Assembly: GCF_009901525.1 (NCBI RefSeq)
Contig: NZ_CP019288.1
Location: 3,625,501 to 3,689,500, forward strand
DNA length: 64,000 nucleotides
Origin: Kordia antarctica
GTDB lineage: Bacteria > Bacteroidota > Bacteroidia > Flavobacteriales > Flavobacteriaceae
Direction of reading: 5' to 3'
Under the pieces are notes generated by a model, which saw only the letters and a program-made list of their open reading frames with translations, had not been told where the DNA came from and made no database searches. Numbering within the stretch: position 1 is the stretch's first letter; the number at the start of each line of letters is the position of its first letter. Positions 1-64,000 of the stretch are shown one piece after another. The position numbers and the translations under genes are program-made.

Positions 1-30
1 TAGACAAAAATTGTATCGAGAATAACTTTG
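1..30. repeat. Right end of a dispersed hairpin repeat
   Basis: The TGTATCGAGA...CTTTG stretch matches the right flank of the elements at 3029, 7493, 10127 and 31857. The left part of this copy lies outside the window, so only the constant end is visible. Confidence 0.5.
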
Positions 31-52
31 TAAATTTAATTAATACTATATT

Positions 53-1318
53 TTGCAAACAACAATAAAAACATACACACCAACATTAGCAGCCGTAAAA
101 TCTGCCGCAAAAACACTCAAAGGAATTGCCTCGGTAACACCTTTGAGTTATAACGAGCATTATTCCAAACAATGGAATTGCAACGTGTTTTTAAAGCGAG
201 AAGATTTGCAGCAAGTACGATCTTACAAAATTAGAGGTTCGTACAATAAAATTTCTTCGTTGACAGCAACACAAATAGAAAACGAAATTGTGTGTGCAAG
301 TGCTGGAAATCATGCGCAAGGTGTTGCGTTATCATGTAAGTTATTAAAAATAAAAGGCACAATTTTTATGCCAATGCCAACATCAAGTCAAAAGATTGAA
401 CAAGTAAAAATGTTTGGTGAAGAATATGTTGAGGTTGTATTAGTAGGCGATACTTTTGACGATGCGTATCATGCGGCAATGCTGGAATGTGAACGACTGA
501 ACAAAACTTTTATTCATCCGTTTAACGATGAAAAAGTAATTGAAGGTCAAGCCACTATTGGATTGGAGATTTTAAAACAGACAGAAAATCCAATTGATTA
601 TGTTTTTGTACCTGTTGGCGGCGGCGGATTGTCCGCTGGATTATCTTCCGTGTTTAAAATGCTATCTCCAACTACAAAAATTATTGGCGTAGAACCAAAA
701 GGCGCGCCTTCTATGTCTACATCGATTCAGAATGATAGAAATACAACGTTAAAAAACATTGAAAATTTTGTAGATGGCGCGGCAGTAAAACGTGTTGGAG
801 ATTTGAATTTTGCGATCTGTAAAGAAAATTTATACGACATGATTACGGTTGATGAAGGCAATGTATGTCAAACCATTTTAGATTTATATAACAAACAAGC
901 TATTGTAGTTGAGCCTGCTGGAGCTTTAAGCCTTGCTGCATTATCGCAATATGCCGAAAAAATAAAAGGTAAAAATGTAGTGTGTGTTGTTAGCGGAGGC
1001 AATAACGATATTACACGAACGGCAGAAATTAAAGAACGTGCATTATTGTATGCAAACTTAAAACATTATTTCATTATCAAATTTCCACAACGTGCAGGCG
1101 CATTGCGTGAATTTTTGGCAGAAATTTTAGGTCCAACAGACGATATTACACATTTTGAATATACCAAAAAAACCAATCGCGAAAAAGGTGCGGCAGTCGT
1201 TGGTTTGCAATTAAAAAATGCAGGCGATTTAGAAGCGCTCATCACCAAAATGAAATTGCGTGATTTTTATGGCGATTACTTAAATGACAAACCCGATTTG
1301 TTTCAATTTTTAGTTTAA
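53..1318 (+). CDS. ilvA: Threonine ammonia-lyase (threonine dehydratase)
   Basis: A cytosolic PLP enzyme that deaminates threonine to 2-oxobutanoate, the committed step of isoleucine synthesis. The PLP-lysine motif SYKIRGSYN (K59) and the phosphate-binding glycine loop GGGG near residues 189-192 are intact. After about residue 335 there is one ACT-like regulatory domain (FPQRAGAL), so feedback control by isoleucine is likely. The length of 421 aa fits the single-ACT forms rather than the 514-aa E. coli type. The start is TTG; no ATG lies between it and the upstream in-frame stop at 41-43. The next gene begins 8 bp after the stop, so the two are probably co-transcribed. Biosynthetic rather than catabolic IlvA is favoured by the ACT domain. 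Confidence 0.93.
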
Positions 1319-1326
1319 AAAAAATT

Positions 1327-2904
1327 ATGAAAATTCCTGAACAGTATCAAATTAAACAAACCATCACTCAAAATACATATTTAGTAGATGGACAATTAAA
1401 ATCTTGGACAGGAGAAACGTCTGAGGTCTATTCTACAATTTCTTCCACAGAAAAGTACAAACCAACATTACTTGGAACAATTCCAACTTTAGGAGAAAAA
1501 GAAGCTTTAGAAGCATTAAATTCGGCTGTTTCTGCTTACAACAAAGGTCAAGGTTTGTGGCCAACAATGAAAGTTGTGGACAGAATTGCCTGTATGGAAA
1601 AGTTTGTAACGCAGATGAAAACCAAGCGTGCCGAAGTTGTGAAACTTTTAATGTGGGAAATTGGTAAAAACTTACCAGATTCAGAAAAGGAATTTGATAG
1701 AACTGTAGAATATATTTACGATACTATCGAAGATTACAAACAAATGGACAGAGATTCCGCTAAGTTTGAAAAAAATGCTGGTGTGAATGCGCATATTCGT
1801 AGAGGTCCACTTGGAGTTGTACTTTGTTTAGGACCTTATAATTATCCTTTAAATGAAACATTTGCCTTGTTGATTCCTGCGTTAATTATGGGGAATTCTG
1901 TCATTTTTAAACCCGCAAAGTTTGGCGTTTTATTATTATCTCCTTTGTTGGAAGCTTTCCAGAATAGTTTTCCAAAAGGTGTTGTGAATATTATTTACGG
2001 ACGCGGACGAACAGTTGCTTCTCCAATTATGAAAGATGGTCGCGTTGATGTGTTAGCCTTAATTGGAAACAGTACATCTGCGAATGCTTTGCAAAATGTG
2101 CATCCTAAAAGTAACAGGTTGCGAATGGTTTTAGGATTAGAAGCTAAAAATCCTGCAATTGTATTGAAAGATGCCGATTTAGAGTTGGCGATTGACGAAT
2201 GTATTGCCGGTTCAACTTCTTTCAACGGACAACGTTGTACGGCATTAAAAGTTTTATATGTACACGAAGATATTATAGAGGAATTTAACAAGCGTTTTTC
2301 TGAAAAAGTAGATGCATTAAAATTTGGAAATCCGTGGGAAGATGGCGCGAAATTAACGCCTTTGCCTGAACCAAATAAACCTGCGTATATTCAAGAATTG
2401 ATTGATGATGCCATTGAAAAAGGAGCAAAAATCATCAATAAAAAAGGTGGAGAAACCACAGAGAATTATATTTTTCCAGCCGTATTATATCCTGTTTCAA
2501 AAAATATGCGTGTTTTTGAAGAAGAGCAATTTGGACCAGTAATTCCAGTTATTTCATTCTCGGATATTGAAGAACCTTTAGACGATATGGCGGCTTCTAA
2601 TTATGGACAACAAGTAAGTTTGTTCGGAAAAGATATTAAAACATTAGCACCTTTAATTGATACTTTGGTGAATCTTGTTTGTCGTGTAAACTTGAATAGT
2701 TCGTGTCAACGTGGGCCAGATGTGTATCCGTTTACAGGTCGAAAAGATTCTGCAGTAGCGACATTAAGTGTACACGATGCGTTGCGTTCATTTTCAATTA
2801 GAACGTTTGTGGCTTCAAAAGATAACGCATATAATAATGCTATTTTAAAGGAATTACTGGAAACGAGAGCATCTAATTTTGTGAGTACGGATTATATTCT
2901 TTAA
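1327..2904 (+). CDS. gapN: Aldehyde dehydrogenase, GapN-type NADP-dependent glyceraldehyde-3-phosphate dehydrogenase
   Basis: A member of the ALDH superfamily. The cofactor-binding segment [10 protein letters not shown]...FKPAK, the general base in LGLEAKNP (E272) and the nucleophile in FNGQRCTA (C304) are all present with the usual spacing of about 32 residues. The C-terminal stretch with SSCQRGPD and PFTGRKDSA resembles non-phosphorylating GapN enzymes, which oxidise glyceraldehyde-3-phosphate to 3-phosphoglycerate and make NADPH. The length of 525 aa is slightly above the usual 480-500 aa because of an N-terminal extension of about 35 residues. The gene lies 8 bp downstream of ilvA. Substrate is inferred from similarity; another aldehyde cannot be excluded. 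Confidence 0.8.
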
Positions 2905-2915
2905 GTGAAAACGTC

Positions 2916-2996
2916 ATGCTGAACTTGATTCAGCATCTCACATACATATTTTTTAGCTTGTTTATCGGCACGAGTTGTAAAACTCGCGCTAGCCGT
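2916..2996. repeat. Palindrome and REP-like element in the gapN 3' gap
   Basis: A perfect dyad ATGCTGAA-CTTGA-TTCAGCAT lies at 2916-2936. From about 2955 to 2996 there is a REP-like element (CTTGTTTATCGGCACGAG ... CGCTAGCCGT) with a central CGAGTT/AACTCG hairpin. The latter is the reverse complement of the elements at 61409, 61629 and 61871. The 70-aa open frame across this stretch is repeat-derived and is not called as a gene. Confidence 0.7.
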
Positions 2997-3028
2997 TATG
3001 TGTTTAAGTTTATAAGTTTATTTCTGTG

Positions 3029-3082
3029 CGTCACTTCGAGTGAAATCTTGAAAAGATTTTGTATCGAGAAGTACTTTGAAAC
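3029..3082. repeat. Dispersed hairpin repeat, copy 2
   Basis: The constant left flank (TTCGAGTG) and right flank (TGTATCGAGAA, then CTTTGAAA) enclose a hairpin with arms AAATCTT and AAGATTT and a 3-nt loop. The arms differ from those in the sister copies although pairing is kept. Confidence 0.65.
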
Positions 3083-3195
3083 TATCTGTTTATTAAGTAA
3101 CAGATTACTTCGTCATACTTCCTCGTAATGACGTTTCAAAAGCTCTAGATAAATCTAAGAAGTCTAAGTAAGTCCTGTAATCCAAGAAGTCCAAA

Positions 3196-4338
3196 TTACT
3201 TTTTAAAAACCGAATGCTCTTTAAAATCTTTAATCTTCACATTTTTCATAAAAGGTCGCATTACAGTATTTAATATCGGATTTTTATGTCTAATGTAACA
3301 CGTTAAACCTTGTGGTTTTGCGCCTAATGTGCTTTTAATTTCGGAAGCAGTTCTTCCTAAATTGATCGTTTTTGCTTGATGCTGAATTCCCAAGCGGACA
3401 TAATCAATTAAGATTCTTGGGTAAATTGCGTAGTTTTTATTTAGGGAATAATCTAACCCAATAAAATGTGCGTCTAAGTTTCCTTGATTCATCATTGCAG
3501 ACAAAAATCCAACTAATATATCATCCAAAAAATAACCTTTTACAATAAATTGATCGCCGAAAGTTTTCTTTAAATAGGTATACGTGTTCAAGTTTAACAC
3601 TTGCGCATTAAAATCGGCATTGGCAATCGTATTTTCATACAACGACTGCAACTCACTTTTATAGTATTCTATTTCTTTAGAAGTAAATTCTTTTGTTGTC
3701 AATTTTTCACTCTTGCTATCGGCCTTATTGGCTTTAACTCTGTATTTTGACTTTAACGCATCTTTATAATCATCAAACGATTTCCATTCAGGTTGCAACG
3801 TAATAATCATATTTGGCTCTACACTAATAGGTGTATAGTTGTAATTTTTCAGTTGATCTGTAATTGGTAATGTCGTTTGTTTAAAATCTTTTATAAAAAC
3901 GCCATGTAACTTTTTTGTCTGTTTTATCAACATTTTTAATGCGATAACTAAATCATGAAATAACGCGTTGGTATCTTCGCCTTTTTTGATGAATGTTCCG
4001 TATTCACCGCTTAAAAAGATATTTCCAAAAAACATAATTTTTAGTGCGCTGTTGCAGAAAAAGCTATTGATTCTTTTTTTGAATGAATCAGAAATTTTAA
4101 TATTTTTCGTAATGGTTTCTATCGGAATCGACACAACTTGCGCAGTACCAAACGCAACCGCTTCTTGTTGATTGTTCAGAATGATAATATACCGAAAGAC
4201 AATAGTGTCATTGGCAATTTCGTACGCATGTAAAAATTGTGGTGTATAATATGTGTTTTGTAAACAACCTAATTGTTGCCAATATTCTTGAGGAATATCG
4301 TTGACGTTATTGTAAAAAAGAGGTTGCGTATAACTCAT
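3196..4338 (-). CDS. GNAT/FemAB-like acyltransferase family protein
   Basis: A 380-aa soluble protein. The second half (about residues 180-330) looks like the acetyltransferase fold of the FemAB/BioF2-like group: a basic segment KSKYRVKANKAD is followed by FIVKGYFLDDILVGFLSA and by LGRTASEIKSTLG, the position of the acyl-CoA or aminoacyl acceptor loop. No signal peptide is seen. The ATG overlaps the stop of the upstream EamA gene by 4 bp, so it is the last gene of a three-gene minus-strand operon. Substrate is unknown; the family includes peptide-bridge ligases and small-molecule N-acyltransferases. Confidence 0.55.
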   Translation of the reverse strand: MSYTQPLFYNNVNDIPQEYWQQLGCLQNTYYTPQFLHAYEIANDTIVFRYIIILNNQQEAVAFGTAQVVSIPIETITKNIKISDSFKKRINSFFCNSALKIMFFGNIFLSGEYGTFIKKGEDTNALFHDLVIALKMLIKQTKKLHGVFIKDFKQTTLPITDQLKNYNYTPISVEPNMIITLQPEWKSFDDYKDALKSKYRVKANKADSKSEKLTTKEFTSKEIEYYKSELQSLYENTIANADFNAQVLNLNTYTYLKKTFGDQFIVKGYFLDDILVGFLSAMMNQGNLDAHFIGLDYSLNKNYAIYPRILIDYVRLGIQHQAKTINLGRTASEIKSTLGAKPQGLTCYIRHKNPILNTVMRPFMKNVKIKDFKEHSVFKK

Positions 4339-5231
4339 GTATTGGCTTTAGCTTTAGGCATTGAAACAAGATAAACTCCAGCAAAAATCAACAAAGCTGC
4401 TACAATTTTAATGAAATCTAATGAATCGCTCCCCATACTGATCGCAAAAATTCCTGCAATGACAGGTTGAATGTATAAAAATGTAGTTACCGTTGATGCT
4501 TTTAATTGTCGCAATGCTAATGGATTTAGTAAGTACGTCGCAAAAGTAGCACCAATAATTACAAATAAAGTTTCAAATGTAACATATGGAGTGAAAATAC
4601 TCCAATCTACTGCTTTTAATTCTGAATAGCCAAACGGCAATACCATGATTGTTCCAAACAGAAATAACCATTTTATAAACGTAAACGGATGATATTTATC
4701 GCTCAATTTTTTAATGATGATGATGTAAATACTATAGGAAACTGCGTTGATAAATACGAGTAAATTACCAAGCGGAATGTTTTCTGAACCTTCCATCGGT
4801 TTTCCGTAAAGACTCAAAACGACTGCACCCGAAAGTCCTAAAATAACTCCAATAATTTTTTTAGGAAGTACTTTTTCTTTCAAAAAAATGGCTGACAAAA
4901 TAAGTACAATAATTGGTACAACTACCATAATCACGGAAGCATGAATTGGTGTTGTATATTCAAAACCTTTGAAAAACGTAAGCATGTTGAGCGCAATTCC
5001 GAAAATGGATGCAAAAAAGAACATAATAAAATCCTTCCGATCAATCTTTTCTTTTGGTGCAAAAAAGCTAAATATCCAGAATAATATGGCTGCGCCAGAA
5101 ACGCGAAGAAGTATAAACCCGAATGGTTTTATGTAACCACCTTTTATAACATCTGATGCAAATGTAAAGGTAACGCCATAAAATACTTGTACCATAAAAG
5201 CGGCAATAAAAGCAAAGGTTTTTTTAGACAT
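4335..5231 (-). CDS. EamA/DMT-family transporter
   Basis: A 298-aa inner-membrane protein with about ten hydrophobic segments arranged as two five-helix EamA repeats. The first begins AFIAAFMVQVFYGVTF and the second near LGNLLVFINAVSYSIYI. This fold exports or exchanges metabolites such as amino acids, but the substrate cannot be read from the sequence. It starts 2 bp after the stop of the Spx/ArsC-like gene and overlaps the next gene by 4 bp, so translational coupling is likely. Confidence 0.85.
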   Translation of the reverse strand: MSKKTFAFIAAFMVQVFYGVTFTFASDVIKGGYIKPFGFILLRVSGAAILFWIFSFFAPKEKIDRKDFIMFFFASIFGIALNMLTFFKGFEYTTPIHASVIMVVVPIIVLILSAIFLKEKVLPKKIIGVILGLSGAVVLSLYGKPMEGSENIPLGNLLVFINAVSYSIYIIIIKKLSDKYHPFTFIKWLFLFGTIMVLPFGYSELKAVDWSIFTPYVTFETLFVIIGATFATYLLNPLALRQLKASTVTTFLYIQPVIAGIFAISMGSDSLDFIKIVAALLIFAGVYLVSMPKAKANT

Positions 5232-5233
5232 GA

Positions 5234-5584
5234 TTAAGAAATCGCTTCTTTAGCAGCAGCTACGGTTTTGGCGGAATTTCCAATGAAAATTTGATCGTCA
5301 ACAATAATCACAGGACGTTTTAAAAAGGTATAATGTTCTAAAATGTACTGTTTGTAATCTTTTTCATTTAGATCCTGGTTTTTCAAATCCATTTCCTTGT
5401 ACAGCTTGGCGCGTTTGCTAAACAACGCTTCATAACTTCCCGAAAGCGCGTGCATTTCTTCCAATTGTTTCACGGTAATTTCTTCTTCTTTAATTCCTTG
5501 CAGTACAAAATCGGAAGTTGGCTGAATGTCTTTAATGATTCGCTGACACGTATTACAGGTCTTTAAATGATATATTTTTTTCAC
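5234..5584 (-). CDS. Arsenate reductase/Spx-like thioredoxin-fold protein
   Basis: A 116-aa protein with the N-terminal redox motif KTCNTCQR (C10 and C13) and the later FLKRPVIIVDD segment typical of the ArsC/Spx/YffB family. Genuine ArsC enzymes use one N-terminal cysteine with arginines further on; this CxxC form is closer to the uncharacterised ArsC-like proteins common in Bacteroidetes. The start is GTG, placed directly before MKKIYHLKT-like coding, and no ATG is available upstream. It is first in an operon with an EamA transporter and a GNAT-like protein. There is no arsenic-resistance context, so arsenate reduction is not asserted. Confidence 0.75.
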   Translation of the reverse strand: MKKIYHLKTCNTCQRIIKDIQPTSDFVLQGIKEEEITVKQLEEMHALSGSYEALFSKRAKLYKEMDLKNQDLNEKDYKQYILEHYTFLKRPVIIVDDQIFIGNSAKTVAAAKEAIS

Positions 5585-5689
5585 GGTTCAAATTTTAAAA
5601 AAAGATTAATTTTGCCTTTCGTCGTAAAACTTCTGCAAAGAAAATTCTTTTCGACTAAAAATGAATACTTTTAAGAAAAATATACCAAA

Positions 5690-6145
5690 ATGAATTTCAC
5701 AGAAACCATCACACACAAAAATAGAATCATCTTAAAAAAAATTTTAAACAAATTTTCTTTGGATGAATTAAACAAAATTCCAGCAGGATTTTCTAATAAT
5801 ATCATTTGGAATATTGCGCATACTGTCGTGACACAACAATTACTTATATATAAATTATCAAATTTACCAATGCATGTTTCGGAAGAAATGGTGTCAAAAT
5901 ATAGAAATAAAACAAAGCCTGAAGGCGATGTTACACAAGCCGAAGTTGATGAAATTAATGGTTTGTTGGAAAGTTTACTGATTCAAACAGAAAAAGATTT
6001 GGATGCAGAAATTTTTAAAACCTATAATGAATATACGGTAAGTTTAGGAACGACGCTGACCAATGTGCAAGAAGCTGTCGAATTCAATAATTTTCATGAA
6101 GGTATACATTTAGGATATATTTTAGCACTCAAAAAAGCACTTTAA
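5690..6145 (+). CDS. DinB-family protein
   Basis: A 151-aa four-helix-bundle protein of the DinB/YfiT superfamily. The metal-ligand histidines are visible in [10 protein letters not shown] (near residue 44) and in NFHEGIHLG near the C-terminus. Some members are thiol-dependent transferases (for example bacillithiol transferase), but the substrate here is unknown. A TAATTTTG sequence at 5607-5614 resembles a -7 box. The next gene starts 2 bp after the stop, so the pair is one transcript. Confidence 0.75.
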
Positions 6146-6147
6146 AG

Positions 6148-7389
6148 ATGGACTATTTTTTAATTATTACCGTACTTGTTTCTTTGGCAGCAGCTTTTGG
6201 ATACATTAATGTGCGATTTTTAAAATTGCCAAATACGATTGGCTTAATGCTGATTACAATTCTTTTTACACTCGCAGTATTTGCATTGAGTTATTTTGAT
6301 GCAACCTTGCTAAATGCCGAAAAATATATCATTACACAAATAGATTTTAGAACTGTTTTGCTCGATATTATGTTGAGTTTTCTTCTTTTTGCAGGCGCAT
6401 TGCACACAAATTTTGAACAACTCAAAGTGCAACGTTGGCCAGTATTTGTATTTGCAACTGTTGGTGTGTTGGTTTCTACATTTTTGGTCGGAATTGTAAT
6501 GTTTTATGTGTTGCAACTCACAGGTTTGGAAGTCAATTTTATTTATTGTTTACTATTTGGTGCGTTAATTTCTCCAACAGATCCAATTGCAGTATTGGGA
6601 ATTTTAAAAAAGGCAAATGTTCCAAAGAAATTAGAAGTAAAAATTGTTGGTGAATCTTTGTTTAATGATGGCGTTGGAGTCGTTATTTTCTTGACAATAT
6701 TTCAAATAGCAAATTCAGGTCCTGGAAATATTGGCGTAGCAGATGTTGCAGAATTATTCGGATTGGAAGTAATTGGCGGAATTGCGCTTGGTGCATTGCT
6801 CGGTTGGATTACGTACAGATTATTAAGATCCATTGACGATTACGATATAGAAGTTATTATCACCTTAGCAACTGTTATGGCAGGAACGGCAATTGCGCAT
6901 AAAATACATGTTTCTGCTCCTTTAGCCGTTGTAACAGCTGGATTAATTGTTGGAAATGATACGGTAAGAGGAAGCGCAATGTCTAAAGTCACGGAAACTT
7001 ATGTAGACAAGTTTTGGGAACTGATAGATATTTTACTAAACACTATTTTATTTGTGTTGATTGGAATGGAAATGCTAGTCATTGCGTTTGAAGGAAGATT
7101 CATTGTTGCAGGATTATTGGCAATTCCGATTGTACTTGCATGCAGATATTTGTCACTTTTATTTCCGATTAAATTCTTTGAGAAACGACTCGATTTTGTA
7201 CCAAAAACCAATCTCATTATGACTTGGGGCGGATTGCGTGGCGGAATTTCTATTGCACTTGCGTTAGGATTAACTGCCGAAATGCATCGCGATTTGTTTT
7301 TGGTAATTACGTATGTTGTGGTGATATTTTCAATCTTAGTTCAAGGTTTAACTGTTGGAACTTTGGTGAAAAAATTGAAAGAAGATTAG
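6148..7389 (+). CDS. CPA1-family Na+(K+)/H+ antiporter
   Basis: A 413-aa inner-membrane protein with 11-13 hydrophobic segments. The family signatures [10 protein letters not shown] (near residues 142-151), [12 protein letters not shown] (transport aspartate in the ND pair) and [14 protein letters not shown] are all present. It exchanges monovalent cations for protons and serves pH and salt homeostasis, which fits a marine flavobacterium. The C-terminus is short, with no regulatory cytoplasmic domain. Cation preference is not determinable. It directly follows the dinB-like gene. Confidence 0.88.
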
Positions 7390-7492
7390 GTGTTCAAAGT
7401 CTTTATCACGTTTATTAAATAGAATAGATCTCGATATAAAATCTCTATGAGATTTCACTCGACCTGACGTTTAGTAGTTTTAAGAATTTGAA

Positions 7493-7550
7493 CCGTCACA
7501 TCGAGTGAATTTGTATAACAAATTAGTATCGAGATGTCTTTGAAAACAAA
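7493..7550. repeat. Dispersed hairpin repeat, copy 3
   Basis: The flanks ATCGAGTG and AGTATCGAGA are conserved with the 3029 copy, but the hairpin arms are AATTTGT and ACAAATT with a 3-nt loop. It lies in the 698-bp gap after the antiporter gene. Confidence 0.65.
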
Positions 7551-7647
7551 TTTCACTATTTTTTTCCACGAATATTTCTAGTTAATTTATCAATACGATT
7601 AAACTTGTAACCTGAGTTCGATCTAAAATTTCAGGGTGTTTTTTTGT

Positions 7648-7834
7648 CTTTTCCGCAGTATAGCAGGAATTTTTTGTTAAGAATTTTCGAATCCTTGGAG
7701 AAAATTTAGAAAAATTCATGCGGTTTTAGTTTTTTTCAAAAAGAAAAACTAAAAATACCTCTGGAAAAGCGCACTTTCTTTTGTTGAAGCCTGTGCTGAA
7801 CTTGATTCAGTATTCTTTGTGCGAGCAAAGAAAA
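7648..7834. repeat. 187-bp intergenic repeat, copy A
   Basis: This block is about 85-90% identical by eye to 38459-38644. Shared parts are TTTTCCGCAGT, TAGCAG, GTTAAGAATTTT, AAATTTAGAAAAAT, the hairpin around CTAGTTTTT/AAAAACTAG, CCTCTGGAAAA, GCGCACTTTC and the end GTGCTGAACTTGATTCAGT. No open reading frame is conserved. The rest of the 7390-8087 gap (7835-8056) shows nothing recognisable. Confidence 0.75.
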
Positions 7835-8056
7835 CGAATATAATGATATGAAAATGAGATACTTATTGCTTATTGTGAAAATGTGTTCAAAATTTTATTT
7901 GAGTAAACTTATGTCGAACTCACGTTTGTAAAAGAGCTTGCAGAAATAAACTAGCACTAGCGATGGAAAAATTTTTAACTTTTACATTTTGCGGTTTCAA
8001 CTTCTCATAACATGAAGTCCAAGAGAAGTTCAACGATCTAAACAATCTAAAAACTG

Positions 8057-8064
8057 TATCTTTG
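8057..8064 (+). promoter_or_regulatory. Candidate -7 box for the 618-aa PLP enzyme
   Basis: TATCTTTG matches the Bacteroidetes -7 consensus TAnnTTTG and lies 23 bp before the ATG. A matching -33 TTG at the usual spacing is not clear. A purine-rich AAGGAGAAAA stretch precedes the ATG. Confidence 0.5.
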
Positions 8065-8087
8065 CAGCCGGTTTCAAGGAGAAAATT

Positions 8088-9944
8088 ATGCAAGACACTA
8101 AAATACTGAATTATATAAAAGATGTAGTAGAAAATATGCCAACTGATTGGTTAAGTCTAACTACGCATCGACTAGATATTTATGATGAAAAATTGGCAAA
8201 AGTTCAATTCTTAGATCAGTTTGAAACTTTATTCGAGAATAATAATTCAGATACAGCTTCACTTAGTGAATTGCCAACTGCGTACGATTATATTCGATTA
8301 GGACATCCATTATCTTGTGTTTTAGAATGGGGAATTGCAAAATTAAACGATCTAAAGCCAGAAAACGCAGTAAGTTTTTCATCAAAGACAACTCCTATTT
8401 TAGCAATTCTAAGGAAAAATTTATTAGATCATAAAAATACCCAAATCGTTTATACAGGCAAATTACCAACGTGTTTTGATGCTGAAGTTATAAAGCGTGT
8501 TTATGGATATCAATTTGAGTTAAAGAAAGTTGAAAACGCATCAGCAATTTCAGAATTTAACGGAAGCACCATTTTCATTTCAGAACAAGATGAAATTAGT
8601 ACTATTGATCTTAATTCAAAAGTTGATTTTTATATCAACCTATACGGAAATCTTGGAAGTATTTTGCTTGTAAATGGCGAACAGAATGAAACTTATATTT
8701 CTGAAATTCAACATGTACGAAGAAGAGAAACGATTGCAATGACACCAATTAATTGTTTGGTTGCTTTAAATTCGTTCGTACACAAGTCTTCTCTTGAAGA
8801 AAAAAAATCAAATACTTCTGCTGAACTGAGTCGAAACAAAACGATTGTTTTAAATACAATTCAAGAAATTACAAATGCAAGTACAAAAGCACTTGTAGGT
8901 TCAAGTGGATTATCTATTCAATATGCAATTATGATGGGATTAATTCATGATGCACAAGAAAATCACAAAGGAAAAGCGATCAAATTTGTAGTTCCTCCAA
9001 ATTGTTATGGCGGCACAAACGATCAAGCTAGACGCGTTGCTGCATGTCTTGATACTGTTGAAATCGTAGATTTACCTGTGGATGGCGATAATGATATGGT
9101 GAAAAGTATTGATCGAGTTTTAGCAAAAATTGCAAGCGAAGATGCTATTCCATACATCATTGCAGAAATTCCAACAAATCCAAGAGTTGAAGTTCCAGAT
9201 TTAGAAGAATTAAAAAGAGTATTAAGTAAAACTCGCAAAACAGCAACTGGCGAAATTGCGATTGATCCAGTTTTTATATTAGATCAAACATTTTGTCCAA
9301 ACGTACACTTTTTAGGCGAAGGCGAAATACTTTCCACAGTTAGAACTATCTCATATGCTAGTGGATCTAAATTTCCAAGTGGCGGAAAATGTAATGCTGG
9401 ATATTGTGTGGGAAATAAAAAAGCGGAAGCGTTAATGGACAACATAGAAATGCATCTCAAACTTTGCGATAATGAAGCTACAAATCTTCAATATGAAATA
9501 TTGGCGGAACAATTGCCTTCTATGAATCAAAGAATTGAAGATGCTTATGTAAACACACGCGAATTTGTAAACTTTATCAAAGAAACGTTGCCTGAAGCGA
9601 AAATTAATTTTGTTTCTGAAGAATTAGCTGCGCAAGGATTTACGCCATCTGTTTTTTCATTAGACCTTCCGACGAAAGGAAATACTGCTGAAGAAAAAGA
9701 AGCGTATAAGAGAGAATTAAATCATAGATTAATCAATTTAATGATTACAGAAATTCCTAATGAAAGCAAATATTGTGTGAGTTACGGACAATTAAAAGGC
9801 TGTTATTGGACAATTCCCGCAACTTCTACACAAGGAACAACGAAAGAAGGCGACAAGGATTATATTGCACGTGTTGCACTTTCTGGAAACATGGATTTGG
9901 AACGACATAAAGAGGTGTTTTTAGATTTTGTTGAGGAAATTTAA
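8088..9944 (+). CDS. Cys/Met-metabolism-type PLP-dependent enzyme with long N-terminal extension
   Basis: A 618-aa cytosolic protein. Residues from about 250 to 618 follow the fold-type I Cys/Met metabolism family: the cofactor region is near TKALVGSSGLSIQYA, EIPTNPRVEVPD corresponds to the ETPTNP motif, FILDQTF to the VDNTF motif, and SYASGSKFPSGG carries the probable PLP lysine (K428). The N-terminal 220 residues have no motif that I recognise. Usual family length is 380-430 aa, so this is an extended form. A distinct standard family member lies 2 kb downstream. The reaction is not assignable; a gamma- or beta-elimination or replacement on a sulfur amino acid is plausible. Confidence 0.75.
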   Translation: MQDTKILNYIKDVVENMPTDWLSLTTHRLDIYDEKLAKVQFLDQFETLFENNNSDTASLSELPTAYDYIRLGHPLSCVLEWGIAKLNDLKPENAVSFSSKTTPILAILRKNLLDHKNTQIVYTGKLPTCFDAEVIKRVYGYQFELKKVENASAISEFNGSTIFISEQDEISTIDLNSKVDFYINLYGNLGSILLVNGEQNETYISEIQHVRRRETIAMTPINCLVALNSFVHKSSLEEKKSNTSAELSRNKTIVLNTIQEITNASTKALVGSSGLSIQYAIMMGLIHDAQENHKGKAIKFVVPPNCYGGTNDQARRVAACLDTVEIVDLPVDGDNDMVKSIDRVLAKIASEDAIPYIIAEIPTNPRVEVPDLEELKRVLSKTRKTATGEIAIDPVFILDQTFCPNVHFLGEGEILSTVRTISYASGSKFPSGGKCNAGYCVGNKKAEALMDNIEMHLKLCDNEATNLQYEILAEQLPSMNQRIEDAYVNTREFVNFIKETLPEAKINFVSEELAAQGFTPSVFSLDLPTKGNTAEEKEAYKRELNHRLINLMITEIPNESKYCVSYGQLKGCYWTIPATSTQGTTKEGDKDYIARVALSGNMDLERHKEVFLDFVEEI

Positions 9945-10234
9945 TGGTTCTTCAATTTGAAGATTTGAAAATTGGCTGATTTGAAGATTTTGACTCGGCT
10001 GGCTTGTTCGCTTTGCTCACTATTTTTGTTGATTCGTTGATTTGTGAATTCGTTAATTTGTGTTTTTAGTTTGTTGTGTGAAGCTGAATCGAGTTCAGCT
10101 TGACGGTAATCAATAATGTCACAAAACGTCACTTCGAGTGAATTTGTGGAACAAATGGTACTTCGATAAACTCAATAGAACTATCGAGAAACGCTTTGAA
10201 AATCAGCACATTAATGTATTTTCAATCTAACTAA
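9945..10234. repeat. Intergenic repeat stretch with dispersed hairpin repeat, copy 4
   Basis: From 9950 to 10070 there are short degenerate repeats built on GATTTGAAGATTT and GATTCGTTAATTTG. GCTGAATCGAGTTCAGC at about 10083-10099 is a palindrome. From 10127 to about 10204 lies another member of the TCGAGTG...CGAGAA family with arms AATTTGT and ACAAAT. The 63-aa open frame here is not called. Confidence 0.6.
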
Positions 10235-11881
10235 TTACTTTGATTCTTCCGATTTCACATAAAAATCTTCATCAACTTCAACAGTAGTGATTTTGTCAGA
10301 AGTAGTTTCTGTTTTCCAAGAAGTTGTTGGCGATAACCAAACACTTTCTTCGTTTATATTGACTCGAACTTTCATATCAAAATGAGAAACGCAGTTTTCC
10401 CAACGATAGGTAAGTTTCTCATTTTCAATTTTATATGTAAAAACAGGAATCTCTGTATTGCGTAGATATTGATCAAAAACAGCAGATAAATCTATGTTTG
10501 ATTTTTTACTTATATAATCTTCAATCTGCTTTGTATTTACTGTTTGATGATAAAAATCTTTGTTTAAACCACGCAAAATATTACGCCAAGTAAAATCATT
10601 ATTTATAAGTTGACGAATGGTATGCAACATGTTTGCACCTTTATAATACATATCGCTAGAACCTTCATGATTTACATTATAAATTCCAATAATTGGGCGT
10701 CTGTTTCGAATTTTACTTCGCATTCCGATCACATATTCTGCACTTGCTTCTTTCCCATAAAAATAATCGACAAATAAATTCTCAGAATAGGTTGTAAAGC
10801 TTTCATGAATCCACATATCAGCAATGTCAATATTGGTAATATTATTGGCAAACCATTCATGTCCCGATTCGTGAATAATAATATAATCGAATTTCATTCC
10901 CCAACCGCTTCCGCTTAAATCGTACCCGAGATATCCATTCATATAACCGTTTCCATACGTCACAGAACTTTGGTGTTCCATGCCTAAATATGGCGCTTCT
11001 ACCAACTTAAAACTATCTTCGTAAAACGGATATGGACCAAACCAATGTTCAAAAGCTTCCATAGTACGTGCGGCGTCTTTAAATTGTTCTTTCGCTTTGG
11101 CTAAATTGTCTCGAAGCACATAATAATCCATGTCTAAAACACCATTTTCTCCATTGTATTTTTCACCAAAATGAACATAATCGCCAATATTAATATTCAC
11201 TCCATAATTATTAATCGGATTCAAAACATTCCAATGATAGGTTTTTGTATCATCTTCTTTTTCTTCAACTTTCGTTAAACGTCCGTTGGAAACATTCATC
11301 AAATTTTTAGGAACATTCACGCTAATTTTCATACTATCAACTTCGTCATACATATGATCTTTACACGGCCACCAAACACTTGCGCCCAATCCTTGACAGG
11401 AAGAAGCGATAAACGGAAGTCCATTGTTGTCTTTTTTCCACGTAATTCCTCCATCCCACGGCGGACGTTTGGCAACTTTGGGTTTTCCTTCGTAAAAAAC
11501 TTGAACACTATACGTTTTGCCTTTGCGTTGTTTCTTTTTTAAATGAATAAAATGTGCATTTCCGTCATGCGTAATTTCAAGTTCTTCACTATTTTGAACG
11601 GCTTTTGTGAGTTGTAACGGAGGTTGTAAATCTATTTGAAGCTTCTCATTATTTTTTTCTAAAACAGTATATTGAATCGTATTACTTCCCGAAATTGTTC
11701 TTTCGTTTGGATCAACTTTTATATCTAAATGATAATGTGTCAAATCCCACCAAGCACGTTCTGGCGTAATGGAACCACGCAATGTATCTTGTTTTGTGAA
11801 ATTTTGAGAAAATGCTTGCAAACTCATCATTGCAAATATTAAAAGAAGATATTTGAAAAAATTGTTATTTTTATGACTCAT
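10235..11881 (-). CDS. M1-family zinc aminopeptidase, secreted
   Basis: A 548-aa gluzincin. The zinc motif HESGHEWF (HExxH, near residue 335) is followed by the third ligand in WIHESFTTYSE. The exopeptidase motif appears as GMEHQ instead of the usual GxMEN. A signal peptide (LLLIFAMMSLQAFSQ) points to the periplasm or outer surface. It lacks the C-terminal helical domain of E. coli PepN and so matches the short bacteroidete forms. It probably trims N-terminal residues from peptides taken up as nutrients. It is a single gene, divergent from the cystathionine synthase gene, with a 98-bp gap. Confidence 0.9.
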   Translation of the reverse strand: MSHKNNNFFKYLLLIFAMMSLQAFSQNFTKQDTLRGSITPERAWWDLTHYHLDIKVDPNERTISGSNTIQYTVLEKNNEKLQIDLQPPLQLTKAVQNSEELEITHDGNAHFIHLKKKQRKGKTYSVQVFYEGKPKVAKRPPWDGGITWKKDNNGLPFIASSCQGLGASVWWPCKDHMYDEVDSMKISVNVPKNLMNVSNGRLTKVEEKEDDTKTYHWNVLNPINNYGVNINIGDYVHFGEKYNGENGVLDMDYYVLRDNLAKAKEQFKDAARTMEAFEHWFGPYPFYEDSFKLVEAPYLGMEHQSSVTYGNGYMNGYLGYDLSGSGWGMKFDYIIIHESGHEWFANNITNIDIADMWIHESFTTYSENLFVDYFYGKEASAEYVIGMRSKIRNRRPIIGIYNVNHEGSSDMYYKGANMLHTIRQLINNDFTWRNILRGLNKDFYHQTVNTKQIEDYISKKSNIDLSAVFDQYLRNTEIPVFTYKIENEKLTYRWENCVSHFDMKVRVNINEESVWLSPTTSWKTETTSDKITTVEVDEDFYVKSEESK

Positions 11882-11979
11882 TTCGACTAAAAAGTTAAGT
11901 AATCCTAAAGGTACAATTATAATTGGGAAACCAAAAAATGAAACGCAAAATGTGTATCACATTATAAAGAAGAAAATAT

Positions 11980-13122
11980 ATGAAATTTAATACGAAAACA
12001 ATACACGGTGGACAAGAACCCGACAAAGCTTATGGAGCTGTAATGCCACCAATTTATCAAACATCAACATACGCACAAACTACGCCTGGCGGACATAAAG
12101 GCTATGAATATTCCCGAACGCACAATCCGACGCGAAATGCTTTGGAAAATGGATTGGCGAGTATTGAAAACGGAAACTATGGTTTGGCATTTGGTTCTGG
12201 TTTGGCAGCAATTGATGCAGTTATCAAATTATTACAACCTGGCGATGAGGTAATTTCTACCAACGATTTATATGGCGGAACGTATAGATTGTTTACAAAG
12301 ATATTTGAAGGCTTTGGGATTAAATTCCACTTTATTGGGATGCAAAATGCGGCGAATATTGAATCGTATGTAAACGAAAATACAAAGTTGATTTGGGTTG
12401 AAACACCAACCAATCCAATGATGAATATTATTGATGTTGAAGCTTCAGCGGCAGTCGCTAAAAAGCACCATATTATGTTAGCAGTTGATAATACGTTTGC
12501 AACACCATATTTACAAAGACCTTTGGATTTAGGTGCAGATATTGTAATGCATTCTGTAACAAAATATATTGGCGGACATAGTGACTTGGTTATGGGCGCA
12601 TTGGTTGTAAAAGATAAAGAAATTGCAGATAAACTCTACTTTATTCAAAATGCAAGTGGCGCTATTTGTGGACCAATGGACAGTTTTTTGGCTTTGCGCG
12701 GAATTAAAACATTACATGTTCGGATGCAACGTCACTGTGAAAATGGAAAAGCTGTGGCTGAATATTTAGCACAACATCCAAAAGTAGCAAACGTATATTG
12801 GCCAGGATTTGAAAGTCATCCAAGTCATTATATTGCGAAAAAGCAAATGGATGATTTTGGTGGAATGATTTCGTTCACAACTAAAGGAAATAATTACGAC
12901 AAGACCATTAAAATTCTAGAAAACTTAAAAGTATTTACACTTGCAGAATCGTTAGGCGGCGTAGAATCGTTAGCGGGACATCCTGCAAGTATGACACATG
13001 CAAGTATTCCGAAAGACGAAAGAGAAAAAACAGGCGTTGTAGATTCTTTGATTAGATTGAGTGTTGGAATTGAAGATATTGATGATTTAATTGCAGATTT
13101 AGAAAATGCTTTAGCACAGTAG
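11980..13122 (+). CDS. metB: Cystathionine gamma-synthase / gamma-lyase
   Basis: A 380-aa fold-type I PLP enzyme of trans-sulfuration. Landmarks are YEYSRTHNPTRNALE near residue 43, the tyrosine of NDLYGGTYRLF, ETPTNPMMNIIDV, VDNTFATPY and the PLP lysine in HSVTKYIGGHSD (K195). ESLGGVESLAGHPASMTH near residue 330 is a strong family signature. Length is typical. Synthase and lyase cannot be told apart safely by eye; bacteroidete homologues are annotated both ways, so the symbol is provisional. A terminator follows. Confidence 0.85.
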   Translation: MKFNTKTIHGGQEPDKAYGAVMPPIYQTSTYAQTTPGGHKGYEYSRTHNPTRNALENGLASIENGNYGLAFGSGLAAIDAVIKLLQPGDEVISTNDLYGGTYRLFTKIFEGFGIKFHFIGMQNAANIESYVNENTKLIWVETPTNPMMNIIDVEASAAVAKKHHIMLAVDNTFATPYLQRPLDLGADIVMHSVTKYIGGHSDLVMGALVVKDKEIADKLYFIQNASGAICGPMDSFLALRGIKTLHVRMQRHCENGKAVAEYLAQHPKVANVYWPGFESHPSHYIAKKQMDDFGGMISFTTKGNNYDKTIKILENLKVFTLAESLGGVESLAGHPASMTHASIPKDEREKTGVVDSLIRLSVGIEDIDDLIADLENALAQ

Positions 13123-13143
13123 TATTATTTCAAATTGTAGTAT

Positions 13144-13176
13144 AAAAAAAGCCATTCTCAACAGAATGGCTTTTTT
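13144..13176. terminator. Bidirectional intrinsic terminator
   Basis: A perfect stem GCCATTCT-CAAC-AGAATGGC is flanked by A7 on the left and T6 on the right. It can end both metB (+) and the converging outer-membrane protein gene (-). Confidence 0.9.
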
Positions 13177-13196
13177 AGTATGTATATATTTTTCTT

Positions 13197-13985
13197 CTAG
13201 AAATTCAAGTAATAAATGTATCCTACATTGATCACAAATCCCCAATCATTTGCTTTATTTTCAGGATATAGGTTTTCATCTGGATTTAATCCATCGACCC
13301 AGTTTGAGAAGTAATATCTCCAACGGACATCAAACAATAAATCGGATACTTCTGTAAACTTGTAACGTGTTCCGATACTTGCTACAACGGACCATGTAGA
13401 GCCAGATTCATTTCTAAATGCATTTTGATATTTTATGGGCAAAACAGTAGGGTCCGAAAGTGGTCCTAAGTCAGATTCTACGGTTGGTATGTAATAATTG
13501 TACTGAACTCCTAAAGCAGCATAAGGTGCTAATAAAGCGCCACCACTTTCAAATTCACGAATACTTCTAGGGAAAAATTCTAGTTGTGTTCCTACGTTTA
13601 AAACTTTTGTATTTCCGTGCATTGCTCGCAACTGGTTTGCTGTTAACGATACTTTATCGTCACCAACATATCTACCAAAATGTTCTAAATTTACAGTAGT
13701 AAGTGTCAATTCGTTTCTCACTTTAAAGTGGTCATTAAAAAACGTATATCGAGTAAAACAGTTACATTCTGCGCGGTATGAGAAGTTTAAATAATGAACA
13801 ACACCGAGTTCGAGTCCAACATTTCCAATATTAGTATCAAAATCGTTACGTTCTCCATAATCTGACTGAAACGCATTTGGTCCAATAACAAATCCAATTT
13901 CATGAGAAAATCCAAATTGGGCATGTATAGATCCAACACACATCAGCATGATAAGTAGGAAGATAGGGCATATTCTATTTAACAT
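13197..13985 (-). CDS. Outer-membrane beta-barrel-like protein next to gdhA (THC0290_0291-like)
   Basis: A 262-aa protein with a signal peptide (CPIFLLIMLMCVGSIHAQ) and alternating aromatic and polar strands ending in GYIYYLNF, as expected of a small beta-barrel ending in phenylalanine. Homologues in Flavobacteriaceae are, as I recall, annotated THC0290_0291 family proteins. The longer frame begins at a TTG at 14021; the ATG at 13985 directly before the signal peptide is preferred. It is divergent from gdhA and converges on metB across a shared terminator. Function is unknown. Confidence 0.65.
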   Translation of the reverse strand: MLNRICPIFLLIMLMCVGSIHAQFGFSHEIGFVIGPNAFQSDYGERNDFDTNIGNVGLELGVVHYLNFSYRAECNCFTRYTFFNDHFKVRNELTLTTVNLEHFGRYVGDDKVSLTANQLRAMHGNTKVLNVGTQLEFFPRSIREFESGGALLAPYAALGVQYNYYIPTVESDLGPLSDPTVLPIKYQNAFRNESGSTWSVVASIGTRYKFTEVSDLLFDVRWRYYFSNWVDGLNPDENLYPENKANDWGFVINVGYIYYLNF

Positions 13986-14179
13986 GTTATAAACCAGTGT
14001 TTTTATAAGGCTATACAGCAAATATATAAAAACCCGTAAAACAAAAAAACAAAAAGTGTATTAACTATTGTTTATTATTCTTTAGTTGCAAGATGTTCAG
14101 TAAAATAGCCTTACGAGATTTTATATCGTTAACAGATTATCAAATTATAAAAAAAACACTATTTTTTTTTAATTAAATG

Positions 14180-14187
14180 TATATTTG
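14180..14187 (+). promoter_or_regulatory. Candidate gdhA -7 box
   Basis: TATATTTG is an exact match to TAnnTTTG, 49 bp before the gdhA start. A -33 TTG at the expected distance is not evident, so activator dependence is possible. Confidence 0.5.
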
Positions 14188-14215
14188 CATCGTCAAATAA
14201 TGATATTAATACTAA

Positions 14216-15580
<1,365 letters not shown>

Positions 15581-15601
15581 TTAAAATCCTCAAAATATAT
15601 T

Positions 15602-15640
15602 AAAAAAGCTTTCTGTTAAATATTCAGAAAGCTTTTTTTA
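15602..15640 (+). terminator. gdhA intrinsic terminator
   Basis: AAAAAAGCTTTCTG pairs with CAGAAAGCTTTTTT across a 9-nt loop, ending in a T-tract. Confidence 0.88.
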
Positions 15641-15790
15641 TTACAATAATATATGATAACCAATTCATTTACGTTATTATTAAATATATTTGATAAAACA
15701 TGAAATAATCCAAAGCAATTGGTTGAAACCAACCTTTTGTTTTTAAGCGGTAAATTTCATTAGATACAATTAATACATAAAAATAAATAG

Positions 15791-18097
15791 ATGAAAAGAG
15801 GTTTGTATTTACTACTGCTGATATGTTGTATGTCAGTGAACGGACAATCTTTTGAAAATTCTTGGCTAGGTCATTATTCATATAATAACGTAATTGATAT
15901 ATCACTTGGTTCGGATAAAATATATGGAGCCTCTGAAAATGCATTTTTCACATATGATTTACAGTCTAATGAAATAGAAAAATTTTCTACGGTTAACGGA
16001 TTGTCTGGAGAACAAATAAGCACAGCGTACCTAAGTCAGTCTGCTCAGAAATATGTACTTGGTTATGACAACGGACTTATTGAAGTGTTTGATGCAAATA
16101 CAGAAGAAATACGAAAAGTAGTTGGTATTGTAGACAAACCAACGATTCCGCCAAACAAGAAGAAACTCAATCATATAATGGAGTATAACGGCTTCTTATA
16201 CATTTCTACGAATTACGGAATCTCTTTATATGATATCAATGCCTTGGAATTTGGAGACACCTATTTCATAGGGCCAAATGGAAGTCAACTAGAAGTACGA
16301 CAAACAACTATTTTGGGCGAATATATTTACGCTGCAACAAACGTCGGAATGTTTAGAGCACTCGTAAACAATGATAATCTCATAGATTTTGCAGAATGGC
16401 AACGTGTATTTGACTCAAATTGGTGGGGAATTGCTGCCTTCGGAGATACTATTTATTTGGTAAACAATAACAGAAGACTCTATGAATACGATGGAACTTC
16501 TTTACTAATTCAAAGTCAAATTCCTCAATATGCAACACTTTTAGAAGACTTAAAAACTGATGGCACGTACTTAACAGTTGTTAATAATACCAAAGTTCAT
16601 ATCTACGATACTGGACTCAATGAAGTTTTAGAAATTGATACGCTAGAAGAATTTCCCGATCTTAAATTCAACTCCGCTTTGTTACTAGCTAACAAAATAT
16701 TTTTGGGCACAGAAGATTATGGAATTCTTGAAACTACTTTTCCGACAACAAGTACCGTAAATCAAATACTGCCAGACGGACCTTTGCTAAACAATATATT
16801 TTCTCTTACGGCAGTCCCTGATGAGTTGTGGGTTGTGTATGGCGATTACAATGCGGGTTACAATCCGTATCCATTAGCTCGTAGAGGCGTAAGTCATTTG
16901 CAAGAGTTGGCGTGGACCAACATTCCGTACACCGCAGAATTTGATGCGCGAAATTTGGTGCATACTTCGGTAAATCCTTCAAATACGAGTCAAGTATATA
17001 TAAGCTCATTCTTTTCAGGAATGCTCAAAATTGAAGACAATATTCCAACAGAATTATTAAACACTACAAACAGTGATTTAGAATCTTTAGATATTGGAAA
17101 TCCAAACTATATTGACATTAGAGTTGGAGAAACCCAATATGACGAAAATGGTGATCTTTGGGTATTAACCTCCAAAATTGATAATGGAATCAAAGTATTG
17201 CGCAGTAGCGGACAATGGAATTCTTATAGCATTACCGAAACAATTAGTGATCCATTAGGTGGAGAAAATGGACTCTCAAAAATTGAAATTAGCGACGGCG
17301 GAATAAAATTCATTGCAACACAATCACATGGAGTTTTAGCATTTGATGAAACTCGTAGTGAAGGTGCTCGTTTTGTAACTTTAGGTGAAGAAGAAGAAGG
17401 AAATTTACCAACCACAGATGTAAGAGCGTTAAATGTTGATAAAACAGGAAACCTTTGGATAGGAACTGTAAAAGGAATTAGAGTTTATTATGGAGCTGAC
17501 AATATTTTCAATGATAGTAATCCGCAAAGCGATAATATCATTATTGTAGAAGAAGATGGTGTGCCAAAAGAATTACTATTTGAGCAAACGGTAACTGATA
17601 TTGAAGTAGACGGATCTAACAATAAATGGATTGCAACTTCTGCTTCTGGAGTATTTTACTTGTCGTCAGATGCTACAGAAACTTTTGCACATTTCACAAA
17701 AGACAATTCGCCATTGCCAACAAATACAATTAACGACATAGAAATTGATTCAGAATCTGGACGTATATATATAGGAACTTCCAAAGGATTAATATCGTTT
17801 CAAGGAACTTCAACAGGACCAAAAGATACCTTAGAAAACGTATACGCATATCCAAATCCTGTACGACCTGGATTTAGTGGAAACTTGACAATTTCGGGCT
17901 TAACGAACAATGCAAATGTAAAAATTACCGATATTGAAGGAAACTTAGTCTACGAAACAACTTCGGAAGGTGGAACATTACTGTGGGATTTAACAGCTTT
18001 TGGAAGACACAAAGTAGCTTCAGGCGTATATCTAATTCTCATTGCAAGTGAAGACGGAATAGAAACCAAAGTCACGAAAGTGATGGTTGTTCGCTAA
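15791..18097 (+). CDS. porZ: Type IX secretion system surface protein PorZ
   Basis: A 768-aa protein with a signal peptide (GLYLLLLICCMSVNGQ). It has repeated beta-propeller blades (for example YISTNYGISLYD, WIGTVKGIRVYYG, YIGTSKGLISFQG) and a C-terminal sorting-type domain that starts near VYAYPNPVRPGFSG and ends SGVYLILI ... TKVMVVR. In Porphyromonas, PorZ delivers anionic LPS to the PorU sortase during type IX secretion; the role is carried over here by architecture. The recO gene begins at the base after its stop, the usual bacteroidete order as I recall. It is consistent with the type IX substrates at 21391 and 44159. Confidence 0.85.
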   Translation: MKRGLYLLLLICCMSVNGQSFENSWLGHYSYNNVIDISLGSDKIYGASENAFFTYDLQSNEIEKFSTVNGLSGEQISTAYLSQSAQKYVLGYDNGLIEVFDANTEEIRKVVGIVDKPTIPPNKKKLNHIMEYNGFLYISTNYGISLYDINALEFGDTYFIGPNGSQLEVRQTTILGEYIYAATNVGMFRALVNNDNLIDFAEWQRVFDSNWWGIAAFGDTIYLVNNNRRLYEYDGTSLLIQSQIPQYATLLEDLKTDGTYLTVVNNTKVHIYDTGLNEVLEIDTLEEFPDLKFNSALLLANKIFLGTEDYGILETTFPTTSTVNQILPDGPLLNNIFSLTAVPDELWVVYGDYNAGYNPYPLARRGVSHLQELAWTNIPYTAEFDARNLVHTSVNPSNTSQVYISSFFSGMLKIEDNIPTELLNTTNSDLESLDIGNPNYIDIRVGETQYDENGDLWVLTSKIDNGIKVLRSSGQWNSYSITETISDPLGGENGLSKIEISDGGIKFIATQSHGVLAFDETRSEGARFVTLGEEEEGNLPTTDVRALNVDKTGNLWIGTVKGIRVYYGADNIFNDSNPQSDNIIIVEEDGVPKELLFEQTVTDIEVDGSNNKWIATSASGVFYLSSDATETFAHFTKDNSPLPTNTINDIEIDSESGRIYIGTSKGLISFQGTSTGPKDTLENVYAYPNPVRPGFSGNLTISGLTNNANVKITDIEGNLVYETTSEGGTLLWDLTAFGRHKVASGVYLILIASEDGIETKVTKVMVVR

Positions 18098-18817
18098 ATG
18101 TTAGTTACTACAAAAGCAATCGTAATTTCTACCATAAAATATGGTGATGCTGGCGTTATTGTAAAATGTTTTACAGCTTCAGACGGAATAAAAAGTTACT
18201 TACTCCGCGGAATTCTCAAATCGAAAAAAGGAAAACTAAAAATAGCCTACTTTCAACCATTAATGCAACTTGAAATTGTTGCTAATCACAAAAACAAAGG
18301 AAGCTTAGAATACATTAAAGATGTAAAAACTGTTTATGCGTATACTTCAATTTATACCATAATTACCAAAAGTTCTATTGTGTTATTTCTATCTGAAATG
18401 TTAAATTATTCCATTCAGGAAGAAGAAAAAAACGAAACACTCTTCGAATTTATAGAAAATGCACTACAATGGTTAGACGTTCATGACGAAATTGGCAACT
18501 TTCACCTATTATTTTTAATAAATCTTACCAAGTATTTTGGGTTCTATCCTGAAACAATACACATGCATAAAAGTTATTTTGACTTACAAGAAGGCAAATT
18601 CTTTGACAACAGTACGATGAACGAATGTGTTTCCGGTGAAACTTTAACATGCTTCAAACAGCTATTAGGCACAAAATTTGATGAGCAGAACACTATAAAG
18701 TTGTCTTCTCAAAGAAGAAATGAAATTCTTGCAATACTCATTCAATATTTTAAATTACATTTGCAAGGATTTAGGCAACCAAAATCAATGGAAGTGTTAC
18801 ATGAAGTATTCAAATAA
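18098..18817 (+). CDS. recO: DNA repair protein RecO
   Basis: A 239-aa protein with the N-terminal OB fold (TTKAIVISTIKYGDAGVIVKCFT ... GILKSKKGK) and an alpha-helical C-terminal part. It helps load RecA in the RecFOR gap-repair pathway. The ATG abuts the porZ stop with no gap, and its last 17 nt overlap the start of the TonB receptor. The C-terminal zinc-finger cysteines of some RecO proteins are not obvious. Confidence 0.9.
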   Translation: MLVTTKAIVISTIKYGDAGVIVKCFTASDGIKSYLLRGILKSKKGKLKIAYFQPLMQLEIVANHKNKGSLEYIKDVKTVYAYTSIYTIITKSSIVLFLSEMLNYSIQEEEKNETLFEFIENALQWLDVHDEIGNFHLLFLINLTKYFGFYPETIHMHKSYFDLQEGKFFDNSTMNECVSGETLTCFKQLLGTKFDEQNTIKLSSQRRNEILAILIQYFKLHLQGFRQPKSMEVLHEVFK

Positions 18818-21221
18818 AATAAAAGGTATTGCGATTCTTATTTCTTTTGTTTTTTCTACAGCTCTTTTTGGTCAAGAAATTCAAGTAAAAGACATTCTTA
18901 ATGATAGAAATATATCTAACGTTAATGTGTATAATTCGGATCAGTCTAAAGGTGGAATCACAAATGCTAAAGGAAAAATAGATATTTCTATGTTTTCTGA
19001 TGATGAAAAAATTACTTTTCAGCACATTTCTTATTCGCCAGAAACATATACAAAAGCCGAAATTCTTCAACGAAAAAACAAAATATACTTAATAAAAAAT
19101 TCTTCGGAACTCTCAAAAATTGTCATTTCAGTCTCCAAATGGCAACAAAACAAAAAAGAAGTACCTGAAAAAATTGTCAGTATCAGCAGACAAGATATTG
19201 CATACTCATCTCCACAAACTGCTGCGGATTTACTAGAAAAAAGCGGAAAAATATTTGTCCAAAAAAGTCAACTCGGTGGCGGAAGCCCTATGATTAGAGG
19301 ATTTTCTACAAACAGATTATTAATTTCGGTTGATGGCGTACGTATGAATAATGCCATATTTAGAGGCGGAAACATACAAAACATCATCTCTATTGATCCT
19401 TTCAACGTAAACAACACAGAAGTAATATTGGGCGCAGGCTCCGTTATTTATGGAAGTGATGCTGTTGGTGGTGTGATGAATTTCTATACAAAAACACCAA
19501 AACTTTCGTGGAATGATGAAACAATTTTCTCTGGTAATGCAAGTATGCGATATTCAACGGCAAATACAGAAAAAACAGGTCATGCAGACTTTGGTTTTGG
19601 ATTAAAAAAATGGGGATTCCTAACAAGTGTAAGTTACAGTGATTTTGATGACTTGCGGATGGGAAGAAACGGTAAAGATACGTATTTACGACCTGAATAT
19701 GTGACCAGAATCAATGGAGAAGATGCGGTTGTAACCAATGGAAACCCATTAATTCAGCGGTCTACAGGATATAATCAAATCAACTTGGCACAACGAATAA
19801 AATTGGTGCCTGATGACATTTGGGAATTCGATTTAGGATTGCATTACTCAGCAACTTCAAATTATCCACGGTACGATCGTTTAATTCAATACCGAAATGG
19901 AGCATTGCGTTATGGCGATTGGTATTATGGACCGCAGAAATGGTTTATGGCGAATTTTCAAACACAGAAAAAAGGAAACAATACATATTATGACAATGTA
20001 AAATTTACAAACGCATATCAACGTTTTGAAGAAAGTAGAAACAAACGAAACTTTCAAGACGTAATTCTCAATGTAAACGAAGAAAAAGTAGATGCAATCT
20101 CTTCAAATTTAGATTTTGAAAAAAGATTCACTCCAAAAATAAAAACATTTTACGGTTTAGAATACGTTTACAACAAAGTACATTCTGACGGATTTGATAA
20201 AAATATTGATACAGGCGAAATTACGGATGCGCCTTCACGCTATCCAGATGGAGCTACCTGGCAATCAATGGCAGCATATGCAAGTTTAGAATACAAGTTA
20301 AATCCTAAATTTACTATTCAATCTGGTTTGCGCTACAATCATATTTTAATTGACACAGATTTTGACACTACATTTTTCCCGTTTCCGTTTACAGATGCGA
20401 GCACAAATACGGGCGCATTTACAGGAAGTGTAGGATTTAGTTGGTTGCCATCAACGTGGCAAATAACAGCAAACATTGGCACAGCTTTTAGAGCGCCAAA
20501 CATTGATGATATTGGAAAAGTATTTGACTCTGAACCAGGTTCGGTAGTTGTGCCAAATCCTAACTTAACTCCAGAGCATGCGTACAGTGCAGAATTTGGA
20601 ATCCAAAAAAGAATAGGAAGTAGTTTTGACTTAAATTTCACGGCTTTCTATACAATATTAGATGATGCACTTATCCGTAAAGATTTTAATCTCAATGGAG
20701 AAACAGAAATTTTATACAACGGAGAATTAAGTAATGTACAGGCAATTCAAAATGCTTCAAAAGTATTTACATATGGTTTTGAATTTGGATTTGTAGCTAA
20801 ATTTGACAAAAAAACAAAAATCACTGCCGATCTTACCATTCCTCGTGGGGAAGAAGAACAAGAAGATGGTACAAAAGTTCCACTAAGACATGTATCTCCA
20901 ATATTTGGAAACATTCATTTCATATACAAAAATGAACGACTGAAATTTGACGTTTTTGCCAACTACAATAGTTCCATAACTTTTGAGAATTTAGCGCCTT
21001 CCGAACGGAGCAAAGCATACTTATATGCAACAGATAAAAATGGCAATCCATATGCGCCTTCTTGGTTCACAATTAATGCAAAATCGAGCTTTGAAATTTC
21101 AAAAAAAATCAATCTAACGGCTTCGTTAGAAAACATTGCAGATCAGCGATATAGAACATATTCTTCGGGAATCACTGCACCAGGAAGAAACTTAATTTTA
21201 GGTCTAAATTATACCTTTTAG
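18801..21221 (+). CDS. TonB-dependent receptor, heme/siderophore-type
   Basis: An 806-aa outer-membrane protein. The signal peptide (IAILISFVFSTALFGQ) is followed by a carboxypeptidase-like beta domain (residues about 20-100), a plug (SPQTAADLLEKSG, MIRGFSTNRLLISVDGVRMN, YGSDAVGGVMNF) and a barrel ending in NLILGLNYTF. FRAPNIDDIGKVFD resembles heme/hemoglobin receptors such as HmuR. The chosen ATG at 18801 precedes the signal peptide; the frame is open further upstream, inside recO. Ligand is inferred only from resemblance. Confidence 0.85.
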   Translation: MKYSNKIKGIAILISFVFSTALFGQEIQVKDILNDRNISNVNVYNSDQSKGGITNAKGKIDISMFSDDEKITFQHISYSPETYTKAEILQRKNKIYLIKNSSELSKIVISVSKWQQNKKEVPEKIVSISRQDIAYSSPQTAADLLEKSGKIFVQKSQLGGGSPMIRGFSTNRLLISVDGVRMNNAIFRGGNIQNIISIDPFNVNNTEVILGAGSVIYGSDAVGGVMNFYTKTPKLSWNDETIFSGNASMRYSTANTEKTGHADFGFGLKKWGFLTSVSYSDFDDLRMGRNGKDTYLRPEYVTRINGEDAVVTNGNPLIQRSTGYNQINLAQRIKLVPDDIWEFDLGLHYSATSNYPRYDRLIQYRNGALRYGDWYYGPQKWFMANFQTQKKGNNTYYDNVKFTNAYQRFEESRNKRNFQDVILNVNEEKVDAISSNLDFEKRFTPKIKTFYGLEYVYNKVHSDGFDKNIDTGEITDAPSRYPDGATWQSMAAYASLEYKLNPKFTIQSGLRYNHILIDTDFDTTFFPFPFTDASTNTGAFTGSVGFSWLPSTWQITANIGTAFRAPNIDDIGKVFDSEPGSVVVPNPNLTPEHAYSAEFGIQKRIGSSFDLNFTAFYTILDDALIRKDFNLNGETEILYNGELSNVQAIQNASKVFTYGFEFGFVAKFDKKTKITADLTIPRGEEEQEDGTKVPLRHVSPIFGNIHFIYKNERLKFDVFANYNSSITFENLAPSERSKAYLYATDKNGNPYAPSWFTINAKSSFEISKKINLTASLENIADQRYRTYSSGITAPGRNLILGLNYTF

Positions 21222-21390
21222 GAAAATTAAGTAGGAAAAGGAATGTTAAACACAAGATCTTATGAAATTTAATGTTATTTTTAACGACTAATTCATAGAT
21301 TTCATCTAATTTACTACTTTACACTATTGTAAATCACATATAAGAATAAAAAATAGAGTAAATTTATTACGCCTTAAAATACTTTTACAT

Positions 21391-24300
21391 ATGAAAAAAG
21401 CCTACTCACTCTTAGCAATGTTGCTATCAATTGCTTATGCAAATGCACAATATTGTTCTTCTCCGCCTACAAATGCTAATGATACTACTTTTGAGTACAT
21501 TACTAGAGTTCAACTAAACACTGGTGATAATGACACAAGTGGTGTTCCAGGAAGCGGATACAGTGACTTTACTGCAACAACGTTTACTTCAGTCAATAAA
21601 ACATTATCGTATACAGTATCAATTTCCAAGTACTCTTTTTACAATGACCCAGAAGGAGTTGCTGTTTGGATAGATTACAACGGAGATGGTGATTTTGGTG
21701 AAGCTAATGAGTTGGTATACAGTGACCCAGCAAACACCAATAGTCCTGTTTCTGGATCAATTACGATTCCACTAACTGCAGCTACAGGACTAACACGTAT
21801 GCGAGTGATGTTATTTTATAATCTGAGTACTTCTCCCGGTTTCGGCGACGAATGTGATGATGGATTATTTGGGGAAGTTGAAGATTATACCATAGATATA
21901 TTACCATTTGAATCTCCTGGAGATGTGATAACAAACCTACAACTTTGGATGAAAGCCGATGTTGGAACAACACTAACAGGAACTGATGTGGACGCATGGG
22001 AAGACCAATCTCCCAATAAATTTCCAGCAACTTCTCAAGGAGTTACAGATGCGCAATTAGTTACAGACGGATTAAACTTTAATCCTACTTTACGATTCGC
22101 AGGTGCTGAATTCTTAAATCTTGGAAATCAGCCACAATTAAATCTTCAGCCTAATTCTAATCAAATGACTATCATTACTGTGGTAGTTAATGGAGCAACC
22201 AGCCAAGGAACTATACTCAGTAAAGCAGATGCTAGTGACGCAAACTATCAAGTTTGGTTTAGCGGAACTGATAGAGTATTGCATCATACACTTGGAAAAT
22301 CAGCTGCGGCATTTCCTAACACAGCAGTTCGCTATGGAACTGTATATGCGTTAAATGAACCAAAAATTACTTCTGGCGTTGTGGCGAATACAGGAAGTTC
22401 GCTTACAAGATTATCGCCTTATATGAATGGTGTTGTAGATACTGCTGTATTAAACGAAGGAACAAATATAGGAACAATTGCTGCCGATGTATTAATAGGA
22501 GCAACAAGACTTACTGGAAATACTGGATCAAGCTCTTTGTATAATGGAGATATTGCAGAAATCATTATGTATGATAGAGACTTAACCTCTACGGAATTAC
22601 AAAAAGTAGAATCTTATTTAGCAATAAAATACGGTATTACGTTAGGTGCAAATGAAGCAAACTGGGCTACTGGTACTGGTACTTCCCCATCTGGATATGC
22701 AGGAACCAGTAACAACTACCTTAATTCAGCTGGAAGCATCATATGGAATGGTACTACAAATGCAGGATATGGATACAACGTATTTGGTTTGGCAAGAGAT
22801 GATGACTCTGGTTTCATACAAACAAAATCAACAAGTTCTAATATAGGACCTTCCGATATATTAACAATGGAAGTAGAAAGCGGGACTTTTTCTTCTGATA
22901 AAAGTTATTTAATGGTTGGAAACAATGGACTTGCAGAAACAGTTCAAACATCCTCATTATCGATAAGAACAGTCCGAATGCTAAACAAAATATGGATAGC
23001 GCGTGAAAGTGTTACGGATGTTGGCACGGTAGAATTAGAATTTGATATGAGCGGAAGTGGTGTTTCAAACCTTGATGATTTAGACTTATACATTGCAACT
23101 AATTCCAGTTTTACAGATTATGAAAATTATGAAGGAACCAATGTTGGTGGTGTATTAACATTTACAGGTGTAAACTTAAGTAATGGTCAATATTTCACGC
23201 TAGCCGAACCACAAGTAATAACAGGACAAAACGCACTATTTTTTGATGGGATTGATGATTATGTAGAAGATAAAACACCTGCCACGCAAGGTCTAACAGA
23301 CTACACGATAATGGGATGGATTAAAAACCCAGGGCAATCGTCTACAATACCATTTAGAAGAATTATGGGCGTAAATGGACAATTCAGATTCTATTTAAGT
23401 TCTGGATTATTAGCAATTGAAGAAGGTCAAACGATTGGAATAGCATCAACAGGAACTGATACCGTACGAGATTGGGTTCATTTTACTATAATTGTGAATA
23501 CATCCGTTAATTTTGCGAGATTTTATTTGAATGGAAAATTTATAGGTGGTGGAAGTGTAGATCCTTTACCATCAAATCCAAACCCTTTTCGAATAGGAAC
23601 CGACACAGGGATCAACTTTTTTAGAGGCTCCATAGATGAAATAAGAATATTTAATATTGCACTTACCTTAGACCAAGTCCAATCAATGGTGCATCAAGAA
23701 ATTGAACAAAATGGAGTAAATGTGCGAGGGAAAATAGTTCCAAAAGATATTGAAGATTTTACAACCGGAGTCAAAGTACCTTGGTCATCTTTAATAGCGC
23801 ACTATGACATGTCCGACATAAAAGGAAATCGTCTCGAAGATCAAACAGGAAATGGAAACGTTTCGTTCATGAAAAATATGTCAACCATTGAGGCACAAAC
23901 AGCACCAATGCCATATATAAGTGTTGCGGATGGTAACTGGACAAGTGATGCTACTTGGGAAAATGGAACTGTTTGGGATACGCCATCAGCGTCAAGTATA
24001 AATTGGTCTATTGTTCAAATAAAAAACAATGTCACTGCAAGCGCAAGTTATTCAACCTTAGGATTAATGGTTGATCCTGGAGCTAAACTTACCGTAACAG
24101 GAACAAACCCTACAGTCACAAGCACATCACCTTTTGCCATAACAGCAGGAACTGGGTTTGCATTGACTAATATTTGGTATGCAGAAATAAACGGTATAGT
24201 AGATTTACAAGGAGAAAGTCAATTTGTACAAACACAACGTAGTGATTTAGGAGTTACAAGTGCTGGCTACATAGAAAAAGATCAACAAGGAACAGCGAAC

Positions 24301-25890
24301 AGATTTACCTACAATTATTGGTCGTCACCTGTAAGTATGATAAACACGACGGCAAACAATCAAACATACACATTAGGAGATGTATTATTAAATGGGACAA
24401 CGGTAGCTACGCCAGGCGCAGTCACATGGACTCCTAATGCAGATGGAGGAACTTCACCATTTACAATCAGTACACGTTGGATCTATAAATTTGTTAACGG
24501 AGGTGATGAAGATTACGATGCTTGGCAATTTGTTAGAAACAATGGAAACATTGTACCAGGTGAAGGATACACCATGAAAGGAGTTTCATTACTAAATGAA
24601 AAAAGGGAGCAAAACTATATCTTTAGAGGGAAACCTAACAATGGTGTAATTACGGTAAGTCCATTAGGAGACAATAACTTATACTTAGTAGGGAATCCAT
24701 ATCCAAGTGCGTTAGATGCAAATGTATTTATCAACAATAATATTACAAACAATGCAACATCAGGAACGTTATATTTCTGGGAACATTGGGGCGGCGGAAC
24801 TCATGACCTTCTGGATTATCAAGGTGGTTATGCCACATACACGTTAAGTGGAGGAACGCCAGCAATGTCGCATCCAACGGTAAACCAAACAGGATCGGGT
24901 ACAGAAACACCGAAGCGATACATTGCAGTTGGCCAAGGATTCTTTGTGCAAGGAGATACGAACGCAGGAAACGGATTAACAGCAACGGTAGAATTCAATA
25001 ATACGCAACGAAGATTTATACCAGAATACATAGGAGCATCTGAATTTTCAACGTTCATGAGAAATGGAAGCAATTCTGATGATATAGGTTTAATTGAAAA
25101 CAATACAAATGCTGAAAACAATTCAACAGAATCAACAACGGACGACGATCCAACACTTACGGAAGAAGAATTAGATGAACTATATGCGTCACTAGGCATT
25201 CCAAGAGACTTTAGAGAAAAAATCCGTCTCGGATACACAAACCCTGCTGGATTCCACAGACAACTATTACTAACGTTTGATACAAACTCTACAGACGGAA
25301 TCGATTTAGGATACGAAGGAGAATCTATCGGAGTTACAGCAAATGATATGTATTGGACATTAAATAACGAAGAATTCGTAATCCAAGCAGTACAAAATCT
25401 AACCACAACAAGAGAAGTTCCTATCGGTTTAGTAGCTGAAACTGCTGGTGGCGGAACAATATCGATAGATAAATTAGAAAACATAGACGATAGTGTTGGA
25501 GTTTATATCAAAGACAATTATACTGGCGTAACACACGATTTACGCGCAAATAGCTTCCAAGTAAATCTTCCTGCCGGAGAAACGAATGACAAATATTCAT
25601 TAGTATTCCAACCAGAAGGTACGCTAGGTATCAATGATGATATTTTAGAAAATGGAATCATAATATACACTGATACAGAAACGGAAGAAATTGTAATAAC
25701 AAACAATACCAACTTCAAACTAGAAGGTATAGACATGCATACCATTCTAGGACAACGAATACTTTCAATCAAAGAAGGAATGAACGAAAACACAATTCGA
25801 ATTCCTATCAATGACAAAGCAAGTGGTATATATGTCATAAGTATCTATTCTGAAAAAGGAAAAATTAGCAAAAAACTAATCATTCAATAA
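21391..25890 (+). CDS. Large type IX-secreted protein with GEVED and LamG-like domains
   Basis: A 1499-aa modular protein. After the signal peptide (YSLLAMLLSIAYANAQ) comes a GEVED domain (residues about 30-175, with WIDYNGDGDFGE and LFGEVEDYTIDI). A LamG-like region follows at about 185-410 (LQLWMKADVGTT, AEIIMYDRDLT), a second at about 620-780 (ALFFDGIDDYVED, GSIDEIRIFN), and then a region with YNYWSSPVS. The last 85 residues are a type IX sorting domain ending SGIYVISIYSEKG ... KKLIIQ. It is probably surface-attached or released, binding polysaccharide or acting as an adhesin; no catalytic motif is evident. A terminator follows. Confidence 0.85.
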   Translation: MKKAYSLLAMLLSIAYANAQYCSSPPTNANDTTFEYITRVQLNTGDNDTSGVPGSGYSDFTATTFTSVNKTLSYTVSISKYSFYNDPEGVAVWIDYNGDGDFGEANELVYSDPANTNSPVSGSITIPLTAATGLTRMRVMLFYNLSTSPGFGDECDDGLFGEVEDYTIDILPFESPGDVITNLQLWMKADVGTTLTGTDVDAWEDQSPNKFPATSQGVTDAQLVTDGLNFNPTLRFAGAEFLNLGNQPQLNLQPNSNQMTIITVVVNGATSQGTILSKADASDANYQVWFSGTDRVLHHTLGKSAAAFPNTAVRYGTVYALNEPKITSGVVANTGSSLTRLSPYMNGVVDTAVLNEGTNIGTIAADVLIGATRLTGNTGSSSLYNGDIAEIIMYDRDLTSTELQKVESYLAIKYGITLGANEANWATGTGTSPSGYAGTSNNYLNSAGSIIWNGTTNAGYGYNVFGLARDDDSGFIQTKSTSSNIGPSDILTMEVESGTFSSDKSYLMVGNNGLAETVQTSSLSIRTVRMLNKIWIARESVTDVGTVELEFDMSGSGVSNLDDLDLYIATNSSFTDYENYEGTNVGGVLTFTGVNLSNGQYFTLAEPQVITGQNALFFDGIDDYVEDKTPATQGLTDYTIMGWIKNPGQSSTIPFRRIMGVNGQFRFYLSSGLLAIEEGQTIGIASTGTDTVRDWVHFTIIVNTSVNFARFYLNGKFIGGGSVDPLPSNPNPFRIGTDTGINFFRGSIDEIRIFNIALTLDQVQSMVHQEIEQNGVNVRGKIVPKDIEDFTTGVKVPWSSLIAHYDMSDIKGNRLEDQTGNGNVSFMKNMSTIEAQTAPMPYISVADGNWTSDATWENGTVWDTPSASSINWSIVQIKNNVTASASYSTLGLMVDPGAKLTVTGTNPTVTSTSPFAITAGTGFALTNIWYAEINGIVDLQGESQFVQTQRSDLGVTSAGYIEKDQQGTANRFTYNYWSSPVSMINTTANNQTYTLGDVLLNGTTVATPGAVTWTPNADGGTSPFTISTRWIYKFVNGGDEDYDAWQFVRNNGNIVPGEGYTMKGVSLLNEKREQNYIFRGKPNNGVITVSPLGDNNLYLVGNPYPSALDANVFINNNITNNATSGTLYFWEHWGGGTHDLLDYQGGYATYTLSGGTPAMSHPTVNQTGSGTETPKRYIAVGQGFFVQGDTNAGNGLTATVEFNNTQRRFIPEYIGASEFSTFMRNGSNSDDIGLIENNTNAENNSTESTTDDDPTLTEEELDELYASLGIPRDFREKIRLGYTNPAGFHRQLLLTFDTNSTDGIDLGYEGESIGVTANDMYWTLNNEEFVIQAVQNLTTTREVPIGLVAETAGGGTISIDKLENIDDSVGVYIKDNYTGVTHDLRANSFQVNLPAGETNDKYSLVFQPEGTLGINDDILENGIIIYTDTETEEIVITNNTNFKLEGIDMHTILGQRILSIKEGMNENTIRIPINDKASGIYVISIYSEKGKISKKLIIQ

Positions 25891-25913
25891 AACAGAATTA
25901 CAACGCATACTAA

Positions 25914-25946
25914 AGACCACTTGAAAACCTCAAGTGGTCTTTTTTT
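25914..25946 (+). terminator. Intrinsic terminator of the GEVED/LamG protein gene
   Basis: AGACCACTTGA pairs with TCAAGTGGTCT across AAACC, followed by T7. Confidence 0.93.
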
Positions 25947-25966
25947 ATTTTGAATGATTTAATAAA

Positions 25967-26142
25967 AAAATCATTCAAAATAATCTCGTTGCAGAACGAG
26001 ATCTCAGTGAACAGGAGAATACATAAATCATTCAAATAATCTCGTCGTAGGACGAGATCTCAGTGAATAAATCTCAATTTTGAGATCTCTAGAAGATACA
26101 CTCAAAATTGTACCTTGAACTCATCTCGTTGAAAAGCGAGAT
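25967..26142. repeat. Row of four ATCTC...GAGAT hairpins before ileS
   Basis: Hairpins lie at 25983-26002 (arm end TT/AA, loop GCAG), 26039-26058 (arm end TC/GA, loop GTAG), 26071-26086 (ATCTCAA/TTGAGAT, 2-nt loop) and 26123-26142 (GAAA loop, one G-T pair). The first two sit in direct repeats that also share AATCATTCAAA before and CTCAGTGA after. Pairing is kept despite base changes. The same short hairpin type recurs at 32568-32583. No coding gene is seen in the 25891-26203 gap. Confidence 0.75.
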
Positions 26143-26168
26143 CAAAAACAACACAATTCAATGAAATT

Positions 26169-26176
26169 CATTAATT
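26169..26176 (+). promoter_or_regulatory. Possible ileS -7 box
   Basis: TAATTTCG is one base from TAnnTTTG and lies 28 bp upstream of the ileS ATG, just after the hairpin row. Confidence 0.35.
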
Positions 26177-26203
26177 TCGCAAATCCAATATACAGCAGAA
26201 AAA

Positions 26204-29200
26204 ATGGTTACTAAATTTAGAGAATACAAAGGATTAGACTTACCCGTAGTTGCAGACGAAATACTAAACTATTGGGAAGAAAACAACATCTTTGAAAAAA
26301 GTATAAGTTCACGAGAAGGCGCTGAATCATTCGTATTTTTCGAAGGTCCACCTTCCGCAAACGGATTACCGGGAATTCATCACGTATTAGCCAGAGCAAT
26401 CAAAGACATTTTCTGCCGTTACAAAACACAAAAAGGATATCAAGTAAAGCGTAAAGCAGGTTGGGACACACACGGACTTCCTATAGAACTTGGTGTGGAA
26501 AAAGAACTCAAAATCACCAAAGAAGACATTGGGAAGAAAATCTCTATTGAAGAATACAACGAAGCTTGTAAAAAAGCGGTCATGAAGTATACAGATGTTT
26601 GGAACAATATGACGCGCAGAAGTGGCTATTGGGTTGACATGGAAACGCCATACGTAACGTACAAATCAAAGTACATGGAAAGCGTTTGGTGGTTGTTAAA
26701 AGAAATCTATGCTAAAGGATTAATGTATAAAGGCTACACAATTCAGCCATATTCTCCAAAAGCAGGAACAGGATTAAGTTCGCATGAATTAAACCAACCT
26801 GGAACATATCAAGATGTAACGGACACAACAGTTGTAGCACAATTTAAAACCATTAAAGAAACATTACCAAAAGCTTTACAAAGTATAACTGGCGATTTGT
26901 ATTTCTTAGCGTGGACAACAACTCCTTGGACATTACCATCAAACACAGCATTAACGGTTGGACCAAAAATTGACTATGTTGTGGTTCAAACCTATAATCA
27001 ATATACATTTGAGCCAATCAATGTGGTATTGGCTAAAAACCTTATCGGGAAACAATTCGCGGGTAAATTCACGCAAGTGGAAACAAAAGAAGAAGTAGCA
27101 GCATACACAAAAGAAGCAAAAAAAATACCATACTTAGTAGGAAGCGAGCACAAAGGAAAAGACTTGGTAGGCATCAAATACGAGCAATTACTAGACTACG
27201 CGTTGCCATATCAAAATCCTGAAAATGCTTTTAGAGTAATTTCTGGAGATTTCGTTACTACGGAAGACGGAACAGGAATCGTACATACAGCACCAACATT
27301 TGGACAAGATGATGCACTAGTTGCCAAAGAAGCAACACCCGAAATTCCACCATTATTAGTCTTAGACGAAAATGACAATCCGGTGCCTTTAGTAGACTTA
27401 CAAGGGAAGTTTAGACCAGAAATGGGTGAATTTGCTGGGAAATATGTCAAAAACGAATACTATGAAGATGGCGAAGCTCCTGAAAAATCAATAGATGTTG
27501 AATTAGCCATTAAGCTAAAAACGGAAAATAAAGCATTCAAAGTAGAAAAATATGTCCACAGTTACCCAAATTGCTGGCGTACGGACAAACCAATATTATA
27601 CTATCCATTAGATTCATGGTTTATAAAAATCACGGATGTAAAAGATAGAATGTACGACTTAAACCAAACGATTAACTGGAAACCAAAATCAACTGGAGAA
27701 GGACGTTTTGGAAACTGGATTGCTGGTGCAAACGATTGGAACTTATCGCGTTCCCGTTTCTGGGGAATTCCATTGCCAATCTGGCGTACGGAAGACGGAA
27801 AAGAAGAATTGATGATTGGTTCTTTAGCAGAATTAAAAACAGAAATCCAAAAAGCAATCGATGCTGGCGTTGAAACCAAAGATGTATACGCTTCGTTTGA
27901 AGCTGGAAACATGTCGGAAGAAAACTATGACAAAGTAGATTTGCACAAACATATCGTTGACGGAATCACGTTGGTTTCACCTTCTGGGCAACCAATGAAG
28001 CGAGAAAGTGACTTAATCGACGTTTGGTTCGATTCTGGTTCAATGCCTTATGCACAATGGCATTATCCGTTTGAAAACAAGGAAAAAATAGACAATAACG
28101 AAAACTTTCCAGCAGATTTTATTGCTGAAGGTGTCGATCAAACACGTGGTTGGTTTTATACGCTTCACGCGATTGGCTCCATCGTATTTGATTCGGTTGC
28201 CTATAAAAATGTAGTATCAAACGGTTTAGTATTGGACAAGGAAGGGCAAAAAATGTCCAAACGTCTTGGAAATGCGGTTGATCCATTTACAACTTTAGAC
28301 AAATACGGAGCCGATGCGACACGTTGGTATATGATCTCAAATGCAAATCCGTGGGACAATTTAAAATTTGATTTAGAAGGAATTGCTGAGGTTCGCCGTA
28401 AATTCTTTGGAACGTTATACAACACATATTCGTTCTTCTGTTTATATGCAAACATTGACAATTTCAGCTACAGCGAAAAAGAAATTCCGTTAGCAGATCG
28501 TCCAGAAATAGATCGTTGGGTACTTTCTGAATTGCATACACTAATCAAAAATGTAGATAAATTTTACGCAGAATACGAACCAACAAGAGCTGCAAGAGCA
28601 ATCTCAGAATTTGTACAGGAAAACCTAAGTAACTGGTTTGTAAGACTTAGTAGAAGAAGATTCTGGAAAGGTGAATACGAACACGATAAAATATCAGCAT
28701 ACCAAACTTTGTATACATGTATGTTGACTGTTGCCAAATTAGGTGCGCCAATTGCTCCTTTTTATATGGACAGACTTTACAAAGATTTAACGAATACAAC
28801 AAACACAGAAAACTTTGAAAGTGTACACTTAGCGGACTTTCCAACCTATGACGAATCATTCATTGACAAATCGTTGGAACGTAAAATGGAAAATGCGCAG
28901 ACAATATCTTCCTTAGTATTATCGTTAAGAGCTAAAGAAAAGATCAAAGTGCGTCAGCCATTACAACGAATCATGATTCCTGTGTTGGATGCGCAAAACA
29001 AAGCGGAGATTTTGGCTGTAGCCGAATTAATAAAATCGGAAGTAAACGTAAAAGAAGTAGAACTCTTAGACGATGCTTCGGGAATATTAGTCAAGCAAAT
29101 AAAGCCCAATTTCAAAGTATTAGGTCCAAAATTCGGGAAAGATATGAAAGCTGCGGCGGCAGTAATTATGCAGTTTGGACCAGAAGAAATTGCCGAAATT

Positions 29201-29611
29201 GAAAAAACAGGGAAAATACCTGTTGAAATTAACGGAAAAAATAGTACATTAGACATAACTGAAGTGGAAATCACTTCGCAAGATATTGAAGGTTGGTTAG
29301 TAGCCAATTCGGGAGGAATTACCGTTGCGTTAGACGTTACCTTAACCGATGAACTGCGTAAAGAAGGAATTGCAAGAGAACTTGTAAACAGAATCCAAAA
29401 CTTACGTAAAGACTCTGGTTTTGAAGTCACGGATAAAATTCACGTAACACTACAAGAAGATGAACATTTAGTAGAAGCTATCAATGTGAACTTGGATTAT
29501 ATAAAGGCGGAAACGCTCACAGCTGAGTTAGTATTTGTAGATCAATTAGATAATGGGACAGAAATTGCTTTCGATGAAGTAAACACCGTATTGTTTATTA
29601 AAAAAATGTAG
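26204..29611 (+). CDS. ileS: Isoleucyl-tRNA synthetase
   Basis: An 1135-aa class I synthetase that charges tRNA-Ile. The HIGH-type motif is in PPSANGLPGIHHVLARA near residue 50, a CP1 editing domain lies in the middle (WTTTPWTLPSNTAL) and KMSKRLGN carries the second signature. The C-terminal anticodon-binding part includes NWFVRLSRRRFW. The length matches the long bacteroidete form. The DksA-like gene starts 5 bp after the stop, so the two are co-transcribed. Confidence 0.97.
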   Translation: MVTKFREYKGLDLPVVADEILNYWEENNIFEKSISSREGAESFVFFEGPPSANGLPGIHHVLARAIKDIFCRYKTQKGYQVKRKAGWDTHGLPIELGVEKELKITKEDIGKKISIEEYNEACKKAVMKYTDVWNNMTRRSGYWVDMETPYVTYKSKYMESVWWLLKEIYAKGLMYKGYTIQPYSPKAGTGLSSHELNQPGTYQDVTDTTVVAQFKTIKETLPKALQSITGDLYFLAWTTTPWTLPSNTALTVGPKIDYVVVQTYNQYTFEPINVVLAKNLIGKQFAGKFTQVETKEEVAAYTKEAKKIPYLVGSEHKGKDLVGIKYEQLLDYALPYQNPENAFRVISGDFVTTEDGTGIVHTAPTFGQDDALVAKEATPEIPPLLVLDENDNPVPLVDLQGKFRPEMGEFAGKYVKNEYYEDGEAPEKSIDVELAIKLKTENKAFKVEKYVHSYPNCWRTDKPILYYPLDSWFIKITDVKDRMYDLNQTINWKPKSTGEGRFGNWIAGANDWNLSRSRFWGIPLPIWRTEDGKEELMIGSLAELKTEIQKAIDAGVETKDVYASFEAGNMSEENYDKVDLHKHIVDGITLVSPSGQPMKRESDLIDVWFDSGSMPYAQWHYPFENKEKIDNNENFPADFIAEGVDQTRGWFYTLHAIGSIVFDSVAYKNVVSNGLVLDKEGQKMSKRLGNAVDPFTTLDKYGADATRWYMISNANPWDNLKFDLEGIAEVRRKFFGTLYNTYSFFCLYANIDNFSYSEKEIPLADRPEIDRWVLSELHTLIKNVDKFYAEYEPTRAARAISEFVQENLSNWFVRLSRRRFWKGEYEHDKISAYQTLYTCMLTVAKLGAPIAPFYMDRLYKDLTNTTNTENFESVHLADFPTYDESFIDKSLERKMENAQTISSLVLSLRAKEKIKVRQPLQRIMIPVLDAQNKAEILAVAELIKSEVNVKEVELLDDASGILVKQIKPNFKVLGPKFGKDMKAAAAVIMQFGPEEIAEIEKTGKIPVEINGKNSTLDITEVEITSQDIEGWLVANSGGITVALDVTLTDELRKEGIARELVNRIQNLRKDSGFEVTDKIHVTLQEDEHLVEAINVNLDYIKAETLTAELVFVDQLDNGTEIAFDEVNTVLFIKKM

Positions 29612-29616
29612 AACAC

Positions 29617-29997
29617 ATGGAAGACACTAAAATAAGATATTCTGACAAGCAACTTGAAGAATTTAAAGGAATCATTCAAGATAAAATTGATCAAGCACAA
29701 AAAGACTTAGAATTGTTAAAAGGCGCATATATGAATGACCATAACAATGGTACGGATGATACATCGCCAACATTCAAAGCGTTTGAAGATGGATCTGAAA
29801 CTACGTCTAAAGAAAATAACATGCAATTGGCAATTCGTCAAGAAAAATTTATTCGCGACTTAAAAAACGCTTTGCTTCGTATTCAAAATAAAACCTACGG
29901 AATTTGTAGAGTTACAGGAAAACTCATCAATCCTGAACGTTTAAAATTGGTGCCACATGCTACGTTAAGCATTGAAGCGAAAAATATGCAATCATAA
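29617..29997 (+). CDS. TraR/DksA-family protein with degenerate zinc finger
   Basis: A 126-aa protein with an N-terminal coiled coil (DKQLEEFKGIIQDKIDQAQK) and a C-terminal DksA-type module, YGICRVTGKLINPERL and PHATLSIEAK. Of the four zinc cysteines only the first remains; the others are T, S and A. Similar zinc-less versions are, as I recall, usual in Bacteroidetes. DksA proteins bind the RNA polymerase secondary channel, but whether this one does is untested. It is the distal gene of the ileS transcript and is followed by a terminator. Confidence 0.82.
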   Translation: MEDTKIRYSDKQLEEFKGIIQDKIDQAQKDLELLKGAYMNDHNNGTDDTSPTFKAFEDGSETTSKENNMQLAIRQEKFIRDLKNALLRIQNKTYGICRVTGKLINPERLKLVPHATLSIEAKNMQS

Positions 29998-30014
29998 AAC
30001 AATCATAATTTCAC

Positions 30015-30042
30015 AAAAAGCGCTCTAGGAGCGCTTTTTTGG
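30015..30042 (+). terminator. Terminator after the ileS-dksA-like unit
   Basis: AAAAAGCGCTC-TAG-GAGCGCTTTTTT forms a near-perfect stem ending in a T-tract. Confidence 0.92.
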
Positions 30043-30205
30043 TTTATAAGTTTAATTTCAAGATAATTATACATTGACAAACAAACAACACACAACAAAC
30101 AAATCAACAAATTTTAGTTTATAAGTTTATAAGTTGAAAGGTTTATAGGTTTATGTTCAAGGTTATTATAGATTGACAAGCGAACAAACGAACAAATAAC
30201 GAACC
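30041..30205. repeat. Two degenerate copies of a TTTATAAGTTTA/ATTGACAAACGAAC repeat
   Basis: A first copy (about 30041-30110) and a second (about 30140-30205) share GTTTATA(A/G)GTTTA, TTCAAG, TTAT, A(C/G)ATTGACAA and a run of short ACAAAC-like units. Shorter relatives occur at about 3002-3020. No gene is seen. Confidence 0.5.
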
Positions 30206-30310
30206 ACAAACACCGAATATCGAATAAAAAATACTGAATGATTAAGTTGAAATTGTAACTGCGAGTAACATCGAAATAAACCAAATCAACAATAAGGAGC
30301 AAAGCGACGA

Positions 30311-30372
30311 AAAACCCAAAACCCAAAACCCAAAACCCAAAACCCAAAACCCAAAACCCAAAACCCAAAACC
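30311..30372. repeat. AAAACCC heptamer tandem repeat
   Basis: Eight full copies of AAAACCC and a ninth of 6 nt run without error and end 6 bp before the ATG of the next gene, where a ribosome binding site should be. The complementary strand reads TTTTGGG repeats and gives a meaningless GFGFWVL open frame. Confidence 0.95.
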
Positions 30373-30378
30373 GCTCAA

Positions 30379-30999
30379 ATGCAAAAAGCGACATACATAA
30401 CTTATTTTTTACTGCTAGTCACTACAGTATGTTTCTCCCAAAAAACAACCCAACAAACACTTTCCATTCATCAAATAGAAGAAATCCGAATTGATACGGA
30501 CAAAATATTTCAACTCAATATTTTCAGTACAAATGATGATTTTATTAAAATTGAAACGCGAATGGAAGGCGAATACTTTCGCGATTTAAACGTGATTACA
30601 GCTACCAAAAACAAACAAATACACCTTTCATGTAAACTCGCAGAAGGTTTTGAGCTTCCAAATGACAAACTAAGCGCGCACAAAGTATTTTCTGTTTCGA
30701 TGAATATCTACATTCCAAAACAACTCAAAGTCCAATTAGAAGGCGAAGGAACGCAAGTTTACATCAAAGGAAACTACAGAAAATTCTTGGCAATACTCAT
30801 CACAGGAAACTACACATTAGAAGATTTTTACAGTGAAGCCAAAATTCAAAGCAAAAAAGGAAACATTCATTACATCAAAAAAAGGAAGCCAACGCTGGAA
30901 ACAACTTCTGATCAGCATGTGATATTCTATGAAAGCGGAAAAAAAGTAGAATTAAAAACTGACAATGGAAAGATTACATATTCTTCCAATAAAGCATAA
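30379..30999 (+). CDS. Exported protein, DUF4097-like putative adhesin fold
   Basis: A 206-aa protein with a signal peptide (YFLLLVTTVCFSQ) followed by a beta-rich region. Alternating segments such as NIYIPKQLKVQLEGEG, GNYTLEDFYSEAKIQSKKGNIHYI and VELKTDNGKITYSS recall the right-handed stacks of DUF4097/head-GIN proteins. The family role is not established. The ATG directly follows the AAAACCC repeat, with no recognisable ribosome binding site. It lies 54 bp upstream of lspA. Confidence 0.6.
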   Translation: MQKATYITYFLLLVTTVCFSQKTTQQTLSIHQIEEIRIDTDKIFQLNIFSTNDDFIKIETRMEGEYFRDLNVITATKNKQIHLSCKLAEGFELPNDKLSAHKVFSVSMNIYIPKQLKVQLEGEGTQVYIKGNYRKFLAILITGNYTLEDFYSEAKIQSKKGNIHYIKKRKPTLETTSDQHVIFYESGKKVELKTDNGKITYSSNKA

Positions 31000-31053
31000 A
31001 ATATTCTTATTTTAGCCAACTATTAGAATTTTCAAACGGAAATTGCACGACAC

Positions 31054-31720
31054 ATGTCATTAAAAAAAGCTATTGGAATCATTATTTTGGTCTTACTCAT
31101 TGACCAAATAAGCAAAATATACATCAAAACTAACTTTGCACTTGGAGAATCTGTGGAAGTTTTTGGTTGGTTCAAAATTCTATTTGTCGAAAATAAAGGA
31201 ATGGCTTGGGGCGTTGAGCTTCCAGGAAGTTACGGAAAACTATTCCTAACCTTATTCCGTTTATTTGCTATTACCGCAATTGGGTATTGGTTATATGATG
31301 CTGTAAAAAAACACAGTTCACGTATTTTAATTGTTGCCATTGCGCTCATCTTTGCAGGCGCATTTGGAAACATCATTGACTCTGTATTTTACGGTTTAAT
31401 TTTTAGCGAAAGTATTTATCAAGGCGAAGTAGCTACATTTATGCCAGAAGCTGGCGGATATGAGTCCGTATTTCACGGACATGTAGTTGACATGCTTAAA
31501 TTTCCTCTAATTGATACGACTTGGCCAGAATGGGTTTCCGTGGCTTGGCGGAGATCGTTTAACATTTTTTGATCCGGTATTCAACATTGCAGATTCTGCT
31601 ATCACGATTGGAGTTTTACTTTTACTTATATTCAACAAAAGGGCATTTCCTAAGAAGGAAATAGAAGTAAAAAGAGACGTTGTAAAAGAAGTTGTAGAAG
31701 TAACTCCTGAAGAAGCATAA
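31054..31720 (+). pseudogene. lspA: Signal peptidase II (lipoprotein signal peptidase), frameshifted
   Basis: LspA cleaves signal peptides of prolipoproteins in the inner membrane. The first frame (172 codons) contains the N-terminal helix with LLIDQISK, the region VENKGMAWG and the first catalytic aspartate in FGNIIDSVFYG (D109). It then runs off into VSVAWRRSFNIF and a stop. The second catalytic aspartate (FNIADSAI) is in another frame, open to 31720. Removing one T from the TTT at 31535-31537 restores WVPWLGGDR ... FFDPVFNIAD and a 221-aa protein of normal length. LspA is expected to matter in a lipoprotein-rich bacterium, so a sequencing error is at least as likely as a true mutation. Confidence 0.85.
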
Positions 31721-31925
31721 TTGTCATTCCTGCGCAGGCAGAAATCCATAATATAATTTACTGAGCTCAGACTTTCGTCGAAATAACCTGTTTCTCAGAG
31801 AAGCAGATTGCCACGAATTTTATCAAATTCTCGCAATGACGAAATTAGAACAAACCGTCATTTCGAGTGGTTTTTCATATTTGACGAACGTCAAAAAATG
31901 AAAAATTGTATCGAGAAATCATGAT
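31721..31925. repeat. Dispersed repeats after lspA, including hairpin repeat copy 5
   Basis: GTCATTCCTGCGCAGGCAG just after lspA contains a CTGCG/CGCAG dyad. ATTGCCACGAATTT ... CGCAATGACG follows at about 31810-31841. From 31857 to 31922 lies a TTCGAGTG ... TGTATCGAG element whose arms are much longer (TTTTTCATATTTGACG against CGTCAAAAAATGAAAAA). Confidence 0.6.
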
Positions 31926-31974
31926 GCAGCACAAAAGTACTTTCTAAAAGTTTGTAGACTGATGCACTCAAAGT

Positions 31975-32538
31975 CTAAAACTCATAAATATCCTCAGGCG
32001 TCACACAAAAATCCAACGAAATATCAGTTACATCAACATCAAACAAAGTAGTTTCGGGTGGAAAAAATGACAAACCAATTTTAATAATAGCTGGTTTGCA
32101 TTCTGCTAAAAATCGATCATAAAAACCTTTGCCGTAGCCAATTCTATTTCCTTTTGTATCATATGCTAACAAAGGCACAAAAATCACATCAATCTTGTTA
32201 CTAGGAACTTCAATTCCATCAATTGGTTCAGGAATGTTGTGAGCATTTTTTTTAATTACTGTGTTATCTGTCAGCAAAAAATGTGTTAATGAATGATCTT
32301 CAAAATTACTTTTAGATAGAATAATGTCTTTGTCTTTTCCCGCAAGGATATTTAAAATAAACTCCGTATCAACCTCTTTATGTTCGGCAATCGTTAAAAA
32401 CAACTGATAATAACGTTTTTCCCAAATGGGAAGTTTCAACAATCTATTTGCAATGGCAATACTAAAATCATCTAACTGTTCGGAAGTCAGTTCATTTCGT
32501 AAGGCTTTATATTTCTTTCGCAAGGCAGATTTTGACAT
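31975..32538 (-). CDS. 5-formyltetrahydrofolate cyclo-ligase
   Basis: A 187-aa cytosolic enzyme that converts 5-formyl-THF to 5,10-methenyl-THF using ATP. The start ALRKKYKALRNEL provides the nucleotide-binding basic residues, and GNRIGYGKGFYDRFL is the family signature near residues 132-146. Length is typical (180-200 aa). Single gene, converging on lspA. Confidence 0.93.
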   Translation of the reverse strand: MSKSALRKKYKALRNELTSEQLDDFSIAIANRLLKLPIWEKRYYQLFLTIAEHKEVDTEFILNILAGKDKDIILSKSNFEDHSLTHFLLTDNTVIKKNAHNIPEPIDGIEVPSNKIDVIFVPLLAYDTKGNRIGYGKGFYDRFLAECKPAIIKIGLSFFPPETTLFDVDVTDISLDFCVTPEDIYEF

Positions 32539-32567
32539 TCAATAAAAGTTTATATCAAAAATAAACT

Positions 32568-32647
32568 ATCTCAATGTTGAGATCAAATTTTGAAGTAAAA
32601 AAAGAAACAGATATACTAAAAATGCAGACTCCACTCTTCAGTGGAGT
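32568..32647. repeat. Two small hairpins upstream of fic
   Basis: ATCTCAA-TG-TTGAGAT (32568-32583) is the type found before ileS. ACTCCAC-TCTTCA-GTGGAGT (32628-32647) has 7-bp arms. Neither is followed by a T-tract, so they are not obvious terminators. Confidence 0.5.
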
Positions 32648-32733
32648 TAGTTCAACGTACTACTTTAAGTTCGCCTTAATAGGCTTCTCAAAATAGAGTT
32701 TCACTAAAATAAAAATTGTAAATTGAATATGCA

Positions 32734-32764
32734 TTTGTTTTTAGAATAATTGCGATTAACTTTG
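32734..32764 (+). promoter_or_regulatory. Consensus promoter of the fic gene
   Basis: TTTG (32734-32737), 19 bp, then TAACTTTG (32757-32764) fits the Bacteroidetes sigma factor consensus exactly. Transcription would start about 12 bp before the ATG. Confidence 0.8.
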
Positions 32765-32781
32765 TTAGCGATACTTGAATT

Positions 32782-34110
32782 ATGGTAGAATTAAAAAAAG
32801 CGTTGGAACTTAAAGAAGAATTGGATGCATTGCGACCAATTGACCCTGAAAGAGAAGCAATTATTATGCAGAAATTTCGGTTGGATTGGAATTACCATTC
32901 AAATCATTTGGAAGGAAATACGTTGACATATGGCGAAACCAAAGCGTTATTGCTGTTCAATATTACAGCGCAAGGAAAACCACTCAAAGATCATATTGAA
33001 GTTACAGGACACAATGAAGCCATAAATTGGGTGCTAGATTTGGTAAAAGGAGATCGTCCATTTAGTGAAAGTTTCATTCGACAAATTCATCAATTATTAC
33101 TCAAAGAACCATATGAAGTTGATGCAATTACGCCTGACGGAAAACCAACTAAAAAGAAAGTCCATGTTGGTGAATACAAAAAAACACCAAATCATGTAAG
33201 AACGGTTACAGGAGAAATATTTCGGTTTGCTACGCCAGAAGAAACACCTGCAAAAATGACTGATTTACTAAATTGGTATCGCAATAAAACCGAAGAAAAA
33301 ACTCTAAACCCAATATTAGTAGCGGCAGAATTTCACTATAAATTCATTAGAATTCATCCGTTTGATGATGGAAATGGACGCACGGCAAGAATCATTATGA
33401 ATTTCATTCTGATGAAATACGGTTTTCCGCCAACAATCATTAAAACCGAAGACAAAGAAAACTACTATGCTGCGTTACGCATAGCAGATGCTGGAAACAT
33501 AGAAGCATTTATAAACTACATCGCTGAAAATTTAGTTCATTCTTTAGAATTAATGATTTCTGGAGCAAAAGGTGAACCTATTGAAGAGGATGATGATATA
33601 GAAAAAGAAGTGAGTTTACTTAAAAGTAAGTTTGAAATAATCAATGAAAGAGAGTATATAGCTAAGAATGATGAAGAATTAAAAAAAATCATTTCAAAAT
33701 CATTTTTACCTTTTAACAGGAATTTAAAAGAGCATCAACAAAAATTATACGAATCATTTTACGAAAAACTAGAACAACTCTTTTATAAAGATGGTAAAGC
33801 AACTACTGAAATTTATCATGCTCTAAAGCCTTTAGAAATAGATACTTTTAAATCGGAATTAGTTTTTAAATTTTTAAAAATCATTGGATATGATAGAAAT
33901 TATACTATTTACATAATTATTAACTTCAAGAAATCAAAATATGATTTATTAATTGAAACGAGTTACAATTATTATATACGACTAGAAAAGCCTTATGGTG
34001 TATCATTGACTAAAAAAGAATCGAATAATATAATTAAGGCTTTGGCTGAAAATCATAAAAGTTTTATAGAAGAAATTATTAGTCTCAAAGAAAGCTCAAA
34101 AAAAAAATAA
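32782..34110 (+). CDS. Fic-domain protein, class II (N-terminal inhibitory helix)
   Basis: A 442-aa protein. The catalytic loop HPFDDGNGR (H192) is intact, so AMP or another nucleotide moiety could be transferred to a target hydroxyl. The N-terminal inhibition motif is visible as SNHLEGN (S40, E44, G45), placing it in class II, where the glutamate blocks ATP binding until released. The C-terminal 190 residues are Lys/Glu rich and probably helical, perhaps with a winged-helix segment. It has its own consensus promoter and no antitoxin-like neighbour. Target is unknown. Confidence 0.88.
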   Translation: MVELKKALELKEELDALRPIDPEREAIIMQKFRLDWNYHSNHLEGNTLTYGETKALLLFNITAQGKPLKDHIEVTGHNEAINWVLDLVKGDRPFSESFIRQIHQLLLKEPYEVDAITPDGKPTKKKVHVGEYKKTPNHVRTVTGEIFRFATPEETPAKMTDLLNWYRNKTEEKTLNPILVAAEFHYKFIRIHPFDDGNGRTARIIMNFILMKYGFPPTIIKTEDKENYYAALRIADAGNIEAFINYIAENLVHSLELMISGAKGEPIEEDDDIEKEVSLLKSKFEIINEREYIAKNDEELKKIISKSFLPFNRNLKEHQQKLYESFYEKLEQLFYKDGKATTEIYHALKPLEIDTFKSELVFKFLKIIGYDRNYTIYIIINFKKSKYDLLIETSYNYYIRLEKPYGVSLTKKESNNIIKALAENHKSFIEEIISLKESSKKK

Positions 34111-34150
34111 TAAATGTAAAATACCAAACTCAAAATGTAAAAGTATTTTT

Positions 34151-34182
34151 GAACATTGAACATTGAACATTGAACATTGAAC
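34151..34182. repeat. GAACATT heptamer tandem repeat overlapping the uvrC start
   Basis: Four perfect GAACATT units plus GAAC. The TTG chosen as the uvrC start lies in the last unit. Because the unit is 7 nt, each copy places TTG in a different reading frame. Confidence 0.9.
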
Positions 34183-35979
34183 CAAAAAGTGACCGAAGAA
34201 CTCCAACTCCAACTCAAAACAATTCCAACCAATCCTGGTGTCTATCAATACTATGATAAAGATGGGAAGATTTTGTATGTAGGAAAGGCAAAAAATCTAA
34301 AAAAACGAGTTTCTTCCTATTTCAATAAAAACCACGATTACGGAAAAACGAAAGTGTTGGTCAAAAAAATTGCTTCCATCAAGCATATTGTGGTAGAAAC
34401 GGAAACAGATGCGTTGCTATTGGAAAACAATCTCATCAAAAAATACCAACCACGCTACAATGTTTTACTAAAAGATGACAAATCGTACCCGTGGATTTGC
34501 ATCAAAAACGAACGTTTCCCAAGAGTATTTCAAACTCGCAGAATGATCAAAGATGGTTCGGAATATTTTGGTCCGTACACAAGTGTAAAAACGGTTCGGA
34601 CACTCTTAGATTTAATCAAAGGATTATATCCGTTGCGAACGTGTAACTATGATTTATCTCAAGAAAAAATAAACACAGGCAAATACAAAGTCTGTTTAGA
34701 ATATCACTTAGGAAACTGTTTAGGTCCGTGTGAAAACTATCAAACCATACAAAGTTATGAAACGCAAATTGCGGCGATTCGTGAAATACTAAAAGGAAAT
34801 TTCAAAGATTCTTTGCAACAATTTAGAGAGCAAATGAAAGCGCATGCAGCAGCAATGGAATTTGAAGATGCGCAAAAAGTCAAAGAAAAAGTAGAAATCT
34901 TAGAAAACTATCAAGCAAAATCGACGATTGTAAATCCAAAAATTAGCAACGTAGATGTATTTTCTATTATGTCGGATGAAAGTTTCGGATACATCAACTT
35001 TTTGCAATTATCACTTGGTTCCATTGTACGTTCGCATACGCTAGAAATTAAAAAGAAACTAGACGAAACCGACAAAGAATTGCTAGAATTGGCAATCACG
35101 GAAATTCATCAGCGTTTCAAAACCAATTCCAAAGAATTATATGTGCCTTTTGAAGTAGAAGTTGGAGAGAATTTCAAAATCACAATTCCAAAACTAGGCG
35201 ACAAAAAACGAATTTTAGACCTTTCATTACGAAATGCAAAATATTTCAGAATGGAACGTTTTAAACAAATAAAACTGACCGATCCTGACAAACATGTAAA
35301 ACGTATTATGGCGCAAATGAAAAAAGATTTGCGACTGTCTGAAGAGCCACAACATATAGAATGTTTTGACAACTCTAACATTCAAGGAACGCATCCTGTG
35401 GCGGCTTGTGTGGTTTTTAAGAACGGAAAACCAAGCAAAAAAGAATACCGACATTTCAATATAAAAACCGTTGTTGGACCAGACGATTTTGCTTCGATGG
35501 AAGAAGTTGTCTATCGCAGATACAAAAGATTGCTGGAAGAAAAGCAGCCATTACCGCAATTAATTGTCATTGATGGAGGAAAAGGACAACTCTCGTCTTC
35601 ATTAAAAAGTTTAGATGCTTTAGGATTACGTGGAAAAATTGCAATCATCGGAATTGCGAAACGTTTAGAAGAAATTTATTACCCAGGTGATTCAATTCCA
35701 CTATATTTAGATAAAAAAAGCGAAACGCTCAAAATCATTCAACATTTACGAAACGAAGCACACCGATTCGGAATTACATTCCATAGAAATAAAAGAAGCA
35801 AAACTGCGTTAAACTCTGAGTTAGAAATCATTGCTGGCATTGGCGAAAAAACAATTGTGGAATTATTGAAAAAATTCAAATCGGTTAAGCGAATCTCGGA
35901 AGCATCACTAGAAGAAGTTTCGGCAGTTGTTGGAAACAGTAGAGCGAAAAAAATATACGATAATTTTCATAAAAAATAA
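34177..35979 (+). CDS. uvrC: Excinuclease ABC subunit C
   Basis: A 600-aa nuclease of nucleotide excision repair that makes both incisions with UvrAB. It has the GIY-YIG domain (PGVYQYYDKDGKILYVGKAK, residues about 19-38), a UvrB-interacting region near residues 205-235 (HAAAMEFEDAQKVKEKVE), the RNase H-like UvrC domain (ECFDNSNIQGTHPVA, VIDGGKGQL) and a C-terminal HhH motif (AGIGEKTIVELLKKF). There is no ATG near the start. TTG at 34177 and GTG at 34189 are the candidates, both in or next to the heptamer repeat. Confidence 0.95.
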   Translation: MNQKVTEELQLQLKTIPTNPGVYQYYDKDGKILYVGKAKNLKKRVSSYFNKNHDYGKTKVLVKKIASIKHIVVETETDALLLENNLIKKYQPRYNVLLKDDKSYPWICIKNERFPRVFQTRRMIKDGSEYFGPYTSVKTVRTLLDLIKGLYPLRTCNYDLSQEKINTGKYKVCLEYHLGNCLGPCENYQTIQSYETQIAAIREILKGNFKDSLQQFREQMKAHAAAMEFEDAQKVKEKVEILENYQAKSTIVNPKISNVDVFSIMSDESFGYINFLQLSLGSIVRSHTLEIKKKLDETDKELLELAITEIHQRFKTNSKELYVPFEVEVGENFKITIPKLGDKKRILDLSLRNAKYFRMERFKQIKLTDPDKHVKRIMAQMKKDLRLSEEPQHIECFDNSNIQGTHPVAACVVFKNGKPSKKEYRHFNIKTVVGPDDFASMEEVVYRRYKRLLEEKQPLPQLIVIDGGKGQLSSSLKSLDALGLRGKIAIIGIAKRLEEIYYPGDSIPLYLDKKSETLKIIQHLRNEAHRFGITFHRNKRSKTALNSELEIIAGIGEKTIVELLKKFKSVKRISEASLEEVSAVVGNSRAKKIYDNFHKK

Positions 35980-35992
35980 AGGACCATATCTA

Positions 35993-38218
35993 ATGAAAAA
36001 GTGGATTCTCATCTGCATAATGATTTTAAGTTTTTCTTTTGTTACAGCGCAAGAAGAACCACAAAAAAAGCAAGACCTCAAAGTTGGTTTGGTTTTAAGT
36101 GGCGGCGGCGCAAAAGGATTGGCACACATTGGAACCTTAAAAGTCATTGACAGTTTAGGAATCCGTATTGATTATATTGGCGGTACAAGTATGGGCGCAA
36201 TTATTGGCTCGTTGTACGCTTCAGGTTATACCGGAAAACAAATAGATTCTATCTTTAAAGAAACTGATTTGGAGCTGTTAATTCAGGATGAATTGCCACG
36301 TTCTGCAAAAACATTCTATGAAAAAGACGATGCGGAACGGTATGCCATTACGTTGCCGTTTGATAAATTTAGCGTATCCTTTCCATCATCTATTTCCAAA
36401 GGACAAAACGTATACAACTTGCTGGCACAACTATTACTGCATGTAGATCATATTGACGATTTTAGTAAGCTTCCGATTCCTTTTCTGTGTATTGCTTCAG
36501 ATATAGAAAAAGGAGAACAAGTAATTTTAGATAAAGGCTATTTGCCAGATGCAATTACGGCAAGTGGTGCGTTTCCGTCACTATTTGAACCTGTCGAAAT
36601 TGATGAACGTTTACTGATTGATGGCGGCGTAATTAACAATTATCCTATTGACGAAATTAAAGCGAAAAATGTAGACATTATTATTGGTGTCGATGTGCAA
36701 GATGGTTTGGCAGACAGACAGAAATTAAAATCTGCAATGCGAATTCTGTCGCAAATCAACAATTTCCGCACGATCAATGACATGAAAAAGAAAAGTAAAC
36801 AAACTGATATTTACATTCGTCCAGACATTATTGGTTTTTCAGTAATTTCCTTTGGCAGAGGTCGCGAACTTATTAAAAGAGGAGAAAAAGCAGGAAGAAA
36901 TCAACTAGAAGCGTTAAAAGAAATTGCGGAAAAACAACAGGAAAAACGCAAGCTAACACCTGTAATAATTAAAGATTCTATACATATTAATTACGTTCAC
37001 TTGCTTGGAAATGAAAAGTATACGCGTTCGTATGTGAGTGGGAAATTGCGCTTTAAAACGCCTGCTAAAATATCGTTTAAAAAATTTACAGAAGGTATTA
37101 GCAACTTAGCAGCAACAGGGAACTTTACAGGAATTCGGTATAAAACACTCAAAAATGAAGACGATTCGGAAGATGTTATTCTCAATCTAAAAGAAAGACC
37201 AAATACTACATTTTTGCGTTTGGCAGCACATTATGACGATGTTTACAAAACGGCAGGATTGATCAATGTGACAAAGAAAAAAATACTCTTTAACAATGAT
37301 GTAGCTTCATTTGATTTTATTATTGGCGACAACATTCGCTACAACTTTGAATACTACATTGACAAAGGATATTATTGGAGTATTGGACTAAAATCGCGCT
37401 ACAATTCTTTTGAAAAAGGCATAAATTATGACTTAATATCTGATGAAAATATAAACCCAAATTTGAATAGAATTGATATTGAAGTTTCCGATTTCACAAA
37501 TCAATTATATGCGCAAACTGTTGTTAGAGAGGAATTTGTATTTGGAATTGGCGCTGAGTACAAACGCTTAAAAATTGTATCAAAAACCATTAGCCAAAAC
37601 AATGAAGAAGAAACCATTTTTGAAAAAAGCGACTTTGTAAGTGCTTTTGGATTCTTAAAACTTGATACGTACGATAACAAGTATTTTCCATCATCAGGAA
37701 TCTTCTTTTCGGGAAACTTTAATTGGTATCTACTCTCGTCAGATTACAATAAAAACTTTGAACCTTTTTCGTTGGCAAAAGCTAAAATTGGCTATGCTAC
37801 ACCATTATTTAGTAACATATCGCTTAACATTTCTTCGGAAGGTGGATTCAAACTTGGAGATACACCTATAAACTCGTTAGACTTTGTATTGGGCGGATTT
37901 GGAAACAATTTCATCAATAATTACACATCATTTTTAGGATATGACTTTTTAAGTTTTACTGGGGATAGTTTTGTAAAAGGAACTATTACACTTGATTATA
38001 ATTTTTATGACAAACATCACGTAAACTTAACGGCAAATTATGCCAACATAGGCGAAAATATATTTGACAATGGCGAATGGTTTACCACACCAAATTTTAA
38101 CGGATATGCTCTTGGATACGGTTTAGAAACTTTCTTTGGACCATTACAAATAAAATATGCTTGGACACCAGATGTAGATAAAGATCAGCTGTATTTTAGT
38201 ATTGGTTTTTGGTTTTGA
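35993..38218 (+). CDS. Patatin-like phospholipase fused to an outer-membrane barrel (PlpD-like)
   Basis: A 741-aa protein with a signal peptide (WILICIMILSFSFVTAQ). The patatin domain (residues about 30-310) has the oxyanion loop SGGGAKG, the nucleophile elbow GTSMG (S66) and the dyad aspartate in DGGVINNYP (D210). A POTRA-like segment near residues 325-400 is followed by an Omp85-type barrel with YFPSSGIFFSG and a terminal FSIGFWF strand. The layout matches type Vd autotransporters. The frame is open 22 codons upstream into uvrC, but the ATG before the signal peptide is preferred. It lies 13 bp after uvrC. Lipid substrate is unknown. Confidence 0.88.
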   Translation: MKKWILICIMILSFSFVTAQEEPQKKQDLKVGLVLSGGGAKGLAHIGTLKVIDSLGIRIDYIGGTSMGAIIGSLYASGYTGKQIDSIFKETDLELLIQDELPRSAKTFYEKDDAERYAITLPFDKFSVSFPSSISKGQNVYNLLAQLLLHVDHIDDFSKLPIPFLCIASDIEKGEQVILDKGYLPDAITASGAFPSLFEPVEIDERLLIDGGVINNYPIDEIKAKNVDIIIGVDVQDGLADRQKLKSAMRILSQINNFRTINDMKKKSKQTDIYIRPDIIGFSVISFGRGRELIKRGEKAGRNQLEALKEIAEKQQEKRKLTPVIIKDSIHINYVHLLGNEKYTRSYVSGKLRFKTPAKISFKKFTEGISNLAATGNFTGIRYKTLKNEDDSEDVILNLKERPNTTFLRLAAHYDDVYKTAGLINVTKKKILFNNDVASFDFIIGDNIRYNFEYYIDKGYYWSIGLKSRYNSFEKGINYDLISDENINPNLNRIDIEVSDFTNQLYAQTVVREEFVFGIGAEYKRLKIVSKTISQNNEEETIFEKSDFVSAFGFLKLDTYDNKYFPSSGIFFSGNFNWYLLSSDYNKNFEPFSLAKAKIGYATPLFSNISLNISSEGGFKLGDTPINSLDFVLGGFGNNFINNYTSFLGYDFLSFTGDSFVKGTITLDYNFYDKHHVNLTANYANIGENIFDNGEWFTTPNFNGYALGYGLETFFGPLQIKYAWTPDVDKDQLYFSIGFWF

Positions 38219-38333
38219 TCTTTTAAATCATTGACATTTCACATCACAGGAATGCATAAAATCTCCAAATAATTCCGATATTTGTGTAAAGATGAAAAAT
38301 CATCTTTCTGAAGATCAAAACACTAAACAGTAA

Positions 38334-38399
38334 ATGAAACCTTTTTGGAACGACTTATTGGCGCATTTACACTATCTTATCAAAAGAAATCCTGAATAA
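38334..38399 (+). CDS. Possible 21-aa microprotein
   Basis: ATGAAACC opens a 21-codon frame with the sequence MKPFWNDLLAHLHYL and then IKRNPE before TAA. It is amphipathic and ends before the duplicated 187-bp block. There is no supporting ribosome site beyond an A-rich stretch, so it may be chance. Confidence 0.2.
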   Translation: MKPFWNDLLAHLHYLIKRNPE

Positions 38400-38458
38400 G
38401 AAGGTGCACAATATCTAGTTTTTTAATTAAAATTGGGTATAATCACACGTGACGGATT

Positions 38459-38644
38459 CTTTTTCCGCAGTGTAGCAGACATTTTTCGTTAAGAATTTTT
38501 GAAGCCTTGGAAAAAATTTAGAAAAATGATTGCGGTTCTAGTTTTTCATAGAAAAAACTAGAAACACCTCTGGAAAAACGCACTTTCTTTTGTTGAAGCC
38601 TGTGCTGAACTTGATTCAGTATTCTTTGTGCGAGCCAAGAAAAA
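38459..38644. repeat. 187-bp intergenic repeat, copy B
   Basis: The partner of 7648-7834 in the same orientation, with scattered substitutions and preserved hairpin arms (CTAGTTTTTC/GAAAAAACTAG). It lies 100 bp upstream of hmgA. Nothing else is recognised in 38219-38744 apart from the possible microprotein. Confidence 0.75.
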
Positions 38645-38744
38645 GAAAATAAAAAACCAACAATAAACTATTTAGCAGAGATAGTTTTTTCAATACTAAA
38701 AATATTCTTTCATAGAATATAGAATTAATATTAATTATTAAATC

Positions 38745-39914
38745 ATGCCTTTTTACCACAAACTAGGAAACATTCCGCCAAAACGACACACCATATTCAG
38801 AAAACCAAATGGTGATTTATACTATGAGCAACTCTTTGGAACCATTGGTTTCGACGGAATGTCTACAAACAGTTACCACGAACACAGACCAACTCAAGTA
38901 AAAGAAATACGCAAACAATACAGCGTTGCGCCAAAAATCGCGAAAGCAAATAACATACAATCGTATCGCTTGCGCGGATTTCAAGTGCCACAAGTTGATG
39001 ATTACTTAGAAAGTAGAAAAATAATGTTGACTAATAGTGATTGCAATATCATTCTGGCAGCGCCAAAAAACTCTACGCGTGATTATTTCTACAAAAATAC
39101 AGATGCAGACGAACTCATTTTCATTCACAGAGGAACAGGAAAACTGCGCACAATGCTCGGAAATCTCGATTTCAAATATGGAGATTATCTATTAGTTCCA
39201 CGCGGAATTATTTACAAAATTGACTTCGATACAGAAGACAATCGCTTATTCATTGTAGAATCATACAGACCAATATACACGCCAAAACGCTACAGAAACT
39301 GGTTTGGACAACTCTTAGAACATTCGCCATTCTGCGAACGCGATATCAGAAGACCATACGAACTAGAAACAAATGATGAAAAAGGAGAATTTCTAATCAA
39401 TGTAAAAAAACAAGGCGATATTTTTGAAATGATTTACGCAACACATCCTTTTGATGTCATTGGTTACGATGGTTACAACTATCCGTACGCGTTTTCCATT
39501 CATGACTTTGAACCAATTACGGGACGAATTCACCAACCGCCGCCAGTACACCAAACATTTGAAACGGACGCGTTTGTAATTTGCTCGTTTGTGCCACGAA
39601 TGTATGATTATCATCCGCAAAGTATTCCAGCACCTTACAATCACAGTAACATTGATAGTGATGAGGTTTTATACTATGTTGATGGAGATTTTATGAGTAG
39701 AAACGACGTTGACGCAGGACACATTTCGTTGCATCCAGCAGGAATTCCGCATGGTCCACATCCTGGAGCTGTAGAAAGAAGTATTGGGCATACGAAAACG
39801 GAAGAATTGGCTGTTATGGTAGACACATTCAAACCGTTGCAAGTAACAGAAGAAGCAATGAAAATTGCTGATGAAGACTATTTCAAATCTTGGTTAGAAA
39901 ACGGGAAACACTGA
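38745..39914 (+). CDS. hmgA: Homogentisate 1,2-dioxygenase
   Basis: A 389-aa non-heme iron enzyme that opens the ring of homogentisate in tyrosine and phenylalanine breakdown. The iron and substrate ligands are visible in PPPVHQTFET and HPAGIPHGPHPGA. The N-terminal YHKLGNIPPKRHT and the length agree with the short bacteroidete form rather than the roughly 440-aa human type. It is followed 110 bp later by hppD, the preceding step of the same pathway. Confidence 0.93.
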   Translation: MPFYHKLGNIPPKRHTIFRKPNGDLYYEQLFGTIGFDGMSTNSYHEHRPTQVKEIRKQYSVAPKIAKANNIQSYRLRGFQVPQVDDYLESRKIMLTNSDCNIILAAPKNSTRDYFYKNTDADELIFIHRGTGKLRTMLGNLDFKYGDYLLVPRGIIYKIDFDTEDNRLFIVESYRPIYTPKRYRNWFGQLLEHSPFCERDIRRPYELETNDEKGEFLINVKKQGDIFEMIYATHPFDVIGYDGYNYPYAFSIHDFEPITGRIHQPPPVHQTFETDAFVICSFVPRMYDYHPQSIPAPYNHSNIDSDEVLYYVDGDFMSRNDVDAGHISLHPAGIPHGPHPGAVERSIGHTKTEELAVMVDTFKPLQVTEEAMKIADEDYFKSWLENGKH

Positions 39915-40024
39915 TGACACACAAAACTAAAATTGCAACGCATATTCGAGCAATGTGGTAAATCCCTAAGATTATTTACACAAAAACACAAAAACGAATT
40001 GCAAACGCATCAAAAAATAAAAAG

Positions 40025-41188
40025 ATGGCAGCAGAAATAAAAAACTTAAAAGATTTACAAAATACAGAATACGGACTCAAAAAATTATTTGACGACGCAC
40101 AAGATTTTCTTCCATTATTGGGAACTGACTATGTAGAATTATATGTTGGAAACGCAAAACAATCGGCACACTTTTACAAAACGGCATTTGGTTTTCAATC
40201 GGAAGCATATGCAGGATTAGAAACAGGCGTAAAAGACAGGGTTTCATACGTGCTAAAACAAGATAAAATCAGATTGGTTTTAACAACGCCACTTGGAAAA
40301 GGCGGCGAAGTCAACGAACATATTGATTTGCATGGCGATGGCGTAAAAGTAGTTGCACTTTGGGTAGATGATGCTACAAAAGCGTTTGAAGAAACGACCA
40401 AAAGAGGCGCAAAACCATACATGAAGCCAACCAAGGAAGAAGATGCGAATGGACATGTAATTCGTTCAGGAATTTACACATATGGCGAAACGGTTCATAT
40501 CTTTGTAGAGCGTAAAAACTACAAAGGTCTCTTCTTGCCAGGCTATAAAAAATGGGAATCTCACTATAATCCTAAAGATGTTGGACTAAAATTCATAGAT
40601 CACATGGTAGGAAATGTTGGTTGGGGAAAAATGAAAGAATGGTGTGATTTCTATGCGAAAGTAATGGGTTTTGCCCAAATTATCTCGTTTACGGATGATG
40701 ATATCTCAACAGAATTTACCGCATTAATGAGTAAAGTAATGAGTAACGGAAATGGTAGAATCAAATTTCCAATCAACGAACCAGCAAAAGGAAAAAAGAA
40801 ATCACAAATAGAAGAATACCTAGATTTTTATAATGGCGCTGGCGTGCAACACATTGCAGTTGCTACAGATAATATCATTGAAACGGTTTCGCAAATGCGG
40901 GAAAGAGGCGTGGAATTCTTATATGTTCCTGAAGAATATTATGATGACTTACTAGATAGAGTTGGAGAAATAGATGAAGATGTCGCAGAACTCAGAAAAC
41001 ACGGAATCTTAATTGACAGAGATGACGAAGGATACTTATTGCAAATTTTCACAAAAACAATTGTAGACAGACCAACAATGTTCTTTGAAGTTATTCAACG
41101 AAAAGGCGCACAATCGTTCGGAGTCGGAAACTTCAAAGCATTATTTGAAGCTATTGAAAGAGAACAAGAAGCGCGCGGAACATTGTAA
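40025..41188 (+). CDS. hppD: 4-Hydroxyphenylpyruvate dioxygenase
   Basis: A 387-aa Fe(II) enzyme that converts 4-hydroxyphenylpyruvate to homogentisate. It has two glyoxalase-fold halves. Candidate iron ligands are the histidine in FIDHMVGNV (near residue 196), the histidine in GVQHIAVATDNI (near residue 278) and the glutamate in MFFEVIQRKG (near residue 360). GVGNFKALFEAIE at the end is characteristic. It forms a pathway pair with hmgA. Confidence 0.94.
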   Translation: MAAEIKNLKDLQNTEYGLKKLFDDAQDFLPLLGTDYVELYVGNAKQSAHFYKTAFGFQSEAYAGLETGVKDRVSYVLKQDKIRLVLTTPLGKGGEVNEHIDLHGDGVKVVALWVDDATKAFEETTKRGAKPYMKPTKEEDANGHVIRSGIYTYGETVHIFVERKNYKGLFLPGYKKWESHYNPKDVGLKFIDHMVGNVGWGKMKEWCDFYAKVMGFAQIISFTDDDISTEFTALMSKVMSNGNGRIKFPINEPAKGKKKSQIEEYLDFYNGAGVQHIAVATDNIIETVSQMRERGVEFLYVPEEYYDDLLDRVGEIDEDVAELRKHGILIDRDDEGYLLQIFTKTIVDRPTMFFEVIQRKGAQSFGVGNFKALFEAIEREQEARGTL

Positions 41189-41215
41189 TATTTAAAAAAT
41201 TGGAAATAAATAACG

Positions 41216-41509
41216 ATGAATAATCATATTCAAACAATACAGGATTTAGCTCATTTAATAAATAAGTTAGCAATCAAAAACCGTAAAGAGAACGGAGTAT
41301 ATAATGTAACCCTTGCGAGTTTATCGGGAATACTTTTAGCAGAAATAGAACGTATCAATCAATTCCTTGAAGAAGAAGGTTATAAAACATTATATAAATG
41401 GGAATTATTGTCGCCTACGTCAGTATATGCTGAATTAGAAAATTCTCATAAAGCTATTAACCTGAATGAGTTTTTTAATACTGATAATATAGATGAATCT
41501 TTGAATTAG
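41216..41509 (+). CDS. Small hypothetical protein between hppD and tryptophan dioxygenase
   Basis: A 97-aa, mostly helical and acidic protein without signal peptide or cysteines. I do not recognise a family. It starts 27 bp after hppD in the same direction and has a plausible ATG, so it may be on the same transcript. LASLSGILLAEIERINQFLEEEGYK could form a helix pair. Confidence 0.5.
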   Translation: MNNHIQTIQDLAHLINKLAIKNRKENGVYNVTLASLSGILLAEIERINQFLEEEGYKTLYKWELLSPTSVYAELENSHKAINLNEFFNTDNIDESLN

Positions 41510-41550
41510 AGTTCTTTATATTCCTCTTAATAATACACAAATCTCATATG

Positions 41551-41604
41551 GAGCGCAGTCGAAATAGCTTTGAAACCAGAACTTCTAAGTTCTCGACTGC
41601 GCTC
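41551..41604. repeat. Inverted repeat GAGCGCAGTCGA
   Basis: GAGCGCAGTCGA (41551-41562) pairs perfectly with TCGACTGCGCTC (41593-41604) across 30 nt and is followed by GAAATGACA. This is a dispersed palindrome type widespread in Bacteroidetes, here 50 bp before the tryptophan dioxygenase gene. Confidence 0.8.
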
Positions 41605-41654
41605 GAAATGACAATTCAATATAAAAAACATCATTCTCTCCAAAAAAACAACAC

Positions 41655-42599
41655 ATGACTAGAGAAGAATTACTAGCAGCCATAGACAAAAAATATTTGG
41701 ATATGGGACAAGATCCAAATGTGCATCTTTCAGGATTATTACACGCCGAACCTATGAAATACTGGGATTTCGTTCAACTAGATGCGCTTTTAGGATTACA
41801 AACACAACGTACGCAATTGCCCGATGAAATGGTTTTTATCATGTATCATCAAATCAATGAATTGGTTTTTAAGATGATTCTATGGGAAATGCAACAAATA
41901 GCGCATGTAGAAAATATTGAACCCGAAAAATTCGTCATGCATCTCATGCGAATCAGTCGTTATTTTGATATGCTTTCCAACTCATTTACCATTATGGGCG
42001 ATGGAATGGAAGTAGATCAATACATGAAATTCCGTGATACATTAACGCCAGCAAGTGGTTTTCAATCTGCGCAATACCGAAAAATTGAAATTGCTTCAAC
42101 GGAACTCATCAATCTAATTGATTACAGATTCAGAACTACCATTGATCGTGAAACTCCATACTTACACGCCTATAACAATATGTATTGGCAAGTTGCAGGA
42201 AACGATCACAAAACAGGAAAGCGTAGCAAATTGATGGTAAATTTTGATGAGAAATATAAAAAGGAACTCATTGAATGGATGAAAGAATACAATACCATTA
42301 ACCTTTGGACAAAATTTAAGCAATTGCCAAGAGACTTTCAAAACAATAAAGAACTCATCAATGCGATGCGTCATTACGATCATACTGTAAATATTAGTTG
42401 GGTAATGCATCATTATCATGCGGCAGGAAAATATATAAACTCTGAAAAAGGAAATGCAGAAGCGACAGGCGGAAGCGATTGGCAAAAATATATGCATCCA
42501 AAATATCAAAAAAGAATCTTTTTTCCAGAACTTTGGAGTGAAGACGAGCTTCAACATTGGGGAATCACCAATTTAGAAGGCTATAAAACGCTAAAATAA
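41655..42599 (+). CDS. kynA: Tryptophan 2,3-dioxygenase
   Basis: A 314-aa heme enzyme that cleaves tryptophan to N-formylkynurenine. Family landmarks are YWDFVQLDALLGLQ, FIMYHQINELVFKM, PASGFQSAQYRKIE and the heme-ligand histidine region WVMHHYHAAGKYI. ATGGSDWQKYM binds the substrate ammonium group. It is one of two paralogues in the window (see 48097). Its place after hppD suggests a shared aromatic amino acid catabolic role. A cassette begins just downstream. Confidence 0.88.
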   Translation: MTREELLAAIDKKYLDMGQDPNVHLSGLLHAEPMKYWDFVQLDALLGLQTQRTQLPDEMVFIMYHQINELVFKMILWEMQQIAHVENIEPEKFVMHLMRISRYFDMLSNSFTIMGDGMEVDQYMKFRDTLTPASGFQSAQYRKIEIASTELINLIDYRFRTTIDRETPYLHAYNNMYWQVAGNDHKTGKRSKLMVNFDEKYKKELIEWMKEYNTINLWTKFKQLPRDFQNNKELINAMRHYDHTVNISWVMHHYHAAGKYINSEKGNAEATGGSDWQKYMHPKYQKRIFFPELWSEDELQHWGITNLEGYKTLK

Positions 42600-42729
42600 C
42601 CAAAATTAGAAAAGTCAAAAACCATAAAATGTTGAATATTTCTCAAAGAAATTGAATTTTAGTTGAGAATTCAGCAAAAAACCTTCTTGAGGAACCGTTG
42701 TGAATGCAAAAATTGTGTTAAAGTTAATT

Positions 42730-42766
42730 ACTATGCTTGCATAGTATAATTCTCGTCATATATTTG
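42730..42766 (+). promoter_or_regulatory. Promoter with operator-like dyad, small RNA copy 1
   Basis: A perfect dyad ACTATGC-TT-GCATAGT (42730-42745) has the -33 TTG (42737-42739) at its centre. After 19 bp comes TATATTTG (42759-42766). A dimeric regulator bound here would cover the -33 box. Confidence 0.8.
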
Positions 42767-42770
42767 CAGT

Positions 42771-42879
42771 GCAAGAGAGAGTGGTTTCCTCTTGCGACTT
42801 TAAGAAGAGAAATTTTCATAATTTAAAGTTTTGGTTGGTTAATAAAAATGAGCTCGATCGCAAGATCGAGTTTTTTTTT
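42771..42879 (+). ncRNA. Candidate small RNA, copy 1
   Basis: About 109 nt from the predicted start to the terminator. Hairpin 1: GCAAGAG (42771-42777) with CTCTTGC (42789-42795), 11-nt loop. Hairpin 2: ACTTTAA (42797-42803) with TTAAAGT (42823-42829). A single-stranded TTTGGTTGGTTAATAAAAA stretch follows, then a terminator CTCGATC-GCAA-GATCGAG with T9. No frame longer than a few codons is present. It may belong to a known Bacteroidetes RNA class such as Flavo-1, which cannot be checked here. It runs toward the 3' end of the lanthipeptide-like gene. Confidence 0.78.
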
Positions 42880-42949
42880 GCTTTTTTTTAAAAATGAAAA
42901 GCCGCCAATATATTGACAGCTTTTCTTATAATTCAATCGTTGTTAGTAA

Positions 42950-43201
42950 TTAAGGTACTTCTGTTATAGTTGGGCAGAATCGAGAATCTCCTGTTTCTCC
43001 TGTGTAACCTGTTGGTTGACAAGCTGGTCCGCAAGTAGCTCCACATGTTGCGGCACACGTATTTGCACACGTAGCAGCTTCTGTAGGGCAACACGAATTA
43101 CCGTGACAGGTATTTGTTCCTCCTCCATTTAATTGATCTTGGGTTAGCTGAGAAATCGTAGCTTTTCTAATTCCCAATTTTTTCATTTTTCGTTTTTTCA
43201 T
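42950..43201 (-). CDS. Lanthipeptide-like RiPP precursor, GG-type leader, Thr-Cys-rich core
   Basis: An 83-aa peptide. The leader KKLGIRKATISQLTQDQLNGGG matches the bacteroidete class I lanthipeptide pattern (basic start, LxLRKxTIxxL, Gly-Gly end). The core of about 54 residues has 11 cysteines, and five of them follow a threonine (ATCANTCAATCGATCG and nearby). Dehydrated Thr with Cys could form thioether rings, or the cysteines could pair as disulfides. The ATG at 43201 is preferred to the upstream TTG. No LanB/LanC, cyclase, or peptidase-ABC transporter gene is in the window, so maturation would have to be supplied from elsewhere. The gene shares a leader motif with the DUF4214 gene. Confidence 0.75.
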   Translation of the reverse strand: MKKRKMKKLGIRKATISQLTQDQLNGGGTNTCHGNSCCPTEAATCANTCAATCGATCGPACQPTGYTGETGDSRFCPTITEVP

Positions 43202-43218
43202 GATGTTATATTTCAAAT

Positions 43219-43256
43219 ACTCCTACTCTGTAAGCTTTTCGGATTCCGCTTTTTAA
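43219..43256 (-). promoter_or_regulatory. Leader motif shared by precursor and DUF4214 genes, copy 1
   Basis: Read on the minus strand, ATCCGAAAAGCTTACAGAG is followed by TAGGAGT about 20 bp before the precursor ATG. The matching sequence at 43967-44002 reads ATCCGAAAATCCTTAATAG, then AGTAGGAAT. Confidence 0.6.
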
Positions 43257-43318
43257 TACTGTTCGTTAATAATTGATGATGATTTACTTTACAGTAAGAT
43301 CAAATGCTGCTAAATTTT

Positions 43319-43945
43319 CTAAAATGTACATTGATTTGCCGCGTTGTTACATTCTGTAGTAATTCCGCTTAATCTTCTTCCGAACTCAGGAGAATTACCA
43401 ATACCATTGGCGACATCAAGAATACCTCTTGTATTTAAAATGTTATTCCAATATATTCCTCCAGGAACATCAGGTTCTCTAAGTAGCAAACCTCTGTAAG
43501 CGATGTAAATTTTCTTATGAATTTGATAACTGGTGATATTATTTCTACTTAAAAAACTTTGGTAACGACTATTCCATCGCTGGCTAGCTTCTGGTGAAGT
43601 AATAAATCCTTTTGCAAGATCATCAAACCCTCTAGTGTTTAAGATATTGATCCAATAGGTTACATCAGAAGCATTCGTTGGACAACGTTCTAAGTATGAC
43701 AAATACGCCAATCTTACAACACAATGTGCATCTATCGTTGGTGGATTGGGAATATTTGGTGGACTAAAATCTGGGTCAAACGGAATTCCTTGAATTTTTT
43801 GACTTTCCGTTAAATCGGTTGTGGAAATAACATCTTCCGTTGCTGTACTTATTTCTTCTGTTTGACAGGAAATAATATACAATGATCCTGCAATCATTAA
43901 AAGTACAAGTGCAAAATTGCGAGATTTTAAAATGAATTTTTTCAT
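43319..43945 (-). CDS. Lipoprotein with two DUF4214 repeats
   Basis: A 208-aa protein whose signal peptide ends in a lipobox (GSLYIISC), so it is probably lipid-anchored. Two DUF4214 modules follow: LSYLERCPTNASDVTYW ... GFITSPEASQRW (about residues 78-125) and AYRGLLLREPDVPGGIYW ... GIGNSPEFGRRL (about 145-195). Each contains the NILNTRG motif. DUF4214 occurs in bacterial surface proteins, often with metal-binding repeats, but its role is unknown. The frame extends 26 codons further upstream, but the ATG before the signal peptide fits best. Confidence 0.8.
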   Translation of the reverse strand: MKKFILKSRNFALVLLMIAGSLYIISCQTEEISTATEDVISTTDLTESQKIQGIPFDPDFSPPNIPNPPTIDAHCVVRLAYLSYLERCPTNASDVTYWINILNTRGFDDLAKGFITSPEASQRWNSRYQSFLSRNNITSYQIHKKIYIAYRGLLLREPDVPGGIYWNNILNTRGILDVANGIGNSPEFGRRLSGITTECNNAANQCTF

Positions 43946-43966
43946 AACTTTATAAATTCTAAAATT

Positions 43967-44051
43967 AATTCCTACTCTATTAAGGATTTTCGGATGCTTC
44001 CTGTTTTGATCAAAACTATTCAAAGGTATGAGGCATTATTTCCCGAAACAA
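43967..44051 (-). promoter_or_regulatory. Promoter and leader of the DUF4214 lipoprotein gene
   Basis: On the minus strand a TTG (44049-44051), 20 bp, and TACCTTTG (44021-44028) form a good promoter. The leader at 43967-44002 repeats the motif found before the precursor gene. Further upstream, 44062-44078 holds 17 nt (TTCAGATTTATAAATTT on the plus strand) that recur exactly at 45084-45100. Confidence 0.65.
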
Positions 44052-44101
44052 CAGAAGCATTTTCAGATTTATAAATTTGAGTAGCTACACTTTACACGCG
44101 C

Positions 44102-44134
44102 AAAAAAAACCATCTATATAAATTATATAGATGG
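44102..44134 (-). terminator. Terminator of the type IX-sorted protein gene
   Basis: On the minus strand CCATCTATAT pairs with ATATAGATGG across 5 nt and is followed by T8. Confidence 0.82.
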
Positions 44135-44158
44135 TCATATTTTAAAGGTGTAGTACAC

Positions 44159-45016
44159 TTATTTTTTCACAATGGTTTTAACGTGTGTATTTTTCCCATG
44201 TTTAATTTTACAGAAATACATTCCTTTTGGCAACTGAGTAATATCTAATCTATATAATTCTGTATTATTTTTTACACTTATCGGCATCAGATTATAAGAA
44301 ATAACTCGGATTCCTTTTCTATTAAACAGCGTAACTTGTAATGGAATCTTCTGTAAAGGAATATTTTCAGTTGAAGCATTAAAACGGTCAATAGTTACAA
44401 ATTCATTACTAGGATTTGGATATGTTGTTATAGAAAAATGATTCCTCGAACCTTGAGAAGAAGGTAAAGTGCCAGCATTTGTAATTAAGTGTACAGGTAA
44501 AGATGGACCATTTGTATGATTACCATGATAGATATAATCTAGTTCATTTTCATATTTTACCAAATCAAATTGTGCCGTGTAGCTTGTCTCTGTAGGCACA
44601 TAATTTGTTGTTATAACATAAGGATAACTACCAAGATGAAGATTATTGACATGGACACGTGTTGAATCTTTTCGTACAGGAGGTATTAATACAGGCACTG
44701 TAATTCCATGATTCGGAACCGTAAACCCATTAACTTCAGAGGTTAATTTATAGTACAATCTAAAATAGCTAATGTTGTCTACACTAGATTGATAGTCAAG
44801 TTTTACCCTAAAACGAACGTTACTATTAGTGTGTACGGTTTGGGTTTCAGAAGCAATAAATTCAAATGATTGTTGTGATCCTTGAGCTCCAAGAGTATCT
44901 TTTACCAAGATGGTAATATCAACGGTATTGTCTCTAGAAAATGGAATGGTTTGCGCACTTGTTGTTCCTAAGAAAAACAAGAATACTGCTGAGAATGTAA
45001 TACATTTTAATTTCAT
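44159..45016 (-). CDS. Type IX-sorted secreted protein of unknown function
   Basis: A 285-aa protein with a signal peptide (ITFSAVFLFFLGTTSAQ), a beta-rich region of about 170 residues without recognised domain, and a C-terminal type IX sorting domain beginning ITTYPNPSNEFVTID and ending PKGMYFCKIKHGKNTH ... TIVKK. It would pass the outer membrane through the PorZ-dependent system. It sits between the TPR/AraC regulator and the DUF4214 lipoprotein. A 17-nt motif upstream (45084-45100) also occurs upstream of the DUF4214 gene. Confidence 0.78.
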   Translation of the reverse strand: MKLKCITFSAVFLFFLGTTSAQTIPFSRDNTVDITILVKDTLGAQGSQQSFEFIASETQTVHTNSNVRFRVKLDYQSSVDNISYFRLYYKLTSEVNGFTVPNHGITVPVLIPPVRKDSTRVHVNNLHLGSYPYVITTNYVPTETSYTAQFDLVKYENELDYIYHGNHTNGPSLPVHLITNAGTLPSSQGSRNHFSITTYPNPSNEFVTIDRFNASTENIPLQKIPLQVTLFNRKGIRVISYNLMPISVKNNTELYRLDITQLPKGMYFCKIKHGKNTHVKTIVKK

Positions 45017-45115
45017 AACAAAGAGTTTTAATTATACTCTAAGTAAAGTATGAATATTTGATTGTTCAGAATAAAAAGGAGTATTCAGATTTATAAATTT
45101 AAACAAAATGATAGG

Positions 45116-46870
45116 CTAATTTTCTATTTTTTTAATATAGTAGGAAGGATTTAAGCCAGTTTTATTCTTAAACTCTTTAATGAAAGTAGTTGCACTTTTA
45201 TATCCGATCTCTTTGGAAACTGCATGAATAGTATACGACCTAAACACAGAATCTTCTTTTAGTTTTACCAAAACGTAGTCAATTCGGAGTTTATTCAAAT
45301 ATTGATTAAAAGATTGTTTTTTTACGTCATTCAATGCTTTAGATAAATAGGTCGTGTTGGTATTGAGTAATTTTGCTGTAGTGTATAAATTACAATCTTG
45401 AGAAAGATAAAAATGAGTGTTTTCTAATTCTTGAAGCTTTTCTAATATTACTTTAGCCTTTTCGTCTTTTATTTTATAATCTTGAGAAACTTTTTGAGAT
45501 GTATCTTTGAGTTGATGATGTGAAATTTTTTCAATGATTGCCAAAAACTTTTGTTCCTTTATTTTAGTTTTTCTGCGATACAACAAAAAAATCGTCAGTA
45601 ATAGAATCAAAATTACAATAGAAATTGTGCTTATAATTCTCTTATCTATCAAACTCTGAGTTTTCTCATTTTCCAATTTTTCATTCCTAATATCATAATC
45701 CTTCAAATCATCGTTGTGTAACAAATCTTTAGCTGCTGACTTTCTATCTCTTTTAAATTTGGTGATTTCTCTTAATTTGCTATAATAAATTACCTGCTTA
45801 TTCTGGTCAGTTTGAATCTTAGAAATATCAATTGCCAATTGATACATTTCTTCAAGTTTATCAGCTAATAAATTATCGCCAATACGTTCAAAATTTTCAT
45901 CCAACAATAAAATAGCTTCTTCATATTTCTTTTGCTGGTAATAACATTTTGCCACATAATAATCAGCAATGCGTAGATTATTCTGCAAACCGCTATAATT
46001 CTGAAGCTTATCTTTTCCTTGTTTCAGAAAGCCTAGCGATGCATGATATTCTTTTTTCTCATAAGAAAGTTTTCCTAAACTAATATAGAAATAACCTTTA
46101 TAAATTTGCAAATCATTTGCTTCAGCCAACTTTATACCTTTATCAAACGTTTCTTGCGCTTTTTGATAAATTCCTAATTCAATTAAACACAATCCTTTTC
46201 CTAAAAGCGAACTCAAATAGGTTTCTTTAAACTGCACAAATGAAGCATCTTTTTTCTCGTCCAAAGTTTTAATAATCAAATCATAACTTTTCAGCGCATC
46301 TTCATACCTATTCAGTTTGATGCGCGTGTTTGCTACATTCGTAAGACATATAATTTCGTAAGATGAATTTTCTATATGTGAAGCTAATTCTTTCGCTGTC
46401 AGATACGATTCAAGTGCATCCTCATAATTTCCTAACACATACCAAGTACTGCCAAGTAAAATATTACTACTTATGGAGTTAATAGTATCTTGTAATTTTT
46501 CTGCAACCTTAACGGATTGATACGCATATTTTAATGCTTGTTTATAATCAGATCTATTATATTCTACATACGCAATTTGAAAGCTAGAAAAATATTGAAT
46601 CTCATAATTTTCCTGTGTTTTGCCTCTTTCTAAAAAATATTTAGAATATTGTAAACCCAATAAAGTGTCTTTTTTCGCGTAAAAAATATCTTGAATCAAT
46701 TCCTCAATCTTTTCTATAGAATCAGATTGCGAAATAAATAACTGCGTTTCTTTAGAAACTAATTCCTCAAGCTTTGTTTTTTCTTCTTGCCCTAAAACAA
46801 AATTGGAATACAGCATAAGTGCGCAACATATAATAAAAGGTAATTTTCGAACCCAAATAATTTGTAGCAT
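45116..46870 (-). CDS. TPR-containing membrane regulator with AraC-type DNA-binding domain
   Basis: A 584-aa protein. After an N-terminal signal or membrane segment (LPFIICCALMLYSNFVLG) there are about 7-8 TPR-like repeats (for example YEDALESYLTAKELA, YEDALKSYDLIIKTL, YHASLGFLKQGKDKL). A transmembrane helix (IISTISIVILILLLTIFLLY) follows, then a C-terminal AraC/XylS helix-turn-helix pair (TAKLLNTNTTYLSKALND; AVSKEIGYKSATTFIKEFKN). The sensor would be periplasmic and the DNA-binding domain cytoplasmic. ATGs at 46942 and 46891 are alternative starts. It is divergent from small RNA copy 2 and a candidate to regulate it. Confidence 0.85.
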   Translation of the reverse strand: MLQIIWVRKLPFIICCALMLYSNFVLGQEEKTKLEELVSKETQLFISQSDSIEKIEELIQDIFYAKKDTLLGLQYSKYFLERGKTQENYEIQYFSSFQIAYVEYNRSDYKQALKYAYQSVKVAEKLQDTINSISSNILLGSTWYVLGNYEDALESYLTAKELASHIENSSYEIICLTNVANTRIKLNRYEDALKSYDLIIKTLDEKKDASFVQFKETYLSSLLGKGLCLIELGIYQKAQETFDKGIKLAEANDLQIYKGYFYISLGKLSYEKKEYHASLGFLKQGKDKLQNYSGLQNNLRIADYYVAKCYYQQKKYEEAILLLDENFERIGDNLLADKLEEMYQLAIDISKIQTDQNKQVIYYSKLREITKFKRDRKSAAKDLLHNDDLKDYDIRNEKLENEKTQSLIDKRIISTISIVILILLLTIFLLYRRKTKIKEQKFLAIIEKISHHQLKDTSQKVSQDYKIKDEKAKVILEKLQELENTHFYLSQDCNLYTTAKLLNTNTTYLSKALNDVKKQSFNQYLNKLRIDYVLVKLKEDSVFRSYTIHAVSKEIGYKSATTFIKEFKNKTGLNPSYYIKKIEN

Positions 46871-47078
46871 GTGAGAAATTCTTAATATCATAATGTAAAT
46901 GTGTAAGATACGTCCTGAGGCTGAATCAGAAATATACAACATATTCTCGAATACAATAATTGACTTCTGTTAATTTATACAGTCAAAACACAGGCTTTTT
47001 GAACAAATAGCTACTAATTAGGTAATTTAAACTATCGTAAAATACGTTGTGAATGCAAAAGTTGTGTTAAAATCAAAT

Positions 47079-47115
47079 ACTATGCTTGCATAGTATAATT
47101 CTAGTCATATATTTG
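47079..47115 (+). promoter_or_regulatory. Promoter with operator-like dyad, small RNA copy 2
   Basis: The dyad ACTATGC-TT-GCATAGT (47079-47094) with -33 TTG (47086-47088), 19 bp, then TATATTTG (47108-47115) is identical in layout to copy 1. Confidence 0.8.
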
Positions 47116-47119
47116 CAGT

Positions 47120-47228
47120 GCAAGAGAGAGTGGTTTCCTCTTGCGACTTTAAGAAGAGAAATTTTCATAATTTAAAGTTTTGGTTGGTTAATAAAAATGA
47201 GCTCGATTGCAAGATCGAGTTTTTTTTT
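47120..47228 (+). ncRNA. Candidate small RNA, copy 2
   Basis: The RNA part is identical to copy 1 except for one base in the terminator stem (CTCGATT-GCAA-GATCGAG), which keeps pairing as T-G. Both hairpins and the TTTGGTTGGTTAAT linker are unchanged. It lies divergent from the TPR/AraC regulator and 90 bp upstream of the DUF3108 gene, with a terminator between. Confidence 0.78.
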
Positions 47229-47318
47229 GCTTTTTTTTGGAATAGTAATTGTAAAGGTTACATAAATTAACGAAAAGTAATACGAATTTTATTATTTTTA
47301 CAAATCATTACATCAAAC

Positions 47319-48095
47319 ATGAAACGTACACTTACTATACTATTCTTGCTCACATGCATCGCATCGCAAGCACAAAAAAAAGAAAGCGCATTCCAATCAG
47401 GCGAATGGTTTAAATTTAGAATTCACTACGGATTCATAAACGCTAGTTATGCTACTTTAGAAATCAAAGACGAATATCTTAACGGAAAAAGTGTATACCA
47501 CGTTGTAGGAAAAGGAAAAACTACAGGATTTGCAAGCTGGTTTTTCAAAGTAGATGACAATTACGAAAGCTATTTTGACAAAGAAACTGGAATGCCATAC
47601 AAATTTGTTCGTAAAATTGACGAAGGTGGACACACAAAAGATGTGGAAATTGACTTTAAACACGAAAAAGAAAAGGCGTTAGTCAACGATAGAAAACACA
47701 ATACAAAAACAGAGTACGACATAGAAAAAGATGTACAAGACATGGTTTCTGCATTCTACTACTTGCGTAATAACTACAATATTGACGATATAAAAGTTGG
47801 TGATGAAATTGTGTTGAATATGTTTTTTGACAAAGAAAACTTCAAATTCAAGCTAAAATACTTAGGCGAAGAAACAATGAGTACAAAATTTGGAAAAGTT
47901 CCTTGTTTAAAATTCAGACCTTATGTACAAAAAGGACGCGTTTTCAAGGAAAATGAAAGTTTAACATTATGGGTTTCTAATGATCAAAACAAAGTTCCAA
48001 TTCGGATCAAAGCAAGTTTAGCTGTAGGTTCATTAAAAGCAGATTTAGAAGCTTTCAAAGGATTAAAACATCCATTCAAAATAGTTGTAGACTAA
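47319..48095 (+). CDS. DUF3108 periplasmic protein
   Basis: A 258-aa protein with a signal peptide (TLTILFLLTCIASQAQ) and the DUF3108 beta-rich fold: FRIHYGFINASYATLEI, GKGKTTGFASWFFKVDDNYESYFD and LWVSNDQNKVPIRIKA. The role is unknown; it is thought to be periplasmic or lipid-binding. The next gene starts 1 bp after its stop, so it is co-transcribed with the second tryptophan dioxygenase-family gene and probably the M23 peptidase. Confidence 0.85.
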   Translation: MKRTLTILFLLTCIASQAQKKESAFQSGEWFKFRIHYGFINASYATLEIKDEYLNGKSVYHVVGKGKTTGFASWFFKVDDNYESYFDKETGMPYKFVRKIDEGGHTKDVEIDFKHEKEKALVNDRKHNTKTEYDIEKDVQDMVSAFYYLRNNYNIDDIKVGDEIVLNMFFDKENFKFKLKYLGEETMSTKFGKVPCLKFRPYVQKGRVFKENESLTLWVSNDQNKVPIRIKASLAVGSLKADLEAFKGLKHPFKIVVD

Positions 48096-48096
48096 T

Positions 48097-49062
48097 ATGG
48101 AAATTCCACCAGAAATTGCGGAACGTATTGAAAAATTAGACAAGAAATACACAAATTCTGGGCAAGACTTAGGCTCGTACCTTGACGGTTTATTACACCA
48201 AAGATACCTTACCTATTGGGATTATATTCACTTAGATACACTGTTAAGTTTACAAATACCACGTACATTTTTTCCCGATGAAGAAATCTTTATCATGTAT
48301 CATCAAATCACAGAATTGTACTTTAAACTCATCATTCATGAGCAAAAGCAAGTCATTGATGACAAAGATCAAACGGCAGAATTTTTTACGCAACGCATTC
48401 ACAGAATCAACAATTATTACAAGGCGTTAACATCTTCTTTCGAAATCATGATAAATGGTATGGAAAGAGAACAATTCTTAAACTACAGAATGTCGTTATT
48501 GCCTGCCAGCGGATTTCAATCAGCACAATACAGAATGATCGAATTATACTCGACGCCACTTGAAAATTTGGTGCATTATTCCGTGCGCGATCAATTTTCT
48601 GCAAATAATACATTGGACGCGCTTTACGAAAACATCTATTGGAAAAAAGGTGCAACCGATAGTAAAACGGGCGAAAAAACGCTCACACTCAAACAATTTG
48701 AATATCGCTACACGCCACGTTTCATGCGAATTGCTGAAGAAGTAAAAATAAGCACAATATATCACCGCTATTTAGCGTTGCCTATCAAAGTAAAACAAGA
48801 CAAAAACGTAATTTCAGCACTAAAAAGCTTAGATTTGAATGCAAATGTCAATTGGCCATTAATGCATATGGGATCTGCATATCGTTATTTAAGAAGAGAA
48901 AACAAGACTGTTGAATCTACTGGAGGAACAAATTGGAGAACATATTTGCCGCCAAGTTTTCAAAAAGTAATTTTTTTTCCTGAAATTTGGAGCGAAAACG
49001 AAAAAAGCGAATGGGGAAAAGAATGGGTAGATCATATCCTCAATACAGAAAAGAAACAATGA
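48097..49062 (+). CDS. Tryptophan 2,3-dioxygenase-family protein, second paralogue
   Basis: A 321-aa paralogue of the 41655 gene with the same landmarks: YWDYIHLDTLLSLQ, FIMYHQITELYFKL, PASGFQSAQYRMIE, WPLMHMGSAYRYL with the candidate heme histidine, and ESTGGTNWRTYL. Divergence from the first copy is substantial, so the substrate may differ. It lies in a tight unit with DUF3108 and an M23 lipoprotein gene, an odd context for an amino acid catabolic enzyme. Its stop overlaps the next ATG (ATGA). Confidence 0.82.
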   Translation: MEIPPEIAERIEKLDKKYTNSGQDLGSYLDGLLHQRYLTYWDYIHLDTLLSLQIPRTFFPDEEIFIMYHQITELYFKLIIHEQKQVIDDKDQTAEFFTQRIHRINNYYKALTSSFEIMINGMEREQFLNYRMSLLPASGFQSAQYRMIELYSTPLENLVHYSVRDQFSANNTLDALYENIYWKKGATDSKTGEKTLTLKQFEYRYTPRFMRIAEEVKISTIYHRYLALPIKVKQDKNVISALKSLDLNANVNWPLMHMGSAYRYLRRENKTVESTGGTNWRTYLPPSFQKVIFFPEIWSENEKSEWGKEWVDHILNTEKKQ

Positions 49063-50354
49063 GAATCGGAAAAATTTTACTGCTTGCATTATTAGTAGTA
49101 GGTTTCAATGCGTGTAAAGAAACCAAAGAAGAAAAAAAAGAAATTGTACAAATAGAAGCGCCAGTTCCTGATCCGATGGAATTTGGGTTTAACTTAAACG
49201 ACTATATAGTTGTAAAAGATACCGTAAGAAATGGCGATAGTTTTGGGAAAATTCTAGAAAAAAATAATATCGGATATGGCACTGTTTTCAATATTGTTGA
49301 ACAAACAAAAGATACATTTGATATCAGTAAAATTGTTGCTGGAAAACCATATACATTACTTTGTACAAAAGGAGATTCTTTGCAGCGACCAGAATGTTTC
49401 ATCTATCAACCAAACAGTATTGATTATGTAGTGATAAAATTTAAAGATTCTATCAATGCATACAAGGAAAGCAAACCTGTAAAAATTGTACAAAAAGAAG
49501 TTTCAGGCATCATTACAAGTTCATTATCTGGCGCGTTAGATGACGCAGGATTAAGTCAGCGATTGGCATTTGATATGTCAGATATTTACGCATGGACTAT
49601 TGACTTTTTTAGACTTCAAAAAGGAGATCAATTCAAATTAATTTATACCGAAAAATATATAAATGATACCACTTTCGTGGGAATTGACAGAATACACGCG
49701 GCATACTTTAAACACAACAATGAACCGTTTTATGCCTTTGAATTTGAAACAGATAGCGTAAAACAAATTGTTGATTATTACGATGAAAACGCTAAAAACT
49801 TACGCAGAGCTTTCTTAAAAGCGCCCGTTGTTTTCAAGAACGTACGCATTTCATCACGTTACAACTTACGAAGACGCATCAAACTATACGGAAACCGAAT
49901 CAGAGCACACAAAGGAACTGACTTTGCTGCGCCACGCGGAACACCAATTATCTCAACAGCCAATGGAGTTGTGGTTGAATCTGCCCGTAGAGGCGGAAAC
50001 GGAAATTATGTAAAAGTAAAACACAACAGTACATACACGACGCAATACTTGCACATGAATAAGCGGAAGGCAAAAGTGGGCGACTTTGTAAAACAAGGAG
50101 ACGTAATTGGTTGGGTTGGAATGACAGGAAACACTTCGGGGCCGCATGTATGTTACCGTTTCTGGAAAAATGGAAAGCAAGTAGATCCATTTAAACAAAA
50201 ATTACCAGATGCGGATCCAATAGATGACAAACTAAAAATAGCGTATTTAAAACACATTGAGCCGTTAAAAGTTCAAATTGACAGTATCAAAATACAACCT
50301 CCAAAACCGGCGGAAGAAGAACTCACACAACAAGCAGTAACTGCACTAAAATAA
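49059..50354 (+). CDS. M23-family peptidase lipoprotein
   Basis: A 431-aa protein with a lipoprotein signal ([13 protein letters not shown]). The C-terminal LytM/M23 domain has the first ligands in [28 protein letters not shown] and GPHVCYRFW, where the usual HxH is HxC. It may act on peptidoglycan cross-bridges, or as a non-catalytic activator if the missing histidine matters. An N-terminal region resembles the LysM/OapA-like part ([16 protein letters not shown]). The start at 49059 overlaps the upstream stop by 4 bp; the longer frame is not used. Confidence 0.87.
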
Positions 50355-50359
50355 ACACC

Positions 50360-52003
50360 ATGTTAACAAACATAAATCCCACAGAAACTGAAGTTTGGAA
50401 AAGACTTCAGGAGCATTTCTATGCAACGAAATCGTTTGAGATAAAAGAACATTTTAAAACCGATGCGGAAAGAGCAGATCGCTTTTCCATTCACTGGAAA
50501 GATTTTTATGTGGATTATTCTAAAAATAGAATTTCGCAAGAAACGATGGATTTATTGTTGGAGTTGGCAACTGAGATGAACCTTAAAGAAAACATTCAAA
50601 AATACTTTGACGGCGATATCATTAATGAAACAGAAGGTAGAGAAGTGTTGCATACCGCTTTGCGCGAAAAAGAAAACGCAAAAGTATATGTTGACGGTAA
50701 AAACATTATTCCTGAAATCTACGAAGTTAAGCAAAAAATAAAGCAATTTTCAAATGCAATTATTTCTGGAACTAAAAAAGGACATACCGAAAAAGCCTTT
50801 ACAGATGTTGTGAATATTGGAATTGGCGGTTCTGATTTAGGACCTGCAATGGTAACGGAAGCGTTGTTACATTATAAAAATCATTTAAATGTACACTTTG
50901 TATCTAATGTTGATGGCGATCATGTGCAAGAAGTGATCAAAAATCTAAATCCTGAAACGACGTTGTTTGTTATTGTTTCCAAAACATTTACAACGCAAGA
51001 AACCTTGACAAATGCAATGACTATTAGAAAATGGTTTTTAACGCATGCGTCTGAGGAAGCTGTTGCAAAACACTTTGTAGCGGTTTCTACTAATTTGGAA
51101 AAAATACAGGAATTTGGAATCGCTTCTGAAAACGTATTTCCAATGTGGAATTGGGTTGGCGGACGTTTCTCGCTTTGGAGCGCTGTTGGTTTATCGATCA
51201 GTTTGGCAACAGGTTATGATAATTTTGACAAATTATTAGCTGGTGCGAATGATATGGACGCGCATTTTAAAAATACGGAGTTCGATCAGAATATTCCTGT
51301 TGTACTAGCTTTGTTGAGTATTTGGTATAACAATTTTTACGGAGCAGAAAGTGAAGCAATTATTCCGTACACACAATACTTACATCGTTTTTCGGCATAT
51401 CTGCAACAAGGAATTATGGAAAGCAATGGTAAAAGTGTGGACAGAAAAGGAAATCGTGTCAACTACGAAACCGGAACTTTAATTTGGGGAGAACCTGGAA
51501 CCAATTCGCAACACGCGTTTTTTCAACTCATTCATCAAGGAACAAAATTGATTCCTGCGGATTTCATTGGCTATGTGCATTCTTTAAAGAACGATAAAGA
51601 TCATCATGAAAAATTGATGGCAAACTATTTTGCACAAACGGAAGCTTTATTAAACGGAAAAACAAAAGAAGAAGTCCTAGCAGAATTAAAATCTTCAGGA
51701 ATGGAAGCTTCTCAAATAGAAAAATTACTTCCATATAAAATATTTGAAGGAAATAAGCCAACAAATACGATTTTAATTGATAAACTTACGCCAAAAAGTT
51801 TAGGTGCATTAATTGCATTATACGAGCATAAAATATTTGTACAAGGAGTTATTTGGAATATTTTTAGTTATGATCAATGGGGAGTTGAACTTGGAAAACA
51901 ACTCGCTACTAAAATTTTGAAAGATATTAAAGGAGACGAAATTGCTAAACATGATGCTTCAACAGCTAATCTTTTAAGATTCTTCAAAAAAAACAGGAAA
52001 TAA
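50360..52003 (+). CDS. pgi: Glucose-6-phosphate isomerase
   Basis: A 547-aa cytosolic enzyme interconverting glucose-6-phosphate and fructose-6-phosphate. Signatures include [42 protein letters not shown] and the C-terminal [14 protein letters not shown]. Length matches the E. coli-type enzyme. It lies 5 bp after the M23 gene and may share its transcript. Confidence 0.97.
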
Positions 52004-52150
52004 TTGTTAATAATTTAGTTTATATCTTAATTCTCTACAAAACAAACAAATAAGTTAAAAATGTAAATTTGATAAAATGTTAAAACATTTAACATTCGCT
52101 TAATATATGCATGCACAATAAACACGATTTTTGCGGCATTAAATAAACTA

Positions 52151-54898
52151 ATGAAACTTATGAAAACGATTAACAATTTGTTTTTAATAGTAGCGATGTT
52201 CTTAGTAACATCAGTTGCTTTTTCTCAGGGAACAATTACAGGTAAAGTGGTAGATTCTGAAACAGGACCATTACCAGGAGCAAGTGTAGTTGTGAAAGGA
52301 ACAACAAATGGAGCATCAACCGACTTTGATGGGAAATTTAGATTAAATGTAAAGAGTGCTACGGGTACAATTGAAGTATCATACGTAGGATTTGGAACAA
52401 AAACTGTTACATTCAATGTAACTAGTGGAACAAAAGATATTGGAACTATTACGTTAGTTTCTAATAATTCTCTTGACGAAGTAGTAATTGTTGGTATAGT
52501 TGATATCGCGAAAGAGCGCGAAACTCCTGTAGCAGTATCTACTATTAGAGCTGAAGAAATTGTTGAAAGATTGGGTAACCAAGAACTTCCAGAATTATTA
52601 AATGCCACACCTTCTGTGTATGCTACGAAATCTGGTGGAGGATTTGGAGATTCAAGAATTAACATTCGTGGATTTGATCAAAGAAACACGGCAGTATTAG
52701 TAAACGGAGTTCCTGTAAACGACATGGAAAACGGAGCTGTATACTGGAGTAACTGGACTGGTTTAGCTGATGTTGCTTCTGCAATTCAGATTCAAAGAGG
52801 TTTAGGTTCTTCTAAATTAGCAATATCTTCTGTAGGTGGTACATTAAACATTGTAACAAAAACTACAGAAAGAAATGAAGGTGGATTTGTTGGAACTACA
52901 TTAGGGAACGATAACTATCTTAAAACAATTGCTTCTTATTCTACAGGAAGAATGGAAAGTGGATTTGCATTTACTGGATTATTCAGTAGAACTGCAGGAG
53001 ACGGTTACATTAACGGAACTGCTTTTGAAGGATACAACTATTTCTTAGGATTTGGATGGACTGACGAAAACAGAAAACATGATATTCAATTTACTGCAAC
53101 TGGTGCGCCACAGGTTCACAACCAAAGAACAACAAGTTTCTTTAACGCAGCAACAATTGCACAATATCAACAATTTGGTGACAAGTATAACTTTAACCAT
53201 GGAACATTAAATGGTGAAGAGTTTAACTGGAGAAGAAACTTTTACCACAAACCAGTATTATCATTAAACTGGGATTGGAACATTTCTGACGACACTAAAT
53301 TATCTACAGTAGGATACGCTTCTTTTGGTAGAGGTGGAGGAACTGGAGACATCGGAAGATTACCAGGATTCAACTTTGCAAACAGTGACCTTTATAGAAG
53401 TCCAACAAATGGTGAAGTACAGTGGGACAAAATTGTACAGTACAACAGTGGTCAACTTACAACATTTCCTAATGGAGAAACTCTTCAGAGAAATGATCAG
53501 GAAAATGGTTTATTTATTAACGACAGTAGAGACAATGGTATCTCTAGAAGAGCTTCTATAAACTCTCATAACTGGTTTGGTTTATTAGCAAACTTAAACA
53601 CAAGAATCAACGATAACTTAACGTTAGATGTTGGATTTGATGCAAGAAGCTACAAAGGATTCCATTACAGAAGACTAGATAATCTATTAGGTGCTGATGC
53701 ATATAGAGATGATTCAGATGTAAACAATCCTGACAGAGTATTAACAAACACATATGCTTCTGATTTTGGTTCTATCCTTAACGTGTTTAAAGATATTGAT
53801 GATGAAGATAAAATCAACTACTACAATATAGGATATGTACGTTGGTTAGGTTTATTTGGTCAGTTAGAATATAAGAAAGATGCAATTTCTGCTTTCGTAC
53901 AATTCTCTGGGTCAAACCAAGGATTTAGTAGAGAAGATTTATTTAGAGAAACAGTTGCAGCTGGACAACGTACTGATTGGGAAAACATTCTAGGAGGAAC
54001 AGTAAAAGGTGGATTGAACTACAACATTGACGAAAACCATAACGTATTCGCTAATGCTGGATATTACACAAAACAACCTTCATTTGATGCTGTATATCTT
54101 AGTAATACAAATACTCTAAATGATGACTACAGAAATGAAAAAGTATTCGGAGCTGAATTAGGATACGGATATAAGTCTGAAAAATTAAATGTAAGCGTAA
54201 ACCTTTACAGAACTTCTTGGACAGATAGATACTCTTCAATCTCAAGTAGATTTGATGTAAACAATACACCAACGGACTCTTCTGATGATGAGCAAGGAAC
54301 TACAAGTTTACAAGGTTTAGAGCAAATCCACATGGGAGCTGAATTAGAATTCACTTACAAACCAGTCCACATGTTAACATTCAGAGGAATGGCTTCTTTT
54401 GGAAACTGGGAATATGGTGGAAATGTTGCAGGTCCTGCATTTGACCAAAACAATACTGTAATTGGAGAAAACAAATTATTCTTAGATGGTGTTAAAGTTG
54501 GAAACGCTGCACAAACAACAATGCGTTTAGCTGCAATTGTTGAGCCAGTAGAGCGTTTAAAATTCGATATCGCTTGGTACAGAGCTGATAACTTATACGC
54601 AGACATCAACGCTGAAGATTTTGATGAGGTAGATCATCAAGGTTCTTTACAATTACCAGCTTACACATTATTTGAAGGTGGTATGTCATACAAGTGGTTA
54701 GTTGGAAAAGAAAAAGAAAACAATATCTTTTTCAGAATCAACGTAAACAACTTATTCAATACAACGTATTTAGCTGAATCGCAAACAAACATTTTTGCGA
54801 ATCCAGGAGACAATACGTATGATGGAATTGACACAGCAAACAAAGCATTCTTCGGATTTGGAAGAACATGGAACTTTAGCTTACGTTATACATTCTAA
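52151..54898 (+). CDS. TonB-dependent receptor with carboxypeptidase-like N-terminal domain
   Basis: A 915-aa outer-membrane receptor. Signal peptide (NLFLIVAMFLVTSVAFSQ), a beta-sandwich domain (residues about 28-110, TITGKVVDSETGPLPGASV), a plug with INIRGFDQRNTAVLVNGV and YWSNWTGLADVASAIQIQ, and a barrel ending RTWNFSLRYTF. It is related to the receptor at 56997 (both carry a WSNW-G motif after the plug loop). Ligand is unknown. A terminator follows, so it is a single gene. Confidence 0.9.
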   Translation: MKLMKTINNLFLIVAMFLVTSVAFSQGTITGKVVDSETGPLPGASVVVKGTTNGASTDFDGKFRLNVKSATGTIEVSYVGFGTKTVTFNVTSGTKDIGTITLVSNNSLDEVVIVGIVDIAKERETPVAVSTIRAEEIVERLGNQELPELLNATPSVYATKSGGGFGDSRINIRGFDQRNTAVLVNGVPVNDMENGAVYWSNWTGLADVASAIQIQRGLGSSKLAISSVGGTLNIVTKTTERNEGGFVGTTLGNDNYLKTIASYSTGRMESGFAFTGLFSRTAGDGYINGTAFEGYNYFLGFGWTDENRKHDIQFTATGAPQVHNQRTTSFFNAATIAQYQQFGDKYNFNHGTLNGEEFNWRRNFYHKPVLSLNWDWNISDDTKLSTVGYASFGRGGGTGDIGRLPGFNFANSDLYRSPTNGEVQWDKIVQYNSGQLTTFPNGETLQRNDQENGLFINDSRDNGISRRASINSHNWFGLLANLNTRINDNLTLDVGFDARSYKGFHYRRLDNLLGADAYRDDSDVNNPDRVLTNTYASDFGSILNVFKDIDDEDKINYYNIGYVRWLGLFGQLEYKKDAISAFVQFSGSNQGFSREDLFRETVAAGQRTDWENILGGTVKGGLNYNIDENHNVFANAGYYTKQPSFDAVYLSNTNTLNDDYRNEKVFGAELGYGYKSEKLNVSVNLYRTSWTDRYSSISSRFDVNNTPTDSSDDEQGTTSLQGLEQIHMGAELEFTYKPVHMLTFRGMASFGNWEYGGNVAGPAFDQNNTVIGENKLFLDGVKVGNAAQTTMRLAAIVEPVERLKFDIAWYRADNLYADINAEDFDEVDHQGSLQLPAYTLFEGGMSYKWLVGKEKENNIFFRINVNNLFNTTYLAESQTNIFANPGDNTYDGIDTANKAFFGFGRTWNFSLRYTF

Positions 54899-54935
54899 GA
54901 AAGAAAGTATAAAGCATTCTAAAACATAAATTCTA

Positions 54936-54964
54936 AAAACCCTGTCAATCGACAGGGTTTTTTG
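54936..54964 (+). terminator. Terminator after the TonB receptor gene
   Basis: AAAACCCTGTC-AATC-GACAGGGTTTT followed by more T. Confidence 0.92.
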
Positions 54965-54979
54965 TTTCATAAAAATAAG

Positions 54980-54987
54980 TACCTTTG
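54980..54987 (+). promoter_or_regulatory. Candidate -7 box of the 146-aa membrane protein gene
   Basis: TACCTTTG fits TAnnTTTG and lies 23 bp before the ATG at 55010. The nearest TTTG upstream gives only 15 bp of spacing. Confidence 0.4.
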
Positions 54988-55009
54988 TATATCAACTAAA
55001 AACAAACCT

Positions 55010-55450
55010 ATGTACGAACACGTAAAAAACCTGCATTCTTATTTTGCTTATTTTGTCCTTCTTATCTTAATAATAGCTGTGGCAAACGCAATCATAGGAT
55101 TTGCAACCAACAAAAAATTCGTTTCCAAAGACTTGCGAATCTCACTATTCGCACTCATCTTTACGCACTTACAATTACTCATCGGATTAATTCTATACTT
55201 TATATCTCCATTCGGAATGAAAATGATTTCTACAAACGGAATGGGCGGAATGACTTCAGCACAACGTTTACTTGCCTTAGAACATCCTTTCATTGTAATC
55301 ATAGCAATCGTATTGATCACAATTGGTTGGTCTAAACACAAAAAGCAACAAACTGACAAAAGAGCTTTTGGTAAAATCGCTTTCTTTTACGGTTTAGGAT
55401 TACTACTCATACTATCCAGATTACCTTGGAGTCAGTGGTTAGGATTATAA
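55010..55450 (+). CDS. Four-helix membrane protein of unknown function
   Basis: A 146-aa inner-membrane protein with four hydrophobic helices (FAYFVLLILIIAVANAII; SLFALIFTHLQLLIGLILYF; FIVIIAIVLITIGW; IAFFYGLGLLLILS). Histidines near helix starts (LHSYFAY, THLQLL, LEHPF) are conserved-looking; related bacteroidete proteins are often labelled cytochrome b-like. Heme binding is conjecture. The frame is open 16 codons further upstream, but the ATG at 55010 sits after a promoter-like box. Confidence 0.7.
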   Translation: MYEHVKNLHSYFAYFVLLILIIAVANAIIGFATNKKFVSKDLRISLFALIFTHLQLLIGLILYFISPFGMKMISTNGMGGMTSAQRLLALEHPFIVIIAIVLITIGWSKHKKQQTDKRAFGKIAFFYGLGLLLILSRLPWSQWLGL

Positions 55451-55455
55451 CACAC

Positions 55456-55489
55456 AAAAGTCCTTGTCTAGTACGGCAAGGATTTTTTA
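55456..55489 (+). terminator. Terminator after the membrane protein gene
   Basis: AGTCCTTG pairs with CAAGGATT around a 10-nt loop and is followed by T6. Confidence 0.75.
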
Positions 55490-55520
55490 TTATACCAAAC
55501 AAGTCTCACATCTTTTTTTG

Positions 55521-55600
55521 AAGCTATTTCCTGCTTTCCGCTATATCTTTTTTTGCCTCAAGGCAAAGCAAAAAAAGGATGCCGCTGCAATCAGGGCTAT
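55521..55600. repeat. Flavobacterial intergenic palindrome
   Basis: A core TTTTTTTGC ... GCAAAAAAA hairpin (with GCCTCAAGGC inside) is flanked by TTCCTGCTTTCCGCTATATC and GATGCCGCTGCAATCAGGGC. I recall this as a widespread intergenic element in flavobacterial genomes. No coding content. The rest of 55451-55812 holds terminators only. Confidence 0.6.
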
Positions 55601-55721
55601 TCAATAGAATTGAGTAATTAGATATGAGTATTGAGATTTCTGTTGGTAATTACATCACATCTTAACTCTTTATTCTAAAAGCGTAGCGATCTAAAATCTT
55701 ATATCAACAATGTCATTAAAC

Positions 55722-55757
55722 AAAAAATCCTCATCAATTACGATAAGGATTTTTTTA
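55722..55757. terminator. Terminator of the EEP-family gene
   Basis: AAAAAATCCT ... AAGGATTTTTTT forms a stem usable in both directions; on the minus strand it follows the gene that ends at 55813. Confidence 0.75.
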
Positions 55758-55812
55758 TTTCTATACGTCAATTTTCAAATCAGCAAATCTTCAAATTGAC
55801 ACATTAAAAAGA

Positions 55813-56859
55813 TTATTTAACTTCTTTAATCAAATGCACATACACAGGAAAATGGTCACTATAACCACCTGTATAACTTCCGCTAGAAAAACTTCTGAAA
55901 GGATAGCCTTTATAACGTCCACGCTTATTAGATAAATATGTTTTATTATAAATTCCCGCTTTATAATAGCGATACTCAGAATAATCTTTCTCTAACAATG
56001 GCGCTGTAAATATAATTTGATCAAACAAATTCCAACCATCTCTATATGCCAACGTTCCATTTCCGCTCTTGGCCATTCCGCCCATTGGGTTAAACAAATC
56101 TTTTCCTTTCACATCTTCACGATCATCTTTAGTTTTCAGTACATCTTTCATACTTGCGTTAAAAGGATCATCGTTCATATCGCCAATGGTAAAGATCTTT
56201 GCATTCTTATCAACGTTTTGTAACGAATCAATAATACGTTTATTCAATTCTGCGGCTTTCACACGTTTTGGTCTGCTTCTCGCTTCTCCGCCACTACGCG
56301 ATGGCCAGTGATTTACAATAATATGTATCTCTTCACCATCTAACACTCCAGAAACCAATAACTGATCTCTTGTGTAGACTCTTTTATCTCCATTATATAT
56401 AAACAACGGATGTTTTGAAAAACTGTGCGGTTGAAAAATATCTTGTTTATACAACAAGCCTACATCAATTCCTCGCTTATCAGGAGAATCGAAATGGATA
56501 ATACCATAATCAGAATCTTTCAACTGAGGATCATTTACCAAATCTTCCAACACTTGCTTATTCTCAACTTCGGCTACACCTAAAATAGCGGGTGATGTTT
56601 TGGCAACATCATAGCCAATATCGGAAATAACGCGCGCAAGTTTTGAGATTTTATCTGCATATATCTTTGAACGATCTCTTTGAATTTCCATCATCGGACT
56701 TTTCTCGTCGTCTTTCAATGGATCATTAATAGTATCAAACAAATTTTCTACATTATAAAATGCAATCGTTTGTACTTTAAATTGCTTCTTTTTCTGTGCC
56801 CAACCGTGGGTAGATGCTAATAAAAAAGCAAGTATTACTAAGGATTTAAGGTTTTTCAT
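55813..56859 (-). CDS. Secreted endonuclease/exonuclease/phosphatase-family protein
   Basis: A 348-aa protein with a signal peptide (LVILAFLLASTHGWAQ). The EEP motifs are present: IAFYNVENLFD, GVAEVENKQVL (metal-binding glutamate), VNHWPSRSGG (catalytic histidine), IGDMNDDP and YSDHFPVYV. It would hydrolyse phosphodiesters or phosphoesters, perhaps extracellular DNA or nucleotides. It is divergent from a TonB receptor and a DUF5689 lipoprotein gene. The exact substrate is not visible. Confidence 0.88.
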   Translation of the reverse strand: MKNLKSLVILAFLLASTHGWAQKKKQFKVQTIAFYNVENLFDTINDPLKDDEKSPMMEIQRDRSKIYADKISKLARVISDIGYDVAKTSPAILGVAEVENKQVLEDLVNDPQLKDSDYGIIHFDSPDKRGIDVGLLYKQDIFQPHSFSKHPLFIYNGDKRVYTRDQLLVSGVLDGEEIHIIVNHWPSRSGGEARSRPKRVKAAELNKRIIDSLQNVDKNAKIFTIGDMNDDPFNASMKDVLKTKDDREDVKGKDLFNPMGGMAKSGNGTLAYRDGWNLFDQIIFTAPLLEKDYSEYRYYKAGIYNKTYLSNKRGRYKGYPFRSFSSGSYTGGYSDHFPVYVHLIKEVK

Positions 56860-56933
56860 TTAATCAATGTTATGTTATCTTAAACAATCTTTGCAAAAGC
56901 TAGACCAAAAGTAGTTATTAATTATAAAAAATG

Positions 56934-56941
56934 TACATTTG
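56934..56941 (+). promoter_or_regulatory. Candidate -7 box of the second TonB receptor operon
   Basis: TACATTTG matches TAnnTTTG, 56 bp before the ATG. The -33 region has no clear TTG. Confidence 0.45.
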
Positions 56942-56996
56942 CGCGTCGTTATTAAAGATTTTTAAACGTTAATAATAATTAATTGCAAATTACAGT

Positions 56997-59777
56997 ATGA
57001 AAAAACTTATTTTTTTATTTGGATTGCTATCAGTTTGGTTTGTCAGCGGACAAAACACAATTACAGGTAAAGTAATTGACGCCAATACAGATGATGCTGT
57101 CCAAAATGTTTTGGTTTCAGTTGCACGTAACAATAACATAGAAGTTACTACGGATGCATCTGGAGTCTTTAAGTTAACAAATATTGCAGCGGGTGAAGTG
57201 GATGTAACATTCACTAAAGATGGATACTCAATTTTGAGAATGCCAGTAACCGTTATTGATGGTCAAGCAATTGACTTAGGAACAATTTTGTTAAAAAGAT
57301 TCGTCCAGGAAGATGTTACACTAATATCTTTAACTGATGATGAATTAAATGATGATTCTACAGCAGCAGACAACATCTCAGGACTATTACAATCGTCAAG
57401 AGATATCTATTTAAGAACTGCCGCGTTTGAATTTGGTTCTACTTTCTTTAGAGTAAGAGGATTAGATTCTGAGAATGGAACAGTACTTATTAATGGTGTT
57501 AAAATGAACAAACAGTTCAATGGAAGACCACAATGGAGTAACTGGGGAGGATTAAATGATGTCGTAAGAAATCAAGAACTTACGAATGGACTAAGCGCTA
57601 ACGACAATACTTTTGGCGGAATCTTAGGAACAACAAATATCAATACCAGAGCTTCTGAATACAGAGAAGGTGGTAGAGTAACGTATTCGTCATCTAACAG
57701 AAGTTATACCAACAGACTTATGGCAACATATTCTTCTGGTTTACTTGAAAGTGGATGGGCTTACACGGTTTCTGCCGGAAGAAGATGGGGAGATGAAGGT
57801 TTTAACGACGGTACTTTCTACGACGCAAATTCTTTATTCGTTTCAGTTGAAAAGAAATTAAATGACAAGCATAGCCTAAACTTTACAGGAATGTATGCGC
57901 CAAACAGAAGAGGACAATCTTCAGCAAACACACAAGAAGTGTGGGATCTAAAAGGAATTGAGTACAATGACTATTGGGGATATCAAGATGGTAAAAAACG
58001 GAACTCACGTGTTCGTAGAGTTGTGGAACCAATCTTAATGCTAAACCATTATTGGGATATTGCAGAAAATACTAGATTACAAACAAATGTTGCGTACCAA
58101 TTTGGTGAGCAAGGTAGAAGTCGTATTGACTTTGGAGGAACTGACTTAGATGTTAGCGGATTTCCAATTGGAAGTGGCGCAAACCCAAGTCCAACATACT
58201 ACCAAAAATTACCGAGTTTCTTTGCACGAAACAATCCTGAAAATCCAGGATTAGAATTTGGAGCACAACAGCAATTTATCAATGACGGACAACTTAATTG
58301 GGTAGCATTATACGCTGCAAACCAAAGTAACTTAGTTGCTGGTGGAAATGCAGTAAATATTGTATACGAAGATAGAACGGATGATAAGCAATTCATAGCA
58401 AACACAATCTTAAACACAGCAATCAACGATAATATTACGTTAAATGCTGGTGCAAGCTTTACATCATTAACCTCTGAAAACTTTGCAGAAGTTACAGATT
58501 TACTTGGTGGAAGATCCTATTTAGATGTGGACAACTTTGCGGATGATTTTATTGGAAACCCAAACAGCGTACAAAACGATGTTAGAAATCCAAACAGATT
58601 GGTTACTGTCGGAGATCGTTTCAAATACAACTTCGAAATTCAATCAAATACAATTGGAGGATTTGCACAAGCACAATTCAAATACAAAAAAGTAGATTTC
58701 TTTGTAGCTGCTAGTGTTGAAAACACAACATACCAACGTAACGGTATCTACCAAAATGGAGGTTTTGCCAATAACTCTTTTGGAGAAGGCGAACAACAAT
58801 CATTTACAGGAATTGGAGCAAAAGGTGGATTGACTTATAAATTAACAGGTCGTCACGTATTTGATTTCAATGCTGGTTACATAACAAAAGCACCATCAAT
58901 CCGTAACACATTCTCTAACTCTAGAGAAAATCATAATATTGTACCAAACATCAGTGAAGAAAAAATTACTTCGTTTGATGCAAGTTACATCTACAGATCT
59001 CCAATAGTAAAAGCTAGATTAACTGGTTATTACACAAAAATGGAAGATGCAAACGAAATCTCTTTCTTCTTTGCAGATGGAATTGGTGGAGACAATCAAG
59101 CGTTTGTTCAAGAAATTTTACAAGGTGTTGACAAAAGACACATAGGAGCTGAATTTGGAATTGAAGTACAAGCAACTTCTACTATAAAGTTAAAAGGTGT
59201 AGCATCGTTAGGACAATATACATATGATAACAATCCTGATTTATACTTATCTTCTGAAGATTTTGAAGATGGAACTCGTTACTTAGGAAAATCTACCTTA
59301 AAAGATTACAGAATTGCTGGTGGACCGCAAAGAGCGTTTTCAGCAGGATTTGAATATAGAGATCCAGATTACTGGTGGTTTGGAGCTACTACGAATTTCT
59401 TCTCTAATGCATATATCGACGTAAGTCCATTACAAAGAAGTAGCAACTTCTACACAGATTTTGATGGACAAGTGTTTAATGATTACGATCCAGAAGCGGC
59501 ACGTGAATTATTAAGACAAGAACAATTTGACGATTACATGCTTGTAAACCTTATTGGTGGAAAATCATGGAAGTTAGGAGACTACTATGTTGGTCTTTTT
59601 GCAAGTATCAACAACGTATTTGGAAAAGAATACAAAACTGGAGGTTTTGAGCAAGGAAGAAATGCGAATTTCAGAGAACTAAGAGACGATTCTGCACTAG
59701 AAACAAGAGTATTTGGAAACAGATATTGGTACGGTAGAGGAAGAACTTATTTCTTAAACTTATATTTTAGATTCTAA
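56997..59777 (+). CDS. TonB-dependent receptor, partner of a DUF5689 lipoprotein
   Basis: A 926-aa outer-membrane receptor. Signal peptide (IFLFGLLSVWFVSGQ), carboxypeptidase-like domain (residues about 21-100, TITGKVIDANTDDAVQNV), plug with FFRVRGLDSENGTVLINGV and WSNWGGLNDVVRNQEL, and a barrel ending FLNLYFRF. The DUF5689 lipoprotein gene follows 63 bp later without an intervening terminator, so receptor and surface lipoprotein are probably co-expressed, as in SusCD-like pairs. Ligand unknown. Confidence 0.9.
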   Translation: MKKLIFLFGLLSVWFVSGQNTITGKVIDANTDDAVQNVLVSVARNNNIEVTTDASGVFKLTNIAAGEVDVTFTKDGYSILRMPVTVIDGQAIDLGTILLKRFVQEDVTLISLTDDELNDDSTAADNISGLLQSSRDIYLRTAAFEFGSTFFRVRGLDSENGTVLINGVKMNKQFNGRPQWSNWGGLNDVVRNQELTNGLSANDNTFGGILGTTNINTRASEYREGGRVTYSSSNRSYTNRLMATYSSGLLESGWAYTVSAGRRWGDEGFNDGTFYDANSLFVSVEKKLNDKHSLNFTGMYAPNRRGQSSANTQEVWDLKGIEYNDYWGYQDGKKRNSRVRRVVEPILMLNHYWDIAENTRLQTNVAYQFGEQGRSRIDFGGTDLDVSGFPIGSGANPSPTYYQKLPSFFARNNPENPGLEFGAQQQFINDGQLNWVALYAANQSNLVAGGNAVNIVYEDRTDDKQFIANTILNTAINDNITLNAGASFTSLTSENFAEVTDLLGGRSYLDVDNFADDFIGNPNSVQNDVRNPNRLVTVGDRFKYNFEIQSNTIGGFAQAQFKYKKVDFFVAASVENTTYQRNGIYQNGGFANNSFGEGEQQSFTGIGAKGGLTYKLTGRHVFDFNAGYITKAPSIRNTFSNSRENHNIVPNISEEKITSFDASYIYRSPIVKARLTGYYTKMEDANEISFFFADGIGGDNQAFVQEILQGVDKRHIGAEFGIEVQATSTIKLKGVASLGQYTYDNNPDLYLSSEDFEDGTRYLGKSTLKDYRIAGGPQRAFSAGFEYRDPDYWWFGATTNFFSNAYIDVSPLQRSSNFYTDFDGQVFNDYDPEAARELLRQEQFDDYMLVNLIGGKSWKLGDYYVGLFASINNVFGKEYKTGGFEQGRNANFRELRDDSALETRVFGNRYWYGRGRTYFLNLYFRF

Positions 59778-59840
59778 TAAAAAACAAAAAAAGATTGTGT
59801 AACTTTATGTGTTGCGCAGAAAAAACATAAAATCGAACAA

Positions 59841-61250
59841 ATGAAAGCAAATAAAATTTTTAGTCTAATAGCTGTCTTAGGAATTATGGGATTAGCTATT
59901 ACTTCTTGTGTTCAAGACGATGAATTTGCAATTCCTTCAGGAACAACAACTGTAGATCCAGGATTAACTGCAAACGCTACTTTTAGTAATATGGTAGCAC
60001 GATACCAACAAGCGGTGAACAGTGGAGACGACATTGCACTAATTGCGCTTGACGAAGCTGAAATCATCATTGAAGGATATGTAGTATCTAGCGATCAAGC
60101 TGGAAACTTCTTTGAAGAATTAGTAATTCAAAACAAAAAAGATGCATCTGATCCTGCGGCTGATCCAAGATTAGGATTCCGTGTAGATATCAACCAATCT
60201 GCTTTATTCAACAGTTACGAATTTGGTAGAAAAGTATATATCAGAATGAACGGTTTAGCGATCGGATTAGAAAATGGAGTATACGCTATTGGAAAAGCAA
60301 ATGGTAACGACATCGATCAAATTCAATCATTTGAATTGTTAGATTTCGTAATACGTGGAGCAGAAGTAGCTACGATTGAGCCAAAAGTAACAACAGTTGG
60401 CGATTTAACGGAAGCTGATGAAAATACATTCATTCAATTACAAGATGCACAATTCCGATTAAACCAATTAGGATTAACCTATGCAGGTGAAGCTTCTGAT
60501 AGTTTTGATGGATTCAGAAGTATTGAAGAATGTGTTGCTGGTGGATCAATTGCATTACAAACAAGTACGTTTGCTGATTTCAAATCATTAACAATAGATG
60601 AAAACAAAGGAACAATTCAAGGAGTTTTCACAAGAGATTTCGGAGATGATACAAATGTATTAGTATTGAATACGCTTGCAGATATTAACTTTACAGAAAC
60701 TACACGTTGCGATCCAGATATCTTAAACTGTCAAGGACCAGTTTCTAGTGCTGTAACTGTATTTGAACAAGATTTCGAAACAATTACAAACGAAGCACAA
60801 TTAGATGCTTTAGGATGGACAAACGTAAACGTTTCAGGTGGTTCTGAGCGTTATGAAGATGGTTCATTCAGTGGAGATAGATACATGGTAATATCTGCTT
60901 TCGGTACAGGAGAAGATCCTATGGAAGTTTGGTTAGTAACACCGACAATCAACTTAGATGCTACAACGCAAGAAGAATTAACTTTTAACGTTTCTGCAAA
61001 CTTTGAAACAGGAACAATCTTAGAAGTATATGTTTCAACAGATTTTACTGGAGATCCAACAACAGCAGAATGGGCTTTACTAGATGCAAACATTCCAGTT
61101 GGAAGCGGCGGATTTGGTTCATTTGTAGGTTCTGATATAAACATCTCATGTTTAGATGGAGATGTACATATTGGATTTAAGTACTTAGGTGCTGCAGGTG
61201 GAGCAGAAACAAGATACCACATTGACGATGTAAAAGTAACAGGAATGTAA
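59841..61250 (+). CDS. DUF5689 lipoprotein with choice-of-anchor J domain
   Basis: A 469-aa protein with a lipoprotein signal (GIMGLAITSCVQDDE). Residues about 40-285 form the DUF5689 region, with an OB-like core (IIEGYVVSSDQAGNFFEEL, FIQLQDAQFR). From about 305 to the end there is a choice-of-anchor J beta-sandwich (DFETITNEAQLDALGW, RYMVISAFGTGEDPMEVWL, HIDDVKVTGM). It is probably surface-exposed and acts with the TonB receptor upstream. The nearby EEP enzyme suggests use of phosphorylated or nucleic-acid material, but this is inference. Confidence 0.85.
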   Translation: MKANKIFSLIAVLGIMGLAITSCVQDDEFAIPSGTTTVDPGLTANATFSNMVARYQQAVNSGDDIALIALDEAEIIIEGYVVSSDQAGNFFEELVIQNKKDASDPAADPRLGFRVDINQSALFNSYEFGRKVYIRMNGLAIGLENGVYAIGKANGNDIDQIQSFELLDFVIRGAEVATIEPKVTTVGDLTEADENTFIQLQDAQFRLNQLGLTYAGEASDSFDGFRSIEECVAGGSIALQTSTFADFKSLTIDENKGTIQGVFTRDFGDDTNVLVLNTLADINFTETTRCDPDILNCQGPVSSAVTVFEQDFETITNEAQLDALGWTNVNVSGGSERYEDGSFSGDRYMVISAFGTGEDPMEVWLVTPTINLDATTQEELTFNVSANFETGTILEVYVSTDFTGDPTTAEWALLDANIPVGSGGFGSFVGSDINISCLDGDVHIGFKYLGAAGGAETRYHIDDVKVTGM

Positions 61251-61267
61251 GATTCCTTATATCATAT

Positions 61268-61302
61268 AAAAAAAGAGTGCTAGCAATAGCGCTCTTTTTT
61301 TT
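61268..61302 (+). terminator. Terminator of the TonB receptor-DUF5689 operon
   Basis: AAAAAAGAGTGCTA-GCAA-TAGCGCTCTTTTTT with one T-G pair, followed by T. Confidence 0.88.
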
Positions 61303-61348
61303 GACTTTTTTTAGACATCTTAGATTATTGGATTTTTTAGTTTTTCGC

Positions 61349-61996
<648 letters not shown>

Positions 61997-62251
61997 ATGA
62001 CAAAACAAGAATTAAAAAAAGAACTATCTAAATTAGGATTAATAGATTCTGATTATTCTTTAAATGAAGGACTAAAAATTGATGCCATGATTCTTGAAAA
62101 CCTTGATGGATTATGGAGACTTTTTTATTATGATGAAAAAGGACAAGAAAGTTCAATAACGTATCATAAAAATGAATCAGAATCCTATGAATATCTTTTA
62201 AAAACATTTAAAGACCAACTTAAATTATTAAAAAAAGATACGTTTAGATAA
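61997..62251 (+). CDS. Small orphan protein, immunity-protein-like
   Basis: An 84-aa acidic, soluble protein with no signal peptide. The central GLWRLFYYDEKGQESSITYH and the C-terminal SESYEYLLKTFK recall small immunity-type proteins of polymorphic toxin systems (aromatic strand, then an EEAYxYLLK-like helix), but I cannot name a family. No toxin gene adjoins it. It sits between the repeat array and the prolyl oligopeptidase gene. Confidence 0.55.
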   Translation: MTKQELKKELSKLGLIDSDYSLNEGLKIDAMILENLDGLWRLFYYDEKGQESSITYHKNESESYEYLLKTFKDQLKLLKKDTFR

Positions 62252-62335
62252 ACTTGAAAATTTAAAGCTTTTATCAGTACCAAGTAGAATCCAGCGAAAG
62301 CGACAAAAAAATAAAGAAAATACCCTTTCAATGAT

Positions 62336-64000
62336 TCAATTTTTTAATCCTTTAGTCACGCTATACTTCTCATTCCCAGTTTGCCACAACAAAAAAGAAA
62401 TAATATCGGCAAGTTCTTCACGCTTACTTTTTTGGGTGCGATCAAACCCGTGACCTTCGGAAAAATTTACAGACAACAAAATTGGATTGTCAGAATTGGT
62501 AGCAGCTTGCGTACGTGCAGCAAACTTAGCAGGTTGCCAAGCGGCAACTCTAGAATCATTCAATCCGGCGGTTAATAAAATTGCGGGATATGCGGTTTCT
62601 TTCTCAACATGATGATACGCGTCCATTTCTAACAATGCTTCAAACTCGGTGGAATCTTTAATAGTTCCGAACTCTTTCATATTATTTTGACCATTTGGCG
62701 CAATCTCAGAACGCAACGTATTCAACAAACCAACTCTAATTACGGCAGCGGCGTATAAATCGGGTCTGGCTGTAACAGCGCGTCCAATAGTAACGCCGCC
62801 AGCACTTCCGCCCCAAATTGCAAATCGTTCAGGAGACGTATAATTTTCTGAAATTAAATACTCAGAACACGCAATAAAATCTTTCCAGCTATTCGGTTTT
62901 GTCGTTTTAAATCCGCCTTTATGCCACGTATCACCTTTTTCGCCGCCGCCGCGCACATGTGCAACTGCATAAATGCCACCTTCACGAATCCAGTGTAACA
63001 AATACGGATACAACATAGGCGCGTTTATCCACTTATACGCACCATAACCATTCAATAACATGCGGTTTTTGCCATCTTTCACCATTCCTTTCTTATAAAT
63101 GATTGATAATGGCACTTGAATTCCGTCGTGAGATGTGATTTCAATCTCTTTTACCACAATATCTTCCAATTCTGTATAATCTATAACAGGAGTCAAATTC
63201 TCTTCCTTAAAAGCTTTCGTATCGCTTTCATAATAATACCTGTTTTTATGACTTATCCAACTTTCAACTTCAATCCATAAATGCGGAAAGTTTATTCCAA
63301 TCGTAGATAAACTAATACTTCCAGACGATTTTGGCAATTGGATCTCTTCAATAGTTGCATCTTTTAAATGATACAAACTCGCGCGTACGCCATTTTTAGT
63401 AGTTGTATAAAATAATCCTTGTTTGGTAATTGTAAAATCCTTTAAAATCTGATCTTTTTCTGCAGGAATAATTTCGGTTGGCATATCAAAATTTAAACTA
63501 TCAAAATCAGTTTTGTAAATGCCAAAATTTGATGCTTTTTGTGCGCTCAAAAAGTAAATTTCATCAGCATATGGAATAAATTTTTCAACCTTATGTTTCT
63601 TCTTAAAAAGCGGTTTCCAGGTAACGATTTTCTTTTCTAATTCGGTTATTGGCGCGTAATAATAATCCTTAAAACCAATGCCGCCAACTCTACCAAACAT
63701 ATACTTTTGATCTTTCCCAAAAATATTCACAATAGGAAAATCTGCTGCACTCAAATTAAGTTGCGGATGTGTTTCTTTTGAAAAAATGATCTGTAAATTT
63801 TTTGGATTTTCGCCTAAGCGATACAACACGGTTGCGGAATTTAAAATATAATTGGGAGACGTTGTGTCAATCGTTGGAATATGTAAATATATAAAACCAG
63901 AATCGTCCGCCAACCAGTTGATTCCGCCCAATTCAGATGGCCAACAATGGTCAATAACTTCTTTGTTAAACTGTTTTTTTTCTAACTCATACACCACAAC
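62336..64000 (-). CDS. Prolyl oligopeptidase family (S9A) serine peptidase, 5' part missing
   Basis: The visible part has 554 codons; the frame stays open to the window edge, so the true start and about 120-160 N-terminal residues lie outside. The propeller domain is followed by the alpha/beta hydrolase domain with the nucleophile elbow GGSAGG, the aspartate in LTAGLNDSRVAAWQP and the histidine in SEGHGFDR. AHVRGGGEKGDTWHKGG is a typical S9A loop. It would cut short peptides after proline. The signal peptide, if any, is outside the window. Confidence 0.92.
   Translation of the reverse strand, partial: VVVYELEKKQFNKEVIDHCWPSELGGINWLADDSGFIYLHIPTIDTTSPNYILNSATVLYRLGENPKNLQIIFSKETHPQLNLSAADFPIVNIFGKDQKYMFGRVGGIGFKDYYYAPITELEKKIVTWKPLFKKKHKVEKFIPYADEIYFLSAQKASNFGIYKTDFDSLNFDMPTEIIPAEKDQILKDFTITKQGLFYTTTKNGVRASLYHLKDATIEEIQLPKSSGSISLSTIGINFPHLWIEVESWISHKNRYYYESDTKAFKEENLTPVIDYTELEDIVVKEIEITSHDGIQVPLSIIYKKGMVKDGKNRMLLNGYGAYKWINAPMLYPYLLHWIREGGIYAVAHVRGGGEKGDTWHKGGFKTTKPNSWKDFIACSEYLISENYTSPERFAIWGGSAGGVTIGRAVTARPDLYAAAVIRVGLLNTLRSEIAPNGQNNMKEFGTIKDSTEFEALLEMDAYHHVEKETAYPAILLTAGLNDSRVAAWQPAKFAARTQAATNSDNPILLSVNFSEGHGFDRTQKSKREELADIISFLLWQTGNEKYSVTKGLKN

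Follow-up and report, generated by a model that had tools for sequence, protein, structure and literature searches.

A candidate start-region antisense RNA, in two copies in Kordia antarctica and with homologues across the Flavobacteriaceae

Small RNAs (sRNAs) of the MicA/RybB type in Enterobacteria direct one conserved seed against the start regions of many outer-membrane proteins, and to our knowledge few sRNAs have been characterised in Bacteroidota outside Bacteroides. Flavobacteriaceae are major marine degraders of polysaccharides, and it is their SusC/SusD systems that decide their diet. Of the described Bacteroidota sRNAs, FopS pairs near start codons and its predicted targets are enriched in SusC-like transporters, while GibS pairs with start regions and has a glycoside hydrolase and a hypothetical protein as reported targets (both from the available part of PMC11697453). 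In Flavobacterium psychrophilum, the third stem-loop of Rfp18 reportedly acts on mRNAs of metalloproteases, and two of these mRNAs decrease in a deletion mutant; flavobacterial ribosomes work without Shine-Dalgarno sequences (available part of PMC9723704).

We followed up an earlier note on a stretch of 64,000 nucleotides of the Kordia antarctica genome (hereafter the window), which had proposed a real, selected and regulated non-coding RNA in two copies, A and B. Family-wide conservation, covariation, synteny, promoter elements and a seed matched to translation starts all argue for that proposal. What the computations show is an RNA gene with its structure and distribution, together with an excess of complementarity at its predicted targets. 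The reading that we favour, with a probability of roughly 0.6, is that of a trans-acting repressor of translation initiation, ~109 nt long and FopS-like in mode, with SusC-type targets and, in Kordia, precursor mRNAs as well.

Promoters, RNA bodies and structure

The two units lie where they had been reported, at an offset of 4349 bp, and each carries ACTATGCTTGCATAGT with a TTG at the centre of the dyad and the −7 box TATATTTG at a spacing of 19 bp, counted manually along the sequence (Table 1). TAnnTTTG is the −7 box consensus (available part of PMC9723704), and each RNA body is preceded by TTG-N19-TAnnTTTG. In the whole 5.5-Mb genome CTATGCNNGCATAG has two sites only, both in these units (control 0). 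The bodies do, as claimed, differ at a single position (42859/47208, C/T), where a C-G pair of the terminator stem becomes U-G.

Table 1. Features of the two units and their neighbour, in window coordinates
Feature	Position	Strand	Basis or remark
Copy A GTTAAA element	42717..42722	+	54 bp upstream of RNA start
Copy A operator-like dyad ACTATGCTTGCATAGT over −33 TTG	42730..42745	+	sequence; dyad conservation counts
Copy A −33 TTG	42737..42739	+	sequence
Copy A −7 box TATATTTG (TAnnTTTG)	42759..42766	+	consensus from PMC9723704 (available part)
Copy A small RNA body (from its predicted start through the T run)	42771..42879	+	model R2 (built with both copies), 105.4 bits, E 1.9e-25
Copy A SL1	42771..42795	+	covariation among relatives
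Copy A SL2, loop region UUUUCAU (antisense of AUGAAAA)	42796..42830	+	folds
Copy A nearly invariant antisense core	42813..42841	+	conservation
Copy A seed TTTTGGTTGGTTAAT, unpaired except first bases	42829..42843	+	folds; complements TAACCAA, AACCAAC
Copy A SL3 terminator hairpin and T9	42853..42879	+	covariation
Copy B GTTAAA element	47066..47071	+	GTTAA[AC] conservation upstream
Copy B operator-like dyad	47079..47094	+	sequence
Copy B −33 TTG	47086..47088	+	sequence
Copy B −7 box TATATTTG	47108..47115	+	sequence
Copy B small RNA body	47120..47228	+	model R2 (built with both copies), 103.3 bits, E 6.5e-25
Copy B SL1	47120..47144	+	folds, covariation
Copy B SL2, anti-start-codon loop	47145..47179	+	fold
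Copy B nearly invariant antisense core	47162..47190	+	conservation
Copy B SL3 terminator and T9	47202..47228	+	folds, covariation
DUF3108 gene, usual downstream neighbour (context, not RNA)	47319..48095	+	PF11306, 208.6 bits

Among 93 distinct upstream regions, 81 have TAnnTTTG within the last 25 bp, 92 have GTTAA[AC] at −53 to −58 (shuffles mean 1.2, max 5) and 31 have the dyad core with at most two mismatches (shuffles mean 2.4). The dyad is kept in a third of the promoters and GTTAA[AC] in nearly all, and the notion that the dyad is an operator may hold for Kordia and some other genera but does not extend to the remaining ones. A Pho-type regulon marked by GTTAAA repeats was considered and rejected, GTTAAANNNNGTTAAA having 8 sites in the own genome versus 13 in the control; two of the six neighbourhoods read were near outer-membrane or TonB-receptor-like ORFs, and the others had no common theme.

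Where two hairpins had been described, we find three stem-loops, SL2 having been overlooked. Compared with shuffles the folds are much more stable, with z-scores of −3.96 for copy B and between −3.69 and −6.50 for nine relatives. Of the cells, 97.1% are paired; both sides have changed in 18 of 28 pairs, and such cells number 349, as opposed to 90 ± 13 after shuffling. Both-side changes occur in 8/9 pairs of SL1 among relatives and in 10/11 of the SL3 terminator; SL2 lacks covariation support because its stem hardly varies. Also hardly varying among relatives is a core of ~29 nt, UUUUCAUAAUUUAAAGUUU(U)GGUUGGUUA, and the SL1 loop GUGGU is almost invariant too. The linker singled out in the earlier note is indeed conserved; the conserved core, however, is the ~29 nt of TTTTCATAATTTAAAGTTTTGGTTGGTTA and not the 14 quoted, and part of the linker belongs to SL2.

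The longest ATG/GTG/TTG frame within each of 98 copies is 8-34 aa, an ATG falls within the first 80 nt of only 24 of them, and core variation among homologues includes single-base indels; a protein-coding origin of the conserved block is therefore unlikely. The RNA had no match at gathering score in an Rfam search, and permissive searches gave sub-threshold matches only. Flavo-1 (RF01705, cut-off 42 bits), a class that had been suggested, has its only match in the window elsewhere, at 55523-55602. No title named this RNA in the literature covered, which included few subscription papers and no preprints.

Spread and genomic context

Further copies were found across many genera of Flavobacteriaceae. 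Covariance-model matches reached E ≤ 0.01 in 211 of 397 sampled genomes of the family and at least 62 bits in 94 (a hand count of rows), and in a search of 99 genomes, the own genome included, all 11 from the window's genus had near-full copies and three other genera gave partial matches. Relatives mostly have 1-3 matches per genome (G002 has four at a loose threshold), G000 has two full copies and G033 has three, on one contig and more than 400 kb apart; the RNA has multiplied in Kordia. Copy A adjoins an ORF for a lanthipeptide-like GG-leader precursor (42950-43216).

A syntenic orthologue is carried by the genus g152. Of 120 homologous loci, 109 have a DUF3108 gene beside them, and in 13 of the 14 rows listed the start of this gene lies 146-317 bp downstream of the core. 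Such a constant location argues against a transposon end. It would also suit a cis-acting leader that attenuates the DUF3108 operon downstream, SL3 being its regulated terminator. However, copy A is separated from DUF3108 by 4.4 kb and four opposite-strand ORFs, the three copies of G033 are unlinked, SL3 folds as a strong terminator with no competing structure noted in the folds inspected, and the most conserved bases fit the start regions of other genes. Because copy A does not adjoin DUF3108 and the G033 copies are unlinked, we favour action in trans rather than in cis, and regard a cis-acting leader as quite improbable.

Complementarity to translation starts

When the seed is aligned with translation starts, the UCAU of the SL2 loop faces AUG and GGUUGGUUA matches AACCAACC ~22 nt upstream of the start. 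The suggestion that the linker could pair with mRNAs gains weight from the statistical match of the seed to translation starts. We took the first ATG as the start and left the cost of SL2 opening out of the energies. On that basis, 22 of the 848 Kordia starts have seed-binding energies under −18 kcal/mol, where shuffled seeds give 2.6 ± 2.3 (0/60); the signals in two other genera are weaker and in the same direction. TAACCAA (20 vs 8.7 ± 2.5) and AACCAAC (15 vs 5.8 ± 2.1) are enriched upstream of starts; the peak lies at −22, which keeps AUG pairing in register. With UUUUCAU left unchanged, Kordia shows a modest excess across the genome (fraction below −15: 2/100; mean: 7/100).

Several candidate patterns were rejected. 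Near-perfect antisense sites are hardly above control level outside Kordia (16 genomes), and most pairing would therefore be short and interrupted. Signal-peptide genes as a target class were not above shuffles, and swapping seeds between genera revealed no co-evolution (for the SusC starts of G601, −14.98 with the own seed and −15.57 with that of Kordia). As a frequent module, GGTTGGTTA plus terminator was found at 0/14 sites in 2.4 Mb of samples, and a known Rfam leader at none of 10 loci inspected for the best Kordia targets, nine of which were target loci.

Receptor-like genes gave an uneven first picture: they ranked 246 and 366 of 848 in the Kordia sample and 1, 56, 68 and 246 of 349 in that of G601. 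With all rows kept, and with rows that are not independent since SusC starts and precursors are paralogues, SusC starts in three genera fit the seed better than non-SusC genes (p 0.00013 in Kordia, 0.001 in G420, 1.3e-6 in G601) and better than signal-peptide-like ATGAA genes (p 0.011, 0.01 and 0.0001, respectively). Against core-shuffled seeds the counts were 2/150, 0/150 and 0/150, after omission of two Kordia and two G420 rows whose called start had no signal peptide and whose energies were known beforehand (one the best of its set, three poor); relative to background the effect is weakest in Kordia (6/150). From 20 upstream pieces per genome, 15 (G420), 18 (G601) and 19 (G000) starts were usable, seven of the eight lost pieces having starts too near the edge and one no ATG. 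The pieces from G420 and G601 represent the top 20 of, respectively, 44 and 40 matches lying outside stretches sampled earlier; those from G000 represent 20 of 23, about half of which fall below the TIGR04056 cut-off and are therefore weaker TonB-receptor relatives. In Flavobacterium johnsoniae, SusC-type receptors with AACTAACC or TTAACCAA leaders are predicted to be targets.

The same core could instead serve a protein-binding sponge or scaffold, in which an RNA-binding protein would hold the core and the GUGGU loop and the match to starts would be secondary. Both elements are conserved beyond what pairing alone seems to need, and the RRM protein RbpB binds FopS RNAs (available part of PMC11697453). 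Nevertheless, SusC starts are matched far better by the core than by its shuffles, which a pure protein site leaves without explanation, and we consider this alternative unlikely.

GG-leader precursors make up six of the nine best antisense sites in the own Kordia genome, the single site in G009 and, clearly, two of seven in G003. For 16 precursor-like ORFs, one of them from the window and 15 from 1.2 Mb, the mean energy is −14.5, against −11.7 ± 1.0 for core shuffles (0/100), and we predict that the Kordia RNA also prefers lanthipeptide-like precursor mRNAs. Could the RNA be a Kordia-type regulator of such precursors, the SusC signal being incidental? The sites and energies above would suit that idea, as would the position of copy A beside a precursor ORF, but that very precursor pairs most poorly of the 16 (−7.3), precursor starts are paralogous, and conservation of the RNA is no lower in genera other than Kordia, which have few near-perfect sites. 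We give it little credence.

Proposed mode of action and comparison with known systems

The repressor that we favour would have the attributes of a trans-acting sRNA that pairs with start regions: an apparent promoter and terminator of its own, a seemingly non-coding body and a conserved seed complementary to starts. As we infer it, an RNA of ~109 nt would be transcribed, in response to an inducing signal, from a promoter of the housekeeping type that regulatory DNA elements control. In the cell, the exposed GGUUGGUUA would pair with a AACCAACC-like sequence ~22 nt upstream of the target start codon, and the duplex would extend into SL2, where the loop UUUUCAU would pair with AUGAAAA; the start region would thereby be hidden from ribosomes and translation repressed, perhaps with a protein partner. 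Because its core is complementary to mRNA start regions, chiefly those of outer-membrane nutrient receptors, the RNA probably turns their translation down. Its common targets would be SusC-type TonB-dependent receptors, to which Kordia would add the lanthipeptide-like precursor mRNAs.

More tentatively, the Flavobacteriaceae may share one master sRNA that acts as a generic Bacteroidota start-region antisense (an anti-AUG hairpin loop plus a AACCAACC-binding arm) and as a family-wide post-transcriptional brake on nutrient receptors, with Bacteroides FopS and short look-alikes in other Bacteroidota as members or parallel inventions of a logic common to the phylum and suited to ribosomes that dispense with Shine-Dalgarno sequences. 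A syntenic, easily recognised RNA that occurs in many genera and has a defined seed and a testable class of targets would offer a way into the post-transcriptional control of glycan uptake across much of the family, and would exemplify an antisense RNA built for start regions without Shine-Dalgarno sequences.

The Enterobacteria sRNAs of the MicA/RybB type belong to a different phylum with different translation signals, and we claim no homology to them. Like Rfp18, going by the description of that RNA, it is a conserved flavobacterial sRNA that is structured and for which several mRNA targets are predicted (available part of PMC9723704). It scores 16.2 bits with the GibS model (RF04182, cut-off 115) and 18.6 bits with that of FopS (RF04319, cut-off 56; E 1.2 and 0.54), and thus belongs to neither family by covariance model. 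FopS is ~65-70 nt long, its 5' part is single-stranded, its only hairpin is the terminator, and it has 12-15 paralogous copies per genome, whereas the RNA described here has 109 nt, three stem-loops and mostly one syntenic copy (two full copies in G000). Even so, the Rfam consensus of FopS has UUUUCAU followed by GGUUAAU-AAAA and a terminator, and FopS-type pairing with the starts of SusC-type mRNAs is predicted in silico for the present RNA as well.

Architecture of the twin units

Re-reading the window sequence placed both units where the earlier note had put them, each with the dyad ACTATGCTTGCATAGT centred on TTG, then 19 bp of spacer and the box TATATTTG. Because the flavobacterial housekeeping promoter box lies at -12 to -5 in the excerpted text of PMC9723704, we predict that the RNAs start at 42771 and 47120. 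A pattern search of the 5.5-Mb genome gave no further site with the exact dyad pattern besides the twin units. The 109-nt RNA bodies do differ by a single base, with the terminator pair kept; the hairpins that had been described are also present, but folding gives three rather than two, SL1, SL2 and the terminator hairpin SL3.

Fitted to this structure, an alignment of 98 copies (90 distinct rows) showed pairing in 97.1% of cells, falling to 63.2% or less with slid partners as a control. Changes on both sides were seen in 18 of 28 pairs and occupied 349 cells versus 90 ± 13 in shuffles. The covariation sits in SL1 and SL3; the SL2 stem hardly varies among the aligned copies, so SL2 rests on folding and on the orthologue in g152, a genus taken to be Flavobacterium judging from its many species only. 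SL2 was present in folds of ten sequences, with one lacking it in the centroid structure, and the g152 fold has a different stem with UCAU again in the loop. Near-invariance marks the core TTTTCATAATTTAAAGTTT(T)GGTTGGTTA as well as the GUGGU loop of SL1. That the conserved block might instead be part of a coding gene, which the earlier note had considered, is made unlikely by longest reading frames of 8-34 aa within each of the 98 copies and by an ATG within the first 80 nt in only 24 of them.

Coordinates of the twin units, their surroundings and seed look-alikes (window positions, or contig C1 of the Kordia antarctica genome where so marked)
Feature	Position	Strand	Remark
RNA body, copy A	42771-42879	+	
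SL1, copy A	42771-42795	+	
SL2, copy A	42796-42830	+	
Genes between the twin RNAs	42950-46942	-	precursor-like peptide, DUF4214 protein, type IX secretion tail protein, TPR + AraC-type HTH protein
Lanthipeptide-like precursor ORF	42950-43216	-	
DUF805b motif (RF02914)	43220-43252	-	45.8 bits; near start of precursor ORF
DUF4214 gene	43319-44023	-	
DUF805b motif (RF02914)	43969-44003	-	44.4 bits; near start of DUF4214 gene
RNA body, copy B	47120-47228	+	
Flavo-1 RNA (RF01705)	55523-55602	-	75.8 bits
L077, sRNA-like unit	C1:1383883-1383975	-	neighbour of L079
L079, sRNA-like unit	C1:1384495-1384588	-	neighbour of L077
L082, seed look-alike	C1:3589401-3589496		in apparent 3' end of a gene
L081, seed look-alike	C1:5048718-5048810		in apparent 3' end of a gene
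L085, seed look-alike	C1:5114058-5114175		

Distribution, genomic place and promoter

The BLAST search that had been proposed for further copies found matches in 14 of 99 genomes (the window's own included), among them all 11 of its genus, ten of which hold more than one. Where loci were read, two matches in one locus lie a few hundred bases apart, as against 4.35 kb in Kordia antarctica. The RNA is absent from Rfam 15 at gathering score, as the proposed Rfam check revealed. A pattern scan of named genomes yielded at least 120 stretches with the RNA pattern, and records named Kordia have the same RNA type. Genera among the 80 of these stretches given with names include Maribacter, Arenibacter, Zobellia, Allomuricauda, Cellulophaga, Croceitalea, Robiginitalea, Galbibacter, Capnocytophaga and Sinomicrobium. 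R1, a covariance model of the RNA, found matches in 211 of 397 genomes sampled from the family (E <= 0.01), of which 94 reached at least 62 bits by hand count of rows; the lowest-scoring matches may reflect chance or different RNAs. With a second such model, R2, 50 of 395 genomes in a phylum sample matched at E <= 1e-4, those outside the family scoring no more than 41.5 bits among the matches listed.

A DUF3108 gene accompanies the RNA in 109 of 120 named loci read, with its start 146-317 bp past the core and in the same orientation in 13 of 14 matches listed, and an HPPD-like gene (a name read from sequence, not a Pfam result) in 53. The g152 orthologue, whose seed is a variant form (for example UUUCAUAAUUUAUAGUUUUUUGGUUAGUUAAU), adjoins DUF3108 in 6/6 loci read, and also an HPPD-like gene. 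Across loci the RNA is mostly one orthologous gene, and it is multiplied in Kordia. Three copies in one further genome, more than 400 kb from each other on one contig, speak for action in trans. In Kordia jejudonensis (L095), relatives of the DUF4214, type IX tail and TPR/AraC-type HTH proteins also adjoin the RNA.

How general are the promoter elements? Of 93 distinct upstream regions, 92 carry a GTTAA[AC] element at -53 to -58 relative to the RNA start (mean 1.2 and maximum 5 in shuffles) and 54 an additional one at -44 to -48, whereas the dyad core TATGCNTGCATA occurs in only 31 at up to two mismatches (mean 2.4, maximum 7), 29 of them at -38 to -40, and in 26 at up to one (mean 0.14, maximum 1). 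These 26 comprise 18 Kordia copies and eight from other loci, two of the eight named Galbibacter. We therefore conclude that the dyad is under selection in part of the family and that GTTAA[AC] is the general promoter feature.

The same seed also occurs behind a different promoter. L077, L079 and L478, the last an sRNA-like unit in another genus, lie behind a box of sigma-54 type (TTTGGCACG or TTGGCACG, followed by N4-TTGA or TTGC) and end in TTTTGGTTGGTTAGTT plus a terminator; in the excerpted text of PMC9723704, sigma-54 of F. psychrophilum is reported to serve genes for envelope stress as well as a single putative RNA, Rfp36. In L085, L081 and L082, GGTTGGTTA or GGTTAGTTA directly precedes the terminator.

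Antisense matches at translation starts

Most partial BLAST matches within the genome map to the linker, and several of them lie antisense to what look like translation starts. Together with stronger in silico binding of the seed than of shuffled seeds at starts, this is consistent with the suggestion that the linker could pair with target mRNAs. Allowing up to three mismatches, ACCAAAACTTTAAATTATGAAA has 11 sites in the Kordia antarctica genome (G000; control 0), two being the RNA genes themselves; the remaining nine all read as ORF starts, though an ATG is part of the search pattern. Of these ORFs, six code for lanthipeptide-type precursor peptides with a GG leader. Seven further sites of this type in G003 (control 1) include two clear precursors, one possible precursor and some not at starts, and the single site in G009 is a precursor. 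NCBIfam lant_leader_L1a matched weakly in four of seven precursor peptides scanned, one above cut-off. G000 is rich in precursor-like peptides with GG leaders: a simple pattern picked out 15 in 1.2 Mb, and the window has one more (16 small ORFs).

Among 848 starts from 1.2 Mb of G000, 22 have predicted binding energies with the 31-nt seed below -18 kcal/mol, versus 2.6 ± 2.3 (0/60 shuffles), and the excess is smaller but present when UUUUCAU is held and the remainder shuffled. Two non-Kordia genera gave 74 of 621 starts below -14 versus 40.6 ± 11.1 (0/60; G420, 0.8 Mb) and 26 of 349 versus 12.3 ± 5.2 (2/100; G601, 0.4 Mb), but only seven G420 starts fall below -18, versus 3.1 ± 1.9 (3/60). Matches to TAACCAACCAAAAC at up to four mismatches peak in Kordia at -22 (11 sites), in register with AUG pairing; the corresponding G420 profile is flat, its top count of seven at -21 being in register by hand count.

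In the G601 sample the strongest-binding start (-24.7; runner-up -19.9) is that of a SusC-like receptor, and the six receptor-like genes in the G420 sample rank 5, 13, 21, 27, 43 and 85 of 621; others rank 56, 68 and 246 of 349 (G601) and 246 and 366 of 848 (G000). From the upstream pieces of 20 TIGR04056 matches per genome, 15 (G420), 18 (G601) and 19 (G000) SusC starts were usable. With all rows, which include paralogues and so are not independent, these fit better than non-SusC genes (p = 0.001, 1.3e-6 and 0.00013, respectively) and than signal-peptide-like ATGAA genes (p = 0.01, 0.0001 and 0.011). Core shuffles, with two rows each left out in G420 and G000, reached the real SusC mean in 0/150, 0/150 and 2/150 cases; for the difference from background, the counts were 0/150, 1/150 and 6/150. 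Besides this non-independence, it counts against a SusC target class that the signal is weakest in G000, that seeds proved interchangeable in swaps between genera and that near-perfect antisense sites are rare outside Kordia.

Mode of action and comparison with FopS

Repression of translation initiation through pairing across the start region is the most likely mode of action. Pairing would be seeded by GGUUGGUUA, and the duplex would then extend into SL2, covering the start region.

We do not file the RNA under FopS, the Bacteroides sRNA family RF04319, because it failed four tests of membership: score, size, structure and copy number. The order of parts in the FopS Rfam consensus is nevertheless similar. 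Its layout is also resembled by short terminator-ended units in another family of the same class, L468 with TTTTCATAATTTAGG...TTGGTTAGTAA and L462 and L463 with AGGTTAGTTGATAA. In the excerpted text of PMC11697453, experiments support repression of a SusC-like mRNA by FopS via start-region pairing, and SusC-like transporters are enriched among the targets predicted for FopS; to judge from that text, the start-region pairing and the SusC-like targets predicted for the Kordia RNA resemble those of FopS.
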